Of a DNA stretch of 64,000 nt, positions 1-64,000 are shown piece after piece. Positions within the stretch are counted from its first letter, which is position 1, and each line of letters begins with the position of its first letter. Origin of the DNA: Granulibacter bethesdensis (lineage in GTDB: Bacteria; Pseudomonadota; Alphaproteobacteria; Acetobacterales; Acetobacteraceae); the NCBI RefSeq assembly GCF_001889545.1, contig NZ_CP018194.1, positions 744,001 through 808,000 on the forward strand. The letters run 5' to 3'. A model generated the notes under the pieces. It worked only from the letters and a program-made list of their open reading frames with translations. It did not search any database and was not told the origin of the DNA. The position numbers were made by a program, and so were the translations under genes.

Positions 1-837
1 CGTGCAGCGCGGCGCATGAATGTCCCGTTTGTCACCACCTATCACGGTGTATATAGCGAGTCCTTTCCCCTCAAACGACATTATAATGCGGTGATGGCAA
101 AGGGAGATCGCGTTATTGCGATCAGTCATCATGTCGCGAATCTGGTGGCGGAGCGTCACGGGGTGGGGCCTGACCGGCTGCGTATTATCCCCCGCGGTGT
201 CGATCCGGTGCTGTTCGACCCGGCCACGATCACCGGCCCCCGTATTCAGCGTCTGGTTCAGCAATGGCAATTGCCGGAAGGAGATGTTTTTTCCCTTGTT
301 CTGATGCCAGCGCGTTTCAGCCGTTGGAAGGGGCAGCACATTCTGCTTGATGCTCTGGGCCGCCTTCAGCGCCCGGATGTGATCTGTGTTTTCATCGGGG
401 GAGATAAGGGGCAGCAGGATTATGCCCGTTCCCTGATGGAGCGGGCGAAAGAAAACGGTATTGCCGGGCAGATCCGGTTGGGCGGTATTTGTGATGATAT
501 GCCGGCCGCATTGAGCCTTGCCGATTGTGTGGTGCATGCATCGCTGGAAGCGGAACCGTTCGGACGAACAGTGATAGAGGCGCAGGCGATGGGGCGGCTG
601 GTCATCGCCAGCGATCTCGGAGGGCCTCGGGAAACGGTGGAGCATGGAGTCAGTGGTTTGCTGGTTCCACCTGGGGATGTAGAGGCGTTGGCGGTTGCTT
701 TGGCTGAAACACTGGCCTTGCCGCCGGATGTACGGGCCGATGCCGGATGGCGGGCGCGACAGAAAGTGCTGGCGCGTTACACCACGGATGCGATGCAGAG
801 AGCCACGCTGGACGTTTACAACGAATTACTCGGCTGA
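1..837 (+). CDS. Glycosyltransferase family 4 (group 1), 5' end cut by window
   Basis: The reading frame is open from base 1 through the first ATG at 16, so the gene starts outside the window and about 279 residues are visible. It has the GT-B fold of sugar-nucleotide transferases: an N-terminal piece with VTTYHGVYS and a VIAISHHVA segment, then the donor-binding domain with LMPARFSRWKGQHILLDAL and the E-x7-E region ASLEAEPFGRTVIEAQAMG, followed by GGPRETVEHG. Such enzymes add a sugar to lipopolysaccharide or exopolysaccharide at the inner membrane face. Donor and acceptor cannot be told from sequence. No partner gene lies downstream, so any operon must extend to the left. Confidence 0.85.
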   Translation, partial: RAARRMNVPFVTTYHGVYSESFPLKRHYNAVMAKGDRVIAISHHVANLVAERHGVGPDRLRIIPRGVDPVLFDPATITGPRIQRLVQQWQLPEGDVFSLVLMPARFSRWKGQHILLDALGRLQRPDVICVFIGGDKGQQDYARSLMERAKENGIAGQIRLGGICDDMPAALSLADCVVHASLEAEPFGRTVIEAQAMGRLVIASDLGGPRETVEHGVSGLLVPPGDVEALAVALAETLALPPDVRADAGWRARQKVLARYTTDAMQRATLDVYNELLG

Positions 838-1303
838 GGAACTATTCAGCCATTACGCGTTTTTGCTGCACTGCGACAATTACATTCGATATTTTTTGTG
901 CATCGCACAATAATCGTTTCCCGGATTATGCAGATATTATTTTGCAGTTAGTGCAAAAGCATGTTGACTTAGTCCCAAAAGCTGAAATAACAATTCTCTC
1001 AGGAAAGAGATTTCCTCTATCGCCGGTCAGGTGAAGTCTCATGGCATCGCGCCAAGGCGTGATGGGCAGGAATCGGAACATCAGCCGCTTTCTTGGCTGT
1101 ATTGTCTTCGGTAGTCCTGCGTCGACGGAGTTTTCGACTGCTCCGGTTTCACGACTCAAGGAGACGATGGAAGATGCATCGCTGAAATTTCCATTGCTTT
1201 CAGATGGTCCGACCTCGCATGGCAAACAGCCTGCCGGATAAGGACCATCATCAAAACTGCAAGAATAATCCAGAATAAAATTAAATCAGGGGAAATGTCT
1301 CTT
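838..1303. other. Intergenic region upstream of xoxF
   Basis: About 466 bases without a convincing gene. A short inverted repeat (TTGTGC, 896-901; GCACAA, 905-910) follows the glycosyltransferase but has no T-run. A possible sigma-70 promoter is TTGACT at 964-969 and TAACAA at 988-993 with an 18-base spacer, which would give xoxF a leader of about 300 bases. The 66-codon frame at 1041-1241 shows no recognisable protein features and I do not call it. Confidence 0.4.
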
Positions 1304-3100
1304 ATGAAACAGCAAACGCTGTCCCGTGTTTGTGCCATGATGCTGGGCATCGGCGCTCTGGCGGTTTCCTTCCAGGCTCAGGCAAATGATGAGCTGATGA
1401 AGCTGTCCAAGGATTCTGCAAACTGGTCGATGCCTGCTGGTGATTATGCAAACCAGCGCCATAGCGCCCTGAAGCAGATTACGGTTGCCAACGCCAGCAA
1501 GCTGCGTCCGGTATGGAGCTTCTCCACCGGCGTGCTGCGCGGCCATGAAGGTGGTCCGCTGATCATCGGCGATGTCATGTATGTGCATACGCCGTTCCCG
1601 AACAAGGTGTTCGCCCTCGATCTGAACGACAATGGTCGTATCATCTGGGTGTATGAGCCGAAGCAGGATCCGGACGTTATTCCGGTCATGTGCTGTGATA
1701 CTGTGAATCGTGGTGTTGCTTATGGTGATGGCAAGATCATTCTTCACCAGGCGGATAACGGGCTGGTCGCGCTGAATGCCAAGACCGGCAAAGAAGTGTG
1801 GAAGGTCATGACGGGCGACGCCAAGAAAGGCGAAACCGGCACCTCTGCACCGCTGGTCATCAAAGACAAGGTAATGGTCGGCATCTCCGGCGGTGAATTC
1901 GGTATTCAGGGCCGTCTGATGTCCTTCAATCTGAAGGACGGTTCCAAGGCCTGGACGGCGTATTCTGTCGGCACGGATGACCAGATCCTGTTCGATGACA
2001 AGACCACATCAATGGGCAAGCCGGTCGGCAAGGACAGCTCCATCAAGACCTGGCAGGGCGATCAGTGGAAGACGGGTGGCGGTTCCACCTGGGGCTGGAT
2101 TTCCTATGATCCGGACACCAACCTTGTCTATTACGGCTCTGGCAACCCCAGCACCTGGAACCCGGTGCAGCGTCCTGGCGACAACAAGTGGTCCATGACC
2201 ATTTTCGCCCGTGATGCGGATACCGGTGTCGCGAAGTGGGTCTATCAGATGACCCCCCATGACGAATGGGACTATGACGGCATCAACGAAATGATCCTCG
2301 CCAACACCAAGGTGAACGGCAAGGAAACCAAGGCGCTGGTGCATTTCGACCGTAATGGCTTCGCCTATGTGCTCGACCGCGTGACGGGTGAACTGCTGCA
2401 GGCGAACAAGTTCGATCCGGCGGTGAACTGGGCCACGGGTGTGAATCTGAAAACCGGTCTGCCTGATCGTGTGAAGAAATACTCCACTGAAGCCGGTGGT
2501 GAAGATCACAACACGAAGGGCATCTGTCCGGCCGCTCTGGGCTCCAAGGACGAACAGCCTGCAACGTTCGATCCGAAGACTCATATGTTCTATGTGCCGA
2601 CAAACCATGTCTGCATGGATTATGAGCCGTTCAAGGTGTCCTACACCGCGGGCCAGCCTTTCGTAGGTGCAACGCTCTCCATGTTCCCGCCCCCGGGCGA
2701 GGATCATCTGGGCAATTTCATCGCCTATGATGTCGACAAGGGCAAGATCAACTGGTCGATCCCGGAAACCTTCTCGGTCTGGGCCGGTGCTTTGTCGACG
2801 GATAGCGGTGTCGTGTTCTATGGCACGCTGGATGGCTTCCTGAAGGCAGTCGATGCCAAGACCGGTAAGGTACTCTACAAGTACAAGACCCCGTCCGGCA
2901 TTATCGGCAATGTCACTCCTTACGAGCATAAGGGCAAGGAATACATCGCCGTTCTGTCTGGCGTCGGTGGCTGGGCCGGTATCGGTATGGCCGCTGGTCT
3001 GGCGGGTGACACCGAAGGTCTGGGTGCGGTCGGTGCCTATAAGGCTCTGTCCAGCTACACGCAGCTTGGCGGTGTGCTCACGGTGTTTGCCGTCGAGTAA
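1304..3100 (+). CDS. xoxF: PQQ-dependent methanol dehydrogenase, XoxF (lanthanide) type
   Basis: Periplasmic quinoprotein oxidising methanol or other primary alcohols and passing electrons to a c-type cytochrome. A signal peptide ends near SFQAQA. The mature protein is an eight-bladed propeller of normal length (about 598 residues in all). Visible motifs are the adjacent-cysteine pair in [10 protein letters not shown] that stacks on PQQ, the tryptophan-docking GSTWGW, and HDEWDYDG. The Asp two residues after the catalytic Asp (DYD instead of DYA) is the known hallmark of lanthanide-dependent XoxF. The ATG at 1304 is chosen over 1295 because AGGGGA at 1288-1293 is 10 bases from it but touches 1295. 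No xoxG, xoxJ or mxa partner lies beside it, so the cytochrome acceptor must be elsewhere. Confidence 0.93.
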
Positions 3101-3146
3101 ATCGTCGAGGCATGTCCTCCCTGGGACATGATATTTCCAACCACTT

Positions 3147-3176
3147 CCCGGTGCCTTCGGGCACCGGGCTTTTTAT
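3147..3176 (+). terminator. Rho-independent terminator after xoxF
   Basis: A perfect 9-bp stem (CCCGGTGCC, 3147-3155; GGCACCGGG, 3160-3168) with a stable TTCG-type tetraloop is followed by CTTTTTATTT. It lies 46 bases after the xoxF stop and ahead of the converging cobC. Confidence 0.9.
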
Positions 3177-3198
3177 TTCTTTTGATTTTATCTTTATT

Positions 3199-4227
3199 TT
3201 AGCTCAATGCCTGATCAAGCCTGTTCCAGTCACAGTTGCTTTCGGGCAGCCCGAAACGGAACAGGCGATCATCCCAATCAAAGCGCCTTGTCATAATACC
3301 TGCTTGGCTCAGCCGGTCATGAATCATGATGCTTTCCGGGTGACGGGTCAGTCTGAACAGGTGGGTTCCCCCGAGAATCTCGAACCCTTTTGAAATCAGC
3401 AACGTATCCAGACGTTCTGCCGCGGCCTGAATACGTGTTATGGTTGCTTGCTGCCACGCATGATCCGTCAGGGCTGCTCGGGCAATGGTGATCGCAGCCC
3501 CAGAGACCGGCCATGGTCCCAAAATACGTCGCAGAAAATCAGCATGGTCTGGTGGTAAAATCGCAAAACCAAGCCTCAGCCCTGCCAGGCCATAAGCCTT
3601 TCCAAAGGAACGAAGGGCAATGGCGGCAGAATGCTGTATTGTGCCAATGCTTTGGATTCCTTTCTCGAAATCGGCAAAGGCCTCATCTACGATGAGCCAT
3701 CCGTTCCGGTCTGCCATGCGATCAGACAGGGTGCGCAGATCGGATAGCATGTAGCGTGTACCATCGGGGTTATTAGGATTGCAGACAATGCTGATGCTGG
3801 CTTCCGGATTTTGATCCGGATCGGGGAAGCTGCCGGGGAAGCTGCATGTCTGGACGACGCGGTGCCCATGCAGCACCCATGAGGCTGCGTGTTCTGCATA
3901 GGTAGGGCCAGCGATATTCACGATCCGGTTTTGACCGCCCAGGCACAGCGGCAGCAAGCCGATCAGGCTCTGCGATCCGGGGGCGGCCACGACCCGGGAT
4001 GCATCGGCCACACCGTATTGCTCGGCCGCAATCTGCTCCAGTGTGGTAAGGTCATCAGGATCGGGAAGGGCGCTCCAAGCATGGGCGGGCAATGCGGGGA
4101 TAGGATAGCTGAAGGGATTGATCCCGGTGGAGAGATCCAGCACCGGGGTTGGCGCATCGGGATTGGCACGGAGAAAGGCGGAGATCCGGCCGCCATGAGA
4201 CGGCGTGCTTGCTTTTCTGATGCTCAC
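3199..4227 (-). CDS. cobC: Threonine-phosphate decarboxylase, cobalamin biosynthesis CobC
   Basis: PLP enzyme of the class I/II aminotransferase fold thought to make (R)-1-amino-2-propanol phosphate, the linker CobD attaches to cobyric acid. Visible are the N-terminal HGGRISAF, DLSTGINPF, the PLP-site VCNPNNPDGT, IVDEAFADFE, and the Schiff-base lysine in RSFGKAYGLAGLRLGF. The frame is open to 4347, but a GTG at 4227 gives the usual N-terminus MSIRKAS..HGGR (342 residues) with GGGG about 7 bases upstream; an ATG at 4239 is possible. It lies only 17 bases from divergent cobD, so the promoters of both must sit inside each other's coding region. Confidence 0.9.
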   Translation of the reverse strand: MSIRKASTPSHGGRISAFLRANPDAPTPVLDLSTGINPFSYPIPALPAHAWSALPDPDDLTTLEQIAAEQYGVADASRVVAAPGSQSLIGLLPLCLGGQNRIVNIAGPTYAEHAASWVLHGHRVVQTCSFPGSFPDPDQNPEASISIVCNPNNPDGTRYMLSDLRTLSDRMADRNGWLIVDEAFADFEKGIQSIGTIQHSAAIALRSFGKAYGLAGLRLGFAILPPDHADFLRRILGPWPVSGAAITIARAALTDHAWQQATITRIQAAAERLDTLLISKGFEILGGTHLFRLTRHPESIMIHDRLSQAGIMTRRFDWDDRLFRFGLPESNCDWNRLDQALS

Positions 4228-4244
4228 GCGGCACCCCATCCCCG

Positions 4245-5255
4245 ATGATGCATTTCGACGGTTCTTCCTTCTGGCATGTCCTGTTTCCGGCGCATGCGCT
4301 GATCCTGCTGGTGGCGCTCTGTCTTGATGCCCGGTTTGGATATCCATCCTTGCTTCAGCGTCTGATTGGCCATCCGGTGCAATGGATTGGCGCCCTGATC
4401 ACGCTGTTGGAGCGATTTGGCAACCGACCTGCTTTTTCCCCGCTCTGGCGGAGAGTGTTCGGGATTGTGACCATGATCCTGCTGCTGGCGGTCACAGTGC
4501 TGCCAGCGATCGGCGTAACGTGTCTGGCCCTGCGCTGGCTTCCGCTCTGGAGCGTCCTGCTGTTGTCTGCCCTGCCGGTTTCGGCACTGATCGCGCAGAA
4601 AAGCCTGTACCAGCATGTCGCTGCCGTCGCGGAGGGGTTGCATCGGCACGGCCTGTCCGGTGGCAGGGAGGCTGTTTCCATGATCGTGGGGCGGGATGTC
4701 GCGGCACTGGATGAGGCCGGCATTTCCCGTGCTGCCATTGAAAGTCTGGCCGAGAATTTCTCCGATGGGGTGGTGGCGCCTGCTGTCTGGTGTCTGCTGG
4801 CGGGGCTGCCGGGCATTGTTGCCTACAAGGCCATCAATACGGCGGATAGCATGATCGGCCATCTCTCTCCCCGCTATGCCGCGTTCGGATGGGCGGCGGC
4901 GCGTCTGGATGATGTGGTGAACCTGCCTGCCTCCCGCCTGGCAGCTGTATGCCTTGCCCTTGCGGCTCGGCGGCGACGCGGGGAGGCTTTCACAGCGATA
5001 AGGCGGGATGCCGGATTGCACCGCTCCCCCAATGCTGGCTGGCCGGAGGCCGCCATGGCCGGTGCGCTCGGGCTGCGTCTGGCTGGTCCCAGATTGTATC
5101 ATGGTGTCGCGGTGGAGGATGCCTGGATGGGGCATGGCCGCAAGGACGCTGACGCGGAGGATATCCTGCGCGCACTCGGGCTGTTTCGTCGCGCCTGCCT
5201 GCTGCTCTGGCTGCTGGTGCTGCTGGCCCTGATCGCTGCTGTGGCGTTTGGCTGA
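4245..5255 (+). CDS. cobD: Adenosylcobinamide-phosphate synthase CobD (CbiB)
   Basis: Inner-membrane enzyme joining aminopropanol phosphate to adenosylcobyric acid. At 336 residues it has the family layout: hydrophobic N-terminal segments (LILLVALCLDARFGYP, HPVQWIGALI), further membrane segments near residues 70-115, then the conserved soluble motifs ESLAENFSDGVVAPAVW, YKAINTADSMIGH and WAAARLDDVVNLPASRL, and a C-terminal membrane helix. Two ATGs (4245, 4248) are adjacent and neither has a strong ribosome site. It is divergent from cobC, which supplies its linker substrate, and converges on cobQ with an 8-base gap. Confidence 0.93.
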   Translation: MMHFDGSSFWHVLFPAHALILLVALCLDARFGYPSLLQRLIGHPVQWIGALITLLERFGNRPAFSPLWRRVFGIVTMILLLAVTVLPAIGVTCLALRWLPLWSVLLLSALPVSALIAQKSLYQHVAAVAEGLHRHGLSGGREAVSMIVGRDVAALDEAGISRAAIESLAENFSDGVVAPAVWCLLAGLPGIVAYKAINTADSMIGHLSPRYAAFGWAAARLDDVVNLPASRLAAVCLALAARRRRGEAFTAIRRDAGLHRSPNAGWPEAAMAGALGLRLAGPRLYHGVAVEDAWMGHGRKDADAEDILRALGLFRRACLLLWLLVLLALIAAVAFG

Positions 5256-5263
5256 ACCGTATC

Positions 5264-6709
5264 TCATGCTGACAGGGCCAGCAGCCGATCGATAGCGACA
5301 TGCGCCTCCATATGGTCGGCCAGCGCATCGAGAGCATGCTCGACAGCGTCCTTGTGATCGCCGCCATGGCTGCTCACATCAAGGGTCGCGAGCAGGTGAC
5401 GCCTGAAGGCCCCCCCATGAAACAGGCCGTGGAGATAGGTTCCCATCACCACCCCATCTGCTGAAACGCATCCTTCCGGCGCATCGGGACCGAGCGACAG
5501 AAAGGGCCGCCGCAATCCTGCCCCGGTCGTGACCCCCATATGCATTTCATAGCCGCTGACCGGTATATCCTGACCGAAAAGATGACCGCTGCGCGGGGTC
5601 AGGATTTTATGCGGCTCCAGCACGGTCTCGATCTCCAGCAGCCCCAGCCCGGCGGCGCTGCCGGCGGGCCCTTCAAACCCTTGCGGATCGTGAATGGCAC
5701 GCCCCAGCATCTGATAGCCCCCGCACAGACCGATGATGCTCCGTCCTCTGCGCCGGTGCGCCAGAATATCGATGTCCCAGCCGTGGTGACGGAGAGCCGC
5801 CAGATCGGCGATTACGGTTTTCGATCCCGGAATGATAATCGCATCCGCAACGGGCAGGGGGTGTCCCGGAGGCACCATGACCAGTGTCACGCTGTCTTCG
5901 GAGGTAAGAGGATCGAGATCATCGAAATTGGCAATATGCGGCAGCATCGGCACGGCAATGACGGCGCTCCCCTGTCTTGTCGGGGCTGACAGGCCGCGCA
6001 GGAGATCAGCGGCATCTTCGGCCGGCAGGGCGCGGGCGGCCTCGCAATGTGGTACCAGTCCGAGCGCTTCCCAGCCGGTATGCTGTTCGATCAGTCGCAT
6101 TCCCTCCGCGAACAGCGATGGATCGCCGCGCATGCGATTCACCAGAAAGCCCCGTACCATGGCGGCATCATCCGGCTCCAACACGGTTTTGGTGCCGACC
6201 AGCGCGGCAATGACGCCGCCGCGATCTATGTCACCCGCAATGACGACCGGAACATTGGCGGCGCGGGCAAAGCCCATATTGGCGATGTCGCCTGTCCGCA
6301 GATTGATTTCCGACGCGCTTCCGGCCCCTTCCACCAGCACGATGTCGGCCTGTTCCCGCAGGATGCCGAAACTTTCCAGCACGGCCCCCAGAAGCCGTGG
6401 CTTCATGGCCTGATAGGCACGGGCCGCGGCCTGACCATGCACTTTTCCCTGCACCACGATCTGTGCGCCGATCTCGCTCTGCGGCTTCAGCAGGACGGGA
6501 TTCATGTGGTGGGAAGGGCTGACTCGACAGGCGCGGGCCTGTAGAGCCTGTGCCCGCCCGATCTCACCACCGTCAGCGGCAATGGCGGCATTGTTGGACA
6601 TGTTCTGCGGCTTGAACGGGCGCACGGCCAGCCCGCGCCGCGTGAGCGCACGGGCCAGACCGGCCACCAGCAGGGATTTCCCGACCGAGGAGCCGGTTCC
6701 CTGTATCAT
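5264..6709 (-). CDS. cobQ: Adenosylcobyric acid synthase CobQ (CbiP)
   Basis: ATP- and glutamine-dependent amidation of adenosylcobyrinic acid a,c-diamide at positions b, d, e and g. The N-terminal dethiobiotin-synthetase-like ATPase shows GTGSSVGKS and [10 protein letters not shown], the middle [13 protein letters not shown], and the C-terminal class I glutaminase the nucleophile in [10 protein letters not shown] and the His motif GTYLHGLFH. The ATG at 6709 gives 481 residues. The family usually begins about five residues earlier ([11 protein letters not shown]), and exactly those codons lie upstream starting with a CTG at 6724 whose last two bases overlap the cobO stop. I keep the ATG but the CTG is a serious alternative. 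It is downstream of cobU and cobO. Confidence 0.94.
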
Positions 6710-6720
6710 GAGGGCCCTGC

Positions 6721-7344
6721 TCAGAACTCGATTCCTTCCTGCGCCTTTACCCCGGCGGAGAAATGATGCTTCACGGCGGTCATTTCAGTGACGAGGTCGG
6801 CGGCCTCGATCAGACCGGGTTTCGCATTGCGCCCGGTGATGACGACATGCTGCATAGGGGGGCGGGTGGAAAGCCCCTGTAACACTTCTTCCAGCGTAAG
6901 ATAGTCGTAGCGCAGGGCGATATTCAGCTCATCCAGCACCAGCAGGTCGATGTCGGAGCGTTGCAACAGGCTGAGCGCCTGATCCCAGGCCCGGCGGCAG
7001 GCGGCAATGTCGCGCGCCTTGTCCTGCGTTTCCCACGTAAAGCCCTCGCCCATCGTGTGCCATTCGATGCGGTCTCCGAACACGGTCAGGGCGTCGCGTT
7101 CTCCAGTTGACCAGGCCCCCTTGATGAACTGCACCACGGCACAGCGTTTGCCCCGGCCGAGGCTGCGCAGCATCAGGCCGAAGGCGGCGGTCGATTTGCC
7201 CTTGCCCGGCCCGGTATGGACGATCAGCAGCCCTTTTTCCTGTGTCTTGGAGGCAACCTCGGCATCCTGTACCGCCTTGCGATGGGCCATCTTGTCCCGG
7301 TGGCGGCGTTCTTCTTCCGTCTCGGTTCCCGGTGTTTCCATCAT
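6721..7344 (-). CDS. cobO: Cob(I)yrinic acid a,c-diamide adenosyltransferase CobO (BtuR/CobA)
   Basis: Transfers the 5'-deoxyadenosyl group of ATP to the cobalt of reduced corrinoid. The 207 residues show a charged N-terminal arm (about residues 1-35, [11 protein letters not shown]), the P-loop [37 protein letters not shown] and the C-terminal [11 protein letters not shown], all typical of the BtuR/CobO family. The start overlaps the stop of cobU by 4 bases (ATGA), so translation is probably coupled; cobQ follows. Cytoplasmic; acts before the CobQ amidations. Confidence 0.95.
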
Positions 7345-7913
7345 CGGAGGCTTTCCTCATCAGGCTGTTTGAGCGGCAGTGCGCACCCTGCCGCGATCAG
7401 CAGCACACGGCCCGCGCCTGCCGCGATCCTCTGGTTCAGCAATCCGGCCTCATCGCGAAAGCGGCGTGCCAGTGCGTTGTCAGGGACTATGCCCAGCCCG
7501 ACCTCATTGGCAACCAGAATGGTGCAGGCGCTGCGGCGTGCCAGTGCGTTTTCAAGTGCTTCTGCAGCGGCTGGCAGATCATGTTCGCCCAGAATGAGAT
7601 TGGTCAGCCACAGGGTCAGGCAGTCTACCAGCACGGGGCGTTCCGGATGCTCGGTCAGGGCGGTGGCGATATCCAGTGGAGCCTCGACGGTTTCCCAGCC
7701 ATCGATCCGTGCGGCGCGATGTGCGGCAATCCGTGTCCGCATCTCCGCATCGAAGGCTTGCGCAGTGGCGATATAGCGCCATGGGGGGGGCAGAGAGGTG
7801 ATCAGCACCTCGGCATGGCGGCTTTTGCCGGATCGTGCGCCGCCGATGATCAGGGTCGTATGCGGCCAGCGTGTTGTTGCCATCGCATTTGGCATGATCG
7901 TGTTTGACTTCAT
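7341..7913 (-). CDS. cobU: Adenosylcobinamide kinase / guanylyltransferase CobU (CobP)
   Basis: Bifunctional nucleotide-loop enzyme that phosphorylates adenosylcobinamide and then activates it with GTP. Visible are the P-loop IIGGARSGKSRHAE, YIATAQAFDAEM, the histidine region RIAAHRAAR that carries the guanylyl group in this family, LVDCLTLWLTNL, and VANEVGLGIVPDNALAR. The frame is open further upstream, but the ATG at 7913 with AGGAG 10 bases ahead gives a normal 190-residue protein. It heads the leftward cobU-cobO-cobQ operon and is divergent from the riboswitch leader of cobW, whose likely promoter overlaps this start codon. Confidence 0.93.
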   Translation of the reverse strand: MKSNTIMPNAMATTRWPHTTLIIGGARSGKSRHAEVLITSLPPPWRYIATAQAFDAEMRTRIAAHRAARIDGWETVEAPLDIATALTEHPERPVLVDCLTLWLTNLILGEHDLPAAAEALENALARRSACTILVANEVGLGIVPDNALARRFRDEAGLLNQRIAAGAGRVLLIAAGCALPLKQPDEESLR

Positions 7914-7932
7914 CAGGGGGCGGCTCCTAAAT
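7904..7932 (+). promoter_or_regulatory. Possible sigma-70 promoter of the riboswitch-cobW transcript
   Basis: TTGACT at 7904-7909 and CTAAAT at 7927-7932 are separated by 17 bases, giving a start near 7939, just ahead of the aptamer. The -35 box matches consensus at five of six positions and the -10 box at three of six. The elements straddle the start codon and ribosome site of divergent cobU. Confidence 0.4.
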
Positions 7933-8320
7933 CCCTGCACGATGGTTTTTCCGTGCGGACCGATCTCCGTGCCGGAAAATGAAAAGGGAACGCGATCCAG
8001 CACATGCTCCGGCCAGGCCGTTGGTTGTGCGATGTCGCGGCTGCCCCCGCAACTGTAGGCGGAGAGTGTTTTGCCCGGTCCGCTCCGGAGAATAAACCCG
8101 GAGCACCGTATCGCCACTGATCCCGGATACGGGATTGGGAAGGCGGGTGAAATACGTCTGATCCGTGAGCCAGGAGACCTGCCATCGTCCGGATCGCGAA
8201 ACCGCGCGGGGTGCGCCGGGATCGTCTTTCCGCTTCAGGCCAGCGGTCTGGAGGCGATTATCTGTTCGCGCACCCTGACCGGTTTCTGCAAGACCGTATT
8301 CTGTGCGAGGAAGAACAGCC
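7914..8320. other. Divergent cobU-cobW intergenic region holding the riboswitch leader
   Basis: These 407 bases separate divergent cobU and cobW. They hold a cobalamin aptamer reading toward cobW (separate entry) and about 130 bases between aptamer and cobW. That downstream part has short GC-rich inverted repeats (for example CGCG/CGCG around 8196-8205) but no clear hairpin with a T-run, so how the aptamer switches expression is not evident. Any promoter for cobU must lie inside the aptamer DNA, on the other strand. Confidence 0.6.
7955..8190 (+). ncRNA. Cobalamin (B12) riboswitch
   Basis: The conserved parts of the adenosylcobalamin aptamer occur in order on the plus strand: AAAAGGGAAC (7982-7991), the B12-box core CTGCCCCCGCAACTGTAGG (8041-8059), GCCACTG (8113-8119), GGGAAGGCG (8137-8145), and the 3' signature GAGCCAGGAGACCTGCC (8167-8183). 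Length and spacing fit the family. It should turn down the cobW-cobN-cobG-cobH-cobI-cobJ transcript when adenosylcobalamin is abundant. The outer limits are approximate because I did not fold it. Confidence 0.93.
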
Positions 8321-9385
8321 ATGGCCATTGCCTCCCCCGTTCCCGCGACCATCGTGACCGGATTTCTCGGCGCGGGCAAAACGACTTTGGTGCGGCATGT
8401 GCTGAGCGCTGCGCGCGGGCGTCGTATTGCCATCATCGTCAATGAGTTCGGCTCTCTGGGGATTGATGGTGATCTGCTGAAAAGCTGCGGCATCGAGGGC
8501 TGCACCGAGGATAATATCGTCGAGCTCGCCAATGGTTGTCTGTGCTGCACTGTTGCCGACGATTTCCTGCCGACGATCGAGGCATTGCTGGGTCGTGCCC
8601 AGCCCCCCGAGCATATCCTGATTGAAACCTCCGGCCTCGCTTTGCCGAAGCCGCTGCTGAAAGCGTTCAACTGGCCAGGTGTCAAAGGTCGCGTCACGGT
8701 AGATGGCGTGGTCACGGTGCTGGACGCCCCCGCGGTGGCGTCCGGACGCTTTGCCGATGATCCGGAGGAAGTGGCTCGGCAGCGTGCGGAGGACCCGAAC
8801 CTTGATCATGACAATCCGCTGGCCGAGGTGTTCGAGGATCAGCTTTCCGCCGCCGATCTCGTGCTGCTGAACAAGGCTGACCAGCTGGATGATGCGGCGC
8901 TCGCTTCGGTGCGGGAAGGGGTGGAGCGGCATCTGCCACGTGCGGTCAAGGTGATCGCCACCCGAGAGGGACAGGTGGATCCAGCCGTTCTGCTCGGCCT
9001 GCAGGCTGCGGCGGAGAACGATCTTTCCGCACGGCCATCGCATCATGACAGCGTGGATGGCGAGCATGAACATGATGATTTCGAGAGCTTCGTTGTTCCT
9101 TTGAAAGAACAGGCTGATCTGGATCATGTGGCCGTCCTGCTGCGTCCGTTGGCGGAGGCGCATGACATTCTGCGGATGAAAGGGTTCGTCCCGGTGCAGG
9201 GCAGGCCCATGCGCGGCGTGGTGCAGGGGGTTGGCACACGGTTCCGCCAGTCTTTCGATCGCCTGTGGAAGCCGGGGGAGGTGCGGCAGGGGCAGCTTGT
9301 CATCATTGGTCGCACCGGCCTGGACCGCGCTGCTATCGAGGCATCGCTGATCAACAGCGGTCTGGGTGCGACGGTGCCTGCCTGA
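8321..9385 (+). CDS. cobW: CobW, G3E-family GTPase of cobalamin biosynthesis
   Basis: GTP-dependent metallochaperone thought to deliver cobalt to the CobN-containing chelatase. Visible are Walker A GFLGAGKTTLV, the metal-binding CxCC motif in NGCLCCTVADDF, the switch motif ETSGLALPKP, the base-specificity NKADQ, and a histidine-rich stretch (SHHDSVDGEHEHDD, about residues 240-253) before the C-terminal CobW_C domain. The ATG at 8321 is preferred to a GTG at 8303 because GAGGAAG lies 8 bases upstream. It is first in the riboswitch-controlled run, and its stop overlaps the cobN start by one base (TGATG), matching the expected partnership. Confidence 0.95.
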   Translation: MAIASPVPATIVTGFLGAGKTTLVRHVLSAARGRRIAIIVNEFGSLGIDGDLLKSCGIEGCTEDNIVELANGCLCCTVADDFLPTIEALLGRAQPPEHILIETSGLALPKPLLKAFNWPGVKGRVTVDGVVTVLDAPAVASGRFADDPEEVARQRAEDPNLDHDNPLAEVFEDQLSAADLVLLNKADQLDDAALASVREGVERHLPRAVKVIATREGQVDPAVLLGLQAAAENDLSARPSHHDSVDGEHEHDDFESFVVPLKEQADLDHVAVLLRPLAEAHDILRMKGFVPVQGRPMRGVVQGVGTRFRQSFDRLWKPGEVRQGQLVIIGRTGLDRAAIEASLINSGLGATVPA

Positions 9386-12300
9386 TGCATCTGCTGGTCC
9401 GGGAAACACGGTCGCTGGAGCAGGCGGATCATGCGCAGGAGCTGGGCCAGAAGCCGGGCGATGTGGTGTTTCTGTCCTTTTCCGACAGCGATCTCGGCGC
9501 GGCCCGGACCGGATGGGTAGAGACTGAGGCGACGTTACGTCTGGCCAATCTGGCCCGGCTGCGTCATCCGATGTCGGTCGATCTCTATCTGGAGCAGACC
9601 GTAGCCGGGTCCGGTGCCGTGTTACTGCGTCTGCTGGGTGGCGCGGAATACTGGCGCTACGGGCTGGAGGAACTGGCTGCACTGTGCCGGAACCGCGCGA
9701 TTCCGTTCGCAGTCATTCCGGGTGATGGCAGGCCGCCGGACCGGGAGGCGAAAGCCACATGGCTTGCTCTCAGTACCGTGCCGGAAGAGGTCTGGACCCG
9801 TCTGGACATGTATTGTCGGCATGGTGGTCCGGAGAATCTCTGTTCTGCCCTGCACGTGATGGCGTCGCTGGCGGGCAAGGGAATTGATGAGGCATGGCCG
9901 GTCCGGCAGGTACCACCCTTCGGCATCTGGCGGGAGGACCGGGATCATGCTGCCGATGGGCTGCGGGCGGTTCTGGTGTTCTACCGCTCCTACTGGCTGG
10001 CGGGAGACATGGCGCCGGTCGAAGCCATGACGGAAGCCCTGCAAGCCCGAGGCTTCAGTGTCAGCGCGGTGTTCATCGACAGCCTGAAAAATCCTGCTTG
10101 TGCCCGGTCCGTGGCGGAGCATCTGCGCCTGTGGCGTCCTCATGTCGTGCTGAATGCAACCGGTTTCTCGGCCCGGATCGGGGAGGAGGGAACATCGCCA
10201 CTGGATGCAGCCGATGCCCCGGTGATTCAACTGGTCCTGTCCGCGTCCACCTGTCCGGCCTGGCAGGAATCGACGCGGGGGTTGAGCCAGTCCGATCTGG
10301 CGATGCAGGTCGTGCTGCCGGAATATGATGGCCGATTGCTGGGCGGCGTGGTGTCGTTCAAGCAGGATACCGGTCTGACCGTGACAGAGGATGGCGCGGC
10401 CCTTGCGGCGCATATGCCTTACGAGGCCGGTATCGTCCTGGCGGCTGACCGGGCACTGGGCTGGGCGCGTCTGGCCCGGACGGGGCGGGGTGATCGACGT
10501 ATTGCGGTGGTTCTCTCCGATTATCCGGGGGCGGAGGGGCAGTCGGCGCATGCGGTCGGTCTCGACAGTATTGCCAGCTTGCGGGCGATGCTCGATGACC
10601 TGAAGGAGGCCGGATATCGGACGGGCGAAACACTGCCCGATGAGGCGACATTGGCCCGGATGCTTTGCCTTGCGTCGCCCGACCCGATCATGAGCCTATC
10701 AGAATATCAGGCCCTGCTCATGACGTTGCCGGAGGCGACCCGCCTGCGTATGGAACAGGCATGGGGTGCCGCGGAGGATGATCCGTCCGTCATAAACGGG
10801 CATTTCCATCTGCGCTTTATTCTTTGCGGCCATATCCTGATGGCGGTGCAGCCGGATCGCGGTGAGCGGCTGGATCGCAAGGCCAGTTATCACGATCCGG
10901 ATTTACCGCCGCGCCATGCTTATGCTGCCTTCTATCTGTGGCTGCGCGGCCGGATGGATGTGCATGCGATGATCCATCTCGGCGCGCATGGCACGCTGGA
11001 ATGGTTGCCGGGCAAGGCAGTGGCGCTGTCGGAGGCATGCTACCCGGCTGCATTGCTGGGTGGCATGCCGGTGATCTACCCGTTCATCGTCAATAATCCG
11101 GGGGAAGCGGCAGCGGCGAAACGGCGGCTGGGCGCGGTGCTGATCGGCCATCTGACACCACCTTTGGGCCGGGCGGGGCTGCATGGAGACGCACGCATGC
11201 TCGAACGACTGCTCGATGAATATGCGGCGGCTGATGGTTTGGACCGTGCCCGCACGGCGCTGCTGAAGAGGGAGATTCTGGATCGGGCCGCCTCGGCAGG
11301 GCTGCTTGCTGAAAGCGGCGTCAGCGCCGGGGAGGATGAAGACACCGCACTGGCACGCCTCGATGCTTTTCTGTGTGATGTGAAGGACATGCAGATTCGC
11401 GACGGGCTGCATGTGTTCGGCCGGGCACAGGATGAGGCGCGTCGCGCTGCGCTGCTGACCTCTGTTACCGATGCGGCGGGCGGGCAGGATAAGGACGGTA
11501 TTGCCGCACGGCTGGATGCCTGCGCCGGAGCGGAGCGGCATGCCCTGCTGGCGGCGCTGGACGGGCGTTTCATCCCTCCTGGTCCCGCCGGAGCACCCAG
11601 CCGGGGACGCGCCGATGTGCTGCCCACCGGGCGCAATCTGACGGCGATTGATCCGCGGGCCGTTCCCACGCGCTCCGCCTGGGTGCTGGCGGAGCGGAAT
11701 GCGGCTGCTCTGCTGGAACGCCATATGCGCGATCATGGATTGTATCCACGCAGTCTGGTGCTCGATCTCTGGGGCAGTGCCACGATGCGCACGGGCGGGG
11801 AAGATCTCGCGCTCGGGCTGGTGCTGATGGGGGTGCGCCCGGTCTGGCATGAAGGTTCGGCACGGGTCTCGGGGGTCGAGACCGTGCCGCTGGCCGTGCT
11901 GGACCGTCCGCGTGTGGATGTGACGCTGCGTGTCTCCGGCTTGTTCCGGGATGTTTTCGCCGACCAGATGACGTTGTTCGACATGGCGGTCGGTCTGGTG
12001 GCGGCGCTGGAGGAGCCGGAAGGCTGGAATCCTCTGGCGGAAAGCGGGGAGGCGCGTCCGGTCCGTATTTATGGGGCCCCTCCGGGCAGCTATGGCGCGG
12101 GGGCGACGGCTCTGACCGACCGGGGTGCATGGCAGAGCCGGGATGAACTCGGTGCGGCCTATCTCGATGCCTCTTCCTATGCCTACGGCCAGCATGCGGC
12201 GGGGCAGGATCGGGATGGTCTCGCCGCCCGTGTGGCGGGGGCCGATATCTTCCTGCACCAGCAGGACAACGCCGAAACCGATTTGCTGGATACGACCGAG

Positions 12301-12750
12301 GTCGCGGCGCATGAGGGCGGTTTCGCGGCGGCTTCTGCCATGCTGGGGGCTTCTCCGACTTTATATCATGCTGATCTGTCTACCGCCGGAACCCCGCGCA
12401 TGCGGTTGCTGAGTGAGGAACTGTCGCGCGTCGTCCGGGGCCGTGCCGCCAATCCGGTATGGCTGCGCGGTATGATGCGGCACGGTTTTCGGGGCGCCGC
12501 GGAAATTGCGAGGGGTGTGGAAGGGCTGTTCGCTTTTGCCGCCATGCTGCCGCAGCGGCTGGATGCGCAGTTCGAGGCACTGCATGCCGCCATTATCGAG
12601 GACAGTGAAGTCGATGCCTTCATGGCGCAGGCCAATGAATCGGCTCATGCGGCCATGAAAGCACGCTTTGCGGAAGCCATCCGGCGTGATCTGTGGCGTC
12701 CCCGTCGCAACAGTCTGGCTGCCGACAGTGCGGAGGCTCTGGAGACGTGA
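9385..12750 (+). CDS. cobN: Aerobic cobaltochelatase large subunit CobN
   Basis: Large subunit of the ATP-dependent CobNST complex that inserts cobalt into hydrogenobyrinic acid a,c-diamide. The 1,121-residue length is about normal. Family motifs such as VSFKQDTG, VVLSDYP, MIHLGAHGTLEWLPGK, YPFIVNNPGEAAAAKRRLG, and the C-terminal LHQQDNAETDLLD are visible. The frame is open to 9265 inside cobW, but the ATG at 9385 overlaps the cobW stop and starts a typical MHLLVRET N-terminus. The partner AAA+ subunits CobS and CobT (unrelated to cobS and cobT at 24-26 kb) are not in the window, so cobalt insertion needs genes elsewhere. Confidence 0.96.
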   Translation: MHLLVRETRSLEQADHAQELGQKPGDVVFLSFSDSDLGAARTGWVETEATLRLANLARLRHPMSVDLYLEQTVAGSGAVLLRLLGGAEYWRYGLEELAALCRNRAIPFAVIPGDGRPPDREAKATWLALSTVPEEVWTRLDMYCRHGGPENLCSALHVMASLAGKGIDEAWPVRQVPPFGIWREDRDHAADGLRAVLVFYRSYWLAGDMAPVEAMTEALQARGFSVSAVFIDSLKNPACARSVAEHLRLWRPHVVLNATGFSARIGEEGTSPLDAADAPVIQLVLSASTCPAWQESTRGLSQSDLAMQVVLPEYDGRLLGGVVSFKQDTGLTVTEDGAALAAHMPYEAGIVLAADRALGWARLARTGRGDRRIAVVLSDYPGAEGQSAHAVGLDSIASLRAMLDDLKEAGYRTGETLPDEATLARMLCLASPDPIMSLSEYQALLMTLPEATRLRMEQAWGAAEDDPSVINGHFHLRFILCGHILMAVQPDRGERLDRKASYHDPDLPPRHAYAAFYLWLRGRMDVHAMIHLGAHGTLEWLPGKAVALSEACYPAALLGGMPVIYPFIVNNPGEAAAAKRRLGAVLIGHLTPPLGRAGLHGDARMLERLLDEYAAADGLDRARTALLKREILDRAASAGLLAESGVSAGEDEDTALARLDAFLCDVKDMQIRDGLHVFGRAQDEARRAALLTSVTDAAGGQDKDGIAARLDACAGAERHALLAALDGRFIPPGPAGAPSRGRADVLPTGRNLTAIDPRAVPTRSAWVLAERNAAALLERHMRDHGLYPRSLVLDLWGSATMRTGGEDLALGLVLMGVRPVWHEGSARVSGVETVPLAVLDRPRVDVTLRVSGLFRDVFADQMTLFDMAVGLVAALEEPEGWNPLAESGEARPVRIYGAPPGSYGAGATALTDRGAWQSRDELGAAYLDASSYAYGQHAAGQDRDGLAARVAGADIFLHQQDNAETDLLDTTEVAAHEGGFAAASAMLGASPTLYHADLSTAGTPRMRLLSEELSRVVRGRAANPVWLRGMMRHGFRGAAEIARGVEGLFAFAAMLPQRLDAQFEALHAAIIEDSEVDAFMAQANESAHAAMKARFAEAIRRDLWRPRRNSLAADSAEALET

Positions 12751-13928
12751 CGCGGCGAGGCTGGTGCCCCTCCCTTTATCGACCGATGGAATCAGGAGAT
12801 GGGCTGTTGCTCCGGGTCCGGGTGCCGCATGCGCGTCTGGATGTGGCAGCGGCGCATGCTCTGGCACGGGCAGCCCGGCTTTGGGCGAGTGGCGTCATCC
12901 AATTGACCTCGCGGGGGAATGTGCAACTCCGTGGCTTTCGCGCAGAGACGGTGCAGCCTTTTGCCGATGCCATGGTGGAAGCCGGTCTGGCCTCTGCCGA
13001 TCCGCTGCGGGAGGCAGCGCGGATCGTCACCGTACCCCCGCTCTGTGGGGAAGCAGTGCGCCATCTGGCAGATGCGATAGAGGCTGCGCTGCTGCCACTG
13101 GCTCCCCGATTGCCCCCCAAATACGGGCTTTGTCTGGATGAGGTGCAGACTGCGTATCCGATTGCCGCCATGCCGGCCGATATACGCCTGACATGGCGGG
13201 ATGATGCCGTCATGGTGGCGCTGGATGGCGGCAGCATGGCCGCACTGCTGTCGGTCGATGCCGTGCCGGAGCGGATCGCCGCCCTGACCTCATGGTTGAT
13301 TACCCAGACTCATGGCCGTATGCGCACGGCACTGGCCGGGCATGATTCGGTAGAAATACTGCGTCGCGCTGGAATGACGGAGCTCACAACTGCTCCGCTT
13401 GCGCCACCTGCCCGGGGGGCGGGATACGATCAAGAAAACGGCGTGCTGTCACTCCAGCCCTTGTTCGGGCAGATGGATGCGGAGACGCTGGAACGGATCG
13501 CCGCCATGGCTGCCGAGGAAGGGGATGGGCTGCTTTACCTTTCCCCGTTCCGCTGTCTGTTGCTGACGGGAATCACGCGCATGGAGGCTGTGGAGCGGGC
13601 CACCGATTCCGGTTTGGGCGTCATTGTCTCCGCCGGGGATCAGCGGCGCACCCTGCTGGCCTGTCCGGGCGCGCCATCCTGTGCAGCCACGCTGGCGCGC
13701 ACGCAGGAGGATGCGCTGCGTCTGTTTGATGCGCTGGGCAGAGCCGATATCCATGTGTCCGGTTGTGCCAAAGGCTGTGCAGGGCGGGAGCCCCGTGGCC
13801 TCACGCTGGTGGGAACCATGCAGGGCTATGATCTCATTCGGGATGGCGGCCCTCTGGATAAGCCGGTTGCGCAGGGGCTGAGCTTGCGGCAGGTGTTGGC
13901 CGCGTTACAGACGAAGGCCGATCCATGA
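12747..13928 (+). CDS. cobG: Precorrin-3B synthase CobG
   Basis: Oxygen-dependent enzyme that hydroxylates precorrin-3A and forms the gamma-lactone, the step that marks the aerobic pathway. It resembles nitrite/sulfite reductases: an N-terminal ferredoxin-like half (about residues 1-80, with LTSRGNVQLRG), and a C-terminal half with the [4Fe-4S] cysteines CPGAPSC and SGCAKGC (C-x5-C, then C-x3-C). The start is a GTG at 12747 overlapping the cobN stop by 4 bases (GTGA), giving 393 residues, close to the family length. The only in-frame ATG nearby lies inside cobN. The following cobH also overlaps by 4 bases. Confidence 0.93.
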   Translation: MTRRGWCPSLYRPMESGDGLLLRVRVPHARLDVAAAHALARAARLWASGVIQLTSRGNVQLRGFRAETVQPFADAMVEAGLASADPLREAARIVTVPPLCGEAVRHLADAIEAALLPLAPRLPPKYGLCLDEVQTAYPIAAMPADIRLTWRDDAVMVALDGGSMAALLSVDAVPERIAALTSWLITQTHGRMRTALAGHDSVEILRRAGMTELTTAPLAPPARGAGYDQENGVLSLQPLFGQMDAETLERIAAMAAEEGDGLLYLSPFRCLLLTGITRMEAVERATDSGLGVIVSAGDQRRTLLACPGAPSCAATLARTQEDALRLFDALGRADIHVSGCAKGCAGREPRGLTLVGTMQGYDLIRDGGPLDKPVAQGLSLRQVLAALQTKADP

Positions 13929-14572
13929 CGTCCTGCTACCATTACGAGAAAGATGGTGCTGCGATCTATGCGCAGTCTTTCGCCACCATTCGCGCCGAGG
14001 CTGATCTGTCCGGTTTTACGCAGGACCAGGCGCAGATTGTGGTGAGGATGATTCATGCCAGCGGCATGGTCGATGTTGCGCAGGATGTCGTGTTTGGCGG
14101 TGATCTTGTGTCGGTGGCCCGTCAGACCTTGCGAGGCGGAGCGCCCATTCTGTGCGATGCCAAGATGGTGGCGCAGGGTGTGACCCGCTCACGCCTGCCA
14201 GCCGAGAATGAGGTGCTGTGCCTGCTTGATGCGCCGGGTATTCCTGAACTGGCGCGCCGGATCGGCAATACACGCTCCGCTGCGGCGCTGGATTTGTGGA
14301 TTGGGAAGATGGGGGGGGCGATCGTCGCCATCGGGAATGCGCCGACCGCCCTGTTCCGGCTGCTGGAATTGCTGGATGCGGGGGCGCCGAAGCCTGCGGC
14401 AATCATCGGTATTCCGGTGGGTTTTGTCGGCGCTGTGGAATCCAAGCAGGCGTTGGCAGCCTATCGTCTTCCCTCCGGAGAGAGGATTCCCTTTGTGACG
14501 GTCCATGGACGGCGCGGAGGGAGCGCCATGACGGCAGCGGCGCTCAATGCGCTGGCGAGCGAAATCGAATGA
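13925..14572 (+). CDS. cobH: Precorrin-8X methylmutase CobH
   Basis: Moves the methyl group from C11 to C12 of precorrin-8X to give hydrogenobyrinic acid. The 215 residues are a typical full-length CobH/CbiC: VRMIHASGMVDVAQDVVF contains the catalytic histidine, and CDAKMVAQGVTRSRL, GNAPTALFRLLEL and GIPVGFVGAVESKQAL are conserved family segments. It overlaps cobG and cobI by 4 bases each (ATGA), so the three are probably translated together. Cytoplasmic. Confidence 0.95.
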   Translation: MTSCYHYEKDGAAIYAQSFATIRAEADLSGFTQDQAQIVVRMIHASGMVDVAQDVVFGGDLVSVARQTLRGGAPILCDAKMVAQGVTRSRLPAENEVLCLLDAPGIPELARRIGNTRSAAALDLWIGKMGGAIVAIGNAPTALFRLLELLDAGAPKPAAIIGIPVGFVGAVESKQALAAYRLPSGERIPFVTVHGRRGGSAMTAAALNALASEIE

Positions 14573-15333
14573 TCCCGCTCCATGATACGGCCAGAATGAC
14601 AACCGGGCATGTGGGGACACTCTACACTGTTGGCATGGGGCCGGGCGATCCGGAGCTGATTACGCTCAAGGCGGCCCGGTTGCTGGGATGCGTGGATGCG
14701 ATTGCCTTTTTCGCAAAACGCGGGCGCAGCGGACATGCACGCGGCATTGCCGGGCCGCATCTGCACCCTGCCATCGAGGAAATACGGCTCGAATATCCTT
14801 ACACGACCGAGATCGCACTGCGTGATCCGCGTTATGCGGAAGGTATCACGCAATTCTATGATGAGGCCGCCCGGCGTGTCGCCAATGTTCTTGATAATGG
14901 GCGGGATGTTGCGCTGCTCTGCGAGGGCGATCCGTTTTTCTATGGTTCTTCCATGTATCTGTTCGACCGGCTGGGCGGCGCGTATCCGACGCGGGTGATT
15001 CCCGGCGTGACGGGAATGAGCGGTTGCTGGACGCAGGCCGGCGTGCCGATGCTGCATGGTGATGACGTGCTTTCCGTGTTGCCCGGCACGCTGGATGTGG
15101 AAACGCTTACGGCACGGCTGCACAGTTGCGATGCGGCAGTGATCATGAAAGTAGGCCGTAATCTGCCGAAAATCCGGATGGCGCTGGAACGGGCCGGGTT
15201 GTCGGAACGTGCGCTCTATGTCGAGCGTGGCACGATGGAAGGGGAGCGGATTTGTGCGCTCCATGCCCTGACGCAGGAAGAGGCTCCGTATTTTTCCATC
15301 GTTCTGGTGCCGGGGCGGCAAGGACCGCGTTAG
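14569..15333 (+). CDS. cobI: Precorrin-2 C20-methyltransferase CobI
   Basis: SAM-dependent methylation of precorrin-2 at C20 to give precorrin-3A. It belongs to the tetrapyrrole methylase fold: N-terminal GMGPGDPELITLKAARLL loop, LCEGDPFFYGSSMYLF, and VIPGVTGMSGCWTQAGVPML. The ATG at 14569 overlaps the cobH stop (ATGA) and gives 254 residues; a second ATG at 14596 is also plausible and neither has a strong ribosome site. cobJ follows after 10 bases. The product feeds CobG encoded just upstream. Confidence 0.94.
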   Translation: MIPLHDTARMTTGHVGTLYTVGMGPGDPELITLKAARLLGCVDAIAFFAKRGRSGHARGIAGPHLHPAIEEIRLEYPYTTEIALRDPRYAEGITQFYDEAARRVANVLDNGRDVALLCEGDPFFYGSSMYLFDRLGGAYPTRVIPGVTGMSGCWTQAGVPMLHGDDVLSVLPGTLDVETLTARLHSCDAAVIMKVGRNLPKIRMALERAGLSERALYVERGTMEGERICALHALTQEEAPYFSIVLVPGRQGPR

Positions 15334-15343
15334 GAAAACGTCG

Positions 15344-16102
15344 ATGGCGGGCTGGATCAGGATTATCGGGCTGGGGCCGGGCAGTGACGGGCTGTTGACG
15401 CCCGATGCCACGCGATGGCTGGCACTGGCAACGGATGTCGTTGGCTATCATCCTTATGTGGCCCGTGTTCCGGCAAGGCTGGGCCTGAGCCTTCATCCCA
15501 GTGATAACCGGGAAGAGCTGGCCCGTGCTCGCCATGCGCTGGCCATGGCACAGGCGGGAAGATGTGTGGCGGTGGTCTCTGGCGGTGATGCGGGTGTGTT
15601 CGGCATGGCCAGCGCAGTGTTCGAGGCAGTGGAAAATGGCGATCCGGCCTGGACTGGTCTGGATATCGAAGTCGTGCCCGGCATTTCCGCCTGCCTCGCC
15701 GCGGCGGCGCGGGCCGGTGCGCCGCTGGGCCATGATTTCTGCGTCCTGTCGCTGTCGGATAATCTGAAGCCGTGGGATCTGCTGCTGCACCGCCTGCGTG
15801 CGGCGGCAGAGGCTGGTTTTGCCATGGCCCTCTACAACCCGGTCTCCGCCGCGCGTCCATGGCAACTGGATCAAGCGTTCGATCTGCTGCGGGCGTTATT
15901 GCCGGGCGAGGTCCCGGTGATTTTCGCCCGTGCCGTCACACGTCCCGATGAAAAACTGCTTGTCCGCCCCTTGCGGGAAGCCAAAGCGGCTTTGGCTGAT
16001 ATGCGGACTCTTGTGCTGATCTGCACGGAAGCAACGCGTTTGATCACGAAATCAAACGGTGAACACTGGGTTTATGCCCCGCGCTCGGTTACGCGCTCAT
16101 GA
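15344..16102 (+). CDS. cobJ: Precorrin-3B C17-methyltransferase CobJ
   Basis: SAM-dependent C17 methylation coupled to ring contraction, giving precorrin-4. The 252 residues form one tetrapyrrole methylase domain: IIGLGPGSDGLLTPDA, the VVGYHPYVARV segment typical of CobJ/CbiH, VVSGGDAGVFGMA, VVPGISACLAAAARAGAPLG, ALYNPVSAARPWQ and the C-terminal ICTEATRLI. It is the last gene of the unbroken riboswitch-linked run. Its last 31 bases overlap the 3' end of cobK on the opposite strand. Confidence 0.95.
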   Translation: MAGWIRIIGLGPGSDGLLTPDATRWLALATDVVGYHPYVARVPARLGLSLHPSDNREELARARHALAMAQAGRCVAVVSGGDAGVFGMASAVFEAVENGDPAWTGLDIEVVPGISACLAAAARAGAPLGHDFCVLSLSDNLKPWDLLLHRLRAAAEAGFAMALYNPVSAARPWQLDQAFDLLRALLPGEVPVIFARAVTRPDEKLLVRPLREAKAALADMRTLVLICTEATRLITKSNGEHWVYAPRSVTRS

Positions 16103-16860
16103 TGCAGCCTCTCCAGCCAGTGCATGGCTTCCTCTGCGGTGGTGACGGTATGGGAGGGAGGTGTCATCACCGGTCTGCGCACCATCCAGACGGGCAGGCC
16201 GAGCGCGCGACATGCGGCGAGTTTTGCTTCTGTTGCGCTCCCACCGGCATTTTTGGTCACGATACCGTCAATCCGATGCAGGCGCAGCAGGGCAATGTCA
16301 TCATCCGTTGCAAACGGGCCGCGCGCCGTCAGAACAGTCGCTTGTGGCGGCAGGTGATGCGGCTCGGGCGCATCGACGCTGCGAATGACATAGTGATGCC
16401 AGGGACAGGCGCGAAAAGGCGCCAGTTCCTGCCGACCGATCGTCAAAAAAATCCGGCGCGGGATCATGCCGAGCGCAGTGGCGGCTTCTTCGAGCGAGTC
16501 CACCATTTGCCAGTGATCGCCTGTAACCGGCTGCCATGCCGGTCTGACGATGCCAAGAAACGGCAAAGGCCGCATCGCGATTGCCTGAGCTGCATTGGCG
16601 GAGATGCGGGCGGCGAAAGGATGGGTCGCGTCGATCAGCGCATGCATGCTTTCCTGTTCCAGCATCGCGGCCAGTCCGCTGGCACCGCCAAATCCTCCGG
16701 TGCGGCAGGGGATTGGTGGCAGAACAGGGGAGCGTGTGCGTCCGGCAAAGGAAAGCAGTGGCGCAAACCGCTCATCGCCTGCCAGCAGGCGTGCGAGGGC
16801 GGAGGCTTCGCTGGTGCCACCCAGTATCAGGCAGCGTGTCGGATCGGATGGAACATGCAT
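16072..16860 (-). CDS. cobK: Precorrin-6A reductase CobK
   Basis: NADPH-dependent reduction of the macrocycle at C18-C19 to precorrin-6B. Of the long open frame only the part from the ATG at 16860 resembles the family: CLILGGTSEASALARLL, DATHPFAARISANA, FLTIGRQELAPF and the C-terminal TKNAGGSATEAKLAACRALGLPVWMVRRP. This gives 262 residues, a normal size. No clear ribosome site is seen. It lies opposite its pathway neighbours: its 3' end overlaps cobJ by 31 bases and its start is 14 bases from that of cobL, so its promoter must lie within cobL. Confidence 0.92.
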   Translation of the reverse strand: MHVPSDPTRCLILGGTSEASALARLLAGDERFAPLLSFAGRTRSPVLPPIPCRTGGFGGASGLAAMLEQESMHALIDATHPFAARISANAAQAIAMRPLPFLGIVRPAWQPVTGDHWQMVDSLEEAATALGMIPRRIFLTIGRQELAPFRACPWHHYVIRSVDAPEPHHLPPQATVLTARGPFATDDDIALLRLHRIDGIVTKNAGGSATEAKLAACRALGLPVWMVRRPVMTPPSHTVTTAEEAMHWLERLHHERVTERGA

Positions 16861-16874
16861 AAAGAGAATTCGCC

Positions 16875-18107
16875 GTGAGTGCGCCCGCAGGCCGGACAGC
16901 ATGGCTCGGCATACTGGGCATCGGCGAGAATGGTGTCGAGGGGTTGAGCAAGCGGGCCAGGCAATGGCTGGCGGAGGCTGACCATGTCTATGGTGGCACC
17001 CGTCATCTGGCATTGGCGGCTTCGCTGATCGGGGATACCGGTATTCCATGGTCCAGCCCGCTGTCATCGTCCCTGCCTGCATTGATGGAGAAACGGGGAC
17101 GAAAAGTGGCTGTGCTGGCCTCGGGGGATCCGTTTTCCTACGGGATCGGTCCATGGCTGACGGACACTCTGTTGCGGGAGGAATGGTTCTGCATTCCTGT
17201 GCCATCCTGCCTGTCTCTGGCGCGCTCCGCGCTCGGCTGGGCGGAAGCGGAGACGGAAACAGTGTCTTTATGCGGACGTCCTCTGGAGACATTGCATCCG
17301 TTTCTTCAGCCGGGCGGTCGGATTCTGATTCTGTCGGCAGACGCTTCGACACCTGCGCTTGTGGCCGGCGAGATGACACGGCGCGGCTTTGGCTCAAGCA
17401 CTCTCTGGCTGATGGAGGCGCTGGGCGGGAATGAGGAGCGCATTCGTAACAGTGAAGCGCAGACCTTCAGCTTCTCTGATATCGCGCCGCTGAACATGTT
17501 GGCGGTTGAGGTGGTTGCAGACCAGACGGCGCGTGTTCTTCCATTGAGTGCCGGCCTGCCGGATGCATGGTTCGCGCATGACGGGCAGATCACCAAGCAG
17601 GATGTGCGTGCGGCGACACTGGCGGCATTGTCTCCGCATCGGGGAGAATTGCTGTGGGATATCGGATGCGGGTCCGGCTCGATCGCGATCGAGTGGTTGC
17701 GACATCATCCATCCATGCGGGCAATCGGTATCGAGGCTGATACGGTGCGGGCGCAGCGTGGGCGGCAGAATGCTCATCAACTCGGCGTGCCGCGCCTGAG
17801 CATGATCGAAGGGCGTGCGCCGGAGGCACTGGATGGCCTGCCTGTGCCGGATGCGGTTTTCATCGGTGGAGGCTGTTCCGCTGCGGTGATTGCCTTCTGT
17901 CAGGCAGAACTGCGCTCCGGCGGGCGGCTGGTGGTCAATGCCGTGACGCTGGAGACGGAGGCTCTGCTGGCCGGGATATATCAGACCCATGGTGGCAGAT
18001 TGACGCGGCTTTCGATTGCGACGGTGGGTGCGGTGGGACGACTGCATGCGTTTCGTCCCGCTATGACGGTGACGCAATGGGTCTGGCAGAAGCCGTTTCA
18101 TGAGTGA
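16875..18107 (+). CDS. cobL: Precorrin-6Y C5,15-methyltransferase (decarboxylating) CobL
   Basis: Bifunctional SAM enzyme that methylates C5 and C15 and decarboxylates the C12 acetate to give precorrin-8X. Two domains are fused: an N-terminal CbiE-like tetrapyrrole methylase (about residues 1-210, LGILGIGENGVEGL, VLASGDPFSYGIG) and a C-terminal CbiT-like Rossmann methyltransferase (about 225-410, WDIGCGSGSIAIEWLR, FIGGG). It starts with GTG at 16875 with a weak AAAGAG upstream; 410 residues is the normal length. Its start is 14 bases from the opposed cobK, leaving little space for its own promoter, and its end overlaps cobE by 8 bases. Confidence 0.95.
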   Translation: MSAPAGRTAWLGILGIGENGVEGLSKRARQWLAEADHVYGGTRHLALAASLIGDTGIPWSSPLSSSLPALMEKRGRKVAVLASGDPFSYGIGPWLTDTLLREEWFCIPVPSCLSLARSALGWAEAETETVSLCGRPLETLHPFLQPGGRILILSADASTPALVAGEMTRRGFGSSTLWLMEALGGNEERIRNSEAQTFSFSDIAPLNMLAVEVVADQTARVLPLSAGLPDAWFAHDGQITKQDVRAATLAALSPHRGELLWDIGCGSGSIAIEWLRHHPSMRAIGIEADTVRAQRGRQNAHQLGVPRLSMIEGRAPEALDGLPVPDAVFIGGGCSAAVIAFCQAELRSGGRLVVNAVTLETEALLAGIYQTHGGRLTRLSIATVGAVGRLHAFRPAMTVTQWVWQKPFHE

Positions 18108-18495
18108 GGGAAGGCGGGTTGTGGCAGGGCTCGGCTGCCGCCCGCTCTGTGCAGCAGAGGCGGTGATCGCGCTGCTGTATCAGGCGGCGCAGACGGCGCC
18201 TTTCAGCATGGTGGCGATCCCGGAATTCCGCACCGGAGCGGATGGGTTGATGGAAGCGCTGACGCGGCTTGGTTATCCGGTACAGGTGATAAGCATGGCG
18301 GCTTTGCAGGATGTACAGCATCGCTGTGTGACCCGCTCGGCGGCGGCATTACGGACAACCGGTCTGGCCTCGGTGGCGGAGGCGGCCGCACTGGCGGCAG
18401 CGGGACCGCTGGCACACTTGATCCTGCCACGTATCGCGGCTGATGGCGTGTCCTGTGCGCTGGCGGCGGCATCGGCAACAGAGGGGATGGCATGA
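18100..18495 (+). CDS. cobE: CobE, CbiG C-terminal domain protein
   Basis: Small protein (131 residues) matching the C-terminal domain of Cbi[21 protein letters not shown] at the N-terminus, [12 protein letters not shown], and a central [22 protein letters not shown]. In the anaerobic pathway CbiG opens the lactone and releases acetaldehyde; the role of stand-alone CobE in aerobic organisms is unclear. It overlaps cobL by 8 bases and cobM by 4 (ATGA), so it is made with them. Its company with cbiD instead of cobF bears on how the two-carbon fragment is lost here. Confidence 0.88.
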
Positions 18496-19253
18496 CGGTT
18501 CACTTCATCGGGGCAGGACCGGGGGCGGCTGATCTGATGACAGTGCGCGGGCGCGATCTGATCGCTTCCTGTCCGGTCTGTCTCTATGCCGGATCAATCA
18601 TTCCGGCAGCCCTGTTGGAACATTGCCCACCCGGAGCGGAGATCATTGATACGGCATCGCTCGATCTGGAGGGGATCATGGCGCATTGCCGCTCCGCGCA
18701 TGAGCGCGGGCTGGATGTCGCGCGTCTGCATTCCGGTGATCTGTCGATCTACAGCGCGGTGGCGGAGCAGCGCAGGCGGCTGGAACAGATGGGTATTCCC
18801 ACCAGCTTCACGCCGGGCGTTCCGGCCTTTGCCGCTGCATCAGCGGCAATCGGGCGGGAACTGACACTCCCGGGCGTGGCGCAGAGCGTGGTGCTGACGC
18901 GTGTCTCTGGCCGTGCCTCCTCCATGCCGTCACGCGAAACGCTGGAAGCCTTCGCTGCGACCGGGGCAACGCTGGCGATCCATCTGGCCGTGCATGTTTT
19001 GCGCGATGTCGTTGCTCGGCTGTTGCCTTTTTATGGCGCGGACTGCCCGGTCTGCGTGGCGGCGCGGGCAAGCTGGCCGGAGGAAGCCCTGTATCGTGGC
19101 ACGCTTGCCACCATCGTGGCGCTGGTGGAGGCGGGGGCGGAGGAACGCACCGCCCTGATTCTGGTCGGTCCGGCGCTGGGAGAAGAGGATTTTCAGAACA
19201 GTGCGCTGTATGACACCGATTATCGTCGGCGTTTCCGGGGCGGGCAGCCGTAA
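18492..19253 (+). CDS. cobM: Precorrin-4 C11-methyltransferase CobM
   Basis: SAM-dependent methylation of precorrin-4 at C11, giving precorrin-5. The 253-residue tetrapyrrole methylase shows [33 protein letters not shown], the [12 protein letters not shown] loop, [20 protein letters not shown] and the C-terminal LVGPALG. Its start overlaps the cobE stop by 4 bases. It ends 5 bases from the 3' end of the converging cbiD, whose enzyme would act on its product. Confidence 0.95.
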
Positions 19254-19258
19254 CCGGC

Positions 19259-20404
19259 TCAGCAATCCTGTTCGTGGCGCCCCATCAACTGGCCGTCCCG
19301 GCTGAAGATCAGCACATCCAGCATGATCCCGGTGCCTTGCAACTGACTGGCCGCAGTTTCCCATGCGCGACATGCCATGGTATCGCCCAGCGGAAAGCCT
19401 TCATGGGCGGCGATGACAAATGCTTCGGGCGTGGTATTCGCGGCGGCAAGCTGTGCGGCAAGTGCCGGACTGCCCCCCATCGTGCTGACCAGACTGCCCA
19501 GCGCCTCCATATCCACATGTCCTCGCCGCGAGTGCAGATCGAGTCTTCCCTGTGCCAGCTTGGTGATTTTCGCAATCCCCCCCGCAATGGACAGGCGCGG
19601 CACAGAATGGCGGCGGAGATATTTCAACATGCCGCCGACGAAATCTCCCATTTCGATCAGCGCGGTATCGGGCAGGGCGTGCAGTTTTTTCACCGCCTGT
19701 TCCGAGGCATGGCCGGTGCTGCCCGCAATATGACGGAGACCGCTGGCGCGGGCCACATCGATGCCGCGATGGATGCTGTCGATCCAGGCCGAGCAGGAAA
19801 ATGGCACCACGATCCCGGTCGTTCCCAGCACCGATAAGCCACCGACGATGCCGAGACGCCCGTTCAGTGTGCGCTCTGCCAGCGCACTGCCATGGTCAAT
19901 GGAAATCTCGATACTGGCGGAGGGTGCGCATCCAAGGATCGCGGCTTCCTCGGTAATGGCCTGGGTGATCATCTGGCGGGGAACCGGATTGATGGCGGGT
20001 TCACCGGGGGGCAGCGGCAGGCCGGGACGGGTGATGGTGCCGACGCCCGCCCCGGCGCGGAACACCAGCCCGGCCTTGTCCGGCAGGCTGCGCACGGTGG
20101 CGCGGATCATGGCGCCATGCGTGACATCGGGATCATCTCCGGCATCCTTGATTACGCCGGCCATGGCGGCGATGCCATCGGGGGTTTCCGTCATGATCCG
20201 ATGATCAGCCAGCGCGAAAAGCGGTCGCGCTCCTCCGGGCAGGCATATTTCCACCGGATCGGGAAAATGCCCGGTGTGAAGCGCCGAGAAGGCCGCACGG
20301 GCCGCCGCGGTGGCGCAGGCGCCGGTGGTCCATCCGCGCCGGAGGGAAGGGGATGAGGTCACAGCATCGAGTGTAACGCGAAACCGCGCCTTGCACATCG
20401 CCAT
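19259..20404 (-). CDS. cbiD: Precorrin-5B C1-methyltransferase CbiD
   Basis: C1-methylation of precorrin-5, usually described for the anaerobic (cobalt-precorrin) pathway. The N-terminus carries the family signature LRRGWTTGACATAAARAA; further conserved parts are GAGVGTITRPGLPLPPGEPA, TIDHGS-like EISIDHGSALAE, GIVGGLSVLGTTGIV and the C-terminal DFVGGMLKYLRRH. ATG codons at residues 1 and 3 are both possible; from the first it is 381 residues. It lies alone on the minus strand between converging cobM and divergent cobB (72 bases from the cobB start). No cobF is present in the window, so this gene probably does that step. Confidence 0.93.
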   Translation of the reverse strand: MAMCKARFRVTLDAVTSSPSLRRGWTTGACATAAARAAFSALHTGHFPDPVEICLPGGARPLFALADHRIMTETPDGIAAMAGVIKDAGDDPDVTHGAMIRATVRSLPDKAGLVFRAGAGVGTITRPGLPLPPGEPAINPVPRQMITQAITEEAAILGCAPSASIEISIDHGSALAERTLNGRLGIVGGLSVLGTTGIVVPFSCSAWIDSIHRGIDVARASGLRHIAGSTGHASEQAVKKLHALPDTALIEMGDFVGGMLKYLRRHSVPRLSIAGGIAKITKLAQGRLDLHSRRGHVDMEALGSLVSTMGGSPALAAQLAAANTTPEAFVIAAHEGFPLGDTMACRAWETAASQLQGTGIMLDVLIFSRDGQLMGRHEQDC

Positions 20405-20476
20405 GACGTGTCAGAAGGTCGGCGCGATGAAAAAGGATCATGGTGTGCAGGACAGACCGCGCCGGGAGCGGCTTTC

Positions 20477-21802
20477 ATGACGGTGACAAAAGCACTGATG
20501 GTGGCCGCGCCGAAATCAGGCTCCGGCAAGACGACCGTGACGCTGGCCCTTGCTCTGGCCTTGCGTCAGCGTGGGGTGCGGGTGCGGATCGCGAAGAACG
20601 GTCCGGACTATATTGACCCGGCCTTTCATGCCGAAGCGGTGGGGTTGCCCTGTTTTAATCTGGATAGCTGGGCGATGCCGCCGGTCGCGCTGGATGCAAT
20701 CTGGACGGAGATGGCCGTAGAGACCGACCTGATCCTGATCGAGGCTTCCATGGGATTGTTCGATGGCGGCGGCAGCCAGCCGGGACGGATGGGGGCGGCG
20801 TCTGATCTTGCTGCCCGGTTCGGGGTGCCGGTTCTGCTGGTGCTGGATGTCAGTGGACAGTCGCAAAGTGCTGCGGCGGTGGCCCGGGGATTTGCCACGC
20901 ACGATCCCGCGGTGCGTCTGGCGGGGGTGATTGCCAATAACCTTGCCAGTGACCGCCATGCAGGGGGCGTGGCGCATTCCATGCAGCGTGCCGGGTTGCC
21001 GCTGCTGGGAACCGTGCGGCGCGGGGCTGTGCCTTCCCTGCCTGAGCGGCATCTGGGGCTGGTGCAGGCACGGGAGCATGGCACATTACCGTCCTTGTTC
21101 GAGGCGTTGGCCAGTGTTGCAGAGGCCTCGTTTGATCTGGAGGCGATCCTGTCCGCAGCCGTTCCGGTTATTTTGCCCCCCCGAGAGGATTCGGTGCCTC
21201 CGCTTCCGCCTCCGGGACAAAGGATTGCACTGGCCTGGGACGATGCGTTCAGCTTTGCCTACCCGCATATGCTGGCTGGATGGCGCAGGGATGGGGCGGA
21301 GATCGTTTGTTTCTCACCGCTGGCCGATCAGCCGCCTCCTGAGGGGTGTGATGCGGTCTGGCTGCCCGGTGGCTATCCGGAGCTGCATGCAGCACGGCTG
21401 GCCGCGGCCTCCCGCTTCAGGACCGGCATGCTCCGGGCGGCGGAGCAGGGGACGGTGCATGGCGAGTGTGGTGGCTACATGGTGCTCGGGGCCGGTCTGG
21501 AAGATGCGGAGGGTATGATCCACCCCATGCTCTCTCTGCTGTCGCATGTTACCAGTTTCCGGCAACGGCGGCTCAATCTTGGATACAGGCAGGCTATTCT
21601 GGAGGATACTTGCGTGCTTGGGTCGCAGGGAGCGGTGCTGCGGGGGCATGAATTCCATTATGCGCGGGTGATCGATCCCGGTAGTGATGCTCCTCTGGCG
21701 CGTTTGTCAGATGCGGAAGGGCGGGCGCTCGGCCTGTCAGGAGGGATACGCGGGCGGGTCAGCGGCAGCTTTTTTCACGTGCTGGCCAGCGAGGCCGCCT
21801 GA
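20477..21802 (+). CDS. cobB: Hydrogenobyrinic acid a,c-diamide synthase CobB (CbiA family)
   Basis: ATP- and glutamine-dependent amidation of acetate side chains a and c, making the substrate of cobaltochelatase CobN. The N-terminal P-loop APKSGSGKTTVTLALALAL and NGPDYIDPAFHAEA belong to the ATPase half (about residues 1-200). The C-terminal glutaminase has the nucleophile in GECGGYMVLG and GHEFHYARV. The ATG at 20477 with GGGAG 8 bases upstream gives 441 residues; the frame is open to 20408 but that extension has no family match. The last 28 bases overlap the 3' end of guaD on the other strand. Confidence 0.94.
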   Translation: MTVTKALMVAAPKSGSGKTTVTLALALALRQRGVRVRIAKNGPDYIDPAFHAEAVGLPCFNLDSWAMPPVALDAIWTEMAVETDLILIEASMGLFDGGGSQPGRMGAASDLAARFGVPVLLVLDVSGQSQSAAAVARGFATHDPAVRLAGVIANNLASDRHAGGVAHSMQRAGLPLLGTVRRGAVPSLPERHLGLVQAREHGTLPSLFEALASVAEASFDLEAILSAAVPVILPPREDSVPPLPPPGQRIALAWDDAFSFAYPHMLAGWRRDGAEIVCFSPLADQPPPEGCDAVWLPGGYPELHAARLAAASRFRTGMLRAAEQGTVHGECGGYMVLGAGLEDAEGMIHPMLSLLSHVTSFRQRRLNLGYRQAILEDTCVLGSQGAVLRGHEFHYARVIDPGSDAPLARLSDAEGRALGLSGGIRGRVSGSFFHVLASEAA

Positions 21803-23136
21803 CCGGGCCGGGAGGGGCGCCCGGCAATATATGTTTCCACCACGGCACGGTCATCGCCCAGAATTTGCAGGGCAAACAGACGATCTGCCAGCGAATGTCC
21901 TCCCGCTGAGTGGCCTTGTGTGCGGCGGGCCAGCAGAGGGGTTGCGGCTGGATCGAGCACTACGAAATCGGCCTCCTGTCCTTCTTCCAGTGCGCCGATC
22001 CGGTCGCGCAGGCCGAGAATGGAGGCGCCCCCAGCCGTCGCCAGATAAAGTGCTGTGAAAGGATCGAGGCTGGTGCCGCGCAACTGGCCGGTCTGATAGG
22101 CCGCGCCCATCGTATGCAGCAGGGAGAAGCTCGTGCCCGCTCCGATATCCGTGCCGAGACCGATGCCAACACCGTGCTCCTCTGCCTGTTGCAGATCGAA
22201 CAGGCCGGAGCCGAGAAAACTGTTGGATGTCGGACAGAACGCAATACCGGCCTGTGCCTCGGCCAGCGCCTGAAAGGCGCGGGCATCGAGTTGCACACCA
22301 TGCGCGAAAACGGATCGGGCCGTCAGCAGGCCGAACCGTGCATAAACGTCCAGATAATCCCGATATCCTGCCTCTGGTGGAAACCGCTCCGCCACAGCGG
22401 AGCATTCGGCTACGTTCTCGGCCAGATGCGTGTGAAACAGCGCATCGGGATAGGTCCCCAGCAGATCGGCAGCAAGATGCAACTGGGCATCCGTGCAGGA
22501 CAGTGCATAGCGTGGCACGATGGCGTAACCGAGCCGGTTGCAGCCATGCCACCGTTTGATCAGCCTGTGCGTGTCATCACGGGCGGTCTCGACCGTATCA
22601 TGCAGATGCTCCGGGCCGAGATCCATCAGAACTTTGCCGGAGATGATCCGCATGTTGCGTGTGCTGGCGGCTGCAAACAGGGCATTGACCGAGGTCGCAT
22701 GCACTGTGGCAAAAACCAGCGCCGTGGTGGTGCCGTTGCGCAGAAGCTCATCCAGAAAAAACTCTGCCGAGGATTGTGCGTAGGCAGGATCTGAAAACTT
22801 CATTTCCTCCGGAAAAACATAGCGGTTGAGCCATTCCAGAAGCTGCGATCCGTGGGAAGCAATGCACCCTGTCTGCGGGTAGTGAACATGGGTGTCGATC
22901 AGTCCCGGAATGATGAGCTTGCCCGGATAATGCGTGACCGGAACATCAGAAAATTGTTCTGCGACGATGGCATAGGGGCCACGTGCAATGATGATGCCGT
23001 TCTCAAACACCAGCATGCCATCAGGATCATGGCGGATGGCAGCACTGCCATGTTGTTGGGGATGATGAGAAACAGAAATGATCTCACCACGAACGGCGTG
23101 TAAAAACCCTTGTCTTGACATGATTTTTTCGATCAT
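21775..23136 (-). CDS. guaD: Guanine deaminase GuaD
   Basis: Zinc amidohydrolase converting guanine to xanthine and ammonia in the cytoplasm. The metal ligands and family motifs are visible: PGLIDTHVHYPQTG (HxH), the TTTALVFATVH region, FHTHLAENVAEC, SVFAHGVQL, and GLGTDIGAGTSFSLLHTM with the catalytic Asp. PQTG followed by SQLLEWLNRYVFPEE is specific to guanine deaminases over other amidohydrolases. At 453 residues it is full length. Its ATG overlaps the stop of the upstream Rieske gene by 4 bases (ATGA), so the two are probably coupled. The pair sits inside the cobalamin cluster but has no evident link to B12. Confidence 0.92.
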   Translation of the reverse strand: MIEKIMSRQGFLHAVRGEIISVSHHPQQHGSAAIRHDPDGMLVFENGIIIARGPYAIVAEQFSDVPVTHYPGKLIIPGLIDTHVHYPQTGCIASHGSQLLEWLNRYVFPEEMKFSDPAYAQSSAEFFLDELLRNGTTTALVFATVHATSVNALFAAASTRNMRIISGKVLMDLGPEHLHDTVETARDDTHRLIKRWHGCNRLGYAIVPRYALSCTDAQLHLAADLLGTYPDALFHTHLAENVAECSAVAERFPPEAGYRDYLDVYARFGLLTARSVFAHGVQLDARAFQALAEAQAGIAFCPTSNSFLGSGLFDLQQAEEHGVGIGLGTDIGAGTSFSLLHTMGAAYQTGQLRGTSLDPFTALYLATAGGASILGLRDRIGALEEGQEADFVVLDPAATPLLARRTQGHSAGGHSLADRLFALQILGDDRAVVETYIAGRPSRPGQAASLAST

Positions 23137-24209
23137 GCCGTAAAGAAGCGGCTGAATCCACGTTCCCGCAGGGCGCGACGATAGGCGATCGAGCTTCGAT
23201 CTGCCATGACATGCGCTTCGAGCGTCGGATCAAGCGGCAGGCATTCCGGTTTCTGGGCTTCCACGATGGCCTTGTCTTCCTCGAAAACACGGCGGTTGAA
23301 GTCATAGACTTCCTGAATGGGCCGGTCCGTATCGAAATTCCGTGCAATCGGCACGAACAGGCGCGTGACGCGGGCCGAAACGGGGGAGGCCGCATTCATG
23401 ATCACCAGCCTGCCATGATCCGGAAAATCAATGCTGAGTGTTGCGGTGAAAGGCAGATGCACGCGAAAGTGCCTCAGCCATACAAAATCTTCCGGCACGG
23501 GCTTATCTGAACCATGCGGGTAATTGCTGAGAGAGCTGCGATACTCGACTTCAAACCCATCCTGGGTCGGGACGGGAATATAGGAAGGTACAGTGGTATT
23601 CTCGGGATCCCCGAACGTTCCGGTATGGACGAAGCCGAAATGGGCTACATCCAGAAATCCTTCCATCTGGCGTCCGGCAAAGCCGAAAATATCGATCCAC
23701 GGACAGGTGATCTGCTGGAATCCGGAATCGTCCCAATGTGGCATGGGCGGGATAGAGGCGGATCCTGTTTCATCAGGCCGCAGACAGGTCCAGATCAGAC
23801 CATAGCGCTCTGTGCTCGGATACGTGCGCAGATGCAGTTTTCCGGGAATGGCGCTGCCAGGATGGGCGGGCACCTTGAGACAGCGTCCTTCCGCACCGAA
23901 GCGGAATCCGTGATAGGCACAGGTGATCGACTGTCCATCCCCATGTCCCATACTGAGAGGAACGCCGCGATGCGGGCAAAGATCACCAGCGATGACGATC
24001 TGTTGTCCGGCGCGGTAGATCACCAGTTCTTCATCCAGCAATCGGGCGGAGAGAGGCTGTTCCCCTACCTCCCGTGCCAAGGCCACCGGGTACCAGAACC
24101 GGGCCAGTTTCTGCCAGTCTGCGGCCTCGAAGGTACAGTTGCGGGGCAACTGATCGATAGGGGGGGCGGCATGGGAGGAGGAGATTGAAGGGGCCGGAAC
24201 TGCCGTCAT
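23133..24209 (-). CDS. Rieske non-haem iron oxygenase subunit, possibly a xanthine hydroxylase (HpxD-like)
   Basis: Oxygenase component of a Rieske-type hydroxylase. The [2Fe-2S] site is CPHRG followed by CAYHG (C-x-H, 16 residues, C-x2-H), about residues 75-100 of the chosen protein. The catalytic iron site is in FLDVAHFGFVHTG (D-x2-H-x4-H). The ATG at 24209 gives 358 residues; a TTG at 24284 would add 25 residues without family features. No reductase or ferredoxin gene is nearby. Translational coupling to guaD suggests a purine substrate: in Klebsiella HpxD, a Rieske protein, is reported to convert xanthine to urate, and this could be its counterpart. Substrate is inference; the family call is firm. 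Confidence 0.85.
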   Translation of the reverse strand: MTAVPAPSISSSHAAPPIDQLPRNCTFEAADWQKLARFWYPVALAREVGEQPLSARLLDEELVIYRAGQQIVIAGDLCPHRGVPLSMGHGDGQSITCAYHGFRFGAEGRCLKVPAHPGSAIPGKLHLRTYPSTERYGLIWTCLRPDETGSASIPPMPHWDDSGFQQITCPWIDIFGFAGRQMEGFLDVAHFGFVHTGTFGDPENTTVPSYIPVPTQDGFEVEYRSSLSNYPHGSDKPVPEDFVWLRHFRVHLPFTATLSIDFPDHGRLVIMNAASPVSARVTRLFVPIARNFDTDRPIQEVYDFNRRVFEEDKAIVEAQKPECLPLDPTLEAHVMADRSSIAYRRALRERGFSRFFTA

Positions 24210-24359
24210 GCCGGTTCTGTATCCTGCTGTGCTAACGGAATAACTACTCTGGGCATGGTTGCAAAGGTTCGCCCCTGGCATCAAACACTAAATGGAGTCT
24301 TGCAGGATGCGGGTACGGTTGCCCCCTCTCCTGCGGGGTGGATCTGTCCAGTCTGGTGT

Positions 24360-25439
24360 ATGTCCATGATGACGGACAGGGCATTCAAAAGGAAAGAGCC
24401 GTTGTCGCAGAAATCGAAAACCCTGATCAGTGACCTTGATGCCTTTGTTTCTGACGCGCGGGCTTTTCAGGGGGGAGATGCTCAGGCCGAGCGGGATGTA
24501 GCCACCAGAATGGCGGAGCTGACCAAGCCGGAGGGCAGTCTCGGGCGGTTGGAGGACGCGGTCGGATGGTTGGCGCGGTGGCAGGGGCGTTCCAGACCAA
24601 GGCTGGAGAGTGTCGATATTCTGGTTTTTGCCGGCAATCACGGCGTTGTGAATCAGGGTGTGTCACCTTACCCGGCTGAGGTGACGGAACAAATGGTGGC
24701 GAATTTTGCCAATGGCGGTGCGGCGATCAATCAGCTCGCCCGGGCTGGACAGGCCGGATTAAGGGTGATTGCGCTGGATATTCATCGACCCACGGCAGAT
24801 ATCACGCAGGCACCCGCCATGGATGAGTCTGCTCTTCTGAATGCAATGCGCGTGGGCGCGCAGGCGGTGAAGGCTTGTGACCTTCTGTGTCTGGGGGAGA
24901 TGGGAATCGGTAACACCACCATTGCTGCGACTCTCTCTGCGGGTCTGTTCGGGGGAAATGGAACAGACTGGGCCGGGAGGGGAACCGGCCTTGATGATGA
25001 GGGGCTGAGTGTGAAACGCAAGGTGATCGACCGAGCCCTGTCGCTGCATCGTGATGCTTCTACGCCATTGGCCGTGATGGCGGCACTCGGTGGAAGAGAA
25101 CTGGCAGCGATACTGGGTGCCGTGTGGCAGGCCAGACGCCTTGGTATTCCGGTGATGCTGGACGGCTTTGTTTGTACCTCCGCGGCAGCTCCGCTGGCCG
25201 TGCTGGTCGAAGGTGGGCTGGATCATACTCTGGTCGGGCATCTGTCGGTCGAGCCGGGACATCGCCGCATTCTGGAGCGGCTGGGAAAAGAACCATTGCT
25301 CGATCTCGGCATGAGACTGGGAGAAGCCTCCGGTGCGGCAATCGCGCTTTCCGTTCTGAGGGCCGCGCTTGCCTGTTACAACGGAATGGCAACCTTCGCC
25401 GAAGCCAGTGTGGCAAGGGCTTCAGCGGCTATCCGTTGA
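24360..25439 (+). CDS. cobT: Nicotinate-nucleotide-dimethylbenzimidazole phosphoribosyltransferase CobT
   Basis: Makes alpha-ribazole phosphate, the lower-ligand nucleotide, from dimethylbenzimidazole and nicotinate mononucleotide. (CobU in the Pseudomonas denitrificans naming; not the chelatase subunit CobT.) Visible are LTKPEGSLGRLED, VFAGNHGVVNQGVSPYP, FANGGAAINQLA, LCLGEMGIGNTTIAATL, MLDGFVCTSAAAPLAV, and the C-terminal DLGMRLGEASGAAIAL with the catalytic Glu. The start is unclear: the frame is open to 24255; ATG 24360 gives 359 residues, and TTG 24402, with AGGAAAGAG just ahead, gives 345, closer to the usual size. The stop overlaps the cobS start by one base (TGATG). Confidence 0.93.
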   Translation: MSMMTDRAFKRKEPLSQKSKTLISDLDAFVSDARAFQGGDAQAERDVATRMAELTKPEGSLGRLEDAVGWLARWQGRSRPRLESVDILVFAGNHGVVNQGVSPYPAEVTEQMVANFANGGAAINQLARAGQAGLRVIALDIHRPTADITQAPAMDESALLNAMRVGAQAVKACDLLCLGEMGIGNTTIAATLSAGLFGGNGTDWAGRGTGLDDEGLSVKRKVIDRALSLHRDASTPLAVMAALGGRELAAILGAVWQARRLGIPVMLDGFVCTSAAAPLAVLVEGGLDHTLVGHLSVEPGHRRILERLGKEPLLDLGMRLGEASGAAIALSVLRAALACYNGMATFAEASVARASAAIR

Positions 25440-26188
25440 TGGGCTGGCTGAATGACCGTTTCCGGGAGGTCGCGGCGGCAGCCATGGTGCTGACGCGCTT
25501 GCCCGGCCTGCGTTTTGAGCATTCTTTTCCCGCTATGGCATCGGTGGCATGGGCGTTTCCGCTCGTTGGGGGCATGCTGGGTCTGATGATCGGTTGCGTG
25601 CAGGTCATGCTGATCGATCTGTGCGGGATGCCGTCATGGCCTGCCGCCGTCATCTGCGTGGCGCTGGGTGTCCTTATGACCGGTGCCCTGCATGAGGATG
25701 GTCTGGCTGATTTTACCGATGCTGCCGGCGGCCATACGACAGAGAAAAAGCTGACGATCATGCATGACAGCCGGATCGGCAGTTTTGGTGCTGTCTCCCT
25801 TATGCTGTCCTTGATGATACGGACGGCCTGTATCGCTTCATTGCCTCCTGATGGGTATGCGGTGGTGGCGATGATCGCCTCATTGGCAGTGTCTCGTTTC
25901 TGTATCCTGCTGATCCCTTTTTTCCTGAATCCTGCACGACCGGAAGGATCAGGGGCGATGATGGCAGGGATCGGCCCTGTGCAGCTTGGCATGGCGGCAA
26001 TTTCGACGGTGGTAATGGCTTCTTTGGCAGGCATCCATGGCTGGCTCGCCTTTCTGGCGGCTTTGCTGAGCACATGGCTGGTCGGGCGCTATGCGCGAAG
26101 GACGCTTGCTGGCTTCACCGGGGACGTACTGGGCGCGACAGAGCAATGTGCTGTCTGTGCCGCCTTTCTGGTCATGGTCTGCGGGTGA
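25439..26188 (+). CDS. cobS: Adenosylcobinamide-GDP ribazoletransferase (cobalamin synthase) CobS
   Basis: Inner-membrane enzyme joining adenosylcobinamide-GDP (from CobU) to alpha-ribazole (phosphate), completing the coenzyme. (CobV in the P. denitrificans naming.) The 249 residues contain several hydrophobic helices and the conserved acidic stretch GALHEDGLADFTDAAGGH, then IMHDSRIGSFGAVSL. The start overlaps the cobT stop; longer upstream codons in this frame belong to cobT DNA. A strong terminator follows at 26210. It is the last B12 gene of the cluster. Confidence 0.94.
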   Translation: MGWLNDRFREVAAAAMVLTRLPGLRFEHSFPAMASVAWAFPLVGGMLGLMIGCVQVMLIDLCGMPSWPAAVICVALGVLMTGALHEDGLADFTDAAGGHTTEKKLTIMHDSRIGSFGAVSLMLSLMIRTACIASLPPDGYAVVAMIASLAVSRFCILLIPFFLNPARPEGSGAMMAGIGPVQLGMAAISTVVMASLAGIHGWLAFLAALLSTWLVGRYARRTLAGFTGDVLGATEQCAVCAAFLVMVCG

Positions 26189-26209
26189 GGAACATCGGCT
26201 GACATGCAA

Positions 26210-26240
26210 AAGGCCGGGGGATGCCCCCGGCCTTTCTGTT
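26210..26240. terminator. Bidirectional terminator between cobS and the RND pump
   Basis: A perfect 10-bp stem (AGGCCGGGGG and CCCCCGGCCT) with an ATG loop is flanked by T-rich sequence rightwards (TTCTGTTT) and by AAAA on the left, which is TTTT for leftward transcripts. It can end both cobT-cobS and the converging efflux operon. Confidence 0.85.
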
Positions 26241-29200
26241 TCAGTGTTGTGGTTTCTCCTTGCGGGAGAAGACGCTTTTGATGCGTTCGCGCAGGCTCTG
26301 GAACGTCACATACAGCATCGGGATCATGAAGATACCGATACAGCTGGCGGCCAGCATGCCGGCCATGACCGACGTGCCGACATCCCGCCGGCTGATCGCG
26401 GCGGCACCATGCGCTACCACGAGGGGAAGCAGACCGAGGATAAAGGCGATGGAGGTCATCATCACCGCCCGGAACCGGGTTTTTGCGCCCTGCATGGCGG
26501 CTTCCTTGATGCTGTCACCATGTTCGCGTCTTTCCTTGGCGAACTCGACGATCAGGATGCCGTTTTTGGCGGCCAGTGCAATCAGCACCACCAGCCCGAT
26601 CTGAGCGTAAATATCCAGTGAGAGATGCGCGATCAGAATACCGGCAAAAGAGCCGAGCACGCCAACGGCAACAGACATCAGCACCGGAACCGGGATCATC
26701 CAGCTTTCATAAAGTCCGACCAGGAACAGATATGCAAACAGCAATGCCAGCCCGAGAATGGCGCCGGTCTGTCCCGATGCAGCCACTTCCTGATAGGCTG
26801 TACCGGTCCATTCGAAATCATATCCTGGGGGAAGGGTTTTTTTCGACACCGCCGCCATGGTGTTCAGCGCTGTGCCGGAGGATATACCCGGAGCAGGGCC
26901 GCCATTGATGGTAATGGAACGATAATTGTTATACCGCGTGATGACCTGCGGACCGACCACGAAATGCACCGTTGCGATGGAACGCAGGGGTACACTCTCA
27001 CCGTTCTTGTTGCGCACATAGATCTGCCACAGATCCTGTACATCATTACGGTTGGCGGCCTCACCTTCGATATTGACCTGCCAGACGCGTCCAAACAGGT
27101 TGAAATCGTTCACATAAAGCCCGCCAAGGGTTGCCTGCAGCGCGGTGAACACATCACTGATTGACAGTCCCAGCGCCGTTGCCTTGTCCCGGTCGATATC
27201 CAGGTACAGGGACGGATTGGTGCTGGTGAATGTGGTGAAAACACGGGAGAGGGCCGGATTCTGGTTGGCGGCAGCGATCAGCCCCCGTGCCACACTGCCG
27301 AGGGAGGCTGGATCCTGACCTTCCAGACCTTCAAGCTGATATTCAAACCCGCCTGTTGTCGACAGGCCGATGATGGGCGGCAGGTTCAGCGGAAAGACGA
27401 TGGCTTCTCTGATCTGCTGTGCCGCGCCTGCGATGCGGCCGATAATAGCCTGCGCCGACATGGAAGGATCGGTACGCTGATCGAAATTTTTCAGCTTCAC
27501 GAACATGAAGCCGGCATTTGGTTCCTGTGCACTGTCCAGAATGGAGCGACCGATGATCTGCACCACATCCCGGACGCCGGGGATGGGATGGATGATATTG
27601 TTCAGTTTTTCCATCACGGCGGCAGTACGATTGACGGAGGCTCCATCCGGCAGCTGGACGATGACGAAGAAGCCACCCTGATCTTCTTCCGGCAGGAACC
27701 CGGTGGGGGTCATGCGGGAGATCATGAAGATCCCGCCGCCGCATACTCCGACCAGCAGAATCGACAGGGCGGAAATACGCAACAGGCGCAGCACGATGGC
27801 GGCATATCCGTCACGAACCTTGTCGATCCCTCGCGAGATGAAGCCGAGAATGCCTCGCTTTTCACCGGTATGACGGAGAAACACCGCGCAAAGCGCTGGT
27901 GACAGCGTCAGCGCATTGATCGCTGAAATCAGCATCGAAATACTGATGGTGACGGCAAACTGCCGGAACAACTGACCGGAAATACCCGGAATGAAGGCGA
28001 CCGGGACGAACACGGACAGCAGCACCAGCGTGATGGCGATGATGGGCGCTGTGATCTGTTCCATCGCCTTGATGGTTGCGTCCTGTGGTGAAAGCTCCGG
28101 CTCCTCCTCCATCACGCGCTCGACGTTCTCGACCACCACAATGGCGTCATCGACGACGATACCGATCGCCAGCACCATTGCGAGCAGGGAGACCGTATTG
28201 GCGGAATATCCCATGGCCAGCAGACCGGCGAAGGCACCAATCAGGCTGACGGGCACCGCCACGCTGGGGATGATCGTGGCGCGCAGGCTGCCAAGGAACA
28301 GAAACACCACCAGCACGACCAGAACAAAGGCTTCGGCCAATGTGCGCAGCACCTCGTGAATCGTATCGGTCACGAAGGTCGTGCTGTCATAGCTGACCTG
28401 ATATTTCATGCCTGGCGGGAAGCGCTCGGCCAGTCCGGCCAGTCTTTTATTGACGGCCTCTGCCGTGTTCACTGCATTGGCACCGGGAGACAGATAGACT
28501 GCAACGGTGACGGACGGTTTTCCGTTCAGGCGGGTTTCGCTGTCCTCATTCTGACCGCCCAGTTCGACACGGGCCACGTCCCGAACCCGCAGAATCGAGC
28601 CGTCAGGATTGGCACGGACGATGATATTACCGAACTGCTCCTTGGTGATCAGGCGGCCCTGCGTCTGGACATTGAACTGAAATTGCTGATCCGGCCCGAT
28701 TGGGCGCGCGCCGATGCGTCCCACCGGGGCGACGGTGTTCTGTGACTGAATGGCCGCGGCAATGTCGGATGGAGAAAGATTCAGGCTGGTCAGGCGGTGA
28801 ATGTCGAACCAGACCCGCATGGAGTACATCTGCTGGCTGAACAGCATCGCCTGCCCCACGCCGGAGGTGCGGCTGATCGCATCCATCACTGAAATCTGGA
28901 GATAGTTGGTGATGAACAGAGGATCCTTGCTGCCATCACTGCTGTAGAAGCTGATGAACTCCAGAATGGCGGAGGATCGCTTCTGCACCGTCAGCCCTTG
29001 CCGTTGCACGATTTCCGGCAGGCGCGATGTGGCTGTCTGCACACGGTTGTTGGTGTTGACCGTGTCGATATCGGGGTTGGTGCCCAGCGCAAAACTGACG
29101 GTCAGGTTATAGCTGCCATCATTGCCCGCGGTACTCTTCATATAGAGCATCTGGTCCACACCGACGACCTGGGCCTCGATCGGCTGGGCGACGGAGCTTT

Positions 29201-29375
29201 CGACCACGGCGGCAGATGCGCCCGGATAGGATGCGGTAACCTGAACCTGTGGCGGCACGATATCGGGGAACTGGGCCACCGAGATCCGGGTGAGGGAAAT
29301 TAGTCCTGCAATTGTAGTGACGATCGCGATGACAATTGCCAGTCGTGGGCGTCGGACAAATACGGCTGAGATCAT
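26241..29375 (-). CDS. RND multidrug efflux permease (HAE1, AcrB/MexF type)
   Basis: Proton-driven inner-membrane pump of tripartite drug efflux. The 1,044 residues match AcrB-type pumps: [13 protein letters not shown] first helix, [19 protein letters not shown], the proton-relay aspartates in [37 protein letters not shown], and in the second half ARNGIL-type [19 protein letters not shown] and [13 protein letters not shown]. Two periplasmic loops of about 300 residues separate the membrane halves. It is downstream of its adaptor gene by 6 bases. No outer-membrane channel gene is adjacent, so the pump must borrow one. The substrate cannot be read from sequence. Confidence 0.93.
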
Positions 29376-29381
29376 CGGGGC

Positions 29382-30560
29382 TTACCCGCGCGCCGGAGGA
29401 GGAGGAGTGGTCGCCGGATTGGGGGATGCCGGGCCGGGTGCTACTTTCTGGCCCGGCTTCATGACGCGTTGCACACCTTCCACAATAACCGTCTGGCCGG
29501 GTGTCAGCCCTTTCAGCACCACGACATTTTTCTGATCAGAGGCGCCAAGTTCGACATTGGTGCGGACGGCCTCGTTCTGGGTATTGACGGTATAAACGTA
29601 GTTACCCTCCTGGTCGGAAAGAACGGCAGCGCGCGGGATGGTCAGGGCCTCGACCGGCTGGACACCTTCCATGATGACCTGCACGAATTCACCATCAATC
29701 AGCTCCCTTACCGCGTGATCACCGTCCTTGCTGATAATGGGATTGGCGATGGTAGCGCGCAGCATGATCGTATCTGTCGTGCTGCTGATGGTGTTGTCGG
29801 TGAAGTTCAAATCGCCTGTCTGGTCGTAGATACGGCCATCCGGCAGGCGCAGCTTGATCTTGACGGCTTTCAGGCCGCCTTTTTTGTAGTAGCGGTTCCG
29901 CAGCTCCAGCGCCTCTGGCACCGGAACCGGGAACAGGATCCACATTGGATCCTGACTGACAATGGTGGCCAGCGTGCCGGTATTCGGTGTGACCACGTTA
30001 CCGATGGTCAGACTGGTGCGACCGATCTTGCCTGCAATCGGGGCACGGATATCCGTATAGGCCAGATTGATCTGGGCTGAACGCAATTGGGCCTGATTGG
30101 CCATGACCTGCGCTTCATCCGCCAGCACAGCGGCGCGGCTGTCATCATAGACCGAGCGCTGGCCTGCAGGCGTGTTCAACAGCGCCTTGGCACGACCCAT
30201 GGTAAGCTGGGCATTGTTCAGCGTGGCCTGCGCCTGCTGAACCGCTGCGGCTTTCGCTTGTACATCCGCCTCGAAAGGTGGCTTTTCCAGCGTATAGAGC
30301 AGGTCACCCTTTTTGACCTCGGCCCCTTCTTTGAACAACTGCTGTTCCAGAAAGGCCGTGACACGGGGCACCAGATTAACGCGGTCAGTGGCCTGAATAC
30401 GTCCGACAAACTCGTTGGTCTGGGTGTATGGAAGCTTCTCGGCCTTAATGACCCCAACCGGCGGCGGCCCTCCACCGGGCCGTCCCTGCGCCAGCGCTAT
30501 CTGAGCCGTGCCGGTCAGAAGTGCAGCAGCGATGAAGGCGGCCAGAGAAGCCGCTTTCAT
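29382..30560 (-). CDS. RND efflux periplasmic adaptor (membrane fusion protein)
   Basis: Periplasmic adaptor linking the RND permease to an outer-membrane channel. The ATG at 30560 with GGGGGAGG about 5 bases upstream begins a signal peptide (MKAASLAAFIAAALL, cleavage near ALA-QG); there is no lipobox cysteine. Then come the barrel-sandwich half-motif PRVTAFLEQQLFKEGAEVKKGD, an alpha-hairpin (about residues 100-165) and the second half INLAYTDIRAPIAGKIGRTSL. A Gly/Pro-rich N-terminal patch (GRPGGGPPP) and a Pro-rich tail are present. The open frame to 30677 has no supporting features. A TetR-type palindrome lies 138 bases upstream and may be its operator. Confidence 0.92.
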   Translation of the reverse strand: MKAASLAAFIAAALLTGTAQIALAQGRPGGGPPPVGVIKAEKLPYTQTNEFVGRIQATDRVNLVPRVTAFLEQQLFKEGAEVKKGDLLYTLEKPPFEADVQAKAAAVQQAQATLNNAQLTMGRAKALLNTPAGQRSVYDDSRAAVLADEAQVMANQAQLRSAQINLAYTDIRAPIAGKIGRTSLTIGNVVTPNTGTLATIVSQDPMWILFPVPVPEALELRNRYYKKGGLKAVKIKLRLPDGRIYDQTGDLNFTDNTISSTTDTIMLRATIANPIISKDGDHAVRELIDGEFVQVIMEGVQPVEALTIPRAAVLSDQEGNYVYTVNTQNEAVRTNVELGASDQKNVVVLKGLTPGQTVIVEGVQRVMKPGQKVAPGPASPNPATTPPPPARG

Positions 30561-30697
30561 CAAGCCTCCCCCTGCATGCGATGGACGCTTCACCACATCG
30601 GAGCGATGCGTCGATGCGGATGAGGTAGGGATGTGAACGAAGCGATCATGCATGGAAGTGAGATCCTGCCTTACCATTGCCGGTCAGCATGTCATCT

Positions 30698-30711
30698 GAC
30701 CGATTGGTCAA
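30698..30711. promoter_or_regulatory. Candidate TetR-family operator upstream of the efflux operon
   Basis: TGACCGATTGGTCA is a 14-base palindrome with one central mismatch pair. It matches the style of TetR-family operators (TGACCGATCGGTCA). It lies between the adaptor gene and the divergent lytic transglycosylase, so it could control either. No regulator gene is adjacent. A perfect version occurs at 57508-57521. Confidence 0.45.
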
Positions 30712-30835
30712 CCAATAATGACGCAGGTACGGAACGGTCAATCGTTGATAACGATTATACTGTTCTGCCTTGATGGCGTCATATTTGGCCTTTCGGCCGA
30801 CATGCCGCATGTTCATTGCTGCCATGATCGTTCAG

Positions 30836-31642
30836 ATGCGCTGTTTCAGGCTCGTTGTATATTTTGTCCCGCTCGTCATCGGACAGCCAGTCCTGATGGC
30901 TGCGCCCGTGGAGAAACCGGTGCGGGAGCAGAAGGTTTCTCCAGAAACATGGGCGCGTGAGCAATCGAGACTGTGCCGGAACGCGATTGATAAGGCCGAG
31001 CGCCTTTTCCCCGTCAAAAAAGGATTATTGCTGGCCATTTCCCGGGTTGAAAGCGGTCGCCCTATCCAGATTGAGGCTAACAGAGCCGCACAGTCACTGG
31101 AGCCCTGGCCATGGACTATTAATGCGGACGGGCAGGGCTATTTTTTTGACAGCAAGGCTGCGGCGGTTGCATGGGCAAAGCAGGCGCTCGCCCGGAAACG
31201 CGTTCAATTTATGGATATCGGATGCATGCAGGTGGATTTGCAGATGCATCCTGCTGCCTTCAAAACCGTGGAGGAGGCGTTTGATCCTCACACGAATGTG
31301 ACCTACGCCGCCCGGTTTCTGACAGCGCTGCATGATGGTCCGGCCAATAGCGATTGGGGGTTGGCTGCGGGACTCTACCATTCCTCGACCCCGGCTCTGG
31401 CGGCTGATTATCGCAACAGGGTGGCGGCTGTAGGGGCGGGAGTGGTCTCGACGGTCATTGCCTTTCCGCCGACTTTCCTGTCAGCAAAGCGGGCCGGGAC
31501 GCTGCATATGGCGCTGGCGGGGGGAGGATCACTGGCGATCAATGTCCGCCGCCAACCTGCCCGCATCCATCGCAGGCAGAGCCCCTGTGCGGTGGCCCGT
31601 ATGCTCGGCTCCTACCTGCCGCGCCGTCCACGCGGTTGCTGA
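30836..31642 (+). CDS. Lytic transglycosylase-like (SLT domain) protein
   Basis: Secreted muramidase-like protein predicted to cut peptidoglycan. The SLT domain spans about residues 50-190: LLAISRVESGR has the catalytic glutamate, followed by PWTINADGQGYFFDS, VQFMDIGCMQVDLQMHP, DPHTNVTYAARFL and AAGLYHSS. An N-terminal hydrophobic stretch (MRCFRLVVYFVPLVIGQPV) looks like a signal peptide and favours the ATG at 30836, though the frame is open to a TTG at 30770 and no ribosome site decides it. The last ~80 residues are basic and unlike the family. Related proteins are often found with flagellar or secretion genes; none is nearby here. Confidence 0.8.
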   Translation: MRCFRLVVYFVPLVIGQPVLMAAPVEKPVREQKVSPETWAREQSRLCRNAIDKAERLFPVKKGLLLAISRVESGRPIQIEANRAAQSLEPWPWTINADGQGYFFDSKAAAVAWAKQALARKRVQFMDIGCMQVDLQMHPAAFKTVEEAFDPHTNVTYAARFLTALHDGPANSDWGLAAGLYHSSTPALAADYRNRVAAVGAGVVSTVIAFPPTFLSAKRAGTLHMALAGGGSLAINVRRQPARIHRRQSPCAVARMLGSYLPRRPRGC

Positions 31643-31667
31643 CGGCGCAAGCAGGGAGGGGCGTCCT

Positions 31668-32513
31668 TCAGCCCTGATAGGTGGTCTGTCGCTGCTCGCC
31701 GAGACCGGAGACGCCCAGAGTCATGGTCTGGCCTGGGCGCAAATAGATTGGCTCCGGCTTTTTGCCCATGCCGACGCCCGGAGGGGTGCCGGTGGCAATC
31801 AGATCACCCGGATGCAGGGTGATGAACTGGCTGACATAGCTGACCAGGGTCCGTACGCCGAAGATCATGGTGCGTGTGTTACCGGTCTGCATCCGCTCGC
31901 CATCCACATCGGTCCACAGATCAAGGTTTTGCGGATCTGGAATTTCGTCCTGTGTCACCAGCCATGGGCCGACCGGCCCGAACGTGTCGCAGCCCTTGCC
32001 CTTGTCCCAGGTGCCTGCGCGTTTGGTCTGGTATTCGCGCTCGCTGACATCATTGATGATGCAGTAGCCAGCGACATGCTTCATGGCATCATCCTCGCTG
32101 ACATTACGGGCGAGGCTGCCGATGACGATTCCCAGTTCCACTTCCCAGTCTGTGCTGGTTGATCCGGGCGGAATGCGGACATCGTCATAAGGGCCGCAGA
32201 AAGCACCCAGCGATTTCAGAAACAGGATCGGCTCCCGCGGGATTTTGCCACCGGTTTCGGCGGCGTGGTCAGCGTAGTTCAGGCCGATGCAGATAAAATT
32301 GAGCGGCAGCGGCACGCATGGTCCGATTCTGGGGGAGCCTTCGACCAGCGGCAGGGTTTCCGGGTCCAGCCGACCGAGTCTGGCCAGGCCTTCCGGCGAC
32401 AATACGCTGCCTGCGAAGTCGTTGACATAATGCGAGACATCGCGTGGACGACCGGCAGCGTCCAGGATGGCAGGTTTTTCTTGCCCGGGAGGGCCAAGTC
32501 TAAGCAATTTCAT
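31668..32513 (-). CDS. Fumarylacetoacetate hydrolase (FAH) family protein
   Basis: Member of the FAH fold, which includes 2-keto-4-pentenoate hydratases, fumarylpyruvate hydrolases and 2,4-diketo-3-deoxy acid hydrolases. Visible are CIGLNYADHAAETG, PILFLKSLGAFCGPYD, the metal-binding TDWEVELGIVIG, GYCIINDVSEREYQ, KGCDTFGPVGPW, and the C-terminal GDLIATGTPPGVGMG. The ATG at 32513 has AGGGGAG 8 bases upstream and gives 281 residues; upstream codons in the open frame have no family match. The substrate is not determinable and no pathway genes flank it. Confidence 0.88.
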   Translation of the reverse strand: MKLLRLGPPGQEKPAILDAAGRPRDVSHYVNDFAGSVLSPEGLARLGRLDPETLPLVEGSPRIGPCVPLPLNFICIGLNYADHAAETGGKIPREPILFLKSLGAFCGPYDDVRIPPGSTSTDWEVELGIVIGSLARNVSEDDAMKHVAGYCIINDVSEREYQTKRAGTWDKGKGCDTFGPVGPWLVTQDEIPDPQNLDLWTDVDGERMQTGNTRTMIFGVRTLVSYVSQFITLHPGDLIATGTPPGVGMGKKPEPIYLRPGQTMTLGVSGLGEQRQTTYQG

Positions 32514-32693
32514 ATCATAATCTCCCCTCATTTTCGGCATATCATTTCGCAGTGGTGGAGGGAAGCCGTGAAAATGCATGAGGCTGATGCATCTGGCTGA
32601 TACATGGTGCGTGTGGATGGGTGGTTGAGCCGGTCGGGAATGCCCTCCATCCTGCACGGGATCGCGCCTTTTGGCTTTTGATGCCCATTCCGG

Positions 32694-35384
32694 ATGAAAG
32701 ACACAGACCTCATGCCCGCAGATGCCAGTTCCGCACCGTCTTCCACCGTTGCTCCGGTGCCGGTCCGGCTGAGTGATTACACGCCGCCCGCCTACGGGGT
32801 GGAGCAGGTCGATCTGGTGTTCCGTCTGGATCCCGCCCGAACCGTGGTGCAATCGCGGCTGCATGTGATCCGCCAGCCCGGTACGCCGGAAGGGGCCGTT
32901 TTCCACCTGGATGGGGAGGCGCTGGAACTGCTGTCCCTCCGCATCGACGGCAGGGAGGCCAGCAGAGAAGAATACCGCCTCACCCCGCACGGGCTGGACA
33001 TAGCCGGTCTGCCTGCCGAAAGCGTGCTGGAGATCGATACTGCCATCGCACCGGAGCAGAATACCGAACTCAGCGGGCTGTATGTCTCACAGGGAGCATT
33101 CTTCACGCAGTGCGAAGCGGAAGGGTTCCGGCGCATCACCTATTTCCCGGATCGCCCGGATGTCATGGCACGCTATATCACCACCATCGTCGCGCCGCGT
33201 ACGGTGCCGGTGTTGTTGTCAAACGGCAATCCGGTTGATGCGGGGGAGGCTGAAGGCGGATTGCACTGGGCGAAGTGGGAGGATCCGCACCCGAAGCCCT
33301 GTTATCTGTTCGCGCTGGTGGCTGGCGATCTGGCTGCCGTGCGGGACAGTTTCGTCACACGCTCTGGCCGGACGGTTGCTCTGGCGATCTGGGTGAGGGA
33401 TGGGGATCAGGACCGCTGTGCCCATGCGATGGACAGCCTGAAACGCTCCATGCGCTGGGACGAGGATGTGTTCGGCCTGGAATATGATCTGGACGTGTTC
33501 AATATCGCCGCCGTCAGCGACTTCAATATGGGGGCGATGGAGAATAAGGGGCTGAACGTCTTCAATACCAAATATGTGCTGGCCCGTCCCGATACTGCGA
33601 CAGACAGCGATTATCAGGGTATCGAGACCGTTATCGCCCATGAGTATTTTCATAACTGGACAGGCAATCGCGTCACCTGCCGGGACTGGTTCCAACTGAC
33701 CCTGAAGGAAGGGCTGACGGTTTTCCGGGATCAGGAATTCAGCGCCGATATGGGCAGCCGGGCGGTGAAGCGCATCTCCGATGTGCGCACCTTGCGCGCA
33801 GCACAGTTCCGGGAGGATGCCGGGCCGCTGGCTCATCCGGTGCGCCCGGACGCTTATGTGAAGATCGATAATTTCTACACGGCGACCGTTTATCAGAAAG
33901 GAGCCGAGCTCGTCCGTATGGTCCGGACCCTGATCGGGCGCGAGAAATTCCGGCAGGGGATGGATTTGTATTTCCAGCGCCATGACAACCACGCCGTGAC
34001 ACTGGAGGATTTCGCCGCTGCCATGCAGGATGCATCCGGGGTGGATCTGTCCCTGTTCCGGCGCTGGTACGGGCAGGCGGGCACGCCGGTTCTGCGGGTT
34101 ACGGATGAGTATGACGCCTCGGCGCGCCGTTATGTCCTGCGTGTGACCCAGCATACATCGCCGACACCAGGTCAGGAGGAAAAGCAGCCTTTGCTGATCC
34201 CCATTGCGGTCGGGTTGCTGGATGAAACCGGCGCGGCTTTGTCATTCCGGTTGGAAGGGGAGGATAAAGCCCGTCCCGACACAAGAATCCTGCGTCTGGA
34301 ACAGGAAACACAGAGCTTCGTGTTCCATGATGTGGCGCGGCCACCACAGCCTTCCCTGCTGAGGGATTTCTCTGCACCGGTAAAATTGGCCGATACGCCT
34401 GCGGAAAGGCTGCGTTTTCTTGCAGCCCATGATTCCGATCCGTTCGTGCGCTGGGATTCCGGGCAGCAATACGCCACACAGAAACTGTTGCAGCAGGTAA
34501 CGGCTTACCGGAATGGCGCGGCTCCATCGCTGGATGATGGCATTATGGAGAGTGTGGCTGCCTCCATCGCCCGTGCGCCGGAAGACCCGGCACTGGCGGC
34601 GGAGGCGATGGCCCTGCCTGCGGAAACCACATTGGCTGATGCGATGGAGGTGGTGGATGTCGATGGCATTCATGCCGTGCGCCGTGCCGCGCGGGCTGCG
34701 ATCGGCCAGCAACTGGGGGCCGCGTTGCGGGCAGGATATGAGGCATGGAGCACGGGCGATGTGACCGCGCTGGATGGCAGGGCAATGGGCGGCCGGGCTT
34801 TCCGCAATGCCTGTCTCGGCTATCTGGTCGCAGCCGATGAGGGAGAAGCCGGTGAGGGTGTGACACTGGCCTGGAAACAGTTTCAGGCCAATCGCTGCAT
34901 GACGGATGTACTGGCTGCCTTGTCGGTGCTGGCGGATACGGGCGTGCCGGAGCGGGAGAAGGCGCTGGCTCTGTTCTATGATCGCTGGCGGGGGGATGCG
35001 TTGGTGCTGGATAAATGGTTTGCCATCCAGGCCATGTCCTCTCGACCGGACGCGCTGGAGCAGGTGAGGCAGCTGATCCGTCATCCTGATTTCGACTGGC
35101 GCAATCCGAACCGGGTGAGGGCGGTGCTGACCAGTTTTGCTTCCGGAAATCAGGTCCGGTTCCATGATGCGTCGGGGGCAGGATATGCGTTTCTGGCAGA
35201 CGCGATTCTGCGTCTGGATGGAATCAACGGCCAGATTGCGGCCCGGATGACGGCTCCTCTGGGGGCATGGCGGCGGCAGGATCAGGCTCGTGCAGAACTG
35301 ATGCAGGATCAGTTGCGACGTATTGCAGCCAAGCCTGATCTGTCCGGGAATGTCAGGGAGATCGTTGATCGCAGTCTGGGTTGA
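32694..35384 (+). CDS. pepN: Aminopeptidase N (M1 zinc metallopeptidase)
   Basis: Cytoplasmic broad-specificity aminopeptidase for peptide turnover. The 896-residue protein follows the E. coli PepN layout: an N-terminal beta domain, the substrate-binding motif GAMENKGLNVFN, then HEYFHNWTGNRVTCRDW..LKEG with the zinc ligands HEXXH-x18-E (around residues 315-340), the DUF3458 domain and a helical C-terminal domain. Start 32694 is the first ATG; a second at 32712 is possible and neither has a strong ribosome site. It is divergent from the FAH gene with 180 bases between. Confidence 0.95.
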   Translation: MKDTDLMPADASSAPSSTVAPVPVRLSDYTPPAYGVEQVDLVFRLDPARTVVQSRLHVIRQPGTPEGAVFHLDGEALELLSLRIDGREASREEYRLTPHGLDIAGLPAESVLEIDTAIAPEQNTELSGLYVSQGAFFTQCEAEGFRRITYFPDRPDVMARYITTIVAPRTVPVLLSNGNPVDAGEAEGGLHWAKWEDPHPKPCYLFALVAGDLAAVRDSFVTRSGRTVALAIWVRDGDQDRCAHAMDSLKRSMRWDEDVFGLEYDLDVFNIAAVSDFNMGAMENKGLNVFNTKYVLARPDTATDSDYQGIETVIAHEYFHNWTGNRVTCRDWFQLTLKEGLTVFRDQEFSADMGSRAVKRISDVRTLRAAQFREDAGPLAHPVRPDAYVKIDNFYTATVYQKGAELVRMVRTLIGREKFRQGMDLYFQRHDNHAVTLEDFAAAMQDASGVDLSLFRRWYGQAGTPVLRVTDEYDASARRYVLRVTQHTSPTPGQEEKQPLLIPIAVGLLDETGAALSFRLEGEDKARPDTRILRLEQETQSFVFHDVARPPQPSLLRDFSAPVKLADTPAERLRFLAAHDSDPFVRWDSGQQYATQKLLQQVTAYRNGAAPSLDDGIMESVAASIARAPEDPALAAEAMALPAETTLADAMEVVDVDGIHAVRRAARAAIGQQLGAALRAGYEAWSTGDVTALDGRAMGGRAFRNACLGYLVAADEGEAGEGVTLAWKQFQANRCMTDVLAALSVLADTGVPEREKALALFYDRWRGDALVLDKWFAIQAMSSRPDALEQVRQLIRHPDFDWRNPNRVRAVLTSFASGNQVRFHDASGAGYAFLADAILRLDGINGQIAARMTAPLGAWRRQDQARAELMQDQLRRIAAKPDLSGNVREIVDRSLG

Positions 35385-35412
35385 AGCGCAGTCAGGTTAC
35401 AAATTCGTATCA

Positions 35413-35438
35413 AATATATCTATATGTATTGATATATT
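35413..35438. promoter_or_regulatory. AT-rich dyad upstream of the metallothionein gene
   Basis: AATATATC (35413-35420) and GATATATT (35431-35438) form a perfect 8-bp inverted repeat with a 10-base spacer. It sits in an AT-rich pocket of high-GC DNA about 90 bases upstream of the metallothionein start, a fitting place for a metal-sensing repressor such as SmtB/ArsR. The sequence does not show which regulator. Confidence 0.4.
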
Positions 35439-35526
35439 GGTGGTGTTGGATTAGGGAATGATCATGCCGCAGCGGTCACCAGGATGCTCCCTGCGGTCAT
35501 CAGAAAAATGATCGAGGAATGAACCC

Positions 35527-35694
35527 ATGAGTGCTGCCAATACCATTAAATGTGCGTGCCCGGATTGCGTGTGCGAAGTGGAGCAGGGCAAGGGCATCCA
35601 GCGCGATGGGCATACCTATTGCGATGAAGCCTGTGCGTCTCATCACAAGGATGGCTCTGGCTGTCACCATGCTGGCTGTGCCTGCCACGGCTAA
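35527..35694 (+). CDS. Bacterial metallothionein (SmtA/BmtA type)
   Basis: A 55-residue cysteine-rich protein too short for usual ORF cut-offs. Translation gives nine cysteines (residues 9, 11, 14, 16, 32, 36, 46, 51, 53) in the order CxCxxCxC, YCDEAC, then GC..GCAC, with histidines at 29, 39, 40, 47, 48 and 54. The pattern, including the central HTYCDEACA, is that of prokaryotic metallothioneins that bind Zn, Cd or Cu in a four-metal cluster. GAGGA lies 8 bases before the ATG, and a strong terminator follows 26 bases after the stop, so it is a single-gene unit. Confidence 0.93.
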   Translation: MSAANTIKCACPDCVCEVEQGKGIQRDGHTYCDEACASHHKDGSGCHHAGCACHG

Positions 35695-35720
35695 TTGAAA
35701 AGACTGGATTAGTCAGTACA

Positions 35721-35756
35721 GGGCGGCATGATGCCATGCATCATGCCGCCCTTTTT
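35721..35756 (+). terminator. Strong terminator after the metallothionein gene
   Basis: A perfect 14-bp stem (GGGCGGCATGATGC and GCATCATGCCGCCC) with a CAT loop is followed by TTTTT. Confidence 0.92.
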
Positions 35757-35873
35757 ATGATGACCCTGTCCTTCTTCCTCTTGCCGTATTGTCAGGGGGG
35801 ACATACACCGCCTGATCATGGGCTGACCTGGAAATAGCCAGTCGCTTCGGGCGGCTTATCCATTCAGTTTTTT

Positions 35874-36695
35874 TTGGATGATTCAGGGCAGCGGACGGTT
35901 TCTGTTTTGGGCTGGCTTACACATATCGACCCCGTTTATTTATTATCCGGCCTCGGAGTGGGTTTTCTTGTCGGCATGACCGGGGTTGGCGGCGGCTCGC
36001 TGATGACGCCGCTGCTGGTTCTGCTGTTTGGGGTTCATTCCCAGACGGCCGTTGGCACCGATCTGCTGTTTGCCGCCGTCACTAAATCGGTTGGCACCTC
36101 GGTTCACGGTTTTTCCCGCACTATTGACTGGGCCGTTGTCAGACGTCTTGCATCCGGCAGTGTCCCGGCCTCGGCAGGCACGTTGCTGTGGCTACACAGC
36201 CATGGCGGGCTCGGGCCTGACATATCCCGTATGATGGCCTACGTTTTGGGCAGTGCGCTGCTGCTGACGGCGGGAAGTCTGTTTTTCCGTCCATGGCTGC
36301 ATCGGATTGCGGGGACCAGAAGAAAACCTCTTCCCCCGGGACTTGTAGCGCTTCTGACTGTCCTGTTTGGCATATGCCTCGGCATGCTGGTGTCACTTTC
36401 CTCCGTAGGGGCGGGTGCCATCGGCGTTACTGTGCTGATTGCGCTCTATCCAGAATTGCCGATGGTGAGGATTGTCGGTTCAGATGTCGCACATGCAGTG
36501 CCCCTGACTTTGATTGCCGGTCTGGGGCACTGGATGCTGGGTGCGGTGGACACGAATTTGCTGCTGTCCCTGCTGACAGGATCATTGCCGGGAGTAATCG
36601 TTGGCGCTCTTCTGTCATCCCGCATACCTGCGGATATTCTGCGCCCTGTCCTCGGTTGTATCCTGACGGTCGTCGGACTTCGTCTTCTGTTCTAG
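35874..36695 (+). CDS. TauE/SafE family permease (DUF81)
   Basis: Inner-membrane protein of the sulfite-exporter TauE/SafE family. It has about eight hydrophobic segments in two repeated halves, each beginning with a glycine-rich motif: GVGFLVGMTGVGGGSLMTPLL (about residues 28-48) and GICLGMLVSLSSVGAGAIG (about 165-183). Family members move sulfite, sulfoacetate or other small anions, but the substrate here is unknown. The start is uncertain: the frame opens with a TTG at 35874 and no clear ribosome site is seen. The gene stands alone, between terminators or converging genes. Confidence 0.85.
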   Translation: MDDSGQRTVSVLGWLTHIDPVYLLSGLGVGFLVGMTGVGGGSLMTPLLVLLFGVHSQTAVGTDLLFAAVTKSVGTSVHGFSRTIDWAVVRRLASGSVPASAGTLLWLHSHGGLGPDISRMMAYVLGSALLLTAGSLFFRPWLHRIAGTRRKPLPPGLVALLTVLFGICLGMLVSLSSVGAGAIGVTVLIALYPELPMVRIVGSDVAHAVPLTLIAGLGHWMLGAVDTNLLLSLLTGSLPGVIVGALLSSRIPADILRPVLGCILTVVGLRLLF

Positions 36696-36718
36696 GTGGG
36701 GACGAAGACAGTCGCCTG

Positions 36719-36910
36719 CTACCGCGCTTCGGTCATCAGGGAGGACGAAGAAGGGGTCGGTGACAGCGACTCTGTCTCCTCCTGCAAAATTTCAATCAGT
36801 GCTTCTTCCCAGAACTCTTCATTACGTCCGTGTGGGCGACCTGCCTTTTCCCATAGAAGGTATGCGCGAATTCGTACCCTCTCATCCTGTCTGGTGATTG
36901 CTCCAGTCAT
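36719..36910 (-). CDS. DUF2934 small protein
   Basis: Sixty-three residues with the short DUF2934 motif (RIRAYLLWEKAGRPHGRNEEFW, here about residues 13-34), found in many alphaproteobacterial small proteins of unknown function. The rest is an acidic helix (EEALIEILQEE) and a Ser-rich tail. It converges on the TauE/SafE gene (24 bases between stops). No function can be assigned. Confidence 0.7.
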   Translation of the reverse strand: MTGAITRQDERVRIRAYLLWEKAGRPHGRNEEFWEEALIEILQEETESLSPTPSSSSLMTEAR

Positions 36911-37046
36911 GGCCCATCCTCATGCGTAGAACCGGGCTGTGGTCCAGTCCGCTTTGACATCACTAACGCTGAAGATAGGGAGTGGCTGCATGCAATCTCC
37001 ATTAAAAGATACAGCCGGCGCTCTATAACCGCGCCGAAGGCGTTCC

Positions 37047-37574
37047 TTATGACAGGGCGGCTTCACCATCCAGGGTGGCGGCCACGGCATGCACGGTGGC
37101 GGCGATACGGATTGCTGCCTGCACCTGTTCCTGCGTCAGGCCATTCTGGCGCACGATTTTCTCATGGCTTTCCATGCACATGCCACATCCGTTGATGGCA
37201 GAAACCGCCAGAGACCACAGTTCGAAATCGACCTTGTCGACACCAGGTTTGGCCATAACGTTCATTCGCAGCCGGGCCGGCAGGTTCGCGTAATCGCCTC
37301 CTACCAGGTGCACGAAGCGGTAATAGACATTGTTCATGCCCATGATGGCAGCGGCAGCCTTGGCAGCGGCAAGGGCTTCGGCACTCAGCTGCGGTCCGAA
37401 TTCGGCGAGGATGGCTGCGGTTACAGTGTTGCTGCGGGAAGCGAGGGCGGAGGCGATGAAAGTGCCCGCTTTCTGCTGCTGGTTCAGTACGTCTTCATTG
37501 GCCAGAGAGCCGAGATTCAGCTTCAGATCCTTGGCGTATTCGGGCAGTGCGTTTTTCAGGCTTTCGATGGACAT
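37047..37574 (-). CDS. ahpD: Alkyl hydroperoxidase AhpD
   Basis: Thiol peroxidase/reductase partner that reduces AhpC. The 175 residues match AhpD of the Mycobacterium type: the active site [11 protein letters not shown] gives Cys130, Cys133 and His137, with the proton-relay Glu nearby (VDKVDFELW). The ATG at 37574, with AGGAG about 9 bases upstream, is chosen; the frame is open to 37778 but that part overlaps ahpC. It lies downstream of ahpC with 133 bases between, including a GC-rich hairpin that may lower its expression relative to ahpC. Confidence 0.95.
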
Positions 37575-37618
37575 GCTGTTTACTCCTGTCACGAGAAGGG
37601 GTGCGTCAGACGCAGAAA

Positions 37619-37639
37619 CGGCCCGGCAGGGCCGGGCCG
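37619..37639 (-). terminator. GC-rich hairpin between ahpC and ahpD
   Basis: A perfect 9-bp stem (CGGCCCGGC and GCCGGGCCG, AGG loop) is followed in the leftward direction by a short T-rich run (TTTCT). The weak T-run suggests partial termination. Confidence 0.5.
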
Positions 37640-37707
37640 CTGCGATACCACCGGCCTTTATCTGCGCTGAAAGCGTCAGATGAAGGCGGTGCAGCCAAGT
37701 GGCTGGT

Positions 37708-38259
37708 TCAGCCGACCTTGATGAACTCGTCGCCTTTGGACCAGTTGCACGGGCAGAGCTCATCGCTCTGCAGAGCATCCAGGACGCGCAGCACTTCCGC
37801 CGGATTGCGGCCGACGGACAGGTCGGTCACATAGGCAAAGCGGATGATGTTCTGCGGATCCACAATGAAGGTCGCACGCTGTGCCACGCCTTCGGCCCGA
37901 TCCAGAATGCCCAGAGCTTCCGACAGCTCACGCCGGATGTCGGAGACCATGGGGATCTGCAGTTCACGCAGATCATCGTGATGCAGGCGCCAGTTAACGT
38001 GCACGAACTCATTATCGGTGGACACGCCATACAGCACGGCATCACGATCGGCAAAATCGCTGTTCAGCTTGGCGAAAGCAACGATTTCGGTCGGGCAGAC
38101 GAAGGTGAAATCCTTCGGCCAGAAGAACACGACCTTCCACTTGCCTTCGGCGCTGTTCTCCGTCACCTCGAAGAACGGATCCTTCAGATCCAGGCCTTCC
38201 TTACCCGGCTTGACGGCGGTCAGCTTGAAAGACGGAAATTTATCGCCCACTGAGAGCAT
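37708..38259 (-). CDS. ahpC: Alkyl hydroperoxide reductase AhpC (peroxiredoxin)
   Basis: Two-Cys peroxiredoxin that detoxifies H2O2, organic peroxides and peroxynitrite. The peroxidatic Cys55 is in [10 protein letters not shown] and the C-terminal cysteines (about 169 and 171) are in [12 protein letters not shown], the arrangement of AhpC proteins that are recycled by AhpD instead of AhpF. At 183 residues it is full length. ahpD follows. It is divergent from oxyR with 190 bases between, where a dyad overlaps the likely promoter, so OxyR control is expected. Confidence 0.96.
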
Positions 38260-38297
38260 ACAGAATATCCTTCACACGAAGTCGTTAAGACAGGCAC

Positions 38298-38320
38298 GTC
38301 GCACCCCTATATAATGCGAC
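38298..38320. promoter_or_regulatory. Dyad around a -10 element in the ahpC-oxyR intergenic region
   Basis: GTCGCA (38298-38303) and TGCGAC (38315-38320) flank an AT-rich core containing TATAAT (38310-38315). Rightwards, AAGACA at 38287-38292 with a 17-base spacer makes a plausible oxyR promoter; leftwards TATATA could serve ahpC, whose start is 39 bases away. A regulator bound here would cover one or both promoters. Confidence 0.45.
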
Positions 38321-38449
38321 GCTGCTGCAGGAGTAAGGCCACAGCGATGACGTTGCACAGAAGGGGCGTGTTAATGCTGCACTGCACGATAGGCTGCCCC
38401 TGAATTTCATGCCAATGAATAATTCCTGAATTTTTGATCGAATGAAACG

Positions 38450-39478
38450 ATGACACCCCTGCCTACTCCCCAGCAGCTCCGGTATCTGATGGCATTGGCC
38501 GAATACCAGCATTTTGGCCGGGCAGCGCAGGCTTGTGCGGTCACACAATCCACATTGTCGGCAGGTATTCTGGCGCTGGAGCGGCAGCTGGATGTGCAGA
38601 TTCTCGACCGGATCGGCGGAAAGCGCGTGATTTTTACGGCGCTGGGACGAGAACTGGTGGAGCGTGCCCGGGATGCCATGCATGCGCTGGAAGCAATGTC
38701 GGAGGCCGCTTCTGCCGCTCGCGCACCGATGAGTGGGCCACTGAGGGTAGGGGTCATTCCAACGATCGGCCCGTTTCTGCTGCCCCGTCTGATGCCGGCC
38801 CTGCGGCGTGAATATCCCAGTCTCCGGCTCTATCTGCGGGAAGATACCACCGACCGTCTGGTCGCAAGGCTGCGGGATGGACGGTTGGACCTGCTGCTGC
38901 TTGCGATGCCCTGTGACTGCAGGGGAATGGATACGGTGTCGATCGGGCGGGATTCGTTTCTGGTTGCCCTGCCACAGGGGCACAGGCTGGCGGAGCGGGA
39001 GGTTATTCCTATTGAAGCTCTCAGCATGGAGAATTTGTTGCTGCTGGAAGACGGACACTGCCTGCGCGAGCACGCGCTGGCCGCCTGCGGGCTGCTCATG
39101 GCGCATGAGAAAAACGCCAGTGAGGAGGAAAGTGCCAGTAAGAAGGAAAGTGCCAGTAAGAAGGAAAGTGAGGGTGACCCTGTCCGGACTGTCGAAACAC
39201 GCAGCCGCGACGTCCAGAACGGAGATGGCCTGACTGATCAGTTCGCGGCTACCAGCCTGCATACGCTGGTGCAGATGGTGGCAGGTGGACTGGGCATCAC
39301 ATTGCTCCCGCAAATTGCGGTGGATGCCGGGGTGATGGCGGGTACGTCGCTGGTGCTGCGACCGCTTGAAGGGGATGGTGCATGGCGGGAACTGGGGCTT
39401 GCCTGGCGGCATAATGCGCCGCGTGGTGCCGATTATCTCGGTATGGCATCGCTGCTGCGGGAGGCGGCGGGGTTTTGA
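38450..39478 (+). CDS. oxyR: OxyR, LysR-type peroxide sensor with an expanded redox domain
   Basis: Transcription activator of peroxide defence. N-terminal winged helix (LPTPQQLRYLMALAEYQHFG..AAQACAVTQSTLS) and a regulatory domain with the redox pair Cys204 and Cys213 in GHCLREHALAAC, spaced exactly as the E. coli Cys199/Cys208 pair. Then ATSLHTLVQMVAGGLGITLLP, as in other OxyR proteins. Between the second cysteine and ATSLH lies an unusual stretch of roughly 45 residues rich in Ser, Glu and Lys, partly encoded by an 18-bp tandem repeat. Full length is 342, longer than the usual ~305. It is divergent from ahpC, a normal target. Confidence 0.92.
   Translation: MTPLPTPQQLRYLMALAEYQHFGRAAQACAVTQSTLSAGILALERQLDVQILDRIGGKRVIFTALGRELVERARDAMHALEAMSEAASAARAPMSGPLRVGVIPTIGPFLLPRLMPALRREYPSLRLYLREDTTDRLVARLRDGRLDLLLLAMPCDCRGMDTVSIGRDSFLVALPQGHRLAEREVIPIEALSMENLLLLEDGHCLREHALAACGLLMAHEKNASEEESASKKESASKKESEGDPVRTVETRSRDVQNGDGLTDQFAATSLHTLVQMVAGGLGITLLPQIAVDAGVMAGTSLVLRPLEGDGAWRELGLAWRHNAPRGADYLGMASLLREAAGF
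39119..39172 (+). repeat. Three-copy 18-bp tandem repeat inside oxyR
   Basis: Units at 39119-39136, 39137-39154 and 39155-39172; the consensus is AGTAAGAAGGAAAGTGCC. The first copy differs at two positions and the third at its last two. Each encodes six residues (Ser-Lys-Lys-Glu-Ser-Ala) and keeps frame, so copy number could change without breaking oxyR. Confidence 0.95.
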
Positions 39479-41085
39479 GTCTCCAGCAGGCTTTGATAGC
39501 ATTGCGGTCGGGACAGGCCGCCGCATGCGAAACCATCTGTCGTCGCCTGCTGGCAAACAGGACCGCCTCTGCCGATCAGGCCCGTCTATTGTTGGGGCTG
39601 GCTCTGGCAGTGCAGGAAGAAAAAGCTGAATCGCTGGAGCTTCTGTTGGGCGTGGCCCGTGCTCATCCACAGGCAGCGCATCCGTTTCGTGATCTTGCCG
39701 GATTGATGCATGGCCGTGACCACGCCATGGAGGTACTCCTGATCGCCGCAGGGGCGCATGCGTCGGAGGATGCAAATCTCGCCATTTTTCATGCAGAATG
39801 GCTGGAGCTCCGAGGCCGTAAACAGGCGGCTGAAGCGCGTCTTGTACAGTTCCTGACCCAGGCGAGCCTGAAAAAATCCGCCGGAGAGGCTGCCGTCCTG
39901 CGTGCTTATGCTCTGCTGCTGGCAGGGCGTAACGCTCTGCCCGAAGCAAGGGAGGCGATGAAGCGTGCCACCGCGCTGGAGCCGAACCATGCTGCCGGAT
40001 GGACCAATCTGGCGAATATTCTGACGGCGCTGAAAGACTTCCCGGCTGCTCAGCAGGCTCATGACCGGGCTGCTGCCTGCGCCCCCAACGATCCACGCAT
40101 GCGGATGAACCGGGCCTTGACCCTTTTGAAAGCAGGCCGTTATGCGGAGGGATGGGCTGATTACGAAGCCCGTCTGGCAATCGGAGATCGCCTCATGTTT
40201 CCGGTTTCTTCTCTGTTGCAGAAAGAAGAATGCCGATCCGGGCTGGATGGTGTGCGTATACTGGTCGTTTCTGAGCAGGGTTTTGGCGATACCATCCAAT
40301 TTCTCCGCTATATTCCGCTCCTTGCTGCCCGTGGCGCACGGGTGCGGCTGTTTGTGCCTCCTGAACTGGTTACTGTGGCGGAGACAGTGGCGGGGGTGGA
40401 AAGCGTGGCAGGCATGGATGGCATTGCGCCCGCTTTTGACCGTCATGTGCCGATGATGAGTTTGCCTTATCTGCTGGATGTCGCTTTTGTTCCGATGCAT
40501 GAACCATATCTTGCGGTTTCAGAATCGCGTGCCCGACACTGGCGGGAGCTGCTTCCTCCCCGTCCGGCGCGTGGGCGGATCGGTCTGGTCTGGGCCGGGG
40601 CCTCACGCAATCATCCTGATGCCACCGCCATTGATCGACGTCGCAGTATGTCTTTGCAGGATCTGGCATCGCTGGCAGAAATTCCGGATATGGTTTTCGT
40701 CAATCTACAGATGGGGCCTCCATCTATTCAGGCGCAGGAAAAGCACGCTTTTCGCTTTGCCCCTGACATTACTGGTCAGATCAGGGATTTTGCTGACAGC
40801 GCTGCTATTCTGAGTATGCTTGACGCACTGGTGACTGTGGATACATCCATTGCCCATCTTGGAGGTGCATTGGGGGTGCCGGTGCTGATGCTGGATCGGC
40901 TGGACCATTGCTGGCGCTGGTCAGACCCCTGTGAATTGATATCCACTGTGCCGAATACTGAAACCGGTGGGTTGAAAACGCGATGGTATCCGTCGATGCA
41001 GCTGTTCCGCCAAACCACCCCGATGGACTGGCAGGAGCCTGTTAAGTGCCTGCACAACACATTGCGCGTGTTATCGCTGCAATAA
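39475..41085 (+). CDS. TPR protein with a glycosyltransferase-like C-terminal domain
   Basis: The N-terminal half (about residues 1-230) has tetratricopeptide-like helical repeats, clearest at AVLRAYALLLAGRNALPEA and AAGWTNLANILTALKDFPAA. The C-terminal half (about 260-536) resembles a GT-B/heptosyltransferase-like module: VSEQGFGDTIQFLRYIPLL, RIGLVWAGASRNHPD, and ALVTVDTSIAHLGGALGVPV. Such TPR-GT proteins are common in alphaproteobacteria and thought to modify surface glycans or proteins, but the substrate is unknown. Start is a TTG at 39475 overlapping the oxyR stop (TTGA) with GGGAGG upstream, so it may be co-translated with oxyR. Confidence 0.8.
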   Translation: MSLQQALIALRSGQAAACETICRRLLANRTASADQARLLLGLALAVQEEKAESLELLLGVARAHPQAAHPFRDLAGLMHGRDHAMEVLLIAAGAHASEDANLAIFHAEWLELRGRKQAAEARLVQFLTQASLKKSAGEAAVLRAYALLLAGRNALPEAREAMKRATALEPNHAAGWTNLANILTALKDFPAAQQAHDRAAACAPNDPRMRMNRALTLLKAGRYAEGWADYEARLAIGDRLMFPVSSLLQKEECRSGLDGVRILVVSEQGFGDTIQFLRYIPLLAARGARVRLFVPPELVTVAETVAGVESVAGMDGIAPAFDRHVPMMSLPYLLDVAFVPMHEPYLAVSESRARHWRELLPPRPARGRIGLVWAGASRNHPDATAIDRRRSMSLQDLASLAEIPDMVFVNLQMGPPSIQAQEKHAFRFAPDITGQIRDFADSAAILSMLDALVTVDTSIAHLGGALGVPVLMLDRLDHCWRWSDPCELISTVPNTETGGLKTRWYPSMQLFRQTTPMDWQEPVKCLHNTLRVLSLQ

Positions 41086-41232
41086 TCCTTATAAAATCGT
41101 TCTTTATTTTTTCACTGATGCTGGCAAAGCAGAAAAGCTTTGACTAGAAGCGAAAAGCGATTCTCGATCACTATAAACATGATCGGCCTCGGGGGCGTTT
41201 TGCCAACGCTTGCGACAAATAAGGGGATTTTG

Positions 41233-41502
41233 ATGTCTAAGGCTTTTATTGCCCAGGTTATTCAGGAAAGCGCTGATCTGACCGGCGTGGCGGCAAACCG
41301 CACGGCGAGCGATCTTATCACCGCGATCGTGAAGGAGATGAAGAAGAACGGCAAATTTACACTGCCGAGCTTTGGTACCTTTACTGTCAGGAAGACCAAG
41401 GCGCGCAAGGGTCTCAATCCGCGGACAGGTGAGCAGATCAAGGTCAAGGCTGGAAAGACAGTTCGTTTCAAGGCCTCTCCGAACCTGAAAAAATCTGTCT
41501 GA
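41233..41502 (+). CDS. HU family DNA-binding protein
   Basis: Small nucleoid protein of 89 residues. Family features: MSKAFIAQVIQ helix, LITAIVKEMKKNGKFTLPSFGTF, and the DNA-arm region KARKGLNPRTGEQIKV with the conserved RTG-type proline turn, ending in FKASPNLK. The ATG at 41233 has AAGGGG 7 bases upstream; the frame opens at 41140 but the extra 31 residues are not family-like. A perfect terminator follows. It is monocistronic; 147 bases separate it from the TPR gene. Confidence 0.95.
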   Translation: MSKAFIAQVIQESADLTGVAANRTASDLITAIVKEMKKNGKFTLPSFGTFTVRKTKARKGLNPRTGEQIKVKAGKTVRFKASPNLKKSV

Positions 41503-41509
41503 CTGAAGC

Positions 41510-41539
41510 AAAACGGCCGCTGGGGAAGCGGCCGTTTTT
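41510..41539 (+). terminator. Terminator after the HU gene
   Basis: A stem of ACGGCCGCT and AGCGGCCGT around GGGGA, flanked by AAAA and TTTTT, so it may also act on the converging parE transcript. Confidence 0.88.
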
Positions 41540-41578
41540 GTTATGTAGTCTGTTCTTTGGATTTTTTGTTCTGAAGCC

Positions 41579-43612
41579 TCAAATATCCAGATCTCCTGCG
41601 CGGGGCGCGTTGTCCTGAATAAATTGAAACCGCAGTTCCGGTTTCTTGCCCATCAGGCTTTCCACCAGTTCCCCTGTCCGTGCCCGATCTTCCGGTGGCG
41701 TCAGAACTTTCAGCAGAACCCGGCGTGCGGGATCCATTGTGGTTTCCTTCAGAATGGCCGGTGGCATTTCGCCGAGCCCCTTGAAGCGGCTGACTTCGAT
41801 TTTTCCAGTTTTCTTGAAGCCGGATTTCATGAGCCTGTCGAGTTCCGCATCATCCATTGCATAGCGGGAGATGGCTCCTTGCGTCAGACGGTATAGCGGC
41901 GGCTGTGCCAGATAGATGTGTCCACGACGGACCAGTTCCGGCAATTCCCGGTAGAAAAATGTCATCAACAGGCTGGCGATATGCGCGCCATCGACATCGG
42001 CATCAGTCATGATGATCACGCGGCCATAGCGGAGCCGCGCAATGTCAAACCGTTCCCCGACCCCACAGCCGAGCGCCTCGATCAGATCCTTAAGTTCCTG
42101 ATTCTGTCGTAATTTGTCGGCGGATGCGCTGGCGACGTTGAGAATTTTGCCGCGCAGAGGCAGTACGGCCTGTGTTTCACGCCGGCGGGCCTGCTTGGCT
42201 GATCCGCCCGCACTGTCGCCCTCAACCAGAAACAGTTCGGTTTCGGCGGCATTTTCGCTGGAACAGTCAGCCAGTTTGCCGGGCAGACGCAGCCGTCTTG
42301 TGGCTGATTTACGTGGCGTGTCTTTCTGCTCGCGTCGCCGGATTCGCTCTTCCGCCCGTTCGATGACGTAAGCAAGAAGATTATCCGCTCCGGCCGGATC
42401 GCCCGCCATAAAATGGTCGAAGCGGTCCCGCATTGCGGATTCAACCAGTCGTACCGCTTCCGGACTGGTCAGTTTTTCCTTGGTCTGGCCCTGAAACTGT
42501 GGCTCCCGCACAAAGGCTGACAGCTTGGCCGCCAGGGATCCCATGATGTCTTCCGCGGTAATGGCGGATGCGCGTTTATTACCGCGCTGTTCTCCCCAGG
42601 CGCGCAGCCCCTTTAAAAGGGCTGCGCGAAATCCTTGCTCATGTGTGCCGCCAAGGGGAGTCGGGACTGTATTGCAGTAAGAGTGGACAAAACCGTCTGC
42701 GCCCTCCAGCCAGGCCAGCGCCCATTCAACCCGTCCGCCTGTGCTGTTTTCCTTTTGTCCGTCCCCCTTCATATCCGCTTCTCCGGACCATATCTGGGAG
42801 ACGGCAAGCGGGGTCTCGCCAATATCCTCGGCCAGACTGTCACGCAGGCCGCCGGGAAAGTGCAGGGTTGCTTCGGCGGGAATGTCTTCTTTGCCGCTGT
42901 TTTTCAGCAGGGATGGATCGCATTTCCAGCGGATTTGCACACCGCGGAACAGATAGGCTTTGGACCGGCACAGCCTGTAAAGCCGTGCGGGCGAGAAGCT
43001 GAGGCGTCCGAAAATCTCTTCGTCCGGGGTGAAGCGAATTTGCGTCCCCCGACGGTTCGGAGTGGCGCCGACCTCGATCAACGGCGTCATTGGCTTGCCG
43101 CGTGCATAGCTTTGCCGCCACAGCACCCGGTTGCGTGCGACCTCGACCTCCATCGTGGCGGACAAGGCATTGACGACAGAGCTGCCGACCCCATGCAGGC
43201 CGCCGGAGGTGGCATATGCCTTGCCAGCGAATTTCCCGCCGGAGTGCAAAGTCGTCAGAATGACTTCCAGAGCACTGAGAGTCTTGAATTTCGGATGCGG
43301 ATCGATCGGAATGCCACGCCCGTTATCGCGGACGGTCACGGTGTTGCCGGTATCGAGCGTCAGATCAATGACCGTGGCATGTCCGGCCACGGCTTCATCC
43401 ATCGCGTTATCCAGAATTTCGGCAACAAGGTGGTGCAGGGCGTTTTCATCCGTGCCACCAATATACATGCCGGGGCGGCGGCGAACTGGCTCCAGACCTT
43501 CCAGAACTTCGATATCCTTGGCGGAGTAATCATCCTCGTGCATCTCCGTCCGCTGCTTTGCGCCGCGTTGAGACGGAGGGGGGGATTTCGCGCCGCCAAA
43601 AAGATCGTTCAT
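41579..43612 (-). CDS. parE: DNA topoisomerase IV subunit B ParE
   Basis: ATPase subunit of topoisomerase IV, which decatenates daughter chromosomes with ParC. GHKL ATPase motifs AEILDNAMDEAVAGH, VRDNGRGIPIDPHPK and TSGGLHGVGSSVVNALS lie in the first third. The TOPRIM region shows LVEGDSAGGSAKQARRRETQ, PLRGKILNV and IIMTDADVDGAHIASLLM. The start is placed at ATG 43612 (MNDLFGG, 677 residues), because the open extension to 43804 has no family match. dps lies upstream on the same strand, ending 149 bases away. parC is not in the window. Confidence 0.95.
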   Translation of the reverse strand: MNDLFGGAKSPPPSQRGAKQRTEMHEDDYSAKDIEVLEGLEPVRRRPGMYIGGTDENALHHLVAEILDNAMDEAVAGHATVIDLTLDTGNTVTVRDNGRGIPIDPHPKFKTLSALEVILTTLHSGGKFAGKAYATSGGLHGVGSSVVNALSATMEVEVARNRVLWRQSYARGKPMTPLIEVGATPNRRGTQIRFTPDEEIFGRLSFSPARLYRLCRSKAYLFRGVQIRWKCDPSLLKNSGKEDIPAEATLHFPGGLRDSLAEDIGETPLAVSQIWSGEADMKGDGQKENSTGGRVEWALAWLEGADGFVHSYCNTVPTPLGGTHEQGFRAALLKGLRAWGEQRGNKRASAITAEDIMGSLAAKLSAFVREPQFQGQTKEKLTSPEAVRLVESAMRDRFDHFMAGDPAGADNLLAYVIERAEERIRRREQKDTPRKSATRRLRLPGKLADCSSENAAETELFLVEGDSAGGSAKQARRRETQAVLPLRGKILNVASASADKLRQNQELKDLIEALGCGVGERFDIARLRYGRVIIMTDADVDGAHIASLLMTFFYRELPELVRRGHIYLAQPPLYRLTQGAISRYAMDDAELDRLMKSGFKKTGKIEVSRFKGLGEMPPAILKETTMDPARRVLLKVLTPPEDRARTGELVESLMGKKPELRFQFIQDNAPRAGDLDI

Positions 43613-43686
43613 GGTGTGTTCCCGTGCCGCTGCCCCATGTCGTTTAACGGTCCGGGGCAGGTGGGGCAAGCGTGGTGCCGTCAGCA

Positions 43687-43720
43687 ATAACGCCGGGGAC
43701 GTTTCCGCCCCCGGCGTTAT
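43687..43720. repeat. Inverted repeat between dps and parE
   Basis: ATAACGCCGGGG (43687-43698) pairs perfectly with CCCCGGCGTTAT (43709-43720). It lies just after the dps stop for leftward transcription but has no T-run, so it is a possible Rho-assisted terminator or RNA-stabilising hairpin. Confidence 0.6.
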
Positions 43721-43761
43721 GATCAGGCAGAAACTGCCTTCAGCGCCGACTCCGGATCGGA

Positions 43762-44295
43762 TCAGAAGCCGCTTGGCTCCTGAATATGGGCTTCCAGGAA
43801 CCACAGAGACTTATCAAAGGCGCGCGAAGCCTCGGTGAACAGGTCGGATGTTCCTGCATCCCCGGCTTCATCGGTATCGTCGATGTTTTTGCGTACCGCA
43901 TTGGCCAACAGACCGAACCGTTCCACCAGTGCGACAATGTGGTCTTTGATCGTATAGATATCCGTCGGATAGGGCGGCAGGGAAGTTGTGGCGCTGACCG
44001 TCTGCAGGGTGCCAAAGGCGGTGCCGCCGAGGACTGCGACGCGTTCAGCAAATTTGTCGACCAGATCATCCACCTGGGTGCGCAGGGTATCGAGCAGTTC
44101 GTGCACGCCGATGAATTGCGGGCCTTTGATGTTCCAATGGGCCTGTTTCAGGATCAGCGCGGTATCGATGGCATCCGCCAGACGGGCGTTCAGCAGCTCG
44201 ATAGAGACTTTGCGCGCATTGGACTGAAGGTCGATGTGATTTTTGTGAGTCAGCGCGGCGTGGCTTTTTGCCTTCGCGAGATTGGAATCCGGCAT
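43762..44295 (-). CDS. dps: Dps, DNA-binding ferritin-like stationary-phase protein
   Basis: Twelve-subunit iron-storage protein that protects DNA by oxidising Fe(II) with peroxide. The inter-subunit ferroxidase ligands are visible in KQAHWNIKGPQF and LRTQVDDLVDKFAERVAVLG (H, H, D, E). A basic N-terminal tail (LAKAKSHAALTHKNH) could bind DNA. At 177 residues it is typical. The ATG at 44295 has GAGGAGAG about 4 bases upstream. It is divergent from dapD and forms, with ahpC, ahpD and oxyR a few kilobases away, the peroxide-stress set of this window. Confidence 0.95.
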   Translation of the reverse strand: MPDSNLAKAKSHAALTHKNHIDLQSNARKVSIELLNARLADAIDTALILKQAHWNIKGPQFIGVHELLDTLRTQVDDLVDKFAERVAVLGGTAFGTLQTVSATTSLPPYPTDIYTIKDHIVALVERFGLLANAVRKNIDDTDEAGDAGTSDLFTEASRAFDKSLWFLEAHIQEPSGF

Positions 44296-44563
44296 GCCTC
44301 TCTCCTCAATGCTTGGTGCAGGTTACGGTCTTCCGGGCTGGAAGGCGCTTTGTGCTCCAACGCGAGCGAGAGGATAAGCGTTTCCTTTCGGTTTCGACAT
44401 TCCCGTCCTGCGTAAGGCTCCTATGAGAATAAAGGTATGGGAATACGGGCGTCTGCTCCGCTGTTCTGACAGTCAGTACGATGATGGTGCGTTGACAGGG
44501 CGGGCATGCCCTGAGCATGGTCCGGCCCGGAACATGACTGAATGACAAGCCGGGGAGACTGGA

Positions 44564-45406
44564 ATGAGCATCGACAGCCTGCGGGATAGCATTGATCGCC
44601 TTTGGGAAAACCGGGAGGGTCTGTCCTCCGCCACGACAGGTGAGGCACGGGACGCGGTCGAAGAAGCTCTGCGTTTGCTTGATTCCGGCCAGGTGCGCGT
44701 CGCGGAACCGAAGGCCGAAGGTGGCTGGTCGGTTAATCAGTGGCTGAAGAAGGCGGTGCTGCTGTCTTTTCGTCTGACCGATTCCACTCCGGCGCCGGGA
44801 TTTGGTGCGGTGGCCTCCTATGACAAGGTGCCGCTGAAGTTCGAAGGCTGGGATCAGGCCCGCTTTGCTCAGGGCGGCTTCCGCGTCGTTCCTGGCGCAG
44901 TCGTGCGCCGCAGCGCGTATATCGCACCGGGCGTCGTGCTGATGCCGAGCTTCGTGAATGTCGGCGCGTATGTCGACAGCGGCACGATGATCGATACATG
45001 GGCAACGGTCGGAAGCTGTGCGCAGGTGGGTAAAAACTGCCATATCAGCGGTGGCACCGGTATTGGCGGCGTGCTGGAGCCGTTGCAGGCCGGTCCGGTG
45101 GTGATTGAGGACAACGTGTTCATCGGCGCCCGCTCCGAGGTTGCGGAAGGCGTGGTTGTGGAACAGGGCAGCGTGATTTCAATGGGCGTGTTCATCGGCG
45201 CGTCCACCAAGATCATCGACCGTGCGACCGGTGAGGTTCTGTATGGCCGCGTTCCGGCCTACTCTGTGGTTGTTCCCGGCTCACTCCCCGGAAAGCCGCT
45301 GCCGGATGGGACGCCCGGTCCTTCTCTGGCCTGTGCGGTGATCGTGAAGCGAGTGGATGAGCGCACCCGTTCCAAGACCTCGATCAACGAGCTGCTGCGG
45401 GCCTGA
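44564..45406 (+). CDS. dapD: Tetrahydrodipicolinate N-succinyltransferase DapD
   Basis: Succinyl-CoA-dependent acylation of tetrahydrodipicolinate in the lysine and meso-diaminopimelate pathway. The 280 residues show an N-terminal helical domain and a left-handed beta helix of hexapeptide repeats (ARGGFR-like [34 protein letters not shown]), the CoA-site [19 protein letters not shown], and [23 protein letters not shown] lies 5 bases upstream of the ATG. dapE, the next-but-one step, follows after 99 bases on the same strand. Confidence 0.96.
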
Positions 45407-45505
45407 TACGTGGCTGGTAAAGGTGCTTCCGGTCCCGTTGCGTCTCTCTCGTAACGGGATGGGAGGCGGCTTTGTCAGGATACCCAGAGAGGACAAAGAG
45501 AGAGG

Positions 45506-46702
45506 ATGAAGAAGGATAACCCTGTGCCTGTTCCTTTGTCTGATCCTCTGATGTCTGATCCTTTGGCGCTGGCACAGGCGCTGCTGCGTTGTCCCTCCGT
45601 CACGCCGGTTGATGCGGGGGCGCAGTCCGTGCTGGCACAGGCTCTGACGGCGCAGGGCTTTACGGTTACGCCGTTGCCTTTCGGGGATATTGTCAATTTC
45701 TATGCCAAACGGGTCGGTACACGGCCCGGCCCGCATCTCTGCTTTGCCGGGCATACGGATGTCGTGCCGCCCGGTGATGCCCCATGGAGTGTGGATGCCT
45801 TTGCTGGCGAAGTGCATGACGGTGTTCTGATCGGCCGCGGCGCCTGCGACATGAAAGGCGGGATTGCCAGTTTTGTTGCTGCCTGTGCGGGCCGCCCTGA
45901 TCATCCCGGCACGATCAGCCTGCTGATCACCGGGGATGAGGAGGGGGTTGCCACAGATGGCACCGTGCGCGTGCTCGACTGGATGCGGCAGGCCGGAGAA
46001 ATCCCGGATTTCTGCGTAGTGGGGGAGCCAACCAATCCGGCGCGTCTGGGAGAGGTCATCAAGATTGGCAGGCGCGGCAGCCTGAATGCCACGCTGACTG
46101 TGCGTGGACGGCAGGGCCATGTCGCCTATCCGCATCGGGCTGATAATCCGCTGCCCCGTCTGGTGGCGGCGCTGCACGCCCTGGCGACCACGCGGCTGGA
46201 TGACGGCATGGAAGGGTTTGAGCCTTCCTCATTGCAACTGACGACGGTGGATGTCGGTAATCCGGCCACCAATGTCATTCCGGAACAGGCGCAGGCACGG
46301 TTGAATATCCGCTTCAATCCGCTGCATCACGGTGCTGACCTGACGAGATGGCTGCGCGGAATCGTGCGGGATCATGCGCCGGATGCGGAGGTGGATATCG
46401 CCATTTCCGGTGAGGCTTTCGTCACGGACCCTGATCGCGATCCGCGCCCCGGCGCCAGCCATGGCATCGCGGCGTTGCGGAGGGCGATCCAGCAGATCAC
46501 CGGCCTGTCACCCCGGCTGGATACGGGGGGTGGCACATCGGATGCGCGGTTCATCACCCATCTGTGCCCTGTCGTGGAGTTTGGTCTGGTGGGGGCCACC
46601 ATGCATCAGCGGGACGAGGCAGTTGCGGTGCAGGATCTGCGGGATCTGACCAGAATTTATGAAGCCCTGCTGGATCTCTATCTCGGAAAGGACGGCTCAT
46701 GA
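45506..46702 (+). CDS. dapE: Succinyl-diaminopimelate desuccinylase DapE
   Basis: Di-zinc peptidase (M20) that removes succinate from succinyl-LL-diaminopimelate. Metal ligands are in [34 protein letters not shown] (general-base Glu) and GEPTNP; the C-terminal His is in [34 protein letters not shown] is family-typical. The chosen ATG has AGAGAGG directly against it, an awkward spacing; a GTG at 45524 (with GAAGG upstream) or ATG at 45551 would trim 6 or 15 non-conserved residues. The stop overlaps the next gene by 4 bases. Confidence 0.95.
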
Positions 46703-47340
46703 TCGGCCCGAACCGTTTCAGGCAAGGTGACGCACCTTCGGGAGAGTCGCGTCAGCGTATCGTGCTGCGCGGGCTGGTGCGACTGGCGCGTTTTGACCGG
46801 CGTGGCCTGAGTGATTTCGGATCGGGGATCGAAGCGCTGCTCGGTGCTCTGGCGCCCGTCATCGGCTGCGCTCTGGCGGTGTCACTGCTGCTGGTGTTCA
46901 ATCATGCAAGCCGGGCAGGACTTGCCTATCTGCTGCAAAGCATCGTTTTGCTGCTGACCCCTCTGCTGGTGTCGGACATTCTGGTGCATTTCTGGAACAG
47001 GCGGCAGGAATGGGGGCTGTATGCAACCGTTCTGATCTGGAGCCAGTGGATCGCACTGTTCGCGGGCATGATTCTGTTGCTTGCGGCACAGGTGATGGTC
47101 AGCGCCGGATTACAGCAGGAAGATGCCGTGGCTGTGCTGGTTATGCTGCTGGCTGTTTATGGCATCGCGTTGCAATGTTTTCTGGCGCGGGTCATTTTGA
47201 ATATCTCTGCATTGCGTATCATTGTCCTGATCGTGCTGACCAATCTGGGTACTGCGGTGCTGGCATTTGGGCCGGCGCAGATATCCCGCATGATGCACCC
47301 TCCGCACCACGCGTCTGTTCCTGCGGAGAAAGCAGGGTGA
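46699..47340 (+). CDS. Membrane protein of unknown function, coupled to dapE
   Basis: I do not recognise this 213-residue protein. It has a charged N-terminal tail of about 40 residues with many arginines, then four or five hydrophobic segments (clearest at [40 protein letters not shown], and [17 protein letters not shown]), and a short His-rich tail (MHPPHH). The start overlaps the dapE stop (ATGA) and the stop overlaps the next membrane gene (GTGA), so the three are probably translated together. No enzymatic motif is visible. Confidence 0.75.
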
Positions 47341-47903
47341 GTGGTCGGAACTGCCTGCTTCCGGCCCGGATAGCATGCGGCATGGTGGTGGGGCATGGTT
47401 CTGACAAGCTTGCCGGTCCGGTCCGCGGGAGGGAACTGCTGGTCAGTTTTGCGGTGTTACCGCTTTGTCTGATCATTGGCGGATTGCTCAGACTGTATGA
47501 TGTAAGGTCAGGAGCCGTCACACTCCCGCCCGGCATTTCGACAGGGCATATGTTGGCGGCGCATGTCCTGCTGCTGATGCTGGCGTGGCTGGGTTATCTG
47601 GCTCTGTCCTACGAACTGGCAGGCGTGGCGGAGCGGCGGGCACAATGGCCGCGTTTCGTCATGGTCATCAACTGGGTGTTTCTGATCCAGTATGTCATGA
47701 CCGCCATCAGCTATGTGCCGCAGCTTCTGCACTGGCCGTCCTTGCTGATACAGCTTGCCGCACTCTGCTTCGGCGGCTGGGCGTTGTGGGTCGAGTGGTT
47801 CGCAACCCGGAATACTCTGGGCCTGCCAGGACTCGCTGCCGCCGGGCTGGTGGCGCTGGATACGATGCTGTCTGTCGGCCTGGTGGCTATGGCGCCCGGC
47901 TGA
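47337..47903 (+). CDS. Second membrane protein of unknown function
   Basis: A 188-residue protein from a GTG at 47337 that overlaps the previous stop by 4 bases; an ATG at 47382 is an alternative. Four hydrophobic segments are seen (LLVSFAVLPLCLIIGGLL, MLAAHVLLLMLAWLGYLAL, FVMVINWVFLIQYVMTAI, and LLIQLAALCFGGWALWVEWF) with short loops. No family is recognised. It is the same size class as its neighbour and probably a partner. It runs tail-to-tail into truA, with the stops adjacent. Confidence 0.7.
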   Translation: MSGRNCLLPARIACGMVVGHGSDKLAGPVRGRELLVSFAVLPLCLIIGGLLRLYDVRSGAVTLPPGISTGHMLAAHVLLLMLAWLGYLALSYELAGVAERRAQWPRFVMVINWVFLIQYVMTAISYVPQLLHWPSLLIQLAALCFGGWALWVEWFATRNTLGLPGLAAAGLVALDTMLSVGLVAMAPG

Positions 47904-48722
47904 TCACGTAAACGGGTCCTGTTCATAGACTACTCCGGTCAGGGCCAGCCCGTCCGGTGGTGCGGTTGGTCCGGCTTTGGCGCGGTCACAGGCAGCAAGC
48001 GCAGCGGAAATATGCTCTGCTGTCCAGCGTCCGTCGCCGACCAGTTTCAGCGTTCCCACCATGTTGCGTACCTGATGATGCAGGAAGCTGCGGGCTTCTG
48101 CGATGATGCTGATGATATCGCCATTACGGCGCACATCCAGCCGGTCGAGAGTGCGCAGCGGGCTTTTGGCCTGACAAGCTGCGGCACGGAATGAGGTGAA
48201 ATCGTGACGCCCCAGCAGATGCTTGGCCGCACTATCCATGGCATCGGCATCCAGCGGCTGGGCAACGTGCCAGACGCGCCCTTCCATCAGCGCTGGCCGC
48301 GCACGGCGGTTGAGAATCAGGTAACGATAGGATCGGCCAATCGCTGAAAAACGGGCATTCCAGCCTTCCGGTGCGTAGGCAGCCTCCAGAATCGCCACCG
48401 GGTAAGGCTTCATATGGAAGTTCAGGGCTTCCCGTACGCGCTCAGGGGGAAATCGGGTGGGAAGGTCTATCTGCGCGACCTGAGCCTCCGCATGCACCCC
48501 CGCATCGGTGCGACCCGCGACGATACTGGCGACCGCCTGGTCCTGTGCCAGCCTGGCAGCAGCCTTTTCCAGCACCCATTGCACGGAAACTGGCCGTCCC
48601 TGATCCACTGCGCTGTCATCCGTGCCCTGTCGCTGCCAGCCGATGAAGGGGGTGCCATCATACTCGATCCGCAGCGCGTAGCGGGTCCATCCGGGTGGTG
48701 GCTCAGGAAAACCCATGCTCAT
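47904..48722 (-). CDS. truA: tRNA pseudouridine(38-40) synthase TruA
   Basis: Makes pseudouridine at positions 38-40 of the anticodon stem-loop. Visible are [15 protein letters not shown], the catalytic Asp motif [47 protein letters not shown] and [14 protein letters not shown]. The ATG at 48722 (or 48716) lies inside the end of fmt, a 20-base overlap, giving 272 residues. It is last in the def-fmt-truA run. Confidence 0.95.
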
Positions 48723-49635
48723 CCAGCCTGATTCCCGCCGGCAGTTGATGGCCCCGCAGGAACGCGGCGGCATCCAGCGCCGGGCGGCCCGGTTTCTGTA
48801 CCTTGTCCAGGCAAAGCGCACCTTCACCACAGGCGATCAGCAACCTGTCATCTCCGGTGCCGATCACGGTGCCGGGTATGCCGGACGCCTCTGTCACCGC
48901 ATGGGCCGCGAGAATCTTCAGGCCACCACTGAATGTTCCCGGCCATGGATTGAGCGCCCGCACGCGCCTTGCCAGCACGGCGGCAGGCTGGGACCAGTCC
49001 AGCATGCCGTCAGCGCGGCTCAGCTTGGGGGCATAGCAGGCAAGGGTATCATCCTGACTCTCGCCGTCCGGCCGGGTCTCCAGCACATGCAGGATCGCTT
49101 CGGCGCCCGCTGCGGCAAGGGCATCATGCAGTTCTGGCGTGGTGGTGGTTTCGGTGATCGGTACGGCGCGCTTCAGCAGCATCGGACCGGTGTCGAGCCC
49201 TTCTTCCATGCGCATGATGGTAACGCCGCTTTCGGTATCGCCCGCCAGAATAGCGCTCTGGATCGGAGAGGCGCCACGCCAGCGCGGCAGCAGGCTGGCA
49301 TGAATGTTCAGGCAACCGCGCTTCGGCGTATCCAGCATCACCCGGGGCAGGATCAGCCCGTAGGCCGCCACCACGGCAGCGTCGAGGTTCAGCGCCCGGA
49401 AAGCCTCATGCTCATCAGGGGCATTTTTCAGCCGTGACGGGTGGCGGACTTCCAGCCCCAGCGCCTCCGCAGCGCGATGGACGGGGCAGGGGGTCAGGCG
49501 GTGGCCTCGCCCTGCCGGACGCGGGGGCTGGGTATAGACGGCGGCAATGTGGTGTCCCGCCTGATGCAGGGCATGCAGTGCGGGGACTGAAAAATCCGGA
49601 CTGCCCATGAAGGCGAGGGTCAGACGTTCCGCCAT
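48703..49635 (-). CDS. fmt: Methionyl-tRNA formyltransferase Fmt
   Basis: Formylates initiator Met-tRNA. The 310-residue protein begins with [17 protein letters not shown], and carries the formyl-folate site [28 protein letters not shown] and the C-terminal anticodon/OB domain with [12 protein letters not shown]. It starts 9 bases after the def stop and overlaps truA by 20 bases, the common def-fmt pairing of adding and later removing the formyl group. Confidence 0.96.
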
Positions 49636-49644
49636 GGCGCTGGC

Positions 49645-50181
49645 TCAGCCCCCGCTGTTCTGGCGCTGCTCCTTGGCAAGGCGGCGCATCAGCATATTGC
49701 GTTTCAGGGTCGAGAGATGATCCACGAACAGAATGCCGTCCAGATGGTCGATCTCATGCTGGATGCAGGTGGCGAGGAGGTCGTCAGCCTCCATTTCTCG
49801 TCTGCTGCCATCGAGATCCTCATAGCGCAGCTTGATCCGTGCCGGACGGGTGACATCTGCATACTGGTTGGGCAGGGACAGGCACCCCTCTTCACGGGTG
49901 GCCATTTCCTCGCTGCGGGCAATAATTTCCGGATTGATCAGCACCAGCGGTGCTTTCTGATCATCCGGGGACACATCCACCACTGCCAGCCGCAACAGAC
50001 TATCAATCTGCGGTGCGGCAAGGCCGATGCCGGGAGCTTTGTACATCGTCGCGAACATGCGTGGCACCAGATCACGTATGAGAGAGGCATCTCCGGCCGT
50101 GACGGGGCGGGCGCGTGTTTTCAGCGTCTTGTGCGGAGCAATAAGGATGGGCAGCAGCTCTGCCGTGCGGGTCTCTGACAT
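49645..50181 (-). CDS. def: Peptide deformylase Def
   Basis: Iron/zinc hydrolase that removes N-formyl groups from new proteins. All three family motifs are present: GIGLAAPQ, EEGCLSLP and QHEIDHLDG. The ATG at 50181 gives 178 residues; the open frame to 50262 adds residues unlike the family. First in def-fmt-truA and divergent from the Hsp20 gene 169 bases away. Confidence 0.96.
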   Translation of the reverse strand: MSETRTAELLPILIAPHKTLKTRARPVTAGDASLIRDLVPRMFATMYKAPGIGLAAPQIDSLLRLAVVDVSPDDQKAPLVLINPEIIARSEEMATREEGCLSLPNQYADVTRPARIKLRYEDLDGSRREMEADDLLATCIQHEIDHLDGILFVDHLSTLKRNMLMRRLAKEQRQNSGG

Positions 50182-50349
50182 GAAGGTGATGTAGCGATGC
50201 CATGCCCCTGTCGGCAAGCGCCGTCCTGCTGGTGAGCCCTGGAAAAAAGTCGCCTCTTGCAAGACAGCCTCGTCCTGCCGACATACTATCAGCGGGCAGT
50301 GCCGGAATGGGCTGCTTTTAATGCTTCGCTCACGTCAGAGGAGGCCGGT

Positions 50350-50805
50350 GTGTCAACCCGACTGTTCACTTCCCCCATGTTTCTGGGGTTCGATCATCTG
50401 GAACAAATGCTGGAACGTGCATCCAAAAACACGTCAGACGGCTATCCTCCCTATAATATCGAGCAGTTCAGTCAGGCAGAACTCCGTATCACTCTTGCAG
50501 TGGCCGGATTCAGCATGGACGAGTTGCAGATCACGCAGGAGGATAACCAGCTCGTCATTCGCGGGCGTCAGGCCGACGACAGTCAGGGTCGGGTTTTCCT
50601 GCATCGCGGCATCGCTGCCAGACAGTTCCAGCGTGCCTTCGTGCTCGCCGAGGGAATTGAGATTAAAGGCGCCTGGATGGATAACGGGTTGCTGCATATT
50701 GATATTGCGAGGCCTCAGCCGGAGACAAAAATCCGCACCATTCCCATCCGTAGCCCCAGCGCACCCGTTGCCCCTATTGTCGAGCGTATTTCGAACGGAC
50801 AATAA
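50350..50805 (+). CDS. Small heat-shock protein, Hsp20/IbpA family
   Basis: ATP-independent chaperone that holds unfolding proteins. The start is a GTG at 50350 with AGAGGAGG 5 bases upstream, which yields the typical N-terminus MSTRLFTSPMFLGFDHLEQM and 151 residues; the ORF opens at 50257 but that part is not family-like. The alpha-crystallin domain (about residues 35-125) shows YPPYNIEQ, RITLAVAGFSMDEL, LVIRGRQ and the AGIEIKGAWMDNGLLHIDI-like end. The C-terminal IPI motif (TIPIRS) for oligomer contacts is present. The DUF1150 gene follows. Confidence 0.93.
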   Translation: MSTRLFTSPMFLGFDHLEQMLERASKNTSDGYPPYNIEQFSQAELRITLAVAGFSMDELQITQEDNQLVIRGRQADDSQGRVFLHRGIAARQFQRAFVLAEGIEIKGAWMDNGLLHIDIARPQPETKIRTIPIRSPSAPVAPIVERISNGQ

Positions 50806-50943
50806 GTGCGATCCGGGATAACCTTGAAAACCAACTATTTTATTGACTGCAAAGTTGGTTGAGAAATGATCGCGTGCAAAACGTCTTCAAATCGGATTGA
50901 CTGATCAGGCTGCTGTGTTGGCAGAATATTCAGGAGCATTCAA

Positions 50944-51219
50944 ATGGCTCATCCCAGTTTTCGCCCCAGCCGTGATATTCCGGCAGATTCCATGATGTCG
51001 GACACCACTGGCATGTTCGATATTCGCCGTATCTCACCCAAGGAACTCGCAATGCTTGGTGTTTCTCAGGTTGCTTATATCAAGCCAGTTATTGTTGATG
51101 GAAATTCACTTTTTTCCATTCATGCTGCCGATGGCACCGCTATGGCGCTGGCCGAGGAGTGTGCTGCGGCTTTTGAAGCCATTCAGGATCACGATATGAT
51201 ACCGACTTACATTCATTGA
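50944..51219 (+). CDS. DUF1150 family protein
   Basis: A 91-residue protein of the DUF1150 family, commonly found next to Hsp20 genes in alphaproteobacteria. Visible are ISPKELAMLGVSQVAYIKPV and FSIHAADGTAMALAEE near the C-terminus. Its role is unknown; the neighbour suggests protein stress. CAGGAG lies about 6 bases before the ATG. An 8-bp inverted repeat (AACCAACT/AGTTGGTT, 50829-50860) lies in the 138-base gap after Hsp20. A terminator follows. Confidence 0.9.
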   Translation: MAHPSFRPSRDIPADSMMSDTTGMFDIRRISPKELAMLGVSQVAYIKPVIVDGNSLFSIHAADGTAMALAEECAAAFEAIQDHDMIPTYIH

Positions 51220-51254
51220 TCACAATCAACCGGATTGATTTCCAATCTGATTTC

Positions 51255-51290
51255 AAAAAAAGGGCGCTCCTGCAAGGGCGCCCTTTTTTA
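51255..51290 (+). terminator. Terminator after the DUF1150 gene
   Basis: AAAAAAGGGCGC pairs with GCGCCCTTTTTT around a TCCTGCAAGG loop, a typical A-tract/T-tract hairpin able to act in both directions. Confidence 0.9.
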
Positions 51291-51332
51291 TGCACGGGCA
51301 TGGTGCCGCGGATTTGATCTGGTGTGTTGATG

Positions 51333-51360
51333 AAAAAAGCCCCGCGTTTGACGCGGGGCA
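51333..51360 (-). terminator. Terminator after hpf
   Basis: Read leftward: GCCCCGCGT and ACGCGGGGC form a 9-bp stem around a short CAA-type loop, followed by TTTTTTC. It closes the leftward rpoN-hpf transcript directly after hpf. Confidence 0.9.
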
Positions 51361-51387
51361 TCTTTATGAGCGTAGGAAAGAATATAT

Positions 51388-51993
51388 TCAGCCGGGATTG
51401 CCTGACTGCGTATCAATCCAGCCGACATGTCCATCCGTGCGTCGATAGACAACGTTAAGAGTGCCAGTGGCGCTGTTGCGGAACATCATAACCGGCTGAT
51501 CCGCGAGGTCCATGCGCATCACGGCATCCCGTACCGTAAGGATATTAATGTCAGTTGGCGCCTCGGCCACTACCGTGGCGTATGTTTCTGAAAGAGCGTC
51601 ATCATGCTTGGCCGGAGCTTCGGGGGCAGCGCTTTCATCTTCCTCGCGCAGAATATATTCCCGCGCCAGCTCTGGTTTTTTGCGATGAGTCATATCCCGC
51701 GCATGTGCGTTCATACGGCGGCGATAACGGCGCAGGCGTTTGGCAATATGTTCGGCGGCATCATCGAAAGCACCATTTGCGTCAGCGGCTTCGCCTTCGC
51801 CACGCAGGACCAGGCCTCGTCCTGCATGCAGATTGATATCACAGATGAAAAAACTGCGCAGGCGGCTGAAGGTGACTTGAGCCTCCAGCGCCTGATCAAA
51901 GTATTTTCGGCTGATGGTATCGAGCTGACTGGCAACGCGCTCCTGCAGGGCGTCGGATAGATCGATCTGCTTGCCGGAAACCGTAATATGCAT
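51388..51993 (-). CDS. hpf: Long-form ribosome hibernation promoting factor HPF
   Basis: Binds 70S ribosomes in stationary phase and, in its long form, pairs them into 100S dimers. The N-terminal S30AE domain starts MHITVSGKQIDLSDAL with the ATG at 51993 and includes RLRSFFICDINLHAGRGL. A linker rich in Glu and Ala (about residues 115-145) joins the C-terminal dimerisation domain (VRDAVMRMDLADQPVMMFRN, GHVGWID). At 201 residues it is the long form. It lies downstream of rpoN, as often seen, but the usual next gene ptsN is absent. Confidence 0.93.
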   Translation of the reverse strand: MHITVSGKQIDLSDALQERVASQLDTISRKYFDQALEAQVTFSRLRSFFICDINLHAGRGLVLRGEGEAADANGAFDDAAEHIAKRLRRYRRRMNAHARDMTHRKKPELAREYILREEDESAAPEAPAKHDDALSETYATVVAEAPTDINILTVRDAVMRMDLADQPVMMFRNSATGTLNVVYRRTDGHVGWIDTQSGNPG

Positions 51994-52114
51994 GTTTCTA
52001 ACCTCGATCAGCCAGTGTCTCCAGTTCCGTCTCCGGAATTGGCGAGTTCTGGCCAATGGGCTGACGAAACCGCGGGTGGATGTGTTCCGCCTCAAGAAAT
52101 AGCAATCAACCCAA

Positions 52115-53692
52115 TCAGGCCAGTATCGCTTTCTCCCTTTTGCGCTGCACCGAACTGGGGATGCGCAGCGCTTCCCGGTATTTGGCCACTGTTCTGCGGG
52201 CGATGTCTATACCCTCCTGTTTCAAATGTGTGACCAGGGCGTCATCGGAGAGGATATCGCTGGCTGGTTCCTGATCAATCAGCGTTCTGATGCGGTGGCG
52301 AATGGCTTCTGCACTGACATTTTCCCCATCTGTACCGCTGATCGCGGTGGTGAAGAAATATTTCAGTTCCAGCGTTCCACGAGGGGTGGCGATGTATTTA
52401 TTGGCAGTGACCCGGCTGACGGTGCTTTCATGCATGTCCACCGCCTCTGCGATATCCCGCAGGATCAGGGGCTTCAGGTGGCTGACGCCGTGGCGGAAAA
52501 AAGCCTGCTGCTGTCGGACGATCTCCGCGGACACGCGCAGAATGGTCTGCGCCCTTTGTTGAAGGGATTTCACCAGCCAGTGAGCGGTATTTAATTTTTC
52601 ATTGATAAAGGAGCGATCATCCCGGCTCATCGACCGGCGGGCGAGTCGGAGATGGCTGCCCATATTCACCAGCACGCGGGGCATCGTGTCGGGGTTCAGC
52701 TCGATCAGCCAGTCGCCGGCAATCGCGGCATCCAACAGCAGCGGGGCGGAGAGCTGATCATCATCATCATTGCGGGCAGTGGCGGGGCGGCGGGACATCA
52801 GCACGTCCGGGATCATGGTCTGGGGCAGATCAGAGTCGAAGCCGGCACCTGGTTTGGGGTTACAGCGTTTGATATCGGCGATCATGCCCGCCAGATCTTC
52901 CGCATCCACCCCGCACAGGCTCATCAATCGCCGGTGATTCCGCTGGGCCAGCAGATCGAGATGCTCCAGCAGAATGGCCATGGCGGGGTCATAGCGGTTG
53001 AAGGCCTGCAACTGTGTTGTCAGACATTCTTTCAGATCCACACAGAACAGCCCCGGTGGATCGAAATGGCGCATTGCCGTGCGAATGGTTTCCAGGTGAG
53101 GCAGGGTGCAGTTCAGGGCCTGGGCAATCGCGGCGGGGGGCATGGTCAGCCGGCCTGCCGCATCAAGCACGGCTATCAGATGTGCACCGATCAGCCGGTC
53201 CTGTGGGCTTGCAAAACACAGACGCAGTTGCTCGGCCAATTGCTCCCTCAGGCTGGGCCGGTATTCAAGTCGCTGGCTGATGACGTCGAACGGGTTGTTA
53301 TCGAAAGACTCTGTGCGGTTGCTGGCTGATTGGCTGGAAAGAAAAGGGGAGGTTTCTCCCGGATCGTCGTAGAGGGAGCCAGGGTCGACATCCAGGGGGC
53401 TGCCATCGGATATCAATCGGTCGGAACTGGCGGCTTGGGCGCTATCGAGAAAATCCGGTTCCGGTCCGGTCTGATCAGGGGCTGGCCGTTCCTGGGTCAG
53501 ATCCGTGCTTTCATCGCGCTCCAGCAGAGGATTACGCTCCAGCTCCTCCTCGATAAAGGCGGCTACTTCCATATTGTTGAACTGCAGCAGCTTGATAGCC
53601 TGACGCAGCTGGGGCGTCATCACCAGAGACTGGGACTGGCGAAGATCAAGCCGGGGGCCGATGCCCGTGCCGTAAGCTGAGCCAAGCGCCAT
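52115..53692 (-). CDS. rpoN: RNA polymerase sigma-54 factor RpoN
   Basis: Sigma factor that reads -24/-12 promoters and needs enhancer-binding ATPases. Region I is seen at LDLRQSQSLVMTPQLRQAIKLLQFNN, followed by an acidic region II with DES and ERPAPDQTGPEP. The core-binding and DNA-binding parts follow, with the helix-turn-helix near AVDMHESTVSRVTANKY and the RpoN box ARRTVAKYRE at the C-terminus. The ATG at 53692 (MALGSAYG) fits better than 53728. Two tandem -24/-12 matches lie 68-107 bases upstream of its start. hpf follows after 121 bases. Confidence 0.95.
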   Translation of the reverse strand: MALGSAYGTGIGPRLDLRQSQSLVMTPQLRQAIKLLQFNNMEVAAFIEEELERNPLLERDESTDLTQERPAPDQTGPEPDFLDSAQAASSDRLISDGSPLDVDPGSLYDDPGETSPFLSSQSASNRTESFDNNPFDVISQRLEYRPSLREQLAEQLRLCFASPQDRLIGAHLIAVLDAAGRLTMPPAAIAQALNCTLPHLETIRTAMRHFDPPGLFCVDLKECLTTQLQAFNRYDPAMAILLEHLDLLAQRNHRRLMSLCGVDAEDLAGMIADIKRCNPKPGAGFDSDLPQTMIPDVLMSRRPATARNDDDDQLSAPLLLDAAIAGDWLIELNPDTMPRVLVNMGSHLRLARRSMSRDDRSFINEKLNTAHWLVKSLQQRAQTILRVSAEIVRQQQAFFRHGVSHLKPLILRDIAEAVDMHESTVSRVTANKYIATPRGTLELKYFFTTAISGTDGENVSAEAIRHRIRTLIDQEPASDILSDDALVTHLKQEGIDIARRTVAKYREALRIPSSVQRKREKAILA

Positions 53693-53759
53693 GCGGCGAG
53701 TGCCTTTTCCCGAACAGAACGATATCAAAATATCGCAAGACTGTCCGGGCTGCCAAGAA

Positions 53760-53799
53760 GATGGCCCGAGATTTGCATTGATGGCCTGAGATTTGCATC
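53760..53799 (+). promoter_or_regulatory. Two tandem sigma-54 (-24/-12) promoter matches upstream of rpoN
   Basis: A 20-base unit is repeated head-to-tail with two differences (53760-53779, 53780-53799). Each copy carries GG and GC dinucleotides exactly 10 bases apart: TGGCCCG-AGAT-TTGCA at 53762-53777 and TGGCCTG-AGAT-TTGCA at 53782-53797. Against the consensus YTGGCACGRNNNTTGCW the first misses two positions and the second three. Both read rightward, away from rpoN and toward the 3' end of lptB. They may let sigma-54 repress its own gene or start an RNA antisense to lptB. Confidence 0.6.
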
Positions 53800-53861
53800 A
53801 GCCGCGGCGAAAATGTCACCCTGCCAAAAAGGATCTCTTCCGAGGCGGATACGCGATCAGA

Positions 53862-54704
53862 TCAGAGAGAGAAACTCTCACCCAGATAGACGCGGCGGAC
53901 GCCTTCATGCTGCACCACTTCATAAGGGGCGCCTTCCATCAGCAGCTGTCCACCATGCAGGATATAAGCGCGATCAATGACTTCCAGTGTTTCACGCACG
54001 TTGTGGTCCGTGATCAGCACGCCAATCCCGCGCTGCTTCAGATGACCAACCAGATCACGGATTTCGCCCACTGCGATGGGGTCAATGCCTGCAAGCGGCT
54101 CGTCCAGCAGGATATAGCCGGGCTGGGTCGCCAGGGCTCGGGCAATTTCCAGTCGGCGTCGTTCTCCGCCCGACAGGGCCAGGGCGGGAGTACGCCGCAG
54201 ATGGCCGATGCCGAACTCGGACAACAGCTCCGCGAGCATATGCTCGCGTGTGGTGCGGTTGCTTTCGACGACCTCCAGAGCGGCCATGATGTTCTGTTCG
54301 ACATTCAGCCCACGAAAGATGCTGGCTTCCTGCGGGAGGTAGCCGATGCCCAGACGGGCACGCCGATACATGGGCAGGCCGGTAATATCGCTGCCATCAA
54401 GCTGGATCGAGCCGGTATCAGGTCGCACGAGGCCGACGATCATATAGAAGGTGGTGGTTTTGCCGGCTCCGTTTGGTCCCAGCAGCCCCACAGCCTCGCC
54501 ACGTTGGACGAAGACCGAGACGTTCCGCACGACAGGGCGTTTCTTATAGGTTTTGCCAACACCGATGGCCGCAAGGCCATGCGTGATTTTAGCCGGATCG
54601 ACCCTCGGCTTGTATCCGCTCCCCTGTGACCCGTGATCATATCCGGAGGCAGAAGAGGGCTCTGCGGCAAGGCTGGAGGCAGAAGGTTGCTCGTTCATGC
54701 TCAT
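53862..54704 (-). CDS. lptB: LPS export ABC transporter ATPase LptB
   Basis: Cytoplasmic ATPase that powers extraction of lipopolysaccharide with LptFG. Walker A LGPNGAGKTTTFYM, signature LSGGERRRLEIARAL, Walker B YILLDEPLAGIDP, and the H-loop ITDHNV are all present. It has an N-terminal extension of about 40 residues, rich in Ser and Gly, compared with the usual ~240-residue protein; a later start at an internal codon cannot be excluded, but the ATG at 54704 overlaps the lptA stop by 4 bases. lptF and lptG are not in the window. Confidence 0.95.
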   Translation of the reverse strand: MSMNEQPSASSLAAEPSSASGYDHGSQGSGYKPRVDPAKITHGLAAIGVGKTYKKRPVVRNVSVFVQRGEAVGLLGPNGAGKTTTFYMIVGLVRPDTGSIQLDGSDITGLPMYRRARLGIGYLPQEASIFRGLNVEQNIMAALEVVESNRTTREHMLAELLSEFGIGHLRRTPALALSGGERRRLEIARALATQPGYILLDEPLAGIDPIAVGEIRDLVGHLKQRGIGVLITDHNVRETLEVIDRAYILHGGQLLMEGAPYEVVQHEGVRRVYLGESFSL

Positions 54705-55672
54705 CGCGTCTTGTCTTTTTTGGGCGCTGCTGAGGATGCAGGCTTTTCACTGCCCGTTTCAGTGGGGACGATCATGCCTTGCACGCGACTGTCCCGGGCA
54801 GAGAGCAGGGTTGAAATGCCCGTCTTCAAATTCACATCCGCAGCAGCTCCATTGACCTGATTCTGGCCGCGGGTGATGCGCACATGGCCGATCAGACGGG
54901 CAATGCCGGTATCCGGCACATAGACACCGCGATCGCCATAAGCTGTCTCCGTAGGGGTGCGGATCTCGACATTGCCGTAGGCCTCGGCGCGCTGGAGCTT
55001 GCCGGCCGCGGAAGCGGGATCAGTGCTTTTTTTCGCATCCTGGGCAGCGGGTTTGGGCTGTGAGGCAGCTTTCGCGTCCGGTGATTGCTCGGTGGTGTAG
55101 CCCACCAGGGTATCAGCCTTGATGCGTTTACCATCATTGGTTGTCAGCACGGCGTCGCCGCGTGCAACGGACATGTGCTTCTGCGCCCAGTATTCCAGAC
55201 TATCGCGGGCAGTCAGCACATCCTGCGGCGTGGTGAGTTTCAGCTTTTTCCCGGTCAACAGCAGAATGGCCTGATCCATGTCGTAGATTGCACGATCGCC
55301 CCAAGCCTGATCAGTGTCGGTGTAGATGTGAACGTTGCCGACAGCTTCCAACCGATAGATTTCGTTGGCACCGCTATCATCAGCCGGATTGGCGGAGGCT
55401 TTGGCGGGCGTGGGTGTGGCTGGCGTCTGGTCCGGGGTTTGTTTTTTTCTGTAATGGGCGATGAGCGTATCGGCGCGAACCGTTACATTGTCACGGATTG
55501 CCACGGCATTGCCGCGGGCCACGACTTCCTTTTCCTGCTGCCGCCAGTCGATTCCGTCCTGCGCCGTGACCTGCACCGGTCCGCCATGAGACAGATCAAG
55601 ACTCTGGGCCGAGGCGATGCAGGGCAGGCTGATCGCCAGCGCGGTGGTCAGAAGAACCGCACGAATAGTCAT
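54701..55672 (-). CDS. lptA: LPS transport periplasmic protein LptA (OstA) with linker insertions
   Basis: Forms the periplasmic bridge carrying lipopolysaccharide to the outer membrane. It has a signal peptide (MTIRAVLLTTALAISLPCIASA) and OstA jelly-roll strands (VQVTAQDGIDWRQQEKEVVARG, GNVHIYTDTDQAWGDRAIYD, VLTARDSLEYW, GHVRITRGQNQVNG). Two Pro/Ala-rich stretches, about residues 77-102 and 190-220, are inserted between strands, making it 323 residues against about 185 in E. coli. Overlaps of 4 bases join it to lptC and lptB. Confidence 0.92.
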   Translation of the reverse strand: MTIRAVLLTTALAISLPCIASAQSLDLSHGGPVQVTAQDGIDWRQQEKEVVARGNAVAIRDNVTVRADTLIAHYRKKQTPDQTPATPTPAKASANPADDSGANEIYRLEAVGNVHIYTDTDQAWGDRAIYDMDQAILLLTGKKLKLTTPQDVLTARDSLEYWAQKHMSVARGDAVLTTNDGKRIKADTLVGYTTEQSPDAKAASQPKPAAQDAKKSTDPASAAGKLQRAEAYGNVEIRTPTETAYGDRGVYVPDTGIARLIGHVRITRGQNQVNGAAADVNLKTGISTLLSARDSRVQGMIVPTETGSEKPASSAAPKKDKTR

Positions 55673-56376
55673 GGGGCTGTTTTCGCCTGCGTTGTGCCGG
55701 ATGATCTGGCAGCATTGAGCACCATCCGGGAAGGACCATGAAACTGCATGATATTGCCCCGATCCAGCAAGGTGAAGCCATGGCTGGCATCAAGCGTGCC
55801 GAACGGCCCTTCGAGGCTGACCTTGTCGCTGGAGGAAACGGCGCCATGATGCATGTTGAGGGAGGCAGTCTGGGATGTCATGACTGTCCCGTCATCACGG
55901 TACAATGTTACGTCGCCGGTCATGTCCAGCATACCCAGATGCTGCAGATAAACACCTTTTTTTGACTGCACCATCAACCAGTTGCCGTTCTGCAATGTGG
56001 CGTCGGCCTTTGGCTGGGCCAGATTGATCCGTTCCTGATCAACCTGCTCGGCGGCATGAGCGGTCACGGTATAGGGGCGGTTCTGCTCATCCACGCCGCG
56101 ATAGGTGGCGCCGGTGAGCCGCGTTCCGTTGGAAGCGGTGGCCGCAAGGCGTCGATAGGTGACGCGGGCGGCGTCAACCTCATGGTCGATTTCCGGCCAG
56201 ATTGCCAGCATCGTCAACAGCAGGGCGGCCGTGGCCGGCAGAAGATATTTAACAGCCATGACCATACGGTGCCGTTGTGCAATCCGTCTGGGGGAAGGCA
56301 CCTTGGCCCTTTTGATCGGGGCGGTCTGGGTGAGGCGAGGTTTATCCTGCATGGTGAGGGGCTGGCTGGTGTTCAT
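55669..56376 (-). CDS. lptC: LPS export periplasmic membrane-anchored protein LptC
   Basis: Single-pass inner-membrane protein handing lipopolysaccharide from LptBFG to LptA. An Arg-rich cytoplasmic start (PSPRRIAQRHRM) precedes the membrane helix YLLPATAALLLTMLAIWP (about residues 44-61). The rest is periplasmic with a beta-jelly-roll pattern (GATYRGVDEQNRPYTVTAHAA, LTGDVTLYRDDGTVM-like). Its start overlaps the kdsD stop by one base (TAATG) and its stop overlaps lptA by 4. Confidence 0.9.
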   Translation of the reverse strand: MNTSQPLTMQDKPRLTQTAPIKRAKVPSPRRIAQRHRMVMAVKYLLPATAALLLTMLAIWPEIDHEVDAARVTYRRLAATASNGTRLTGATYRGVDEQNRPYTVTAHAAEQVDQERINLAQPKADATLQNGNWLMVQSKKGVYLQHLGMLDMTGDVTLYRDDGTVMTSQTASLNMHHGAVSSSDKVSLEGPFGTLDASHGFTLLDRGNIMQFHGPSRMVLNAARSSGTTQAKTAP

Positions 56377-57434
56377 TAGGCCACTCCTGCGCGCAACAGG
56401 TCATGAATATGAATGACCCCGATCGGTGTATGCGTTGCGTCGACGACGAATAAAGCATTGATTGGCCGCGCCGTCTGACTGCTGTTTGGGGGGCCGTTTC
56501 GGTTCGGGCCGGTCATGGCGTGCAGAGCTTCAGCGGCCAGAACGGAGGGGGCAATGGTGCGTGGATCGCGGGTCATGATATCTGCCACCGGCCGTTGCCA
56601 AAGATCAGGGGCCATATGCCGCCGCAGATCCCCATCGGTGACGATGCCGATCAGCCTGCCTTCCTGATCCACCACCCCAACGCAACCCAGGCTTTTACTG
56701 CTGATCAGCAGTACCGCTTCATCCATCCGCATGTCGGGGGGGACCAGTGGCATGTCGTCCCCACTGCGCATGATATCCCCGACGGTGCGTAATTGCGCAC
56801 CCAGACGGCCGCCGGGATGAAAGGCGCCGAAATCCCGGGCAGTGAAGCCGCGTCGCTTGAGCAGCGCCACGGCCAGCGCATCCCCAAGCGCCATTTGCAA
56901 AGTGGTGGAGGTGGTGGGGGCAAGACCCATCGGGCATGCCTCCGCCACCGGGGGGAGCAGCAACACAATATCGGCGGCCCGTGCCAAAGCGCTGCCGGAG
57001 CGACCTGTCACACCGATCAGGGGAAGGCCGAAGCGGCGTGTATGGGCCACCAGATCAGCCAATTCCGAGGTCTCGCCGGAATTCGACAGGGCCAGCACGA
57101 TATCACCGTTCACGATCATGCCGAGATCCCCATGAGAGGCTTCGGCCGGATGCACGAACAGGGCAGGGGTACCGGTGGAAGACAGGGTTGCGGCAATTTT
57201 TCGCCCCACATGCCCTGATTTACCGATTCCGCTGACCACGACCCGTCCGGCGCTGGCAGCGATCATCGCCACTGCATGCAGAAATTGCTCGTCCAGCGCG
57301 TCTGCCAGAACCTTCAGCGCGTCTGCCTCTGTCAACAGCACATCACGAGCTACGACAAGCCCGGCTTTATCCGTGCCGGAAAAAACAGGTTTTGAAGCGG
57401 ACTCTGTGGCCATGGTGACCGTTTGCGCAGTCAT
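56376..57434 (-). CDS. kdsD: Arabinose-5-phosphate isomerase KdsD (KpsF/GutQ family)
   Basis: Converts ribulose-5-phosphate to arabinose-5-phosphate, the first step to Kdo, needed for the LPS inner core. The N-terminal SIS domain (about residues 25-175) has GIGKSGHVGRKIAATLSSTG, PAEASHGDLGM and SNSGETSEL; two C-terminal CBS domains follow (GDIMRSGDDMP and VADIMTRDPRTI). The ATG at 57434 has GAGGA about 10 bases upstream; the frame opens at 57488. It heads the kdsD-lptC-lptA-lptB run. A perfect TetR-type palindrome lies 74 bases upstream. Confidence 0.94.
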   Translation of the reverse strand: MTAQTVTMATESASKPVFSGTDKAGLVVARDVLLTEADALKVLADALDEQFLHAVAMIAASAGRVVVSGIGKSGHVGRKIAATLSSTGTPALFVHPAEASHGDLGMIVNGDIVLALSNSGETSELADLVAHTRRFGLPLIGVTGRSGSALARAADIVLLLPPVAEACPMGLAPTTSTTLQMALGDALAVALLKRRGFTARDFGAFHPGGRLGAQLRTVGDIMRSGDDMPLVPPDMRMDEAVLLISSKSLGCVGVVDQEGRLIGIVTDGDLRRHMAPDLWQRPVADIMTRDPRTIAPSVLAAEALHAMTGPNRNGPPNSSQTARPINALFVVDATHTPIGVIHIHDLLRAGVA

Positions 57435-57780
57435 GACAGGGCGATCCTCATATCCAGAATCATGTTCATGCCACGATGGCATCGGCACCGGTGCGGCAAT
57501 ATTGGAATGACCGATCGGTCACCTTATGCTCGGAAACCCGAATGGTGGCAAACATAAGAAAAATCCAGAGACTGGCGAAACAGATTGTGTGACAAATCGT
57601 CACGAGGCTGCCGATTTACAGCCACTGACTAACAGCCATGCCATATTTGCTTTGAAGCAGGTTGCTCCTGGCCACGATCCCGAAATACAGCATTCAGACA
57701 TTTCATGAAAATCGGATAACAGTTTGTCAGAAATACGGCAGCCTGTCCTCTGCTATCATCCTGTAATCTACGCTGATTCA
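57435..57780. other. Intergenic region between rnd and kdsD
   Basis: 346 bases with no convincing gene. They carry the palindrome TGACCGATCGGTCA (57508-57521), a perfect GCACCGGTGC (57484-57493), and GTGAC-N5-GTCAC (57589-57603), which loosely resembles a CRP/FNR-type site. The kdsD promoter should lie here. I see no clear terminator for rnd. Confidence 0.5.
57508..57521. promoter_or_regulatory. Perfect TetR-type palindrome upstream of kdsD
   Basis: TGACCGATCGGTCA is a perfect 14-base palindrome, differing by one base from the one at 30698-30711. Its place 74-87 bases upstream of the kdsD ATG suits an operator. The regulator is not in the window. Confidence 0.5.
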
Positions 57781-58416
57781 TCAGTGCGAAAAAATATCCG
57801 GCTGATCATATCCCAGATAGTCCAGTCGTGCTCTGGCAGGCAGAAAGGCGAAGCATGCTTCGGCCAGAGCGAGCCGATCCTCCCGGATCAGCAATCCTTC
57901 CAGCCGGTTCCACAGCGCATGCAGATGCAGCACGTCGGAGGCAGCATAGGCCATCTGCTCCGGCGTCAGTTCAGGGGCGCCCCAGTCGGAACTCTGCTGC
58001 TGCTTGCTGATATCTACCCCCAGCAGATCGCGGCACAGATCTTTCAGGCCATGGCGATCGGTGAAGGTGCGGACCAGTCTGGCGGCGATCTTGGTACATT
58101 TGATGTTGGACATCGTGATACCGAGTGCGTTCTGCAAAATGCCGACATCGAACCGTGCGAAATGCATCAGCTTCACGCAGGCCGGATTGCTCAGCAACCG
58201 CTTCAGATTGGGGCAGTCGGCACCTCTGCCGCCCAGTCGCTCCGGCACGATCTGCACAAGGTGGGCATGACCATCCCCGGCGGAAATCTGGATCAGGCAC
58301 AGCCGATCCCGGTGATGATTCAGCCCCATCGTTTCAGTATCGATGGCGATAAGGGAACCAAGATCCAGCGAAGGGGGAAGGTCGTGCCGATGAAGATGAA
58401 TGGTTTTGTCGGCCAT
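57781..58416 (-). CDS. rnd: Ribonuclease D-like 3'-5' exonuclease
   Basis: DEDD-family nuclease related to RNase D, which trims tRNA 3' ends. The exonuclease motifs are LIAIDTETMGLN (motif I), MHFARFDVGIL (motif II) and YAASDVLHLHALW (motif III, Y-x3-D). The ATG at 58416 gives 211 residues, so the HRDC domain of full-length RNase D is absent; this short form is common in alphaproteobacteria. It lies 214 bases from tRNA-Leu in the same direction. Confidence 0.88.
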   Translation of the reverse strand: MADKTIHLHRHDLPPSLDLGSLIAIDTETMGLNHHRDRLCLIQISAGDGHAHLVQIVPERLGGRGADCPNLKRLLSNPACVKLMHFARFDVGILQNALGITMSNIKCTKIAARLVRTFTDRHGLKDLCRDLLGVDISKQQQSSDWGAPELTPEQMAYAASDVLHLHALWNRLEGLLIREDRLALAEACFAFLPARARLDYLGYDQPDIFSH

Positions 58417-58630
58417 GAACTGTGTGATCACCGGGCTGAGACTTACGATGGATGAAGGGCGGATGATGGAATGCAGCACGCTTCATTCCCGGTATCCTGC
58501 CAGACAGGCAAGAATAAATGAAATGCAGGGACGACAACGGAAAACGTTGCATCCTGCAAACTCGCATGTCACTGTAGGGAAAGAACGCCGGTTGTTCAGT
58601 CATGACCGCCTCCCTCAAACCGAGGGAAGA

Positions 58631-58717
58631 TGGTGCCCAGGAGAAGACTCGAACTTCCACGACCTTGCGGCCACAGGTACCTGAAACCTGCGCGTCTACC
58701 AATTCCGCCACCTGGGC
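58631..58717 (-). tRNA. tRNA-Leu(CAG)
   Basis: The minus strand folds as a class II tRNA: acceptor GCCCAGG/CCTGGGC, discriminator A and encoded CCA, D-arm with GGTAGACGCG, anticodon stem CAGGT/ACCTG around loop TTCAGGT (anticodon CAG, read at 34-36), a long variable arm (TGGCCGCAAGGTCGT region) as in tRNA-Leu, and a GTTCGAGTC T-loop. 87 bases including CCA. Confidence 0.96.
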
Positions 58718-58984
58718 ATCGGGGCGTTGTGTGGAGCGGCATTTAGCGTCCGCAGCATGGAGCGTCAATGACCGCCGGCCAGGTTTTTTGAAAAAAACGT
58801 GACAGGCTGCATGCCATGCCCTCTGTCGGTCATGGAAAATCCCTTGTCCTGAAGCGTTAGGCGCGTTGCAGAACGCTGAAAAATCACGAATCCTGCTCCG
58901 CAAGACAGGTCAGGTCACCCTTGTCATGGTTCCGGTGCGCGTTACGGGAATGGGCGGCACATGCTTATCAGGGAGAATGCAGTC

Positions 58985-59986
58985 ATGACCACCACGGAAT
59001 CGGTGCCGGTTACGCCATCCACTATGCCGGGCCGGATCGCCACGGTTTTCGGAGGCTCGGGCTTTCTGGGGCAGTCGCTGATCAGGCTGCTGGCGCGGGA
59101 GGGGTATCAGATACGGGTTCCGGTGCGTGATCCTGAGCAGGTTCTGAAGCTGAAGAGCGCAGGTAGCGTCGGGCAGATCGTGCCGTTGGGCGTGTCGCTG
59201 GGAAGTCCTGATGCCGAGACCGGCATTGCCCGGGCCGTGCAGGGAGCATCGCTGGTGGTCAATCTGGTGGGGCTGCTGGCGGAAGCACGGAAAGGAGATT
59301 TTCAGCGCGTCCATGTGCAGGCGGCGGGGCTGATTGCATCCCTGTCCGCCCGTGCTGGTGTTTCGGCCTTTGTGCATATATCGGCTCTTGGGGCTGATCC
59401 AGCCAGCCCCTCCGCTTACGGACGCAGCAAGGCAGAGGGCGAGCAGGCTGTGCGCTCTGCCGTGCCGCAGGCCGCCATTCTGCGCCCGTCCGTTATTTTC
59501 GGGGCCGAGGATCATTTTTTCAACCGCTTTGCCGCTATGGCGGTGAGCTTGCCGATTGTACCGGTGATCTATGGCAACAGTCTGATGCAGCCCGTCTATG
59601 TAGAGGATGTAGCCCGTGCGATTCTGGCGGCTTCCATGCAGGCGGCTGGAAATGTCATCGAACTGGGCGGGCCAGAGGTCCTGACGATGCGTGATATTCA
59701 ACACCGTATCCTGACCATGATTGGTCGGAAAAAGCCGTTGATCGATATTCCTGACAAGGTAGCAATGGCGTTGGCGATGATCGCGGAAAAAATGCCTGGT
59801 CGTCCGCTGACCACTGATCAACTTGCCATGCTCGGGTCCGGCAGTGTCGTGTCGCCGCAGGCTCTGACGCTGGAGACGTTGCGGATTGTGCCGACCCCGA
59901 TTGATCTTGTGGTGCCCCATTATCTCTCCCGTTATCGGGTAGGCGGGCTGGTAGCGCGGCGGGTAAGAAAGATCACCATATCCTAA
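58985..59986 (+). CDS. NDUFA9-like NAD(P)-binding protein (extended short-chain dehydrogenase)
   Basis: Atypical short-chain dehydrogenase related to the NDUFA9 subunit of respiratory complex I. The Rossmann motif VFGGSGFLGQSLIRLL is near the N-terminus, with VVNLVGLL, FVHISALGADPASPSAYGRSKAEGE (Tyr-x3-Lys), AAILRPSVIFG and PVYVEDVARAI. The ATG at 58985 has AGGGAGA 8 bases upstream and gives 333 residues; an ATG at 58961 lacks this. Its function may be complex I assembly or quinone-related, as in other alphaproteobacteria; this is inference. A terminator follows. Confidence 0.85.
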   Translation: MTTTESVPVTPSTMPGRIATVFGGSGFLGQSLIRLLAREGYQIRVPVRDPEQVLKLKSAGSVGQIVPLGVSLGSPDAETGIARAVQGASLVVNLVGLLAEARKGDFQRVHVQAAGLIASLSARAGVSAFVHISALGADPASPSAYGRSKAEGEQAVRSAVPQAAILRPSVIFGAEDHFFNRFAAMAVSLPIVPVIYGNSLMQPVYVEDVARAILAASMQAAGNVIELGGPEVLTMRDIQHRILTMIGRKKPLIDIPDKVAMALAMIAEKMPGRPLTTDQLAMLGSGSVVSPQALTLETLRIVPTPIDLVVPHYLSRYRVGGLVARRVRKITIS

Positions 59987-59988
59987 AT

Positions 59989-60010
59989 AGGTCCGAAATG
60001 GACCTTTTTT
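59989..60010 (+). terminator. Terminator after the NDUFA9-like gene
   Basis: AGGTCC (59989-59994) pairs with GGACCT (60000-60005) around GAAAT, followed by TTTTT. Confidence 0.8.
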
Positions 60011-60257
60011 CGTGGTGCGACAGGGATTTTTGAGGTTAAAATCAGGCATTACAAATTATTTGGTCATATCTATTGACCTATGACTGAAAAATAGGCTCGT
60101 CAAATGATGCAGCCTTGTTTATAAGCAATTTGCTCTGGTCGAATATCCCCTTTCGGCCAGAATAGTCGCGCTTGCGCGTCCGGCTCCACACCGCCCACGC
60201 AAAGGCTGTGCCGTATCCATACCATGGTCGGCCCGCCGCCCCTTGAGGAGATTGCTT

Positions 60258-61739
60258 ATGGCTGAACGCATGCTCCAGTTCGTCCGTCGTGCGCAGGCCT
60301 ATCCCGACAAACGCGCGGCAGAGCAGCGTGTGGAGGATTTCGACGAGATCTATGCTGATTTCCAGCCTGAACAGGCGGCGGAGCAGGCATCGCGGTGCAG
60401 CCAGTGCGGGGTTCCCTTCTGCTCGATCCACTGCCCGCTTTCCAACAACATCCCCGACTGGCTGAAGCTCACCGCTGAAGGCCGGCTGGAGGAAGCATAC
60501 GAAGTCAGCAGCGCCACCAACAACTTCCCTGAGATTTGCGGCCGTATCTGCCCGCAGGATCGCCTGTGTGAAGGCAATTGCGTGATTGAGAAGGATTTCA
60601 ACTCGGTCACTATCGGCTCGGTTGAACGCTACATCACGGATACGGCATGGGAAAAAGGCTGGGTGAAGCCGCCCCGTCCGTCTCATGAGCTTGAGCAGTC
60701 GGTGGCGATCATCGGTGCTGGCCCGGCTGGTCTGGCCGCGGCGGAGCAACTGCGCCGGCTCGGTTATCAGGTACATGTCTATGATCGCTATGACCGTGTT
60801 GGCGGCCTGTTGATCTACGGAATCCCCGGCTTCAAGCTGGAAAAGGACATCGTTCTGCGTCGCTGGAAGCTGCTGGAAGACGCTGGCGTCGTGTTCCATT
60901 GCGGCGTGGAGATCGGCAACGGTCCGGGTGCGGTCTCCATGGCCTCGTTGCAGGAAAAGCATGATGCGGTTCTGGTGGCGACAGGTGTGTATAAGTCCCG
61001 CGAACTGGGTGGCCCCGGCTCCGGCCTGCCGGGGATCGTGCCCGCTCTGACCTTCCTGACCGCTTCCAACCGCGTCGGCCTTGGGGACAAGGTGGAGGAT
61101 TTCGATAACGGTGTTCTGAATGCGGCTGGCAAGGATGTCGTTGTCATCGGCGGTGGTGATACGGCGATGGATTGCGTCCGTACTTCCATCCGGCAGGGCG
61201 CTAAATCAGTGAAGTGTCTGTACCGCCGCGATAAGGCCAACATGCCGGGCTCGATGCGGGAAGTGAAAAATGCGGAGGAGGAGGGCGTCGAATTCGTATG
61301 GCTCTCCGCGCCGGAAGCGTTCCTCGGTGAGGATCGGGTCAATGGGGTCCGGGCCGTGCGGATGCATCTCGGTCTGCCGGATGCGTCCGGTCGCCAGTCG
61401 GTGGAACCGTTGGAGGGCAGCCATTACACCATCCCGGCCGATCTGGTGATCAAGGCGCTCGGCTTCGATCCGGAAGATATGCCGGTGATGTTTGGCACGC
61501 CGGAGCTGGGGGTAACCCGCTGGGGCACGCTGAAGGTGGATCCCAAAACCTTCATGACCACTCTGCCGGGGGTGTTTGCGGCCGGTGATATTGTGCGTGG
61601 TGCGAGTCTGGTGGTCTGGGCGGTGCGCGATGGCCGTGATGCAGCGGCGGAGATGCATCGTTTCCTGCAAGGCAAGGCGTCCGGCACCCTGAAAGAACAT
61701 GAGAGCGAGCCGCAGGGCGTCCCGGCGGCGGCGGAATGA
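60258..61739 (+). CDS. gltD: Glutamate synthase (NADPH) small subunit GltD
   Basis: FAD- and NADPH-binding subunit that passes electrons to GltB for reductive synthesis of two glutamates from glutamine and 2-oxoglutarate. The N-terminal cysteines for [4Fe-4S] clusters are in RCSQCGVPFCSIHCPLSNN and CGRICPQDRLCEGNC. FAD site AIIGAGPAGLAAAEQLRRLG, NADPH site VVVIGGGDTAMDCVRT, and the C-terminal FAAGDIVRGASLVVWAVRDG are visible. ATG 60258 with TGAGGAG 7 bases upstream gives 493 residues. It precedes gltB by 8 bases, the reverse of the E. coli order. Confidence 0.96.
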   Translation: MAERMLQFVRRAQAYPDKRAAEQRVEDFDEIYADFQPEQAAEQASRCSQCGVPFCSIHCPLSNNIPDWLKLTAEGRLEEAYEVSSATNNFPEICGRICPQDRLCEGNCVIEKDFNSVTIGSVERYITDTAWEKGWVKPPRPSHELEQSVAIIGAGPAGLAAAEQLRRLGYQVHVYDRYDRVGGLLIYGIPGFKLEKDIVLRRWKLLEDAGVVFHCGVEIGNGPGAVSMASLQEKHDAVLVATGVYKSRELGGPGSGLPGIVPALTFLTASNRVGLGDKVEDFDNGVLNAAGKDVVVIGGGDTAMDCVRTSIRQGAKSVKCLYRRDKANMPGSMREVKNAEEEGVEFVWLSAPEAFLGEDRVNGVRAVRMHLGLPDASGRQSVEPLEGSHYTIPADLVIKALGFDPEDMPVMFGTPELGVTRWGTLKVDPKTFMTTLPGVFAAGDIVRGASLVVWAVRDGRDAAAEMHRFLQGKASGTLKEHESEPQGVPAAAE

Positions 61740-61747
61740 GGCGGCGT

Positions 61748-64000
61748 ATGAACAGCGAGAACGCAAAGGAAACCCGGCCCATGAACGTCGTTTCCACGAA
61801 TTTTGTCGCAGAATGGGATGCGAATGTTGCCGCTCTGCGCGACACCTATTCTCCTGACCAGGAACATGATGCCTGCGGCGTCGGCATGGTGGCCGCGCTG
61901 GACGGCAAGCGCCGCCGTGATGTCGTGGAGGCAGGGATCGAGGCGCTGCGGGCCGTGTGGCATCGCGGCGCGGTGGATGCCGATGGCAAGACCGGTGACG
62001 GGGCCGGTATCCATATTGAAATTCCGCAGGATTTCTTTGCCGAAGCGGTACGCCGTGGTGGCCATGATCCGCATCCGGGCAAGATTGCTGTTGGTCAGGT
62101 GTTTCTGCCGAAATCCGATCTGAATGCGCAGGAACGCTGCCGCCAGATCGTGGAGACTGAAATTCTGGCTTTCGGCTATGGCCTGTATGGCTGGCGTCAG
62201 GTGCCGATCAACTATGCCTGCATCGGTGAAAAGGCCAACCAGACCCGGCCGGAAATCGAGCAGATCATGATCTGGAACGCTCGTGGCGTGTCGGAGCAGG
62301 AATTCGAGCGCGATCTGTATGTGATCCGTCGCCGTATCGAAAAGCAGGCTGCTGCCGATGGTATTTCCGAGCTGTATCTGTGCTCGCTCTCCACGCGCTC
62401 GATCATCTACAAGGGCATGTTCCTGGCGGAGAACCTGACGGATTTCTATCCCGATCTGCTGGATGGGCGTTTCGTCAGCCGCTTTGCGATCTATCATCAG
62501 CGTTACAGCACCAACACCTTCCCGACATGGAAGCTGGCGCAGCCTTTCCGCATGATCGCGCATAATGGCGAGATCAACACGGTGATCGGCAACGTCAACT
62601 GGATGCGCAGCCATGAAACGCGCCTCGCCCATCCGGCGCTGGACGGATATTTCGAGGATCTGAAGCCGATCGTACAGCATGGTGGCTCTGATACCGCTTC
62701 GCTGGATGCGGTGTTCGAGCTGCTGGTGCGTGGCGGCCGTGATGCCCCGATGGCGAAAGCGCTGCTGATCCCGGCTGTTCAGAACGAGAACATGCCGAAA
62801 GAGCATCGCGACCTTTACCTGTACGCCAATGCCGTCATGGAGCCGTGGGACGGCCCTGCCGCGGTGTGCGGCACTGATGGGCGCTGGATGATCGCCGGTC
62901 TGGACCGCAATGGCCTGCGTCCGCTGCGTTACACCATCACCACCGATCAGCGCCTGATCATCGGCAGCGAAGCCGGTATGGTGAAGCTCGACGAGAGTCA
63001 GATTCTCGAAAAAGGCCATGTCGGCCCCGGTGAGACCATCGGCGTCGATCTGGATAACGGGGAATTCTATTCCTCTACCCGTCTGCGTGATGCACTGGCG
63101 GCGCGTCGTCCTTTCGGCGAATGGATCAAGGGCATTACCCAGCTTGACGACATCGTCCGCGCCGATGCGGGTGAGCCGTGCCTGTTCCAGGGCGAGGAAC
63201 TGCGTCGCCGTCAGCTCGGCGTCGGCGTGACGATGGAGGAGCTGGAAGTCATTCTGCACCCGATGGTGGAGGATGCGATTGAGGCGACAGGCAGCATGGG
63301 CGATGACACACCCATTGCCGTGCTGAGTGAGAAATATCGCGGTCTGCACCATTATTTCCGTCAGACTTTCGCGCAGGTCACCAATCCGCCGATCGACAGC
63401 CTGCGTGAAACGCAGGTGATGTCGCTGAAAACGCGGCTGGGTAATCTGGGCAATATCCTCGATGAGGATCAGTCCCAGTGCGATTTGCTGCAACTGGCCA
63501 GCCCGGTCCTGTCCAATGCTGAATACAACGCGATGCGCGATTACATGGGCGCATCAGCCTGTGTGGTGGACTGCACTTTTGCGGTTGAGGAAGGCGAGGC
63601 CGGCCTGCGCGCCGCCATCGCCCGGGTGAAGCGGGAGGCCGAGGAAGGCGTTCGGGCCGGATGCACCCATGTCATCCTGACCGACGAAAATACGTCTGCC
63701 ATGCGCGTGCCGATCCCGATGATCCTCGCCACGGGCGGGGTGCATACGCATCTGGTAGGGCAGTCTCTGCGCACTTTCACCAGCCTGAATGTGCGCAGCG
63801 CTGAATGCCTTGATGTGCATTATTTCGCGGTGCTGATCGGTGTGGGCGCTACCACGGTGAATGCCTATCTGGCGCAGGAGAGCATTGCCGATCGGCATCG
63901 CCGCGGCCTGTTCGGTGACCTGTCGCTGAAGGAGTGCGTGACCCGTTATCGCAAGGCGATCGACAAGGGGCTGCTGAAGGTGATGTCCAAGATGGGTATC
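61748..64000 (+). CDS. gltB: Glutamate synthase large subunit GltB, 3' end cut by window
   Basis: Glutamine amidotransferase and synthase subunit; 751 codons are visible and the frame is open to the last base. The class II glutaminase begins at the catalytic cysteine in HDACGVGMVAAL (Cys43, after a short propeptide), with RGAVDADGKTGDGAG, FAIYHQRYSTNTFPTW, RMIAHNGEINTVIGN and GSDTASLDAV. The central domain follows from about residue 440, with ILATGGVHTHLV near the end. ATG 61748 has TGAGG 6 bases upstream; ATG 61781 would drop 11 residues of the propeptide. FMN and Fe-S domains lie beyond the window. Confidence 0.96.
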   Translation, partial: MNSENAKETRPMNVVSTNFVAEWDANVAALRDTYSPDQEHDACGVGMVAALDGKRRRDVVEAGIEALRAVWHRGAVDADGKTGDGAGIHIEIPQDFFAEAVRRGGHDPHPGKIAVGQVFLPKSDLNAQERCRQIVETEILAFGYGLYGWRQVPINYACIGEKANQTRPEIEQIMIWNARGVSEQEFERDLYVIRRRIEKQAAADGISELYLCSLSTRSIIYKGMFLAENLTDFYPDLLDGRFVSRFAIYHQRYSTNTFPTWKLAQPFRMIAHNGEINTVIGNVNWMRSHETRLAHPALDGYFEDLKPIVQHGGSDTASLDAVFELLVRGGRDAPMAKALLIPAVQNENMPKEHRDLYLYANAVMEPWDGPAAVCGTDGRWMIAGLDRNGLRPLRYTITTDQRLIIGSEAGMVKLDESQILEKGHVGPGETIGVDLDNGEFYSSTRLRDALAARRPFGEWIKGITQLDDIVRADAGEPCLFQGEELRRRQLGVGVTMEELEVILHPMVEDAIEATGSMGDDTPIAVLSEKYRGLHHYFRQTFAQVTNPPIDSLRETQVMSLKTRLGNLGNILDEDQSQCDLLQLASPVLSNAEYNAMRDYMGASACVVDCTFAVEEGEAGLRAAIARVKREAEEGVRAGCTHVILTDENTSAMRVPIPMILATGGVHTHLVGQSLRTFTSLNVRSAECLDVHYFAVLIGVGATTVNAYLAQESIADRHRRGLFGDLSLKECVTRYRKAIDKGLLKVMSKMGI

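Follow-up and report, generated by a model that had tools for sequence, protein, structure and literature searches.

The rpoN locus

The window is the whole stretch of 64,000 nucleotides that was analysed (G000:C1:744001-808000), and the genome it belongs to is a single contig of 2.74 Mb. In this window rpoN, the gene for sigma-54, is located at 52115-53692 on the minus strand (NF004596, 701.5 bits, above cut-off), and its upstream neighbour lptB is located at 53862-54704 on the same strand (TIGR04406, 357.2 bits, above cut-off). The likely start of rpoN is the ATG at 53692, and the first possible start is an upstream TTG at 53728. The best sigma-70-like match, taken as the predicted rpoN promoter, consists of a -35 hexamer TTGGCA (53751-53756) and a -10 hexamer TATTTT (53727-53732), both on the minus strand and separated by a spacer of 18. 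A perfect 6-4-6 palindrome, CGATAT-CAAA-ATATCG (53720-53735), lies over the predicted -10 and is kept in the three species of the genus that were compared.

Between the predicted promoter and lptB, two 20-base units follow each other head to tail on the plus strand, 68-107 bases ahead of the likely ATG. The proximal unit GATGGCCCGAGATTTGCATT (53760-53779) and the distal unit GATGGCCTGAGATTTGCATC (53780-53799) are identical at 18 of 20 bases, and both have the GG-N10-GC spacing and the TGGC-N7-TTGCA bases of a sigma-54 -24/-12 element, oriented away from rpoN and toward the 3' end of lptB. We scored them with a matrix built around the consensus TGGCACG-N4-TTGCW, which appears in a report that also lists rpoN among the NifA targets (PMC4999443). 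With assigned rather than fitted weights and a maximum of 20.3 bits, the proximal core TGGCCCGAGATTTGCA (53762-53777) scores 17.9 bits and the distal core TGGCCTGAGATTTGCA (53782-53797) scores 16.7 bits, and these are the two highest scores on both strands of the window, followed by a match of 13.5 bits. The original prediction of a tandem, near-consensus -24/-12 pair ahead of rpoN and pointing away from it is thus confirmed in bases, spacing and coordinates, as well as by weight-matrix score.

Tandem Repeats Finder returned 7 rows for the window at a score of at least 40, among which the repeat at 53760-53799 ranks second; the top-scoring one is located at 39116-39170, with 3.1 copies of an 18-base unit. 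Besides, an ORF of 278 aa on the plus strand (53793-54629), probably a shadow ORF, starts within the distal unit and runs opposite lptB.

For the two other species of the genus, whose RpoN is 92% identical to the protein encoded here, it turned out that a single copy, TGGCCTGAGATTTGCA, is present at the rpoN-proximal position, and that the position of the distal copy is a 20-base alignment gap in both. On this comparison the pair is one site duplicated in tandem, with the proximal copy at the apparent ancestral position; the proximal copy of this genome is now nearer to the consensus at -21, and, of the three species, only this genome has the second copy. Since the other two species are single-copy, the second copy provides no independent evidence, and the duplication, at first thought to be the significant feature of the locus, was dropped as such. 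The predicted TTGGCA-18-TATTTT is identical in all three species, and in each of them its -35, as far as the promoter is predicted correctly, starts 5 bases from the proximal core.

In the whole genome, the strict pattern YGGCNYGNNNNTTGCW has 19 matches, compared with 14 for the reversed control pattern. The match at G000:303555 scores 18.1 bits, above both rpoN-upstream cores, and is kept in all three species. Because this and a few more strict matches are found in all three species, conservation within the genus says little on its own. Apart from the pair, each of the 17 remaining matches overlaps an ORF of at least 90 aa (a few on the opposite strand only), and the proximal copy, which is the copy examined here, overlaps none. 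The background in the family is 1.4 matches per 100 kb of strand at 14 bits (41 loci, with the rpoN-upstream sites counted). A supposed glnK-amtB pair downstream of the match at G000:1782232 was rejected, as the ORF there starts some 370 bases away and resembles an outer-membrane protein.

The genome encodes an enhancer-binding protein that could activate sigma-54 holoenzyme. There are four PF00158 matches, two of them strong, of which one contains GAFTGA and the other does not; we take the GAFTGA-bearing activator to be NtrC-like. The weak matches mean little, since the search for sigma-54 activator domains gave matches in all 14 control genomes. The best NtrC-like palindrome in 53400-53900 is one with 3 mismatches to the NtrC consensus, and the absence of a convincing NtrC site there would fit, weakly, a silent closed complex.

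Survey of rpoN upstream regions

We collected the rpoN upstream regions of 163 genomes of the same family, together with 86 other alphaproteobacterial and 69 gammaproteobacterial records; three own-family regions (L013, L127 and L396) are shortened by contig ends. Sites that face away from rpoN are called backward and those that face into it forward. When the own family was scanned with the matrix at a threshold of at least 12 bits, from -200 to +30 relative to the match start, 22 of the 163 regions contained a backward site and 15 a forward one, leaving 141 with no backward site at this threshold. Among the genomes sampled, the backward site is found in all three of this genus (g1), in six of six from genus g90, six of six from g112, the only one from g24, one of two from g5 and three of four from g75, where it lies inside the rpoN start. 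The sites of g90 and g112 are off consensus, five of the six in g112 reaching only 12.8-13.9 bits, and L007 and L148 have backward matches of 12.6-12.7 bits. Of 144 intergenic regions, 15 contained a backward match at 14 bits and 11 a forward one, whereas 30 shuffled sets averaged 0.63 and 0.50. Conservation in relatives, on which the original prediction depended, therefore holds for a single backward site, in all three species of the genus and in other lineages, and fails for the pair, which among the three species compared occurs in this genome only.

Several of the forward matches lie across the rpoN start codon, namely 5 of the 15 (all in g90), plus one of the two in each of L156 and L139, and these may be a coding coincidence. 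In the five g90 regions (L203, L204, L207, L209 and L218), the forward core TGGCATGGCTYTTGCT lies over the ATG and a backward site is located at -54 to -62, so that the core is either such a coincidence or a second operator. At -70 to -99, a strong site that reads into rpoN is found in five g34 regions (L125, L135, L149, L155 and L393) and also in L146 and L156. In g34, it is present in all five sampled regions with 17.0-17.4 bits at -81 to -99. These forward sites suggest that rpoN may be transcribed by sigma-54 holoenzyme in g34, L146 and L156, and that the feedback in g34 may have the opposite sign, i.e., positive autoregulation.

Two further alphaproteobacterial families, f95 and f55, were picked because a member of each in the class sample had a match, and regions from 19 of 24 f95 genomes and from 25 of the 37 matching f55 genomes were used. 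The matrix scan gave backward sites in 13 of 19 regions in f95 (14.9-17.8 bits; the one in L440 at -153) and in 15 of 25 in f55 (at least 11.5 bits), with no forward site in either family. Among the 69 gammaproteobacterial regions, there were 1 backward and 2 forward matches at 12.5 bits.

We also counted, independently of the matrix, the exact core TGGC-N7-TTGC within -160 to +10. It turned out that f95 has 13 backward and 0 forward cores in 19 regions (shuffle means 0.22 and 0.07), f55 has 16 and 1 in 25 regions (0.19 and 0.19), and the own family has 8 and 11 in 163 regions (0.62 and 1.05), where 100 shuffles gave at most 3 backward cores. The remaining alphaproteobacterial regions have 0 of 83 backward and 4 of 83 forward, and the gammaproteobacterial regions 0 of 69 in both orientations. 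These 83 are the 86 class regions after removal of L339 and L350, which belong to f95/f55, and of L039, whose compared stretch exactly matches that of the f95 row L459; they include L035 (titled Acetobacteraceae), four Inquilinus, two Haematospirillum and two Maritalea, and are thus not one per family. When one mismatch was allowed, the own family had 27 backward cores (shuffle mean 11.0, maximum 19) and 19 forward ones, which is no enrichment (mean 14.4, maximum 24), while f95 had 13 backward and 0 forward and f55 had 18 and 2. The backward counts in the other alphaproteobacteria (4, mean 4.1) and the gammaproteobacteria (4, mean 3.3) are at chance level, and their forward counts (8 and 6) are inside the shuffle range. 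A class-wide feature was rejected on the count of 0 of 83; as these numbers indicate, the enrichment is conservation inside certain lineages rather than a class-wide rate.

Conservation of the site and its genomic context

In site-centred alignments, the identity of the core columns exceeds that of the flanks, namely 1.00 versus 0.31 in g90, 0.92 versus 0.26 in g112, 0.98 versus 0.35 in f95 and 0.92 versus 0.35 in f55, where the core values are inflated by choosing the best match for alignment. The alignments contain 12 of the 13 f95 rows (all except L440) and 11 of the 15 f55 rows, from which L473, L474, L482 and L486 were omitted as near copies or outliers. In g90, g112 and f95 there is also an invariant A beside TGCA, at a position that the motif score does not include.

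For 73 of the 163 own-family genomes, we built an RpoN protein tree with site labels assigned by hand, in which g112 rows of 12.8 bits count as having the site, L007 (12.7) as having none, and some weaker forward sites are unlabelled. All 13 rows of g90, g24 and g112 have a backward site and cluster together (100/100). This genus falls outside that group, on a long branch without a resolved place; the rows of g75 and one row of g5 are found in other parts of the tree. The backward site is either old with frequent loss or repeatedly gained.

The gene directly upstream of rpoN differs among lineages with the site. It is lptB in this genus, in the g90 and g24 rows and in L466 and L475 (in all but this genus by a C-terminal motif), a T2SSF protein in L427 (g112), MutS in L476, a GST-like protein in L481, a histidine kinase in L445 and a divergent M20 peptidase in L484. 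A divergent rimP is found in L434 and, by eye, in L438, L458 and L459; L468 has a Sir2-like protein under the family cut-offs, and the upstream ORFs of L435, L339, L441 and L483 have no Pfam match. In L469, L470, L473, L483 and L486, an lptB-like end is located farther upstream. In g90, g112, f95 and f55, the site accompanies rpoN through changes of flanking sequence and of upstream gene, as a conserved operator would, although in a lineage-restricted way. The sites, their orientation, their recurrence and the fact that they go with rpoN and not with a particular neighbour are all read directly from these regions. As many lineages with the site have another gene than lptB directly upstream, an RNA antisense to lptB, proposed at the outset as one product of the pair, is disfavoured as a general role. 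The divergent upstream gene of some f95/f55 members could be served by the site.

Proposed function of the backward site

The best reading of these data, with a probability of about 0.6, is that the backward site is a negative-autoregulation operator of rpoN, at which bound sigma-54 holoenzyme would occlude the rpoN promoter; the recurrence of backward sites at rpoN speaks for autorepression by holoenzyme occupancy, as originally suggested. Sigma-54 RNA polymerase on the backward -24/-12 element would form a closed complex that stays silent without an enhancer-binding protein. The bound holoenzyme would overlie the upstream edge of the predicted housekeeping promoter, exclude the sigma-70 polymerase, and more sigma-54 would thereby lower its own synthesis. 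A sigma-54 closed complex extends about ten bases past the -24 element, so the predicted -35 should be reachable from the proximal copy and not from the distal one. Two polymerases would not fit on copies spaced by only 20 bases, and the doubling is therefore more likely to adjust occupancy than to bring a new function. For this autorepression, we infer binding, the position of the promoter, occlusion and the sign of the effect. In three of six g90 rows, a predicted -35 of TTGGAA or TTGACA lies at a distance of 6-8 bases from the site, and the promoter predictions in f95, f55 and g112 are weak or inconsistent.

Other explanations were weighed against the same evidence. The element might be a working NtrC-dependent promoter, producing an antisense or small RNA into lptB here and transcribing the divergent upstream gene elsewhere. 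The cores are promoter-grade, the genome encodes a GAFTGA activator, and some f95/f55 members have a divergent gene (rimP, the M20 peptidase or unknown ORFs) in a suitable position; however, the upstream gene is inconstant and 53400-53900 has no NtrC-like palindrome under 3 mismatches, which makes such a promoter unlikely. The divergence of the two elements would also suit back-to-back activation, in which distortion of the DNA by a divergent sigma-54 polymerase would enhance transcription from the sigma-70 promoter of rpoN, as a positive feedback. This is quite improbable, since the footprints should overlap with only 5 bases between core and predicted -35, and since in f55 and g75 the site is close to or at the start of rpoN (two f55 rows, at -90, excepted), a position at which blocking is more readily pictured than stimulation. 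A match that arose by chance and was then copied by a fortuitous tandem duplication would agree with the strict pattern being barely enriched genome-wide, with the second copy being private and with other strict matches, such as that at 303555, being kept in the three species as well. We consider it very unlikely, because recurrence at the same gene in other lineages is far above the shuffles and a single orientation is preferred in f95 and f55.

Occupancy of this kind is known in outline. In E. coli, RpoN holoenzyme represses RpoD promoters at "repressive promoters", where, much as at the present site, it is proposed to keep sigma-70 holoenzyme off an overlapping promoter (PMC8743547); the available text of that report has no mention of rpoN as a target that we could find, whereas here the controlled gene would be rpoN itself and the site faces away from it. 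Repression by sigma-54 where its own site overlaps another promoter is also referred to as earlier work in PMC4591121, in which 8 of 50 intergenic sigma-54 sites point away from the neighbouring genes and intragenic sites have no effect on the overlapping gene. For glmY/glmZ, competing sigma-70 and sigma-54 promoters are described, with glmZ increased in a Salmonella rpoN mutant (PMC3844500). There too, two holoenzymes vie for overlapping elements, but both promoters are understood to drive the same RNA, while the promoters here point apart.

The rhizobial precedent for rpoN autorepression rests on a single sentence, in which the rpoN of R. leguminosarum is stated to be negatively autoregulated (PMC3538637), so an alphaproteobacterial rpoN has been reported to lower its own expression, but in the accessible text of that paper we found no DNA site described, backward or otherwise. 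Sigma-54 promoters have been inferred for rpoN in several classes, including alphaproteobacteria (PMC12316311), and are taken as autoregulation as well; there, rpoN is described as transcribed through them, whereas the element here faces the other way. Nothing on a backward site was found in the available text of PMC3616915, PMC2245857, PMC10274813 and PMC13207237. In the open-access literature, as far as its text was available, we found no description of such a site ahead of rpoN, though one may have been published, for instance in the older rhizobial literature. Holoenzyme-occupancy autorepression being known in outline, what seems new is the repeated occurrence of a reversed site in association with rpoN, and its distribution over lineages.

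Control of sigma-54 genes is usually credited to enhancer-binding proteins. If a conserved holoenzyme operator lies before rpoN, it would form a feedback loop without an extra repressor, and the reported negative autoregulation of rpoN would gain a candidate DNA site. A broader proposal, which we regard as tentative and somewhat doubtful, is that the reversed element is a dedicated rpoN autorepression operator kept or gained several times in Alphaproteobacteria, that the forward element of g34, another genus of the family, is a sigma-54 promoter for rpoN, that the sign of the feedback would differ between relatives by the orientation of one 16-base element, and that the negative element was recently doubled here.

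Additional observations

Elsewhere in this genome, a sigma-54-like match CGGCACGGGGATTGCT (G000:C1:2715747-2715762, L294) is found in all three species and precedes an ORF that by eye resembles glycogen phosphorylase. In f55 loci such as L470, L473, L483 and L484, CGTTAACC is located upstream of the backward site; it resembles a CtrA half-site, and may hint at cell-cycle control of rpoN.
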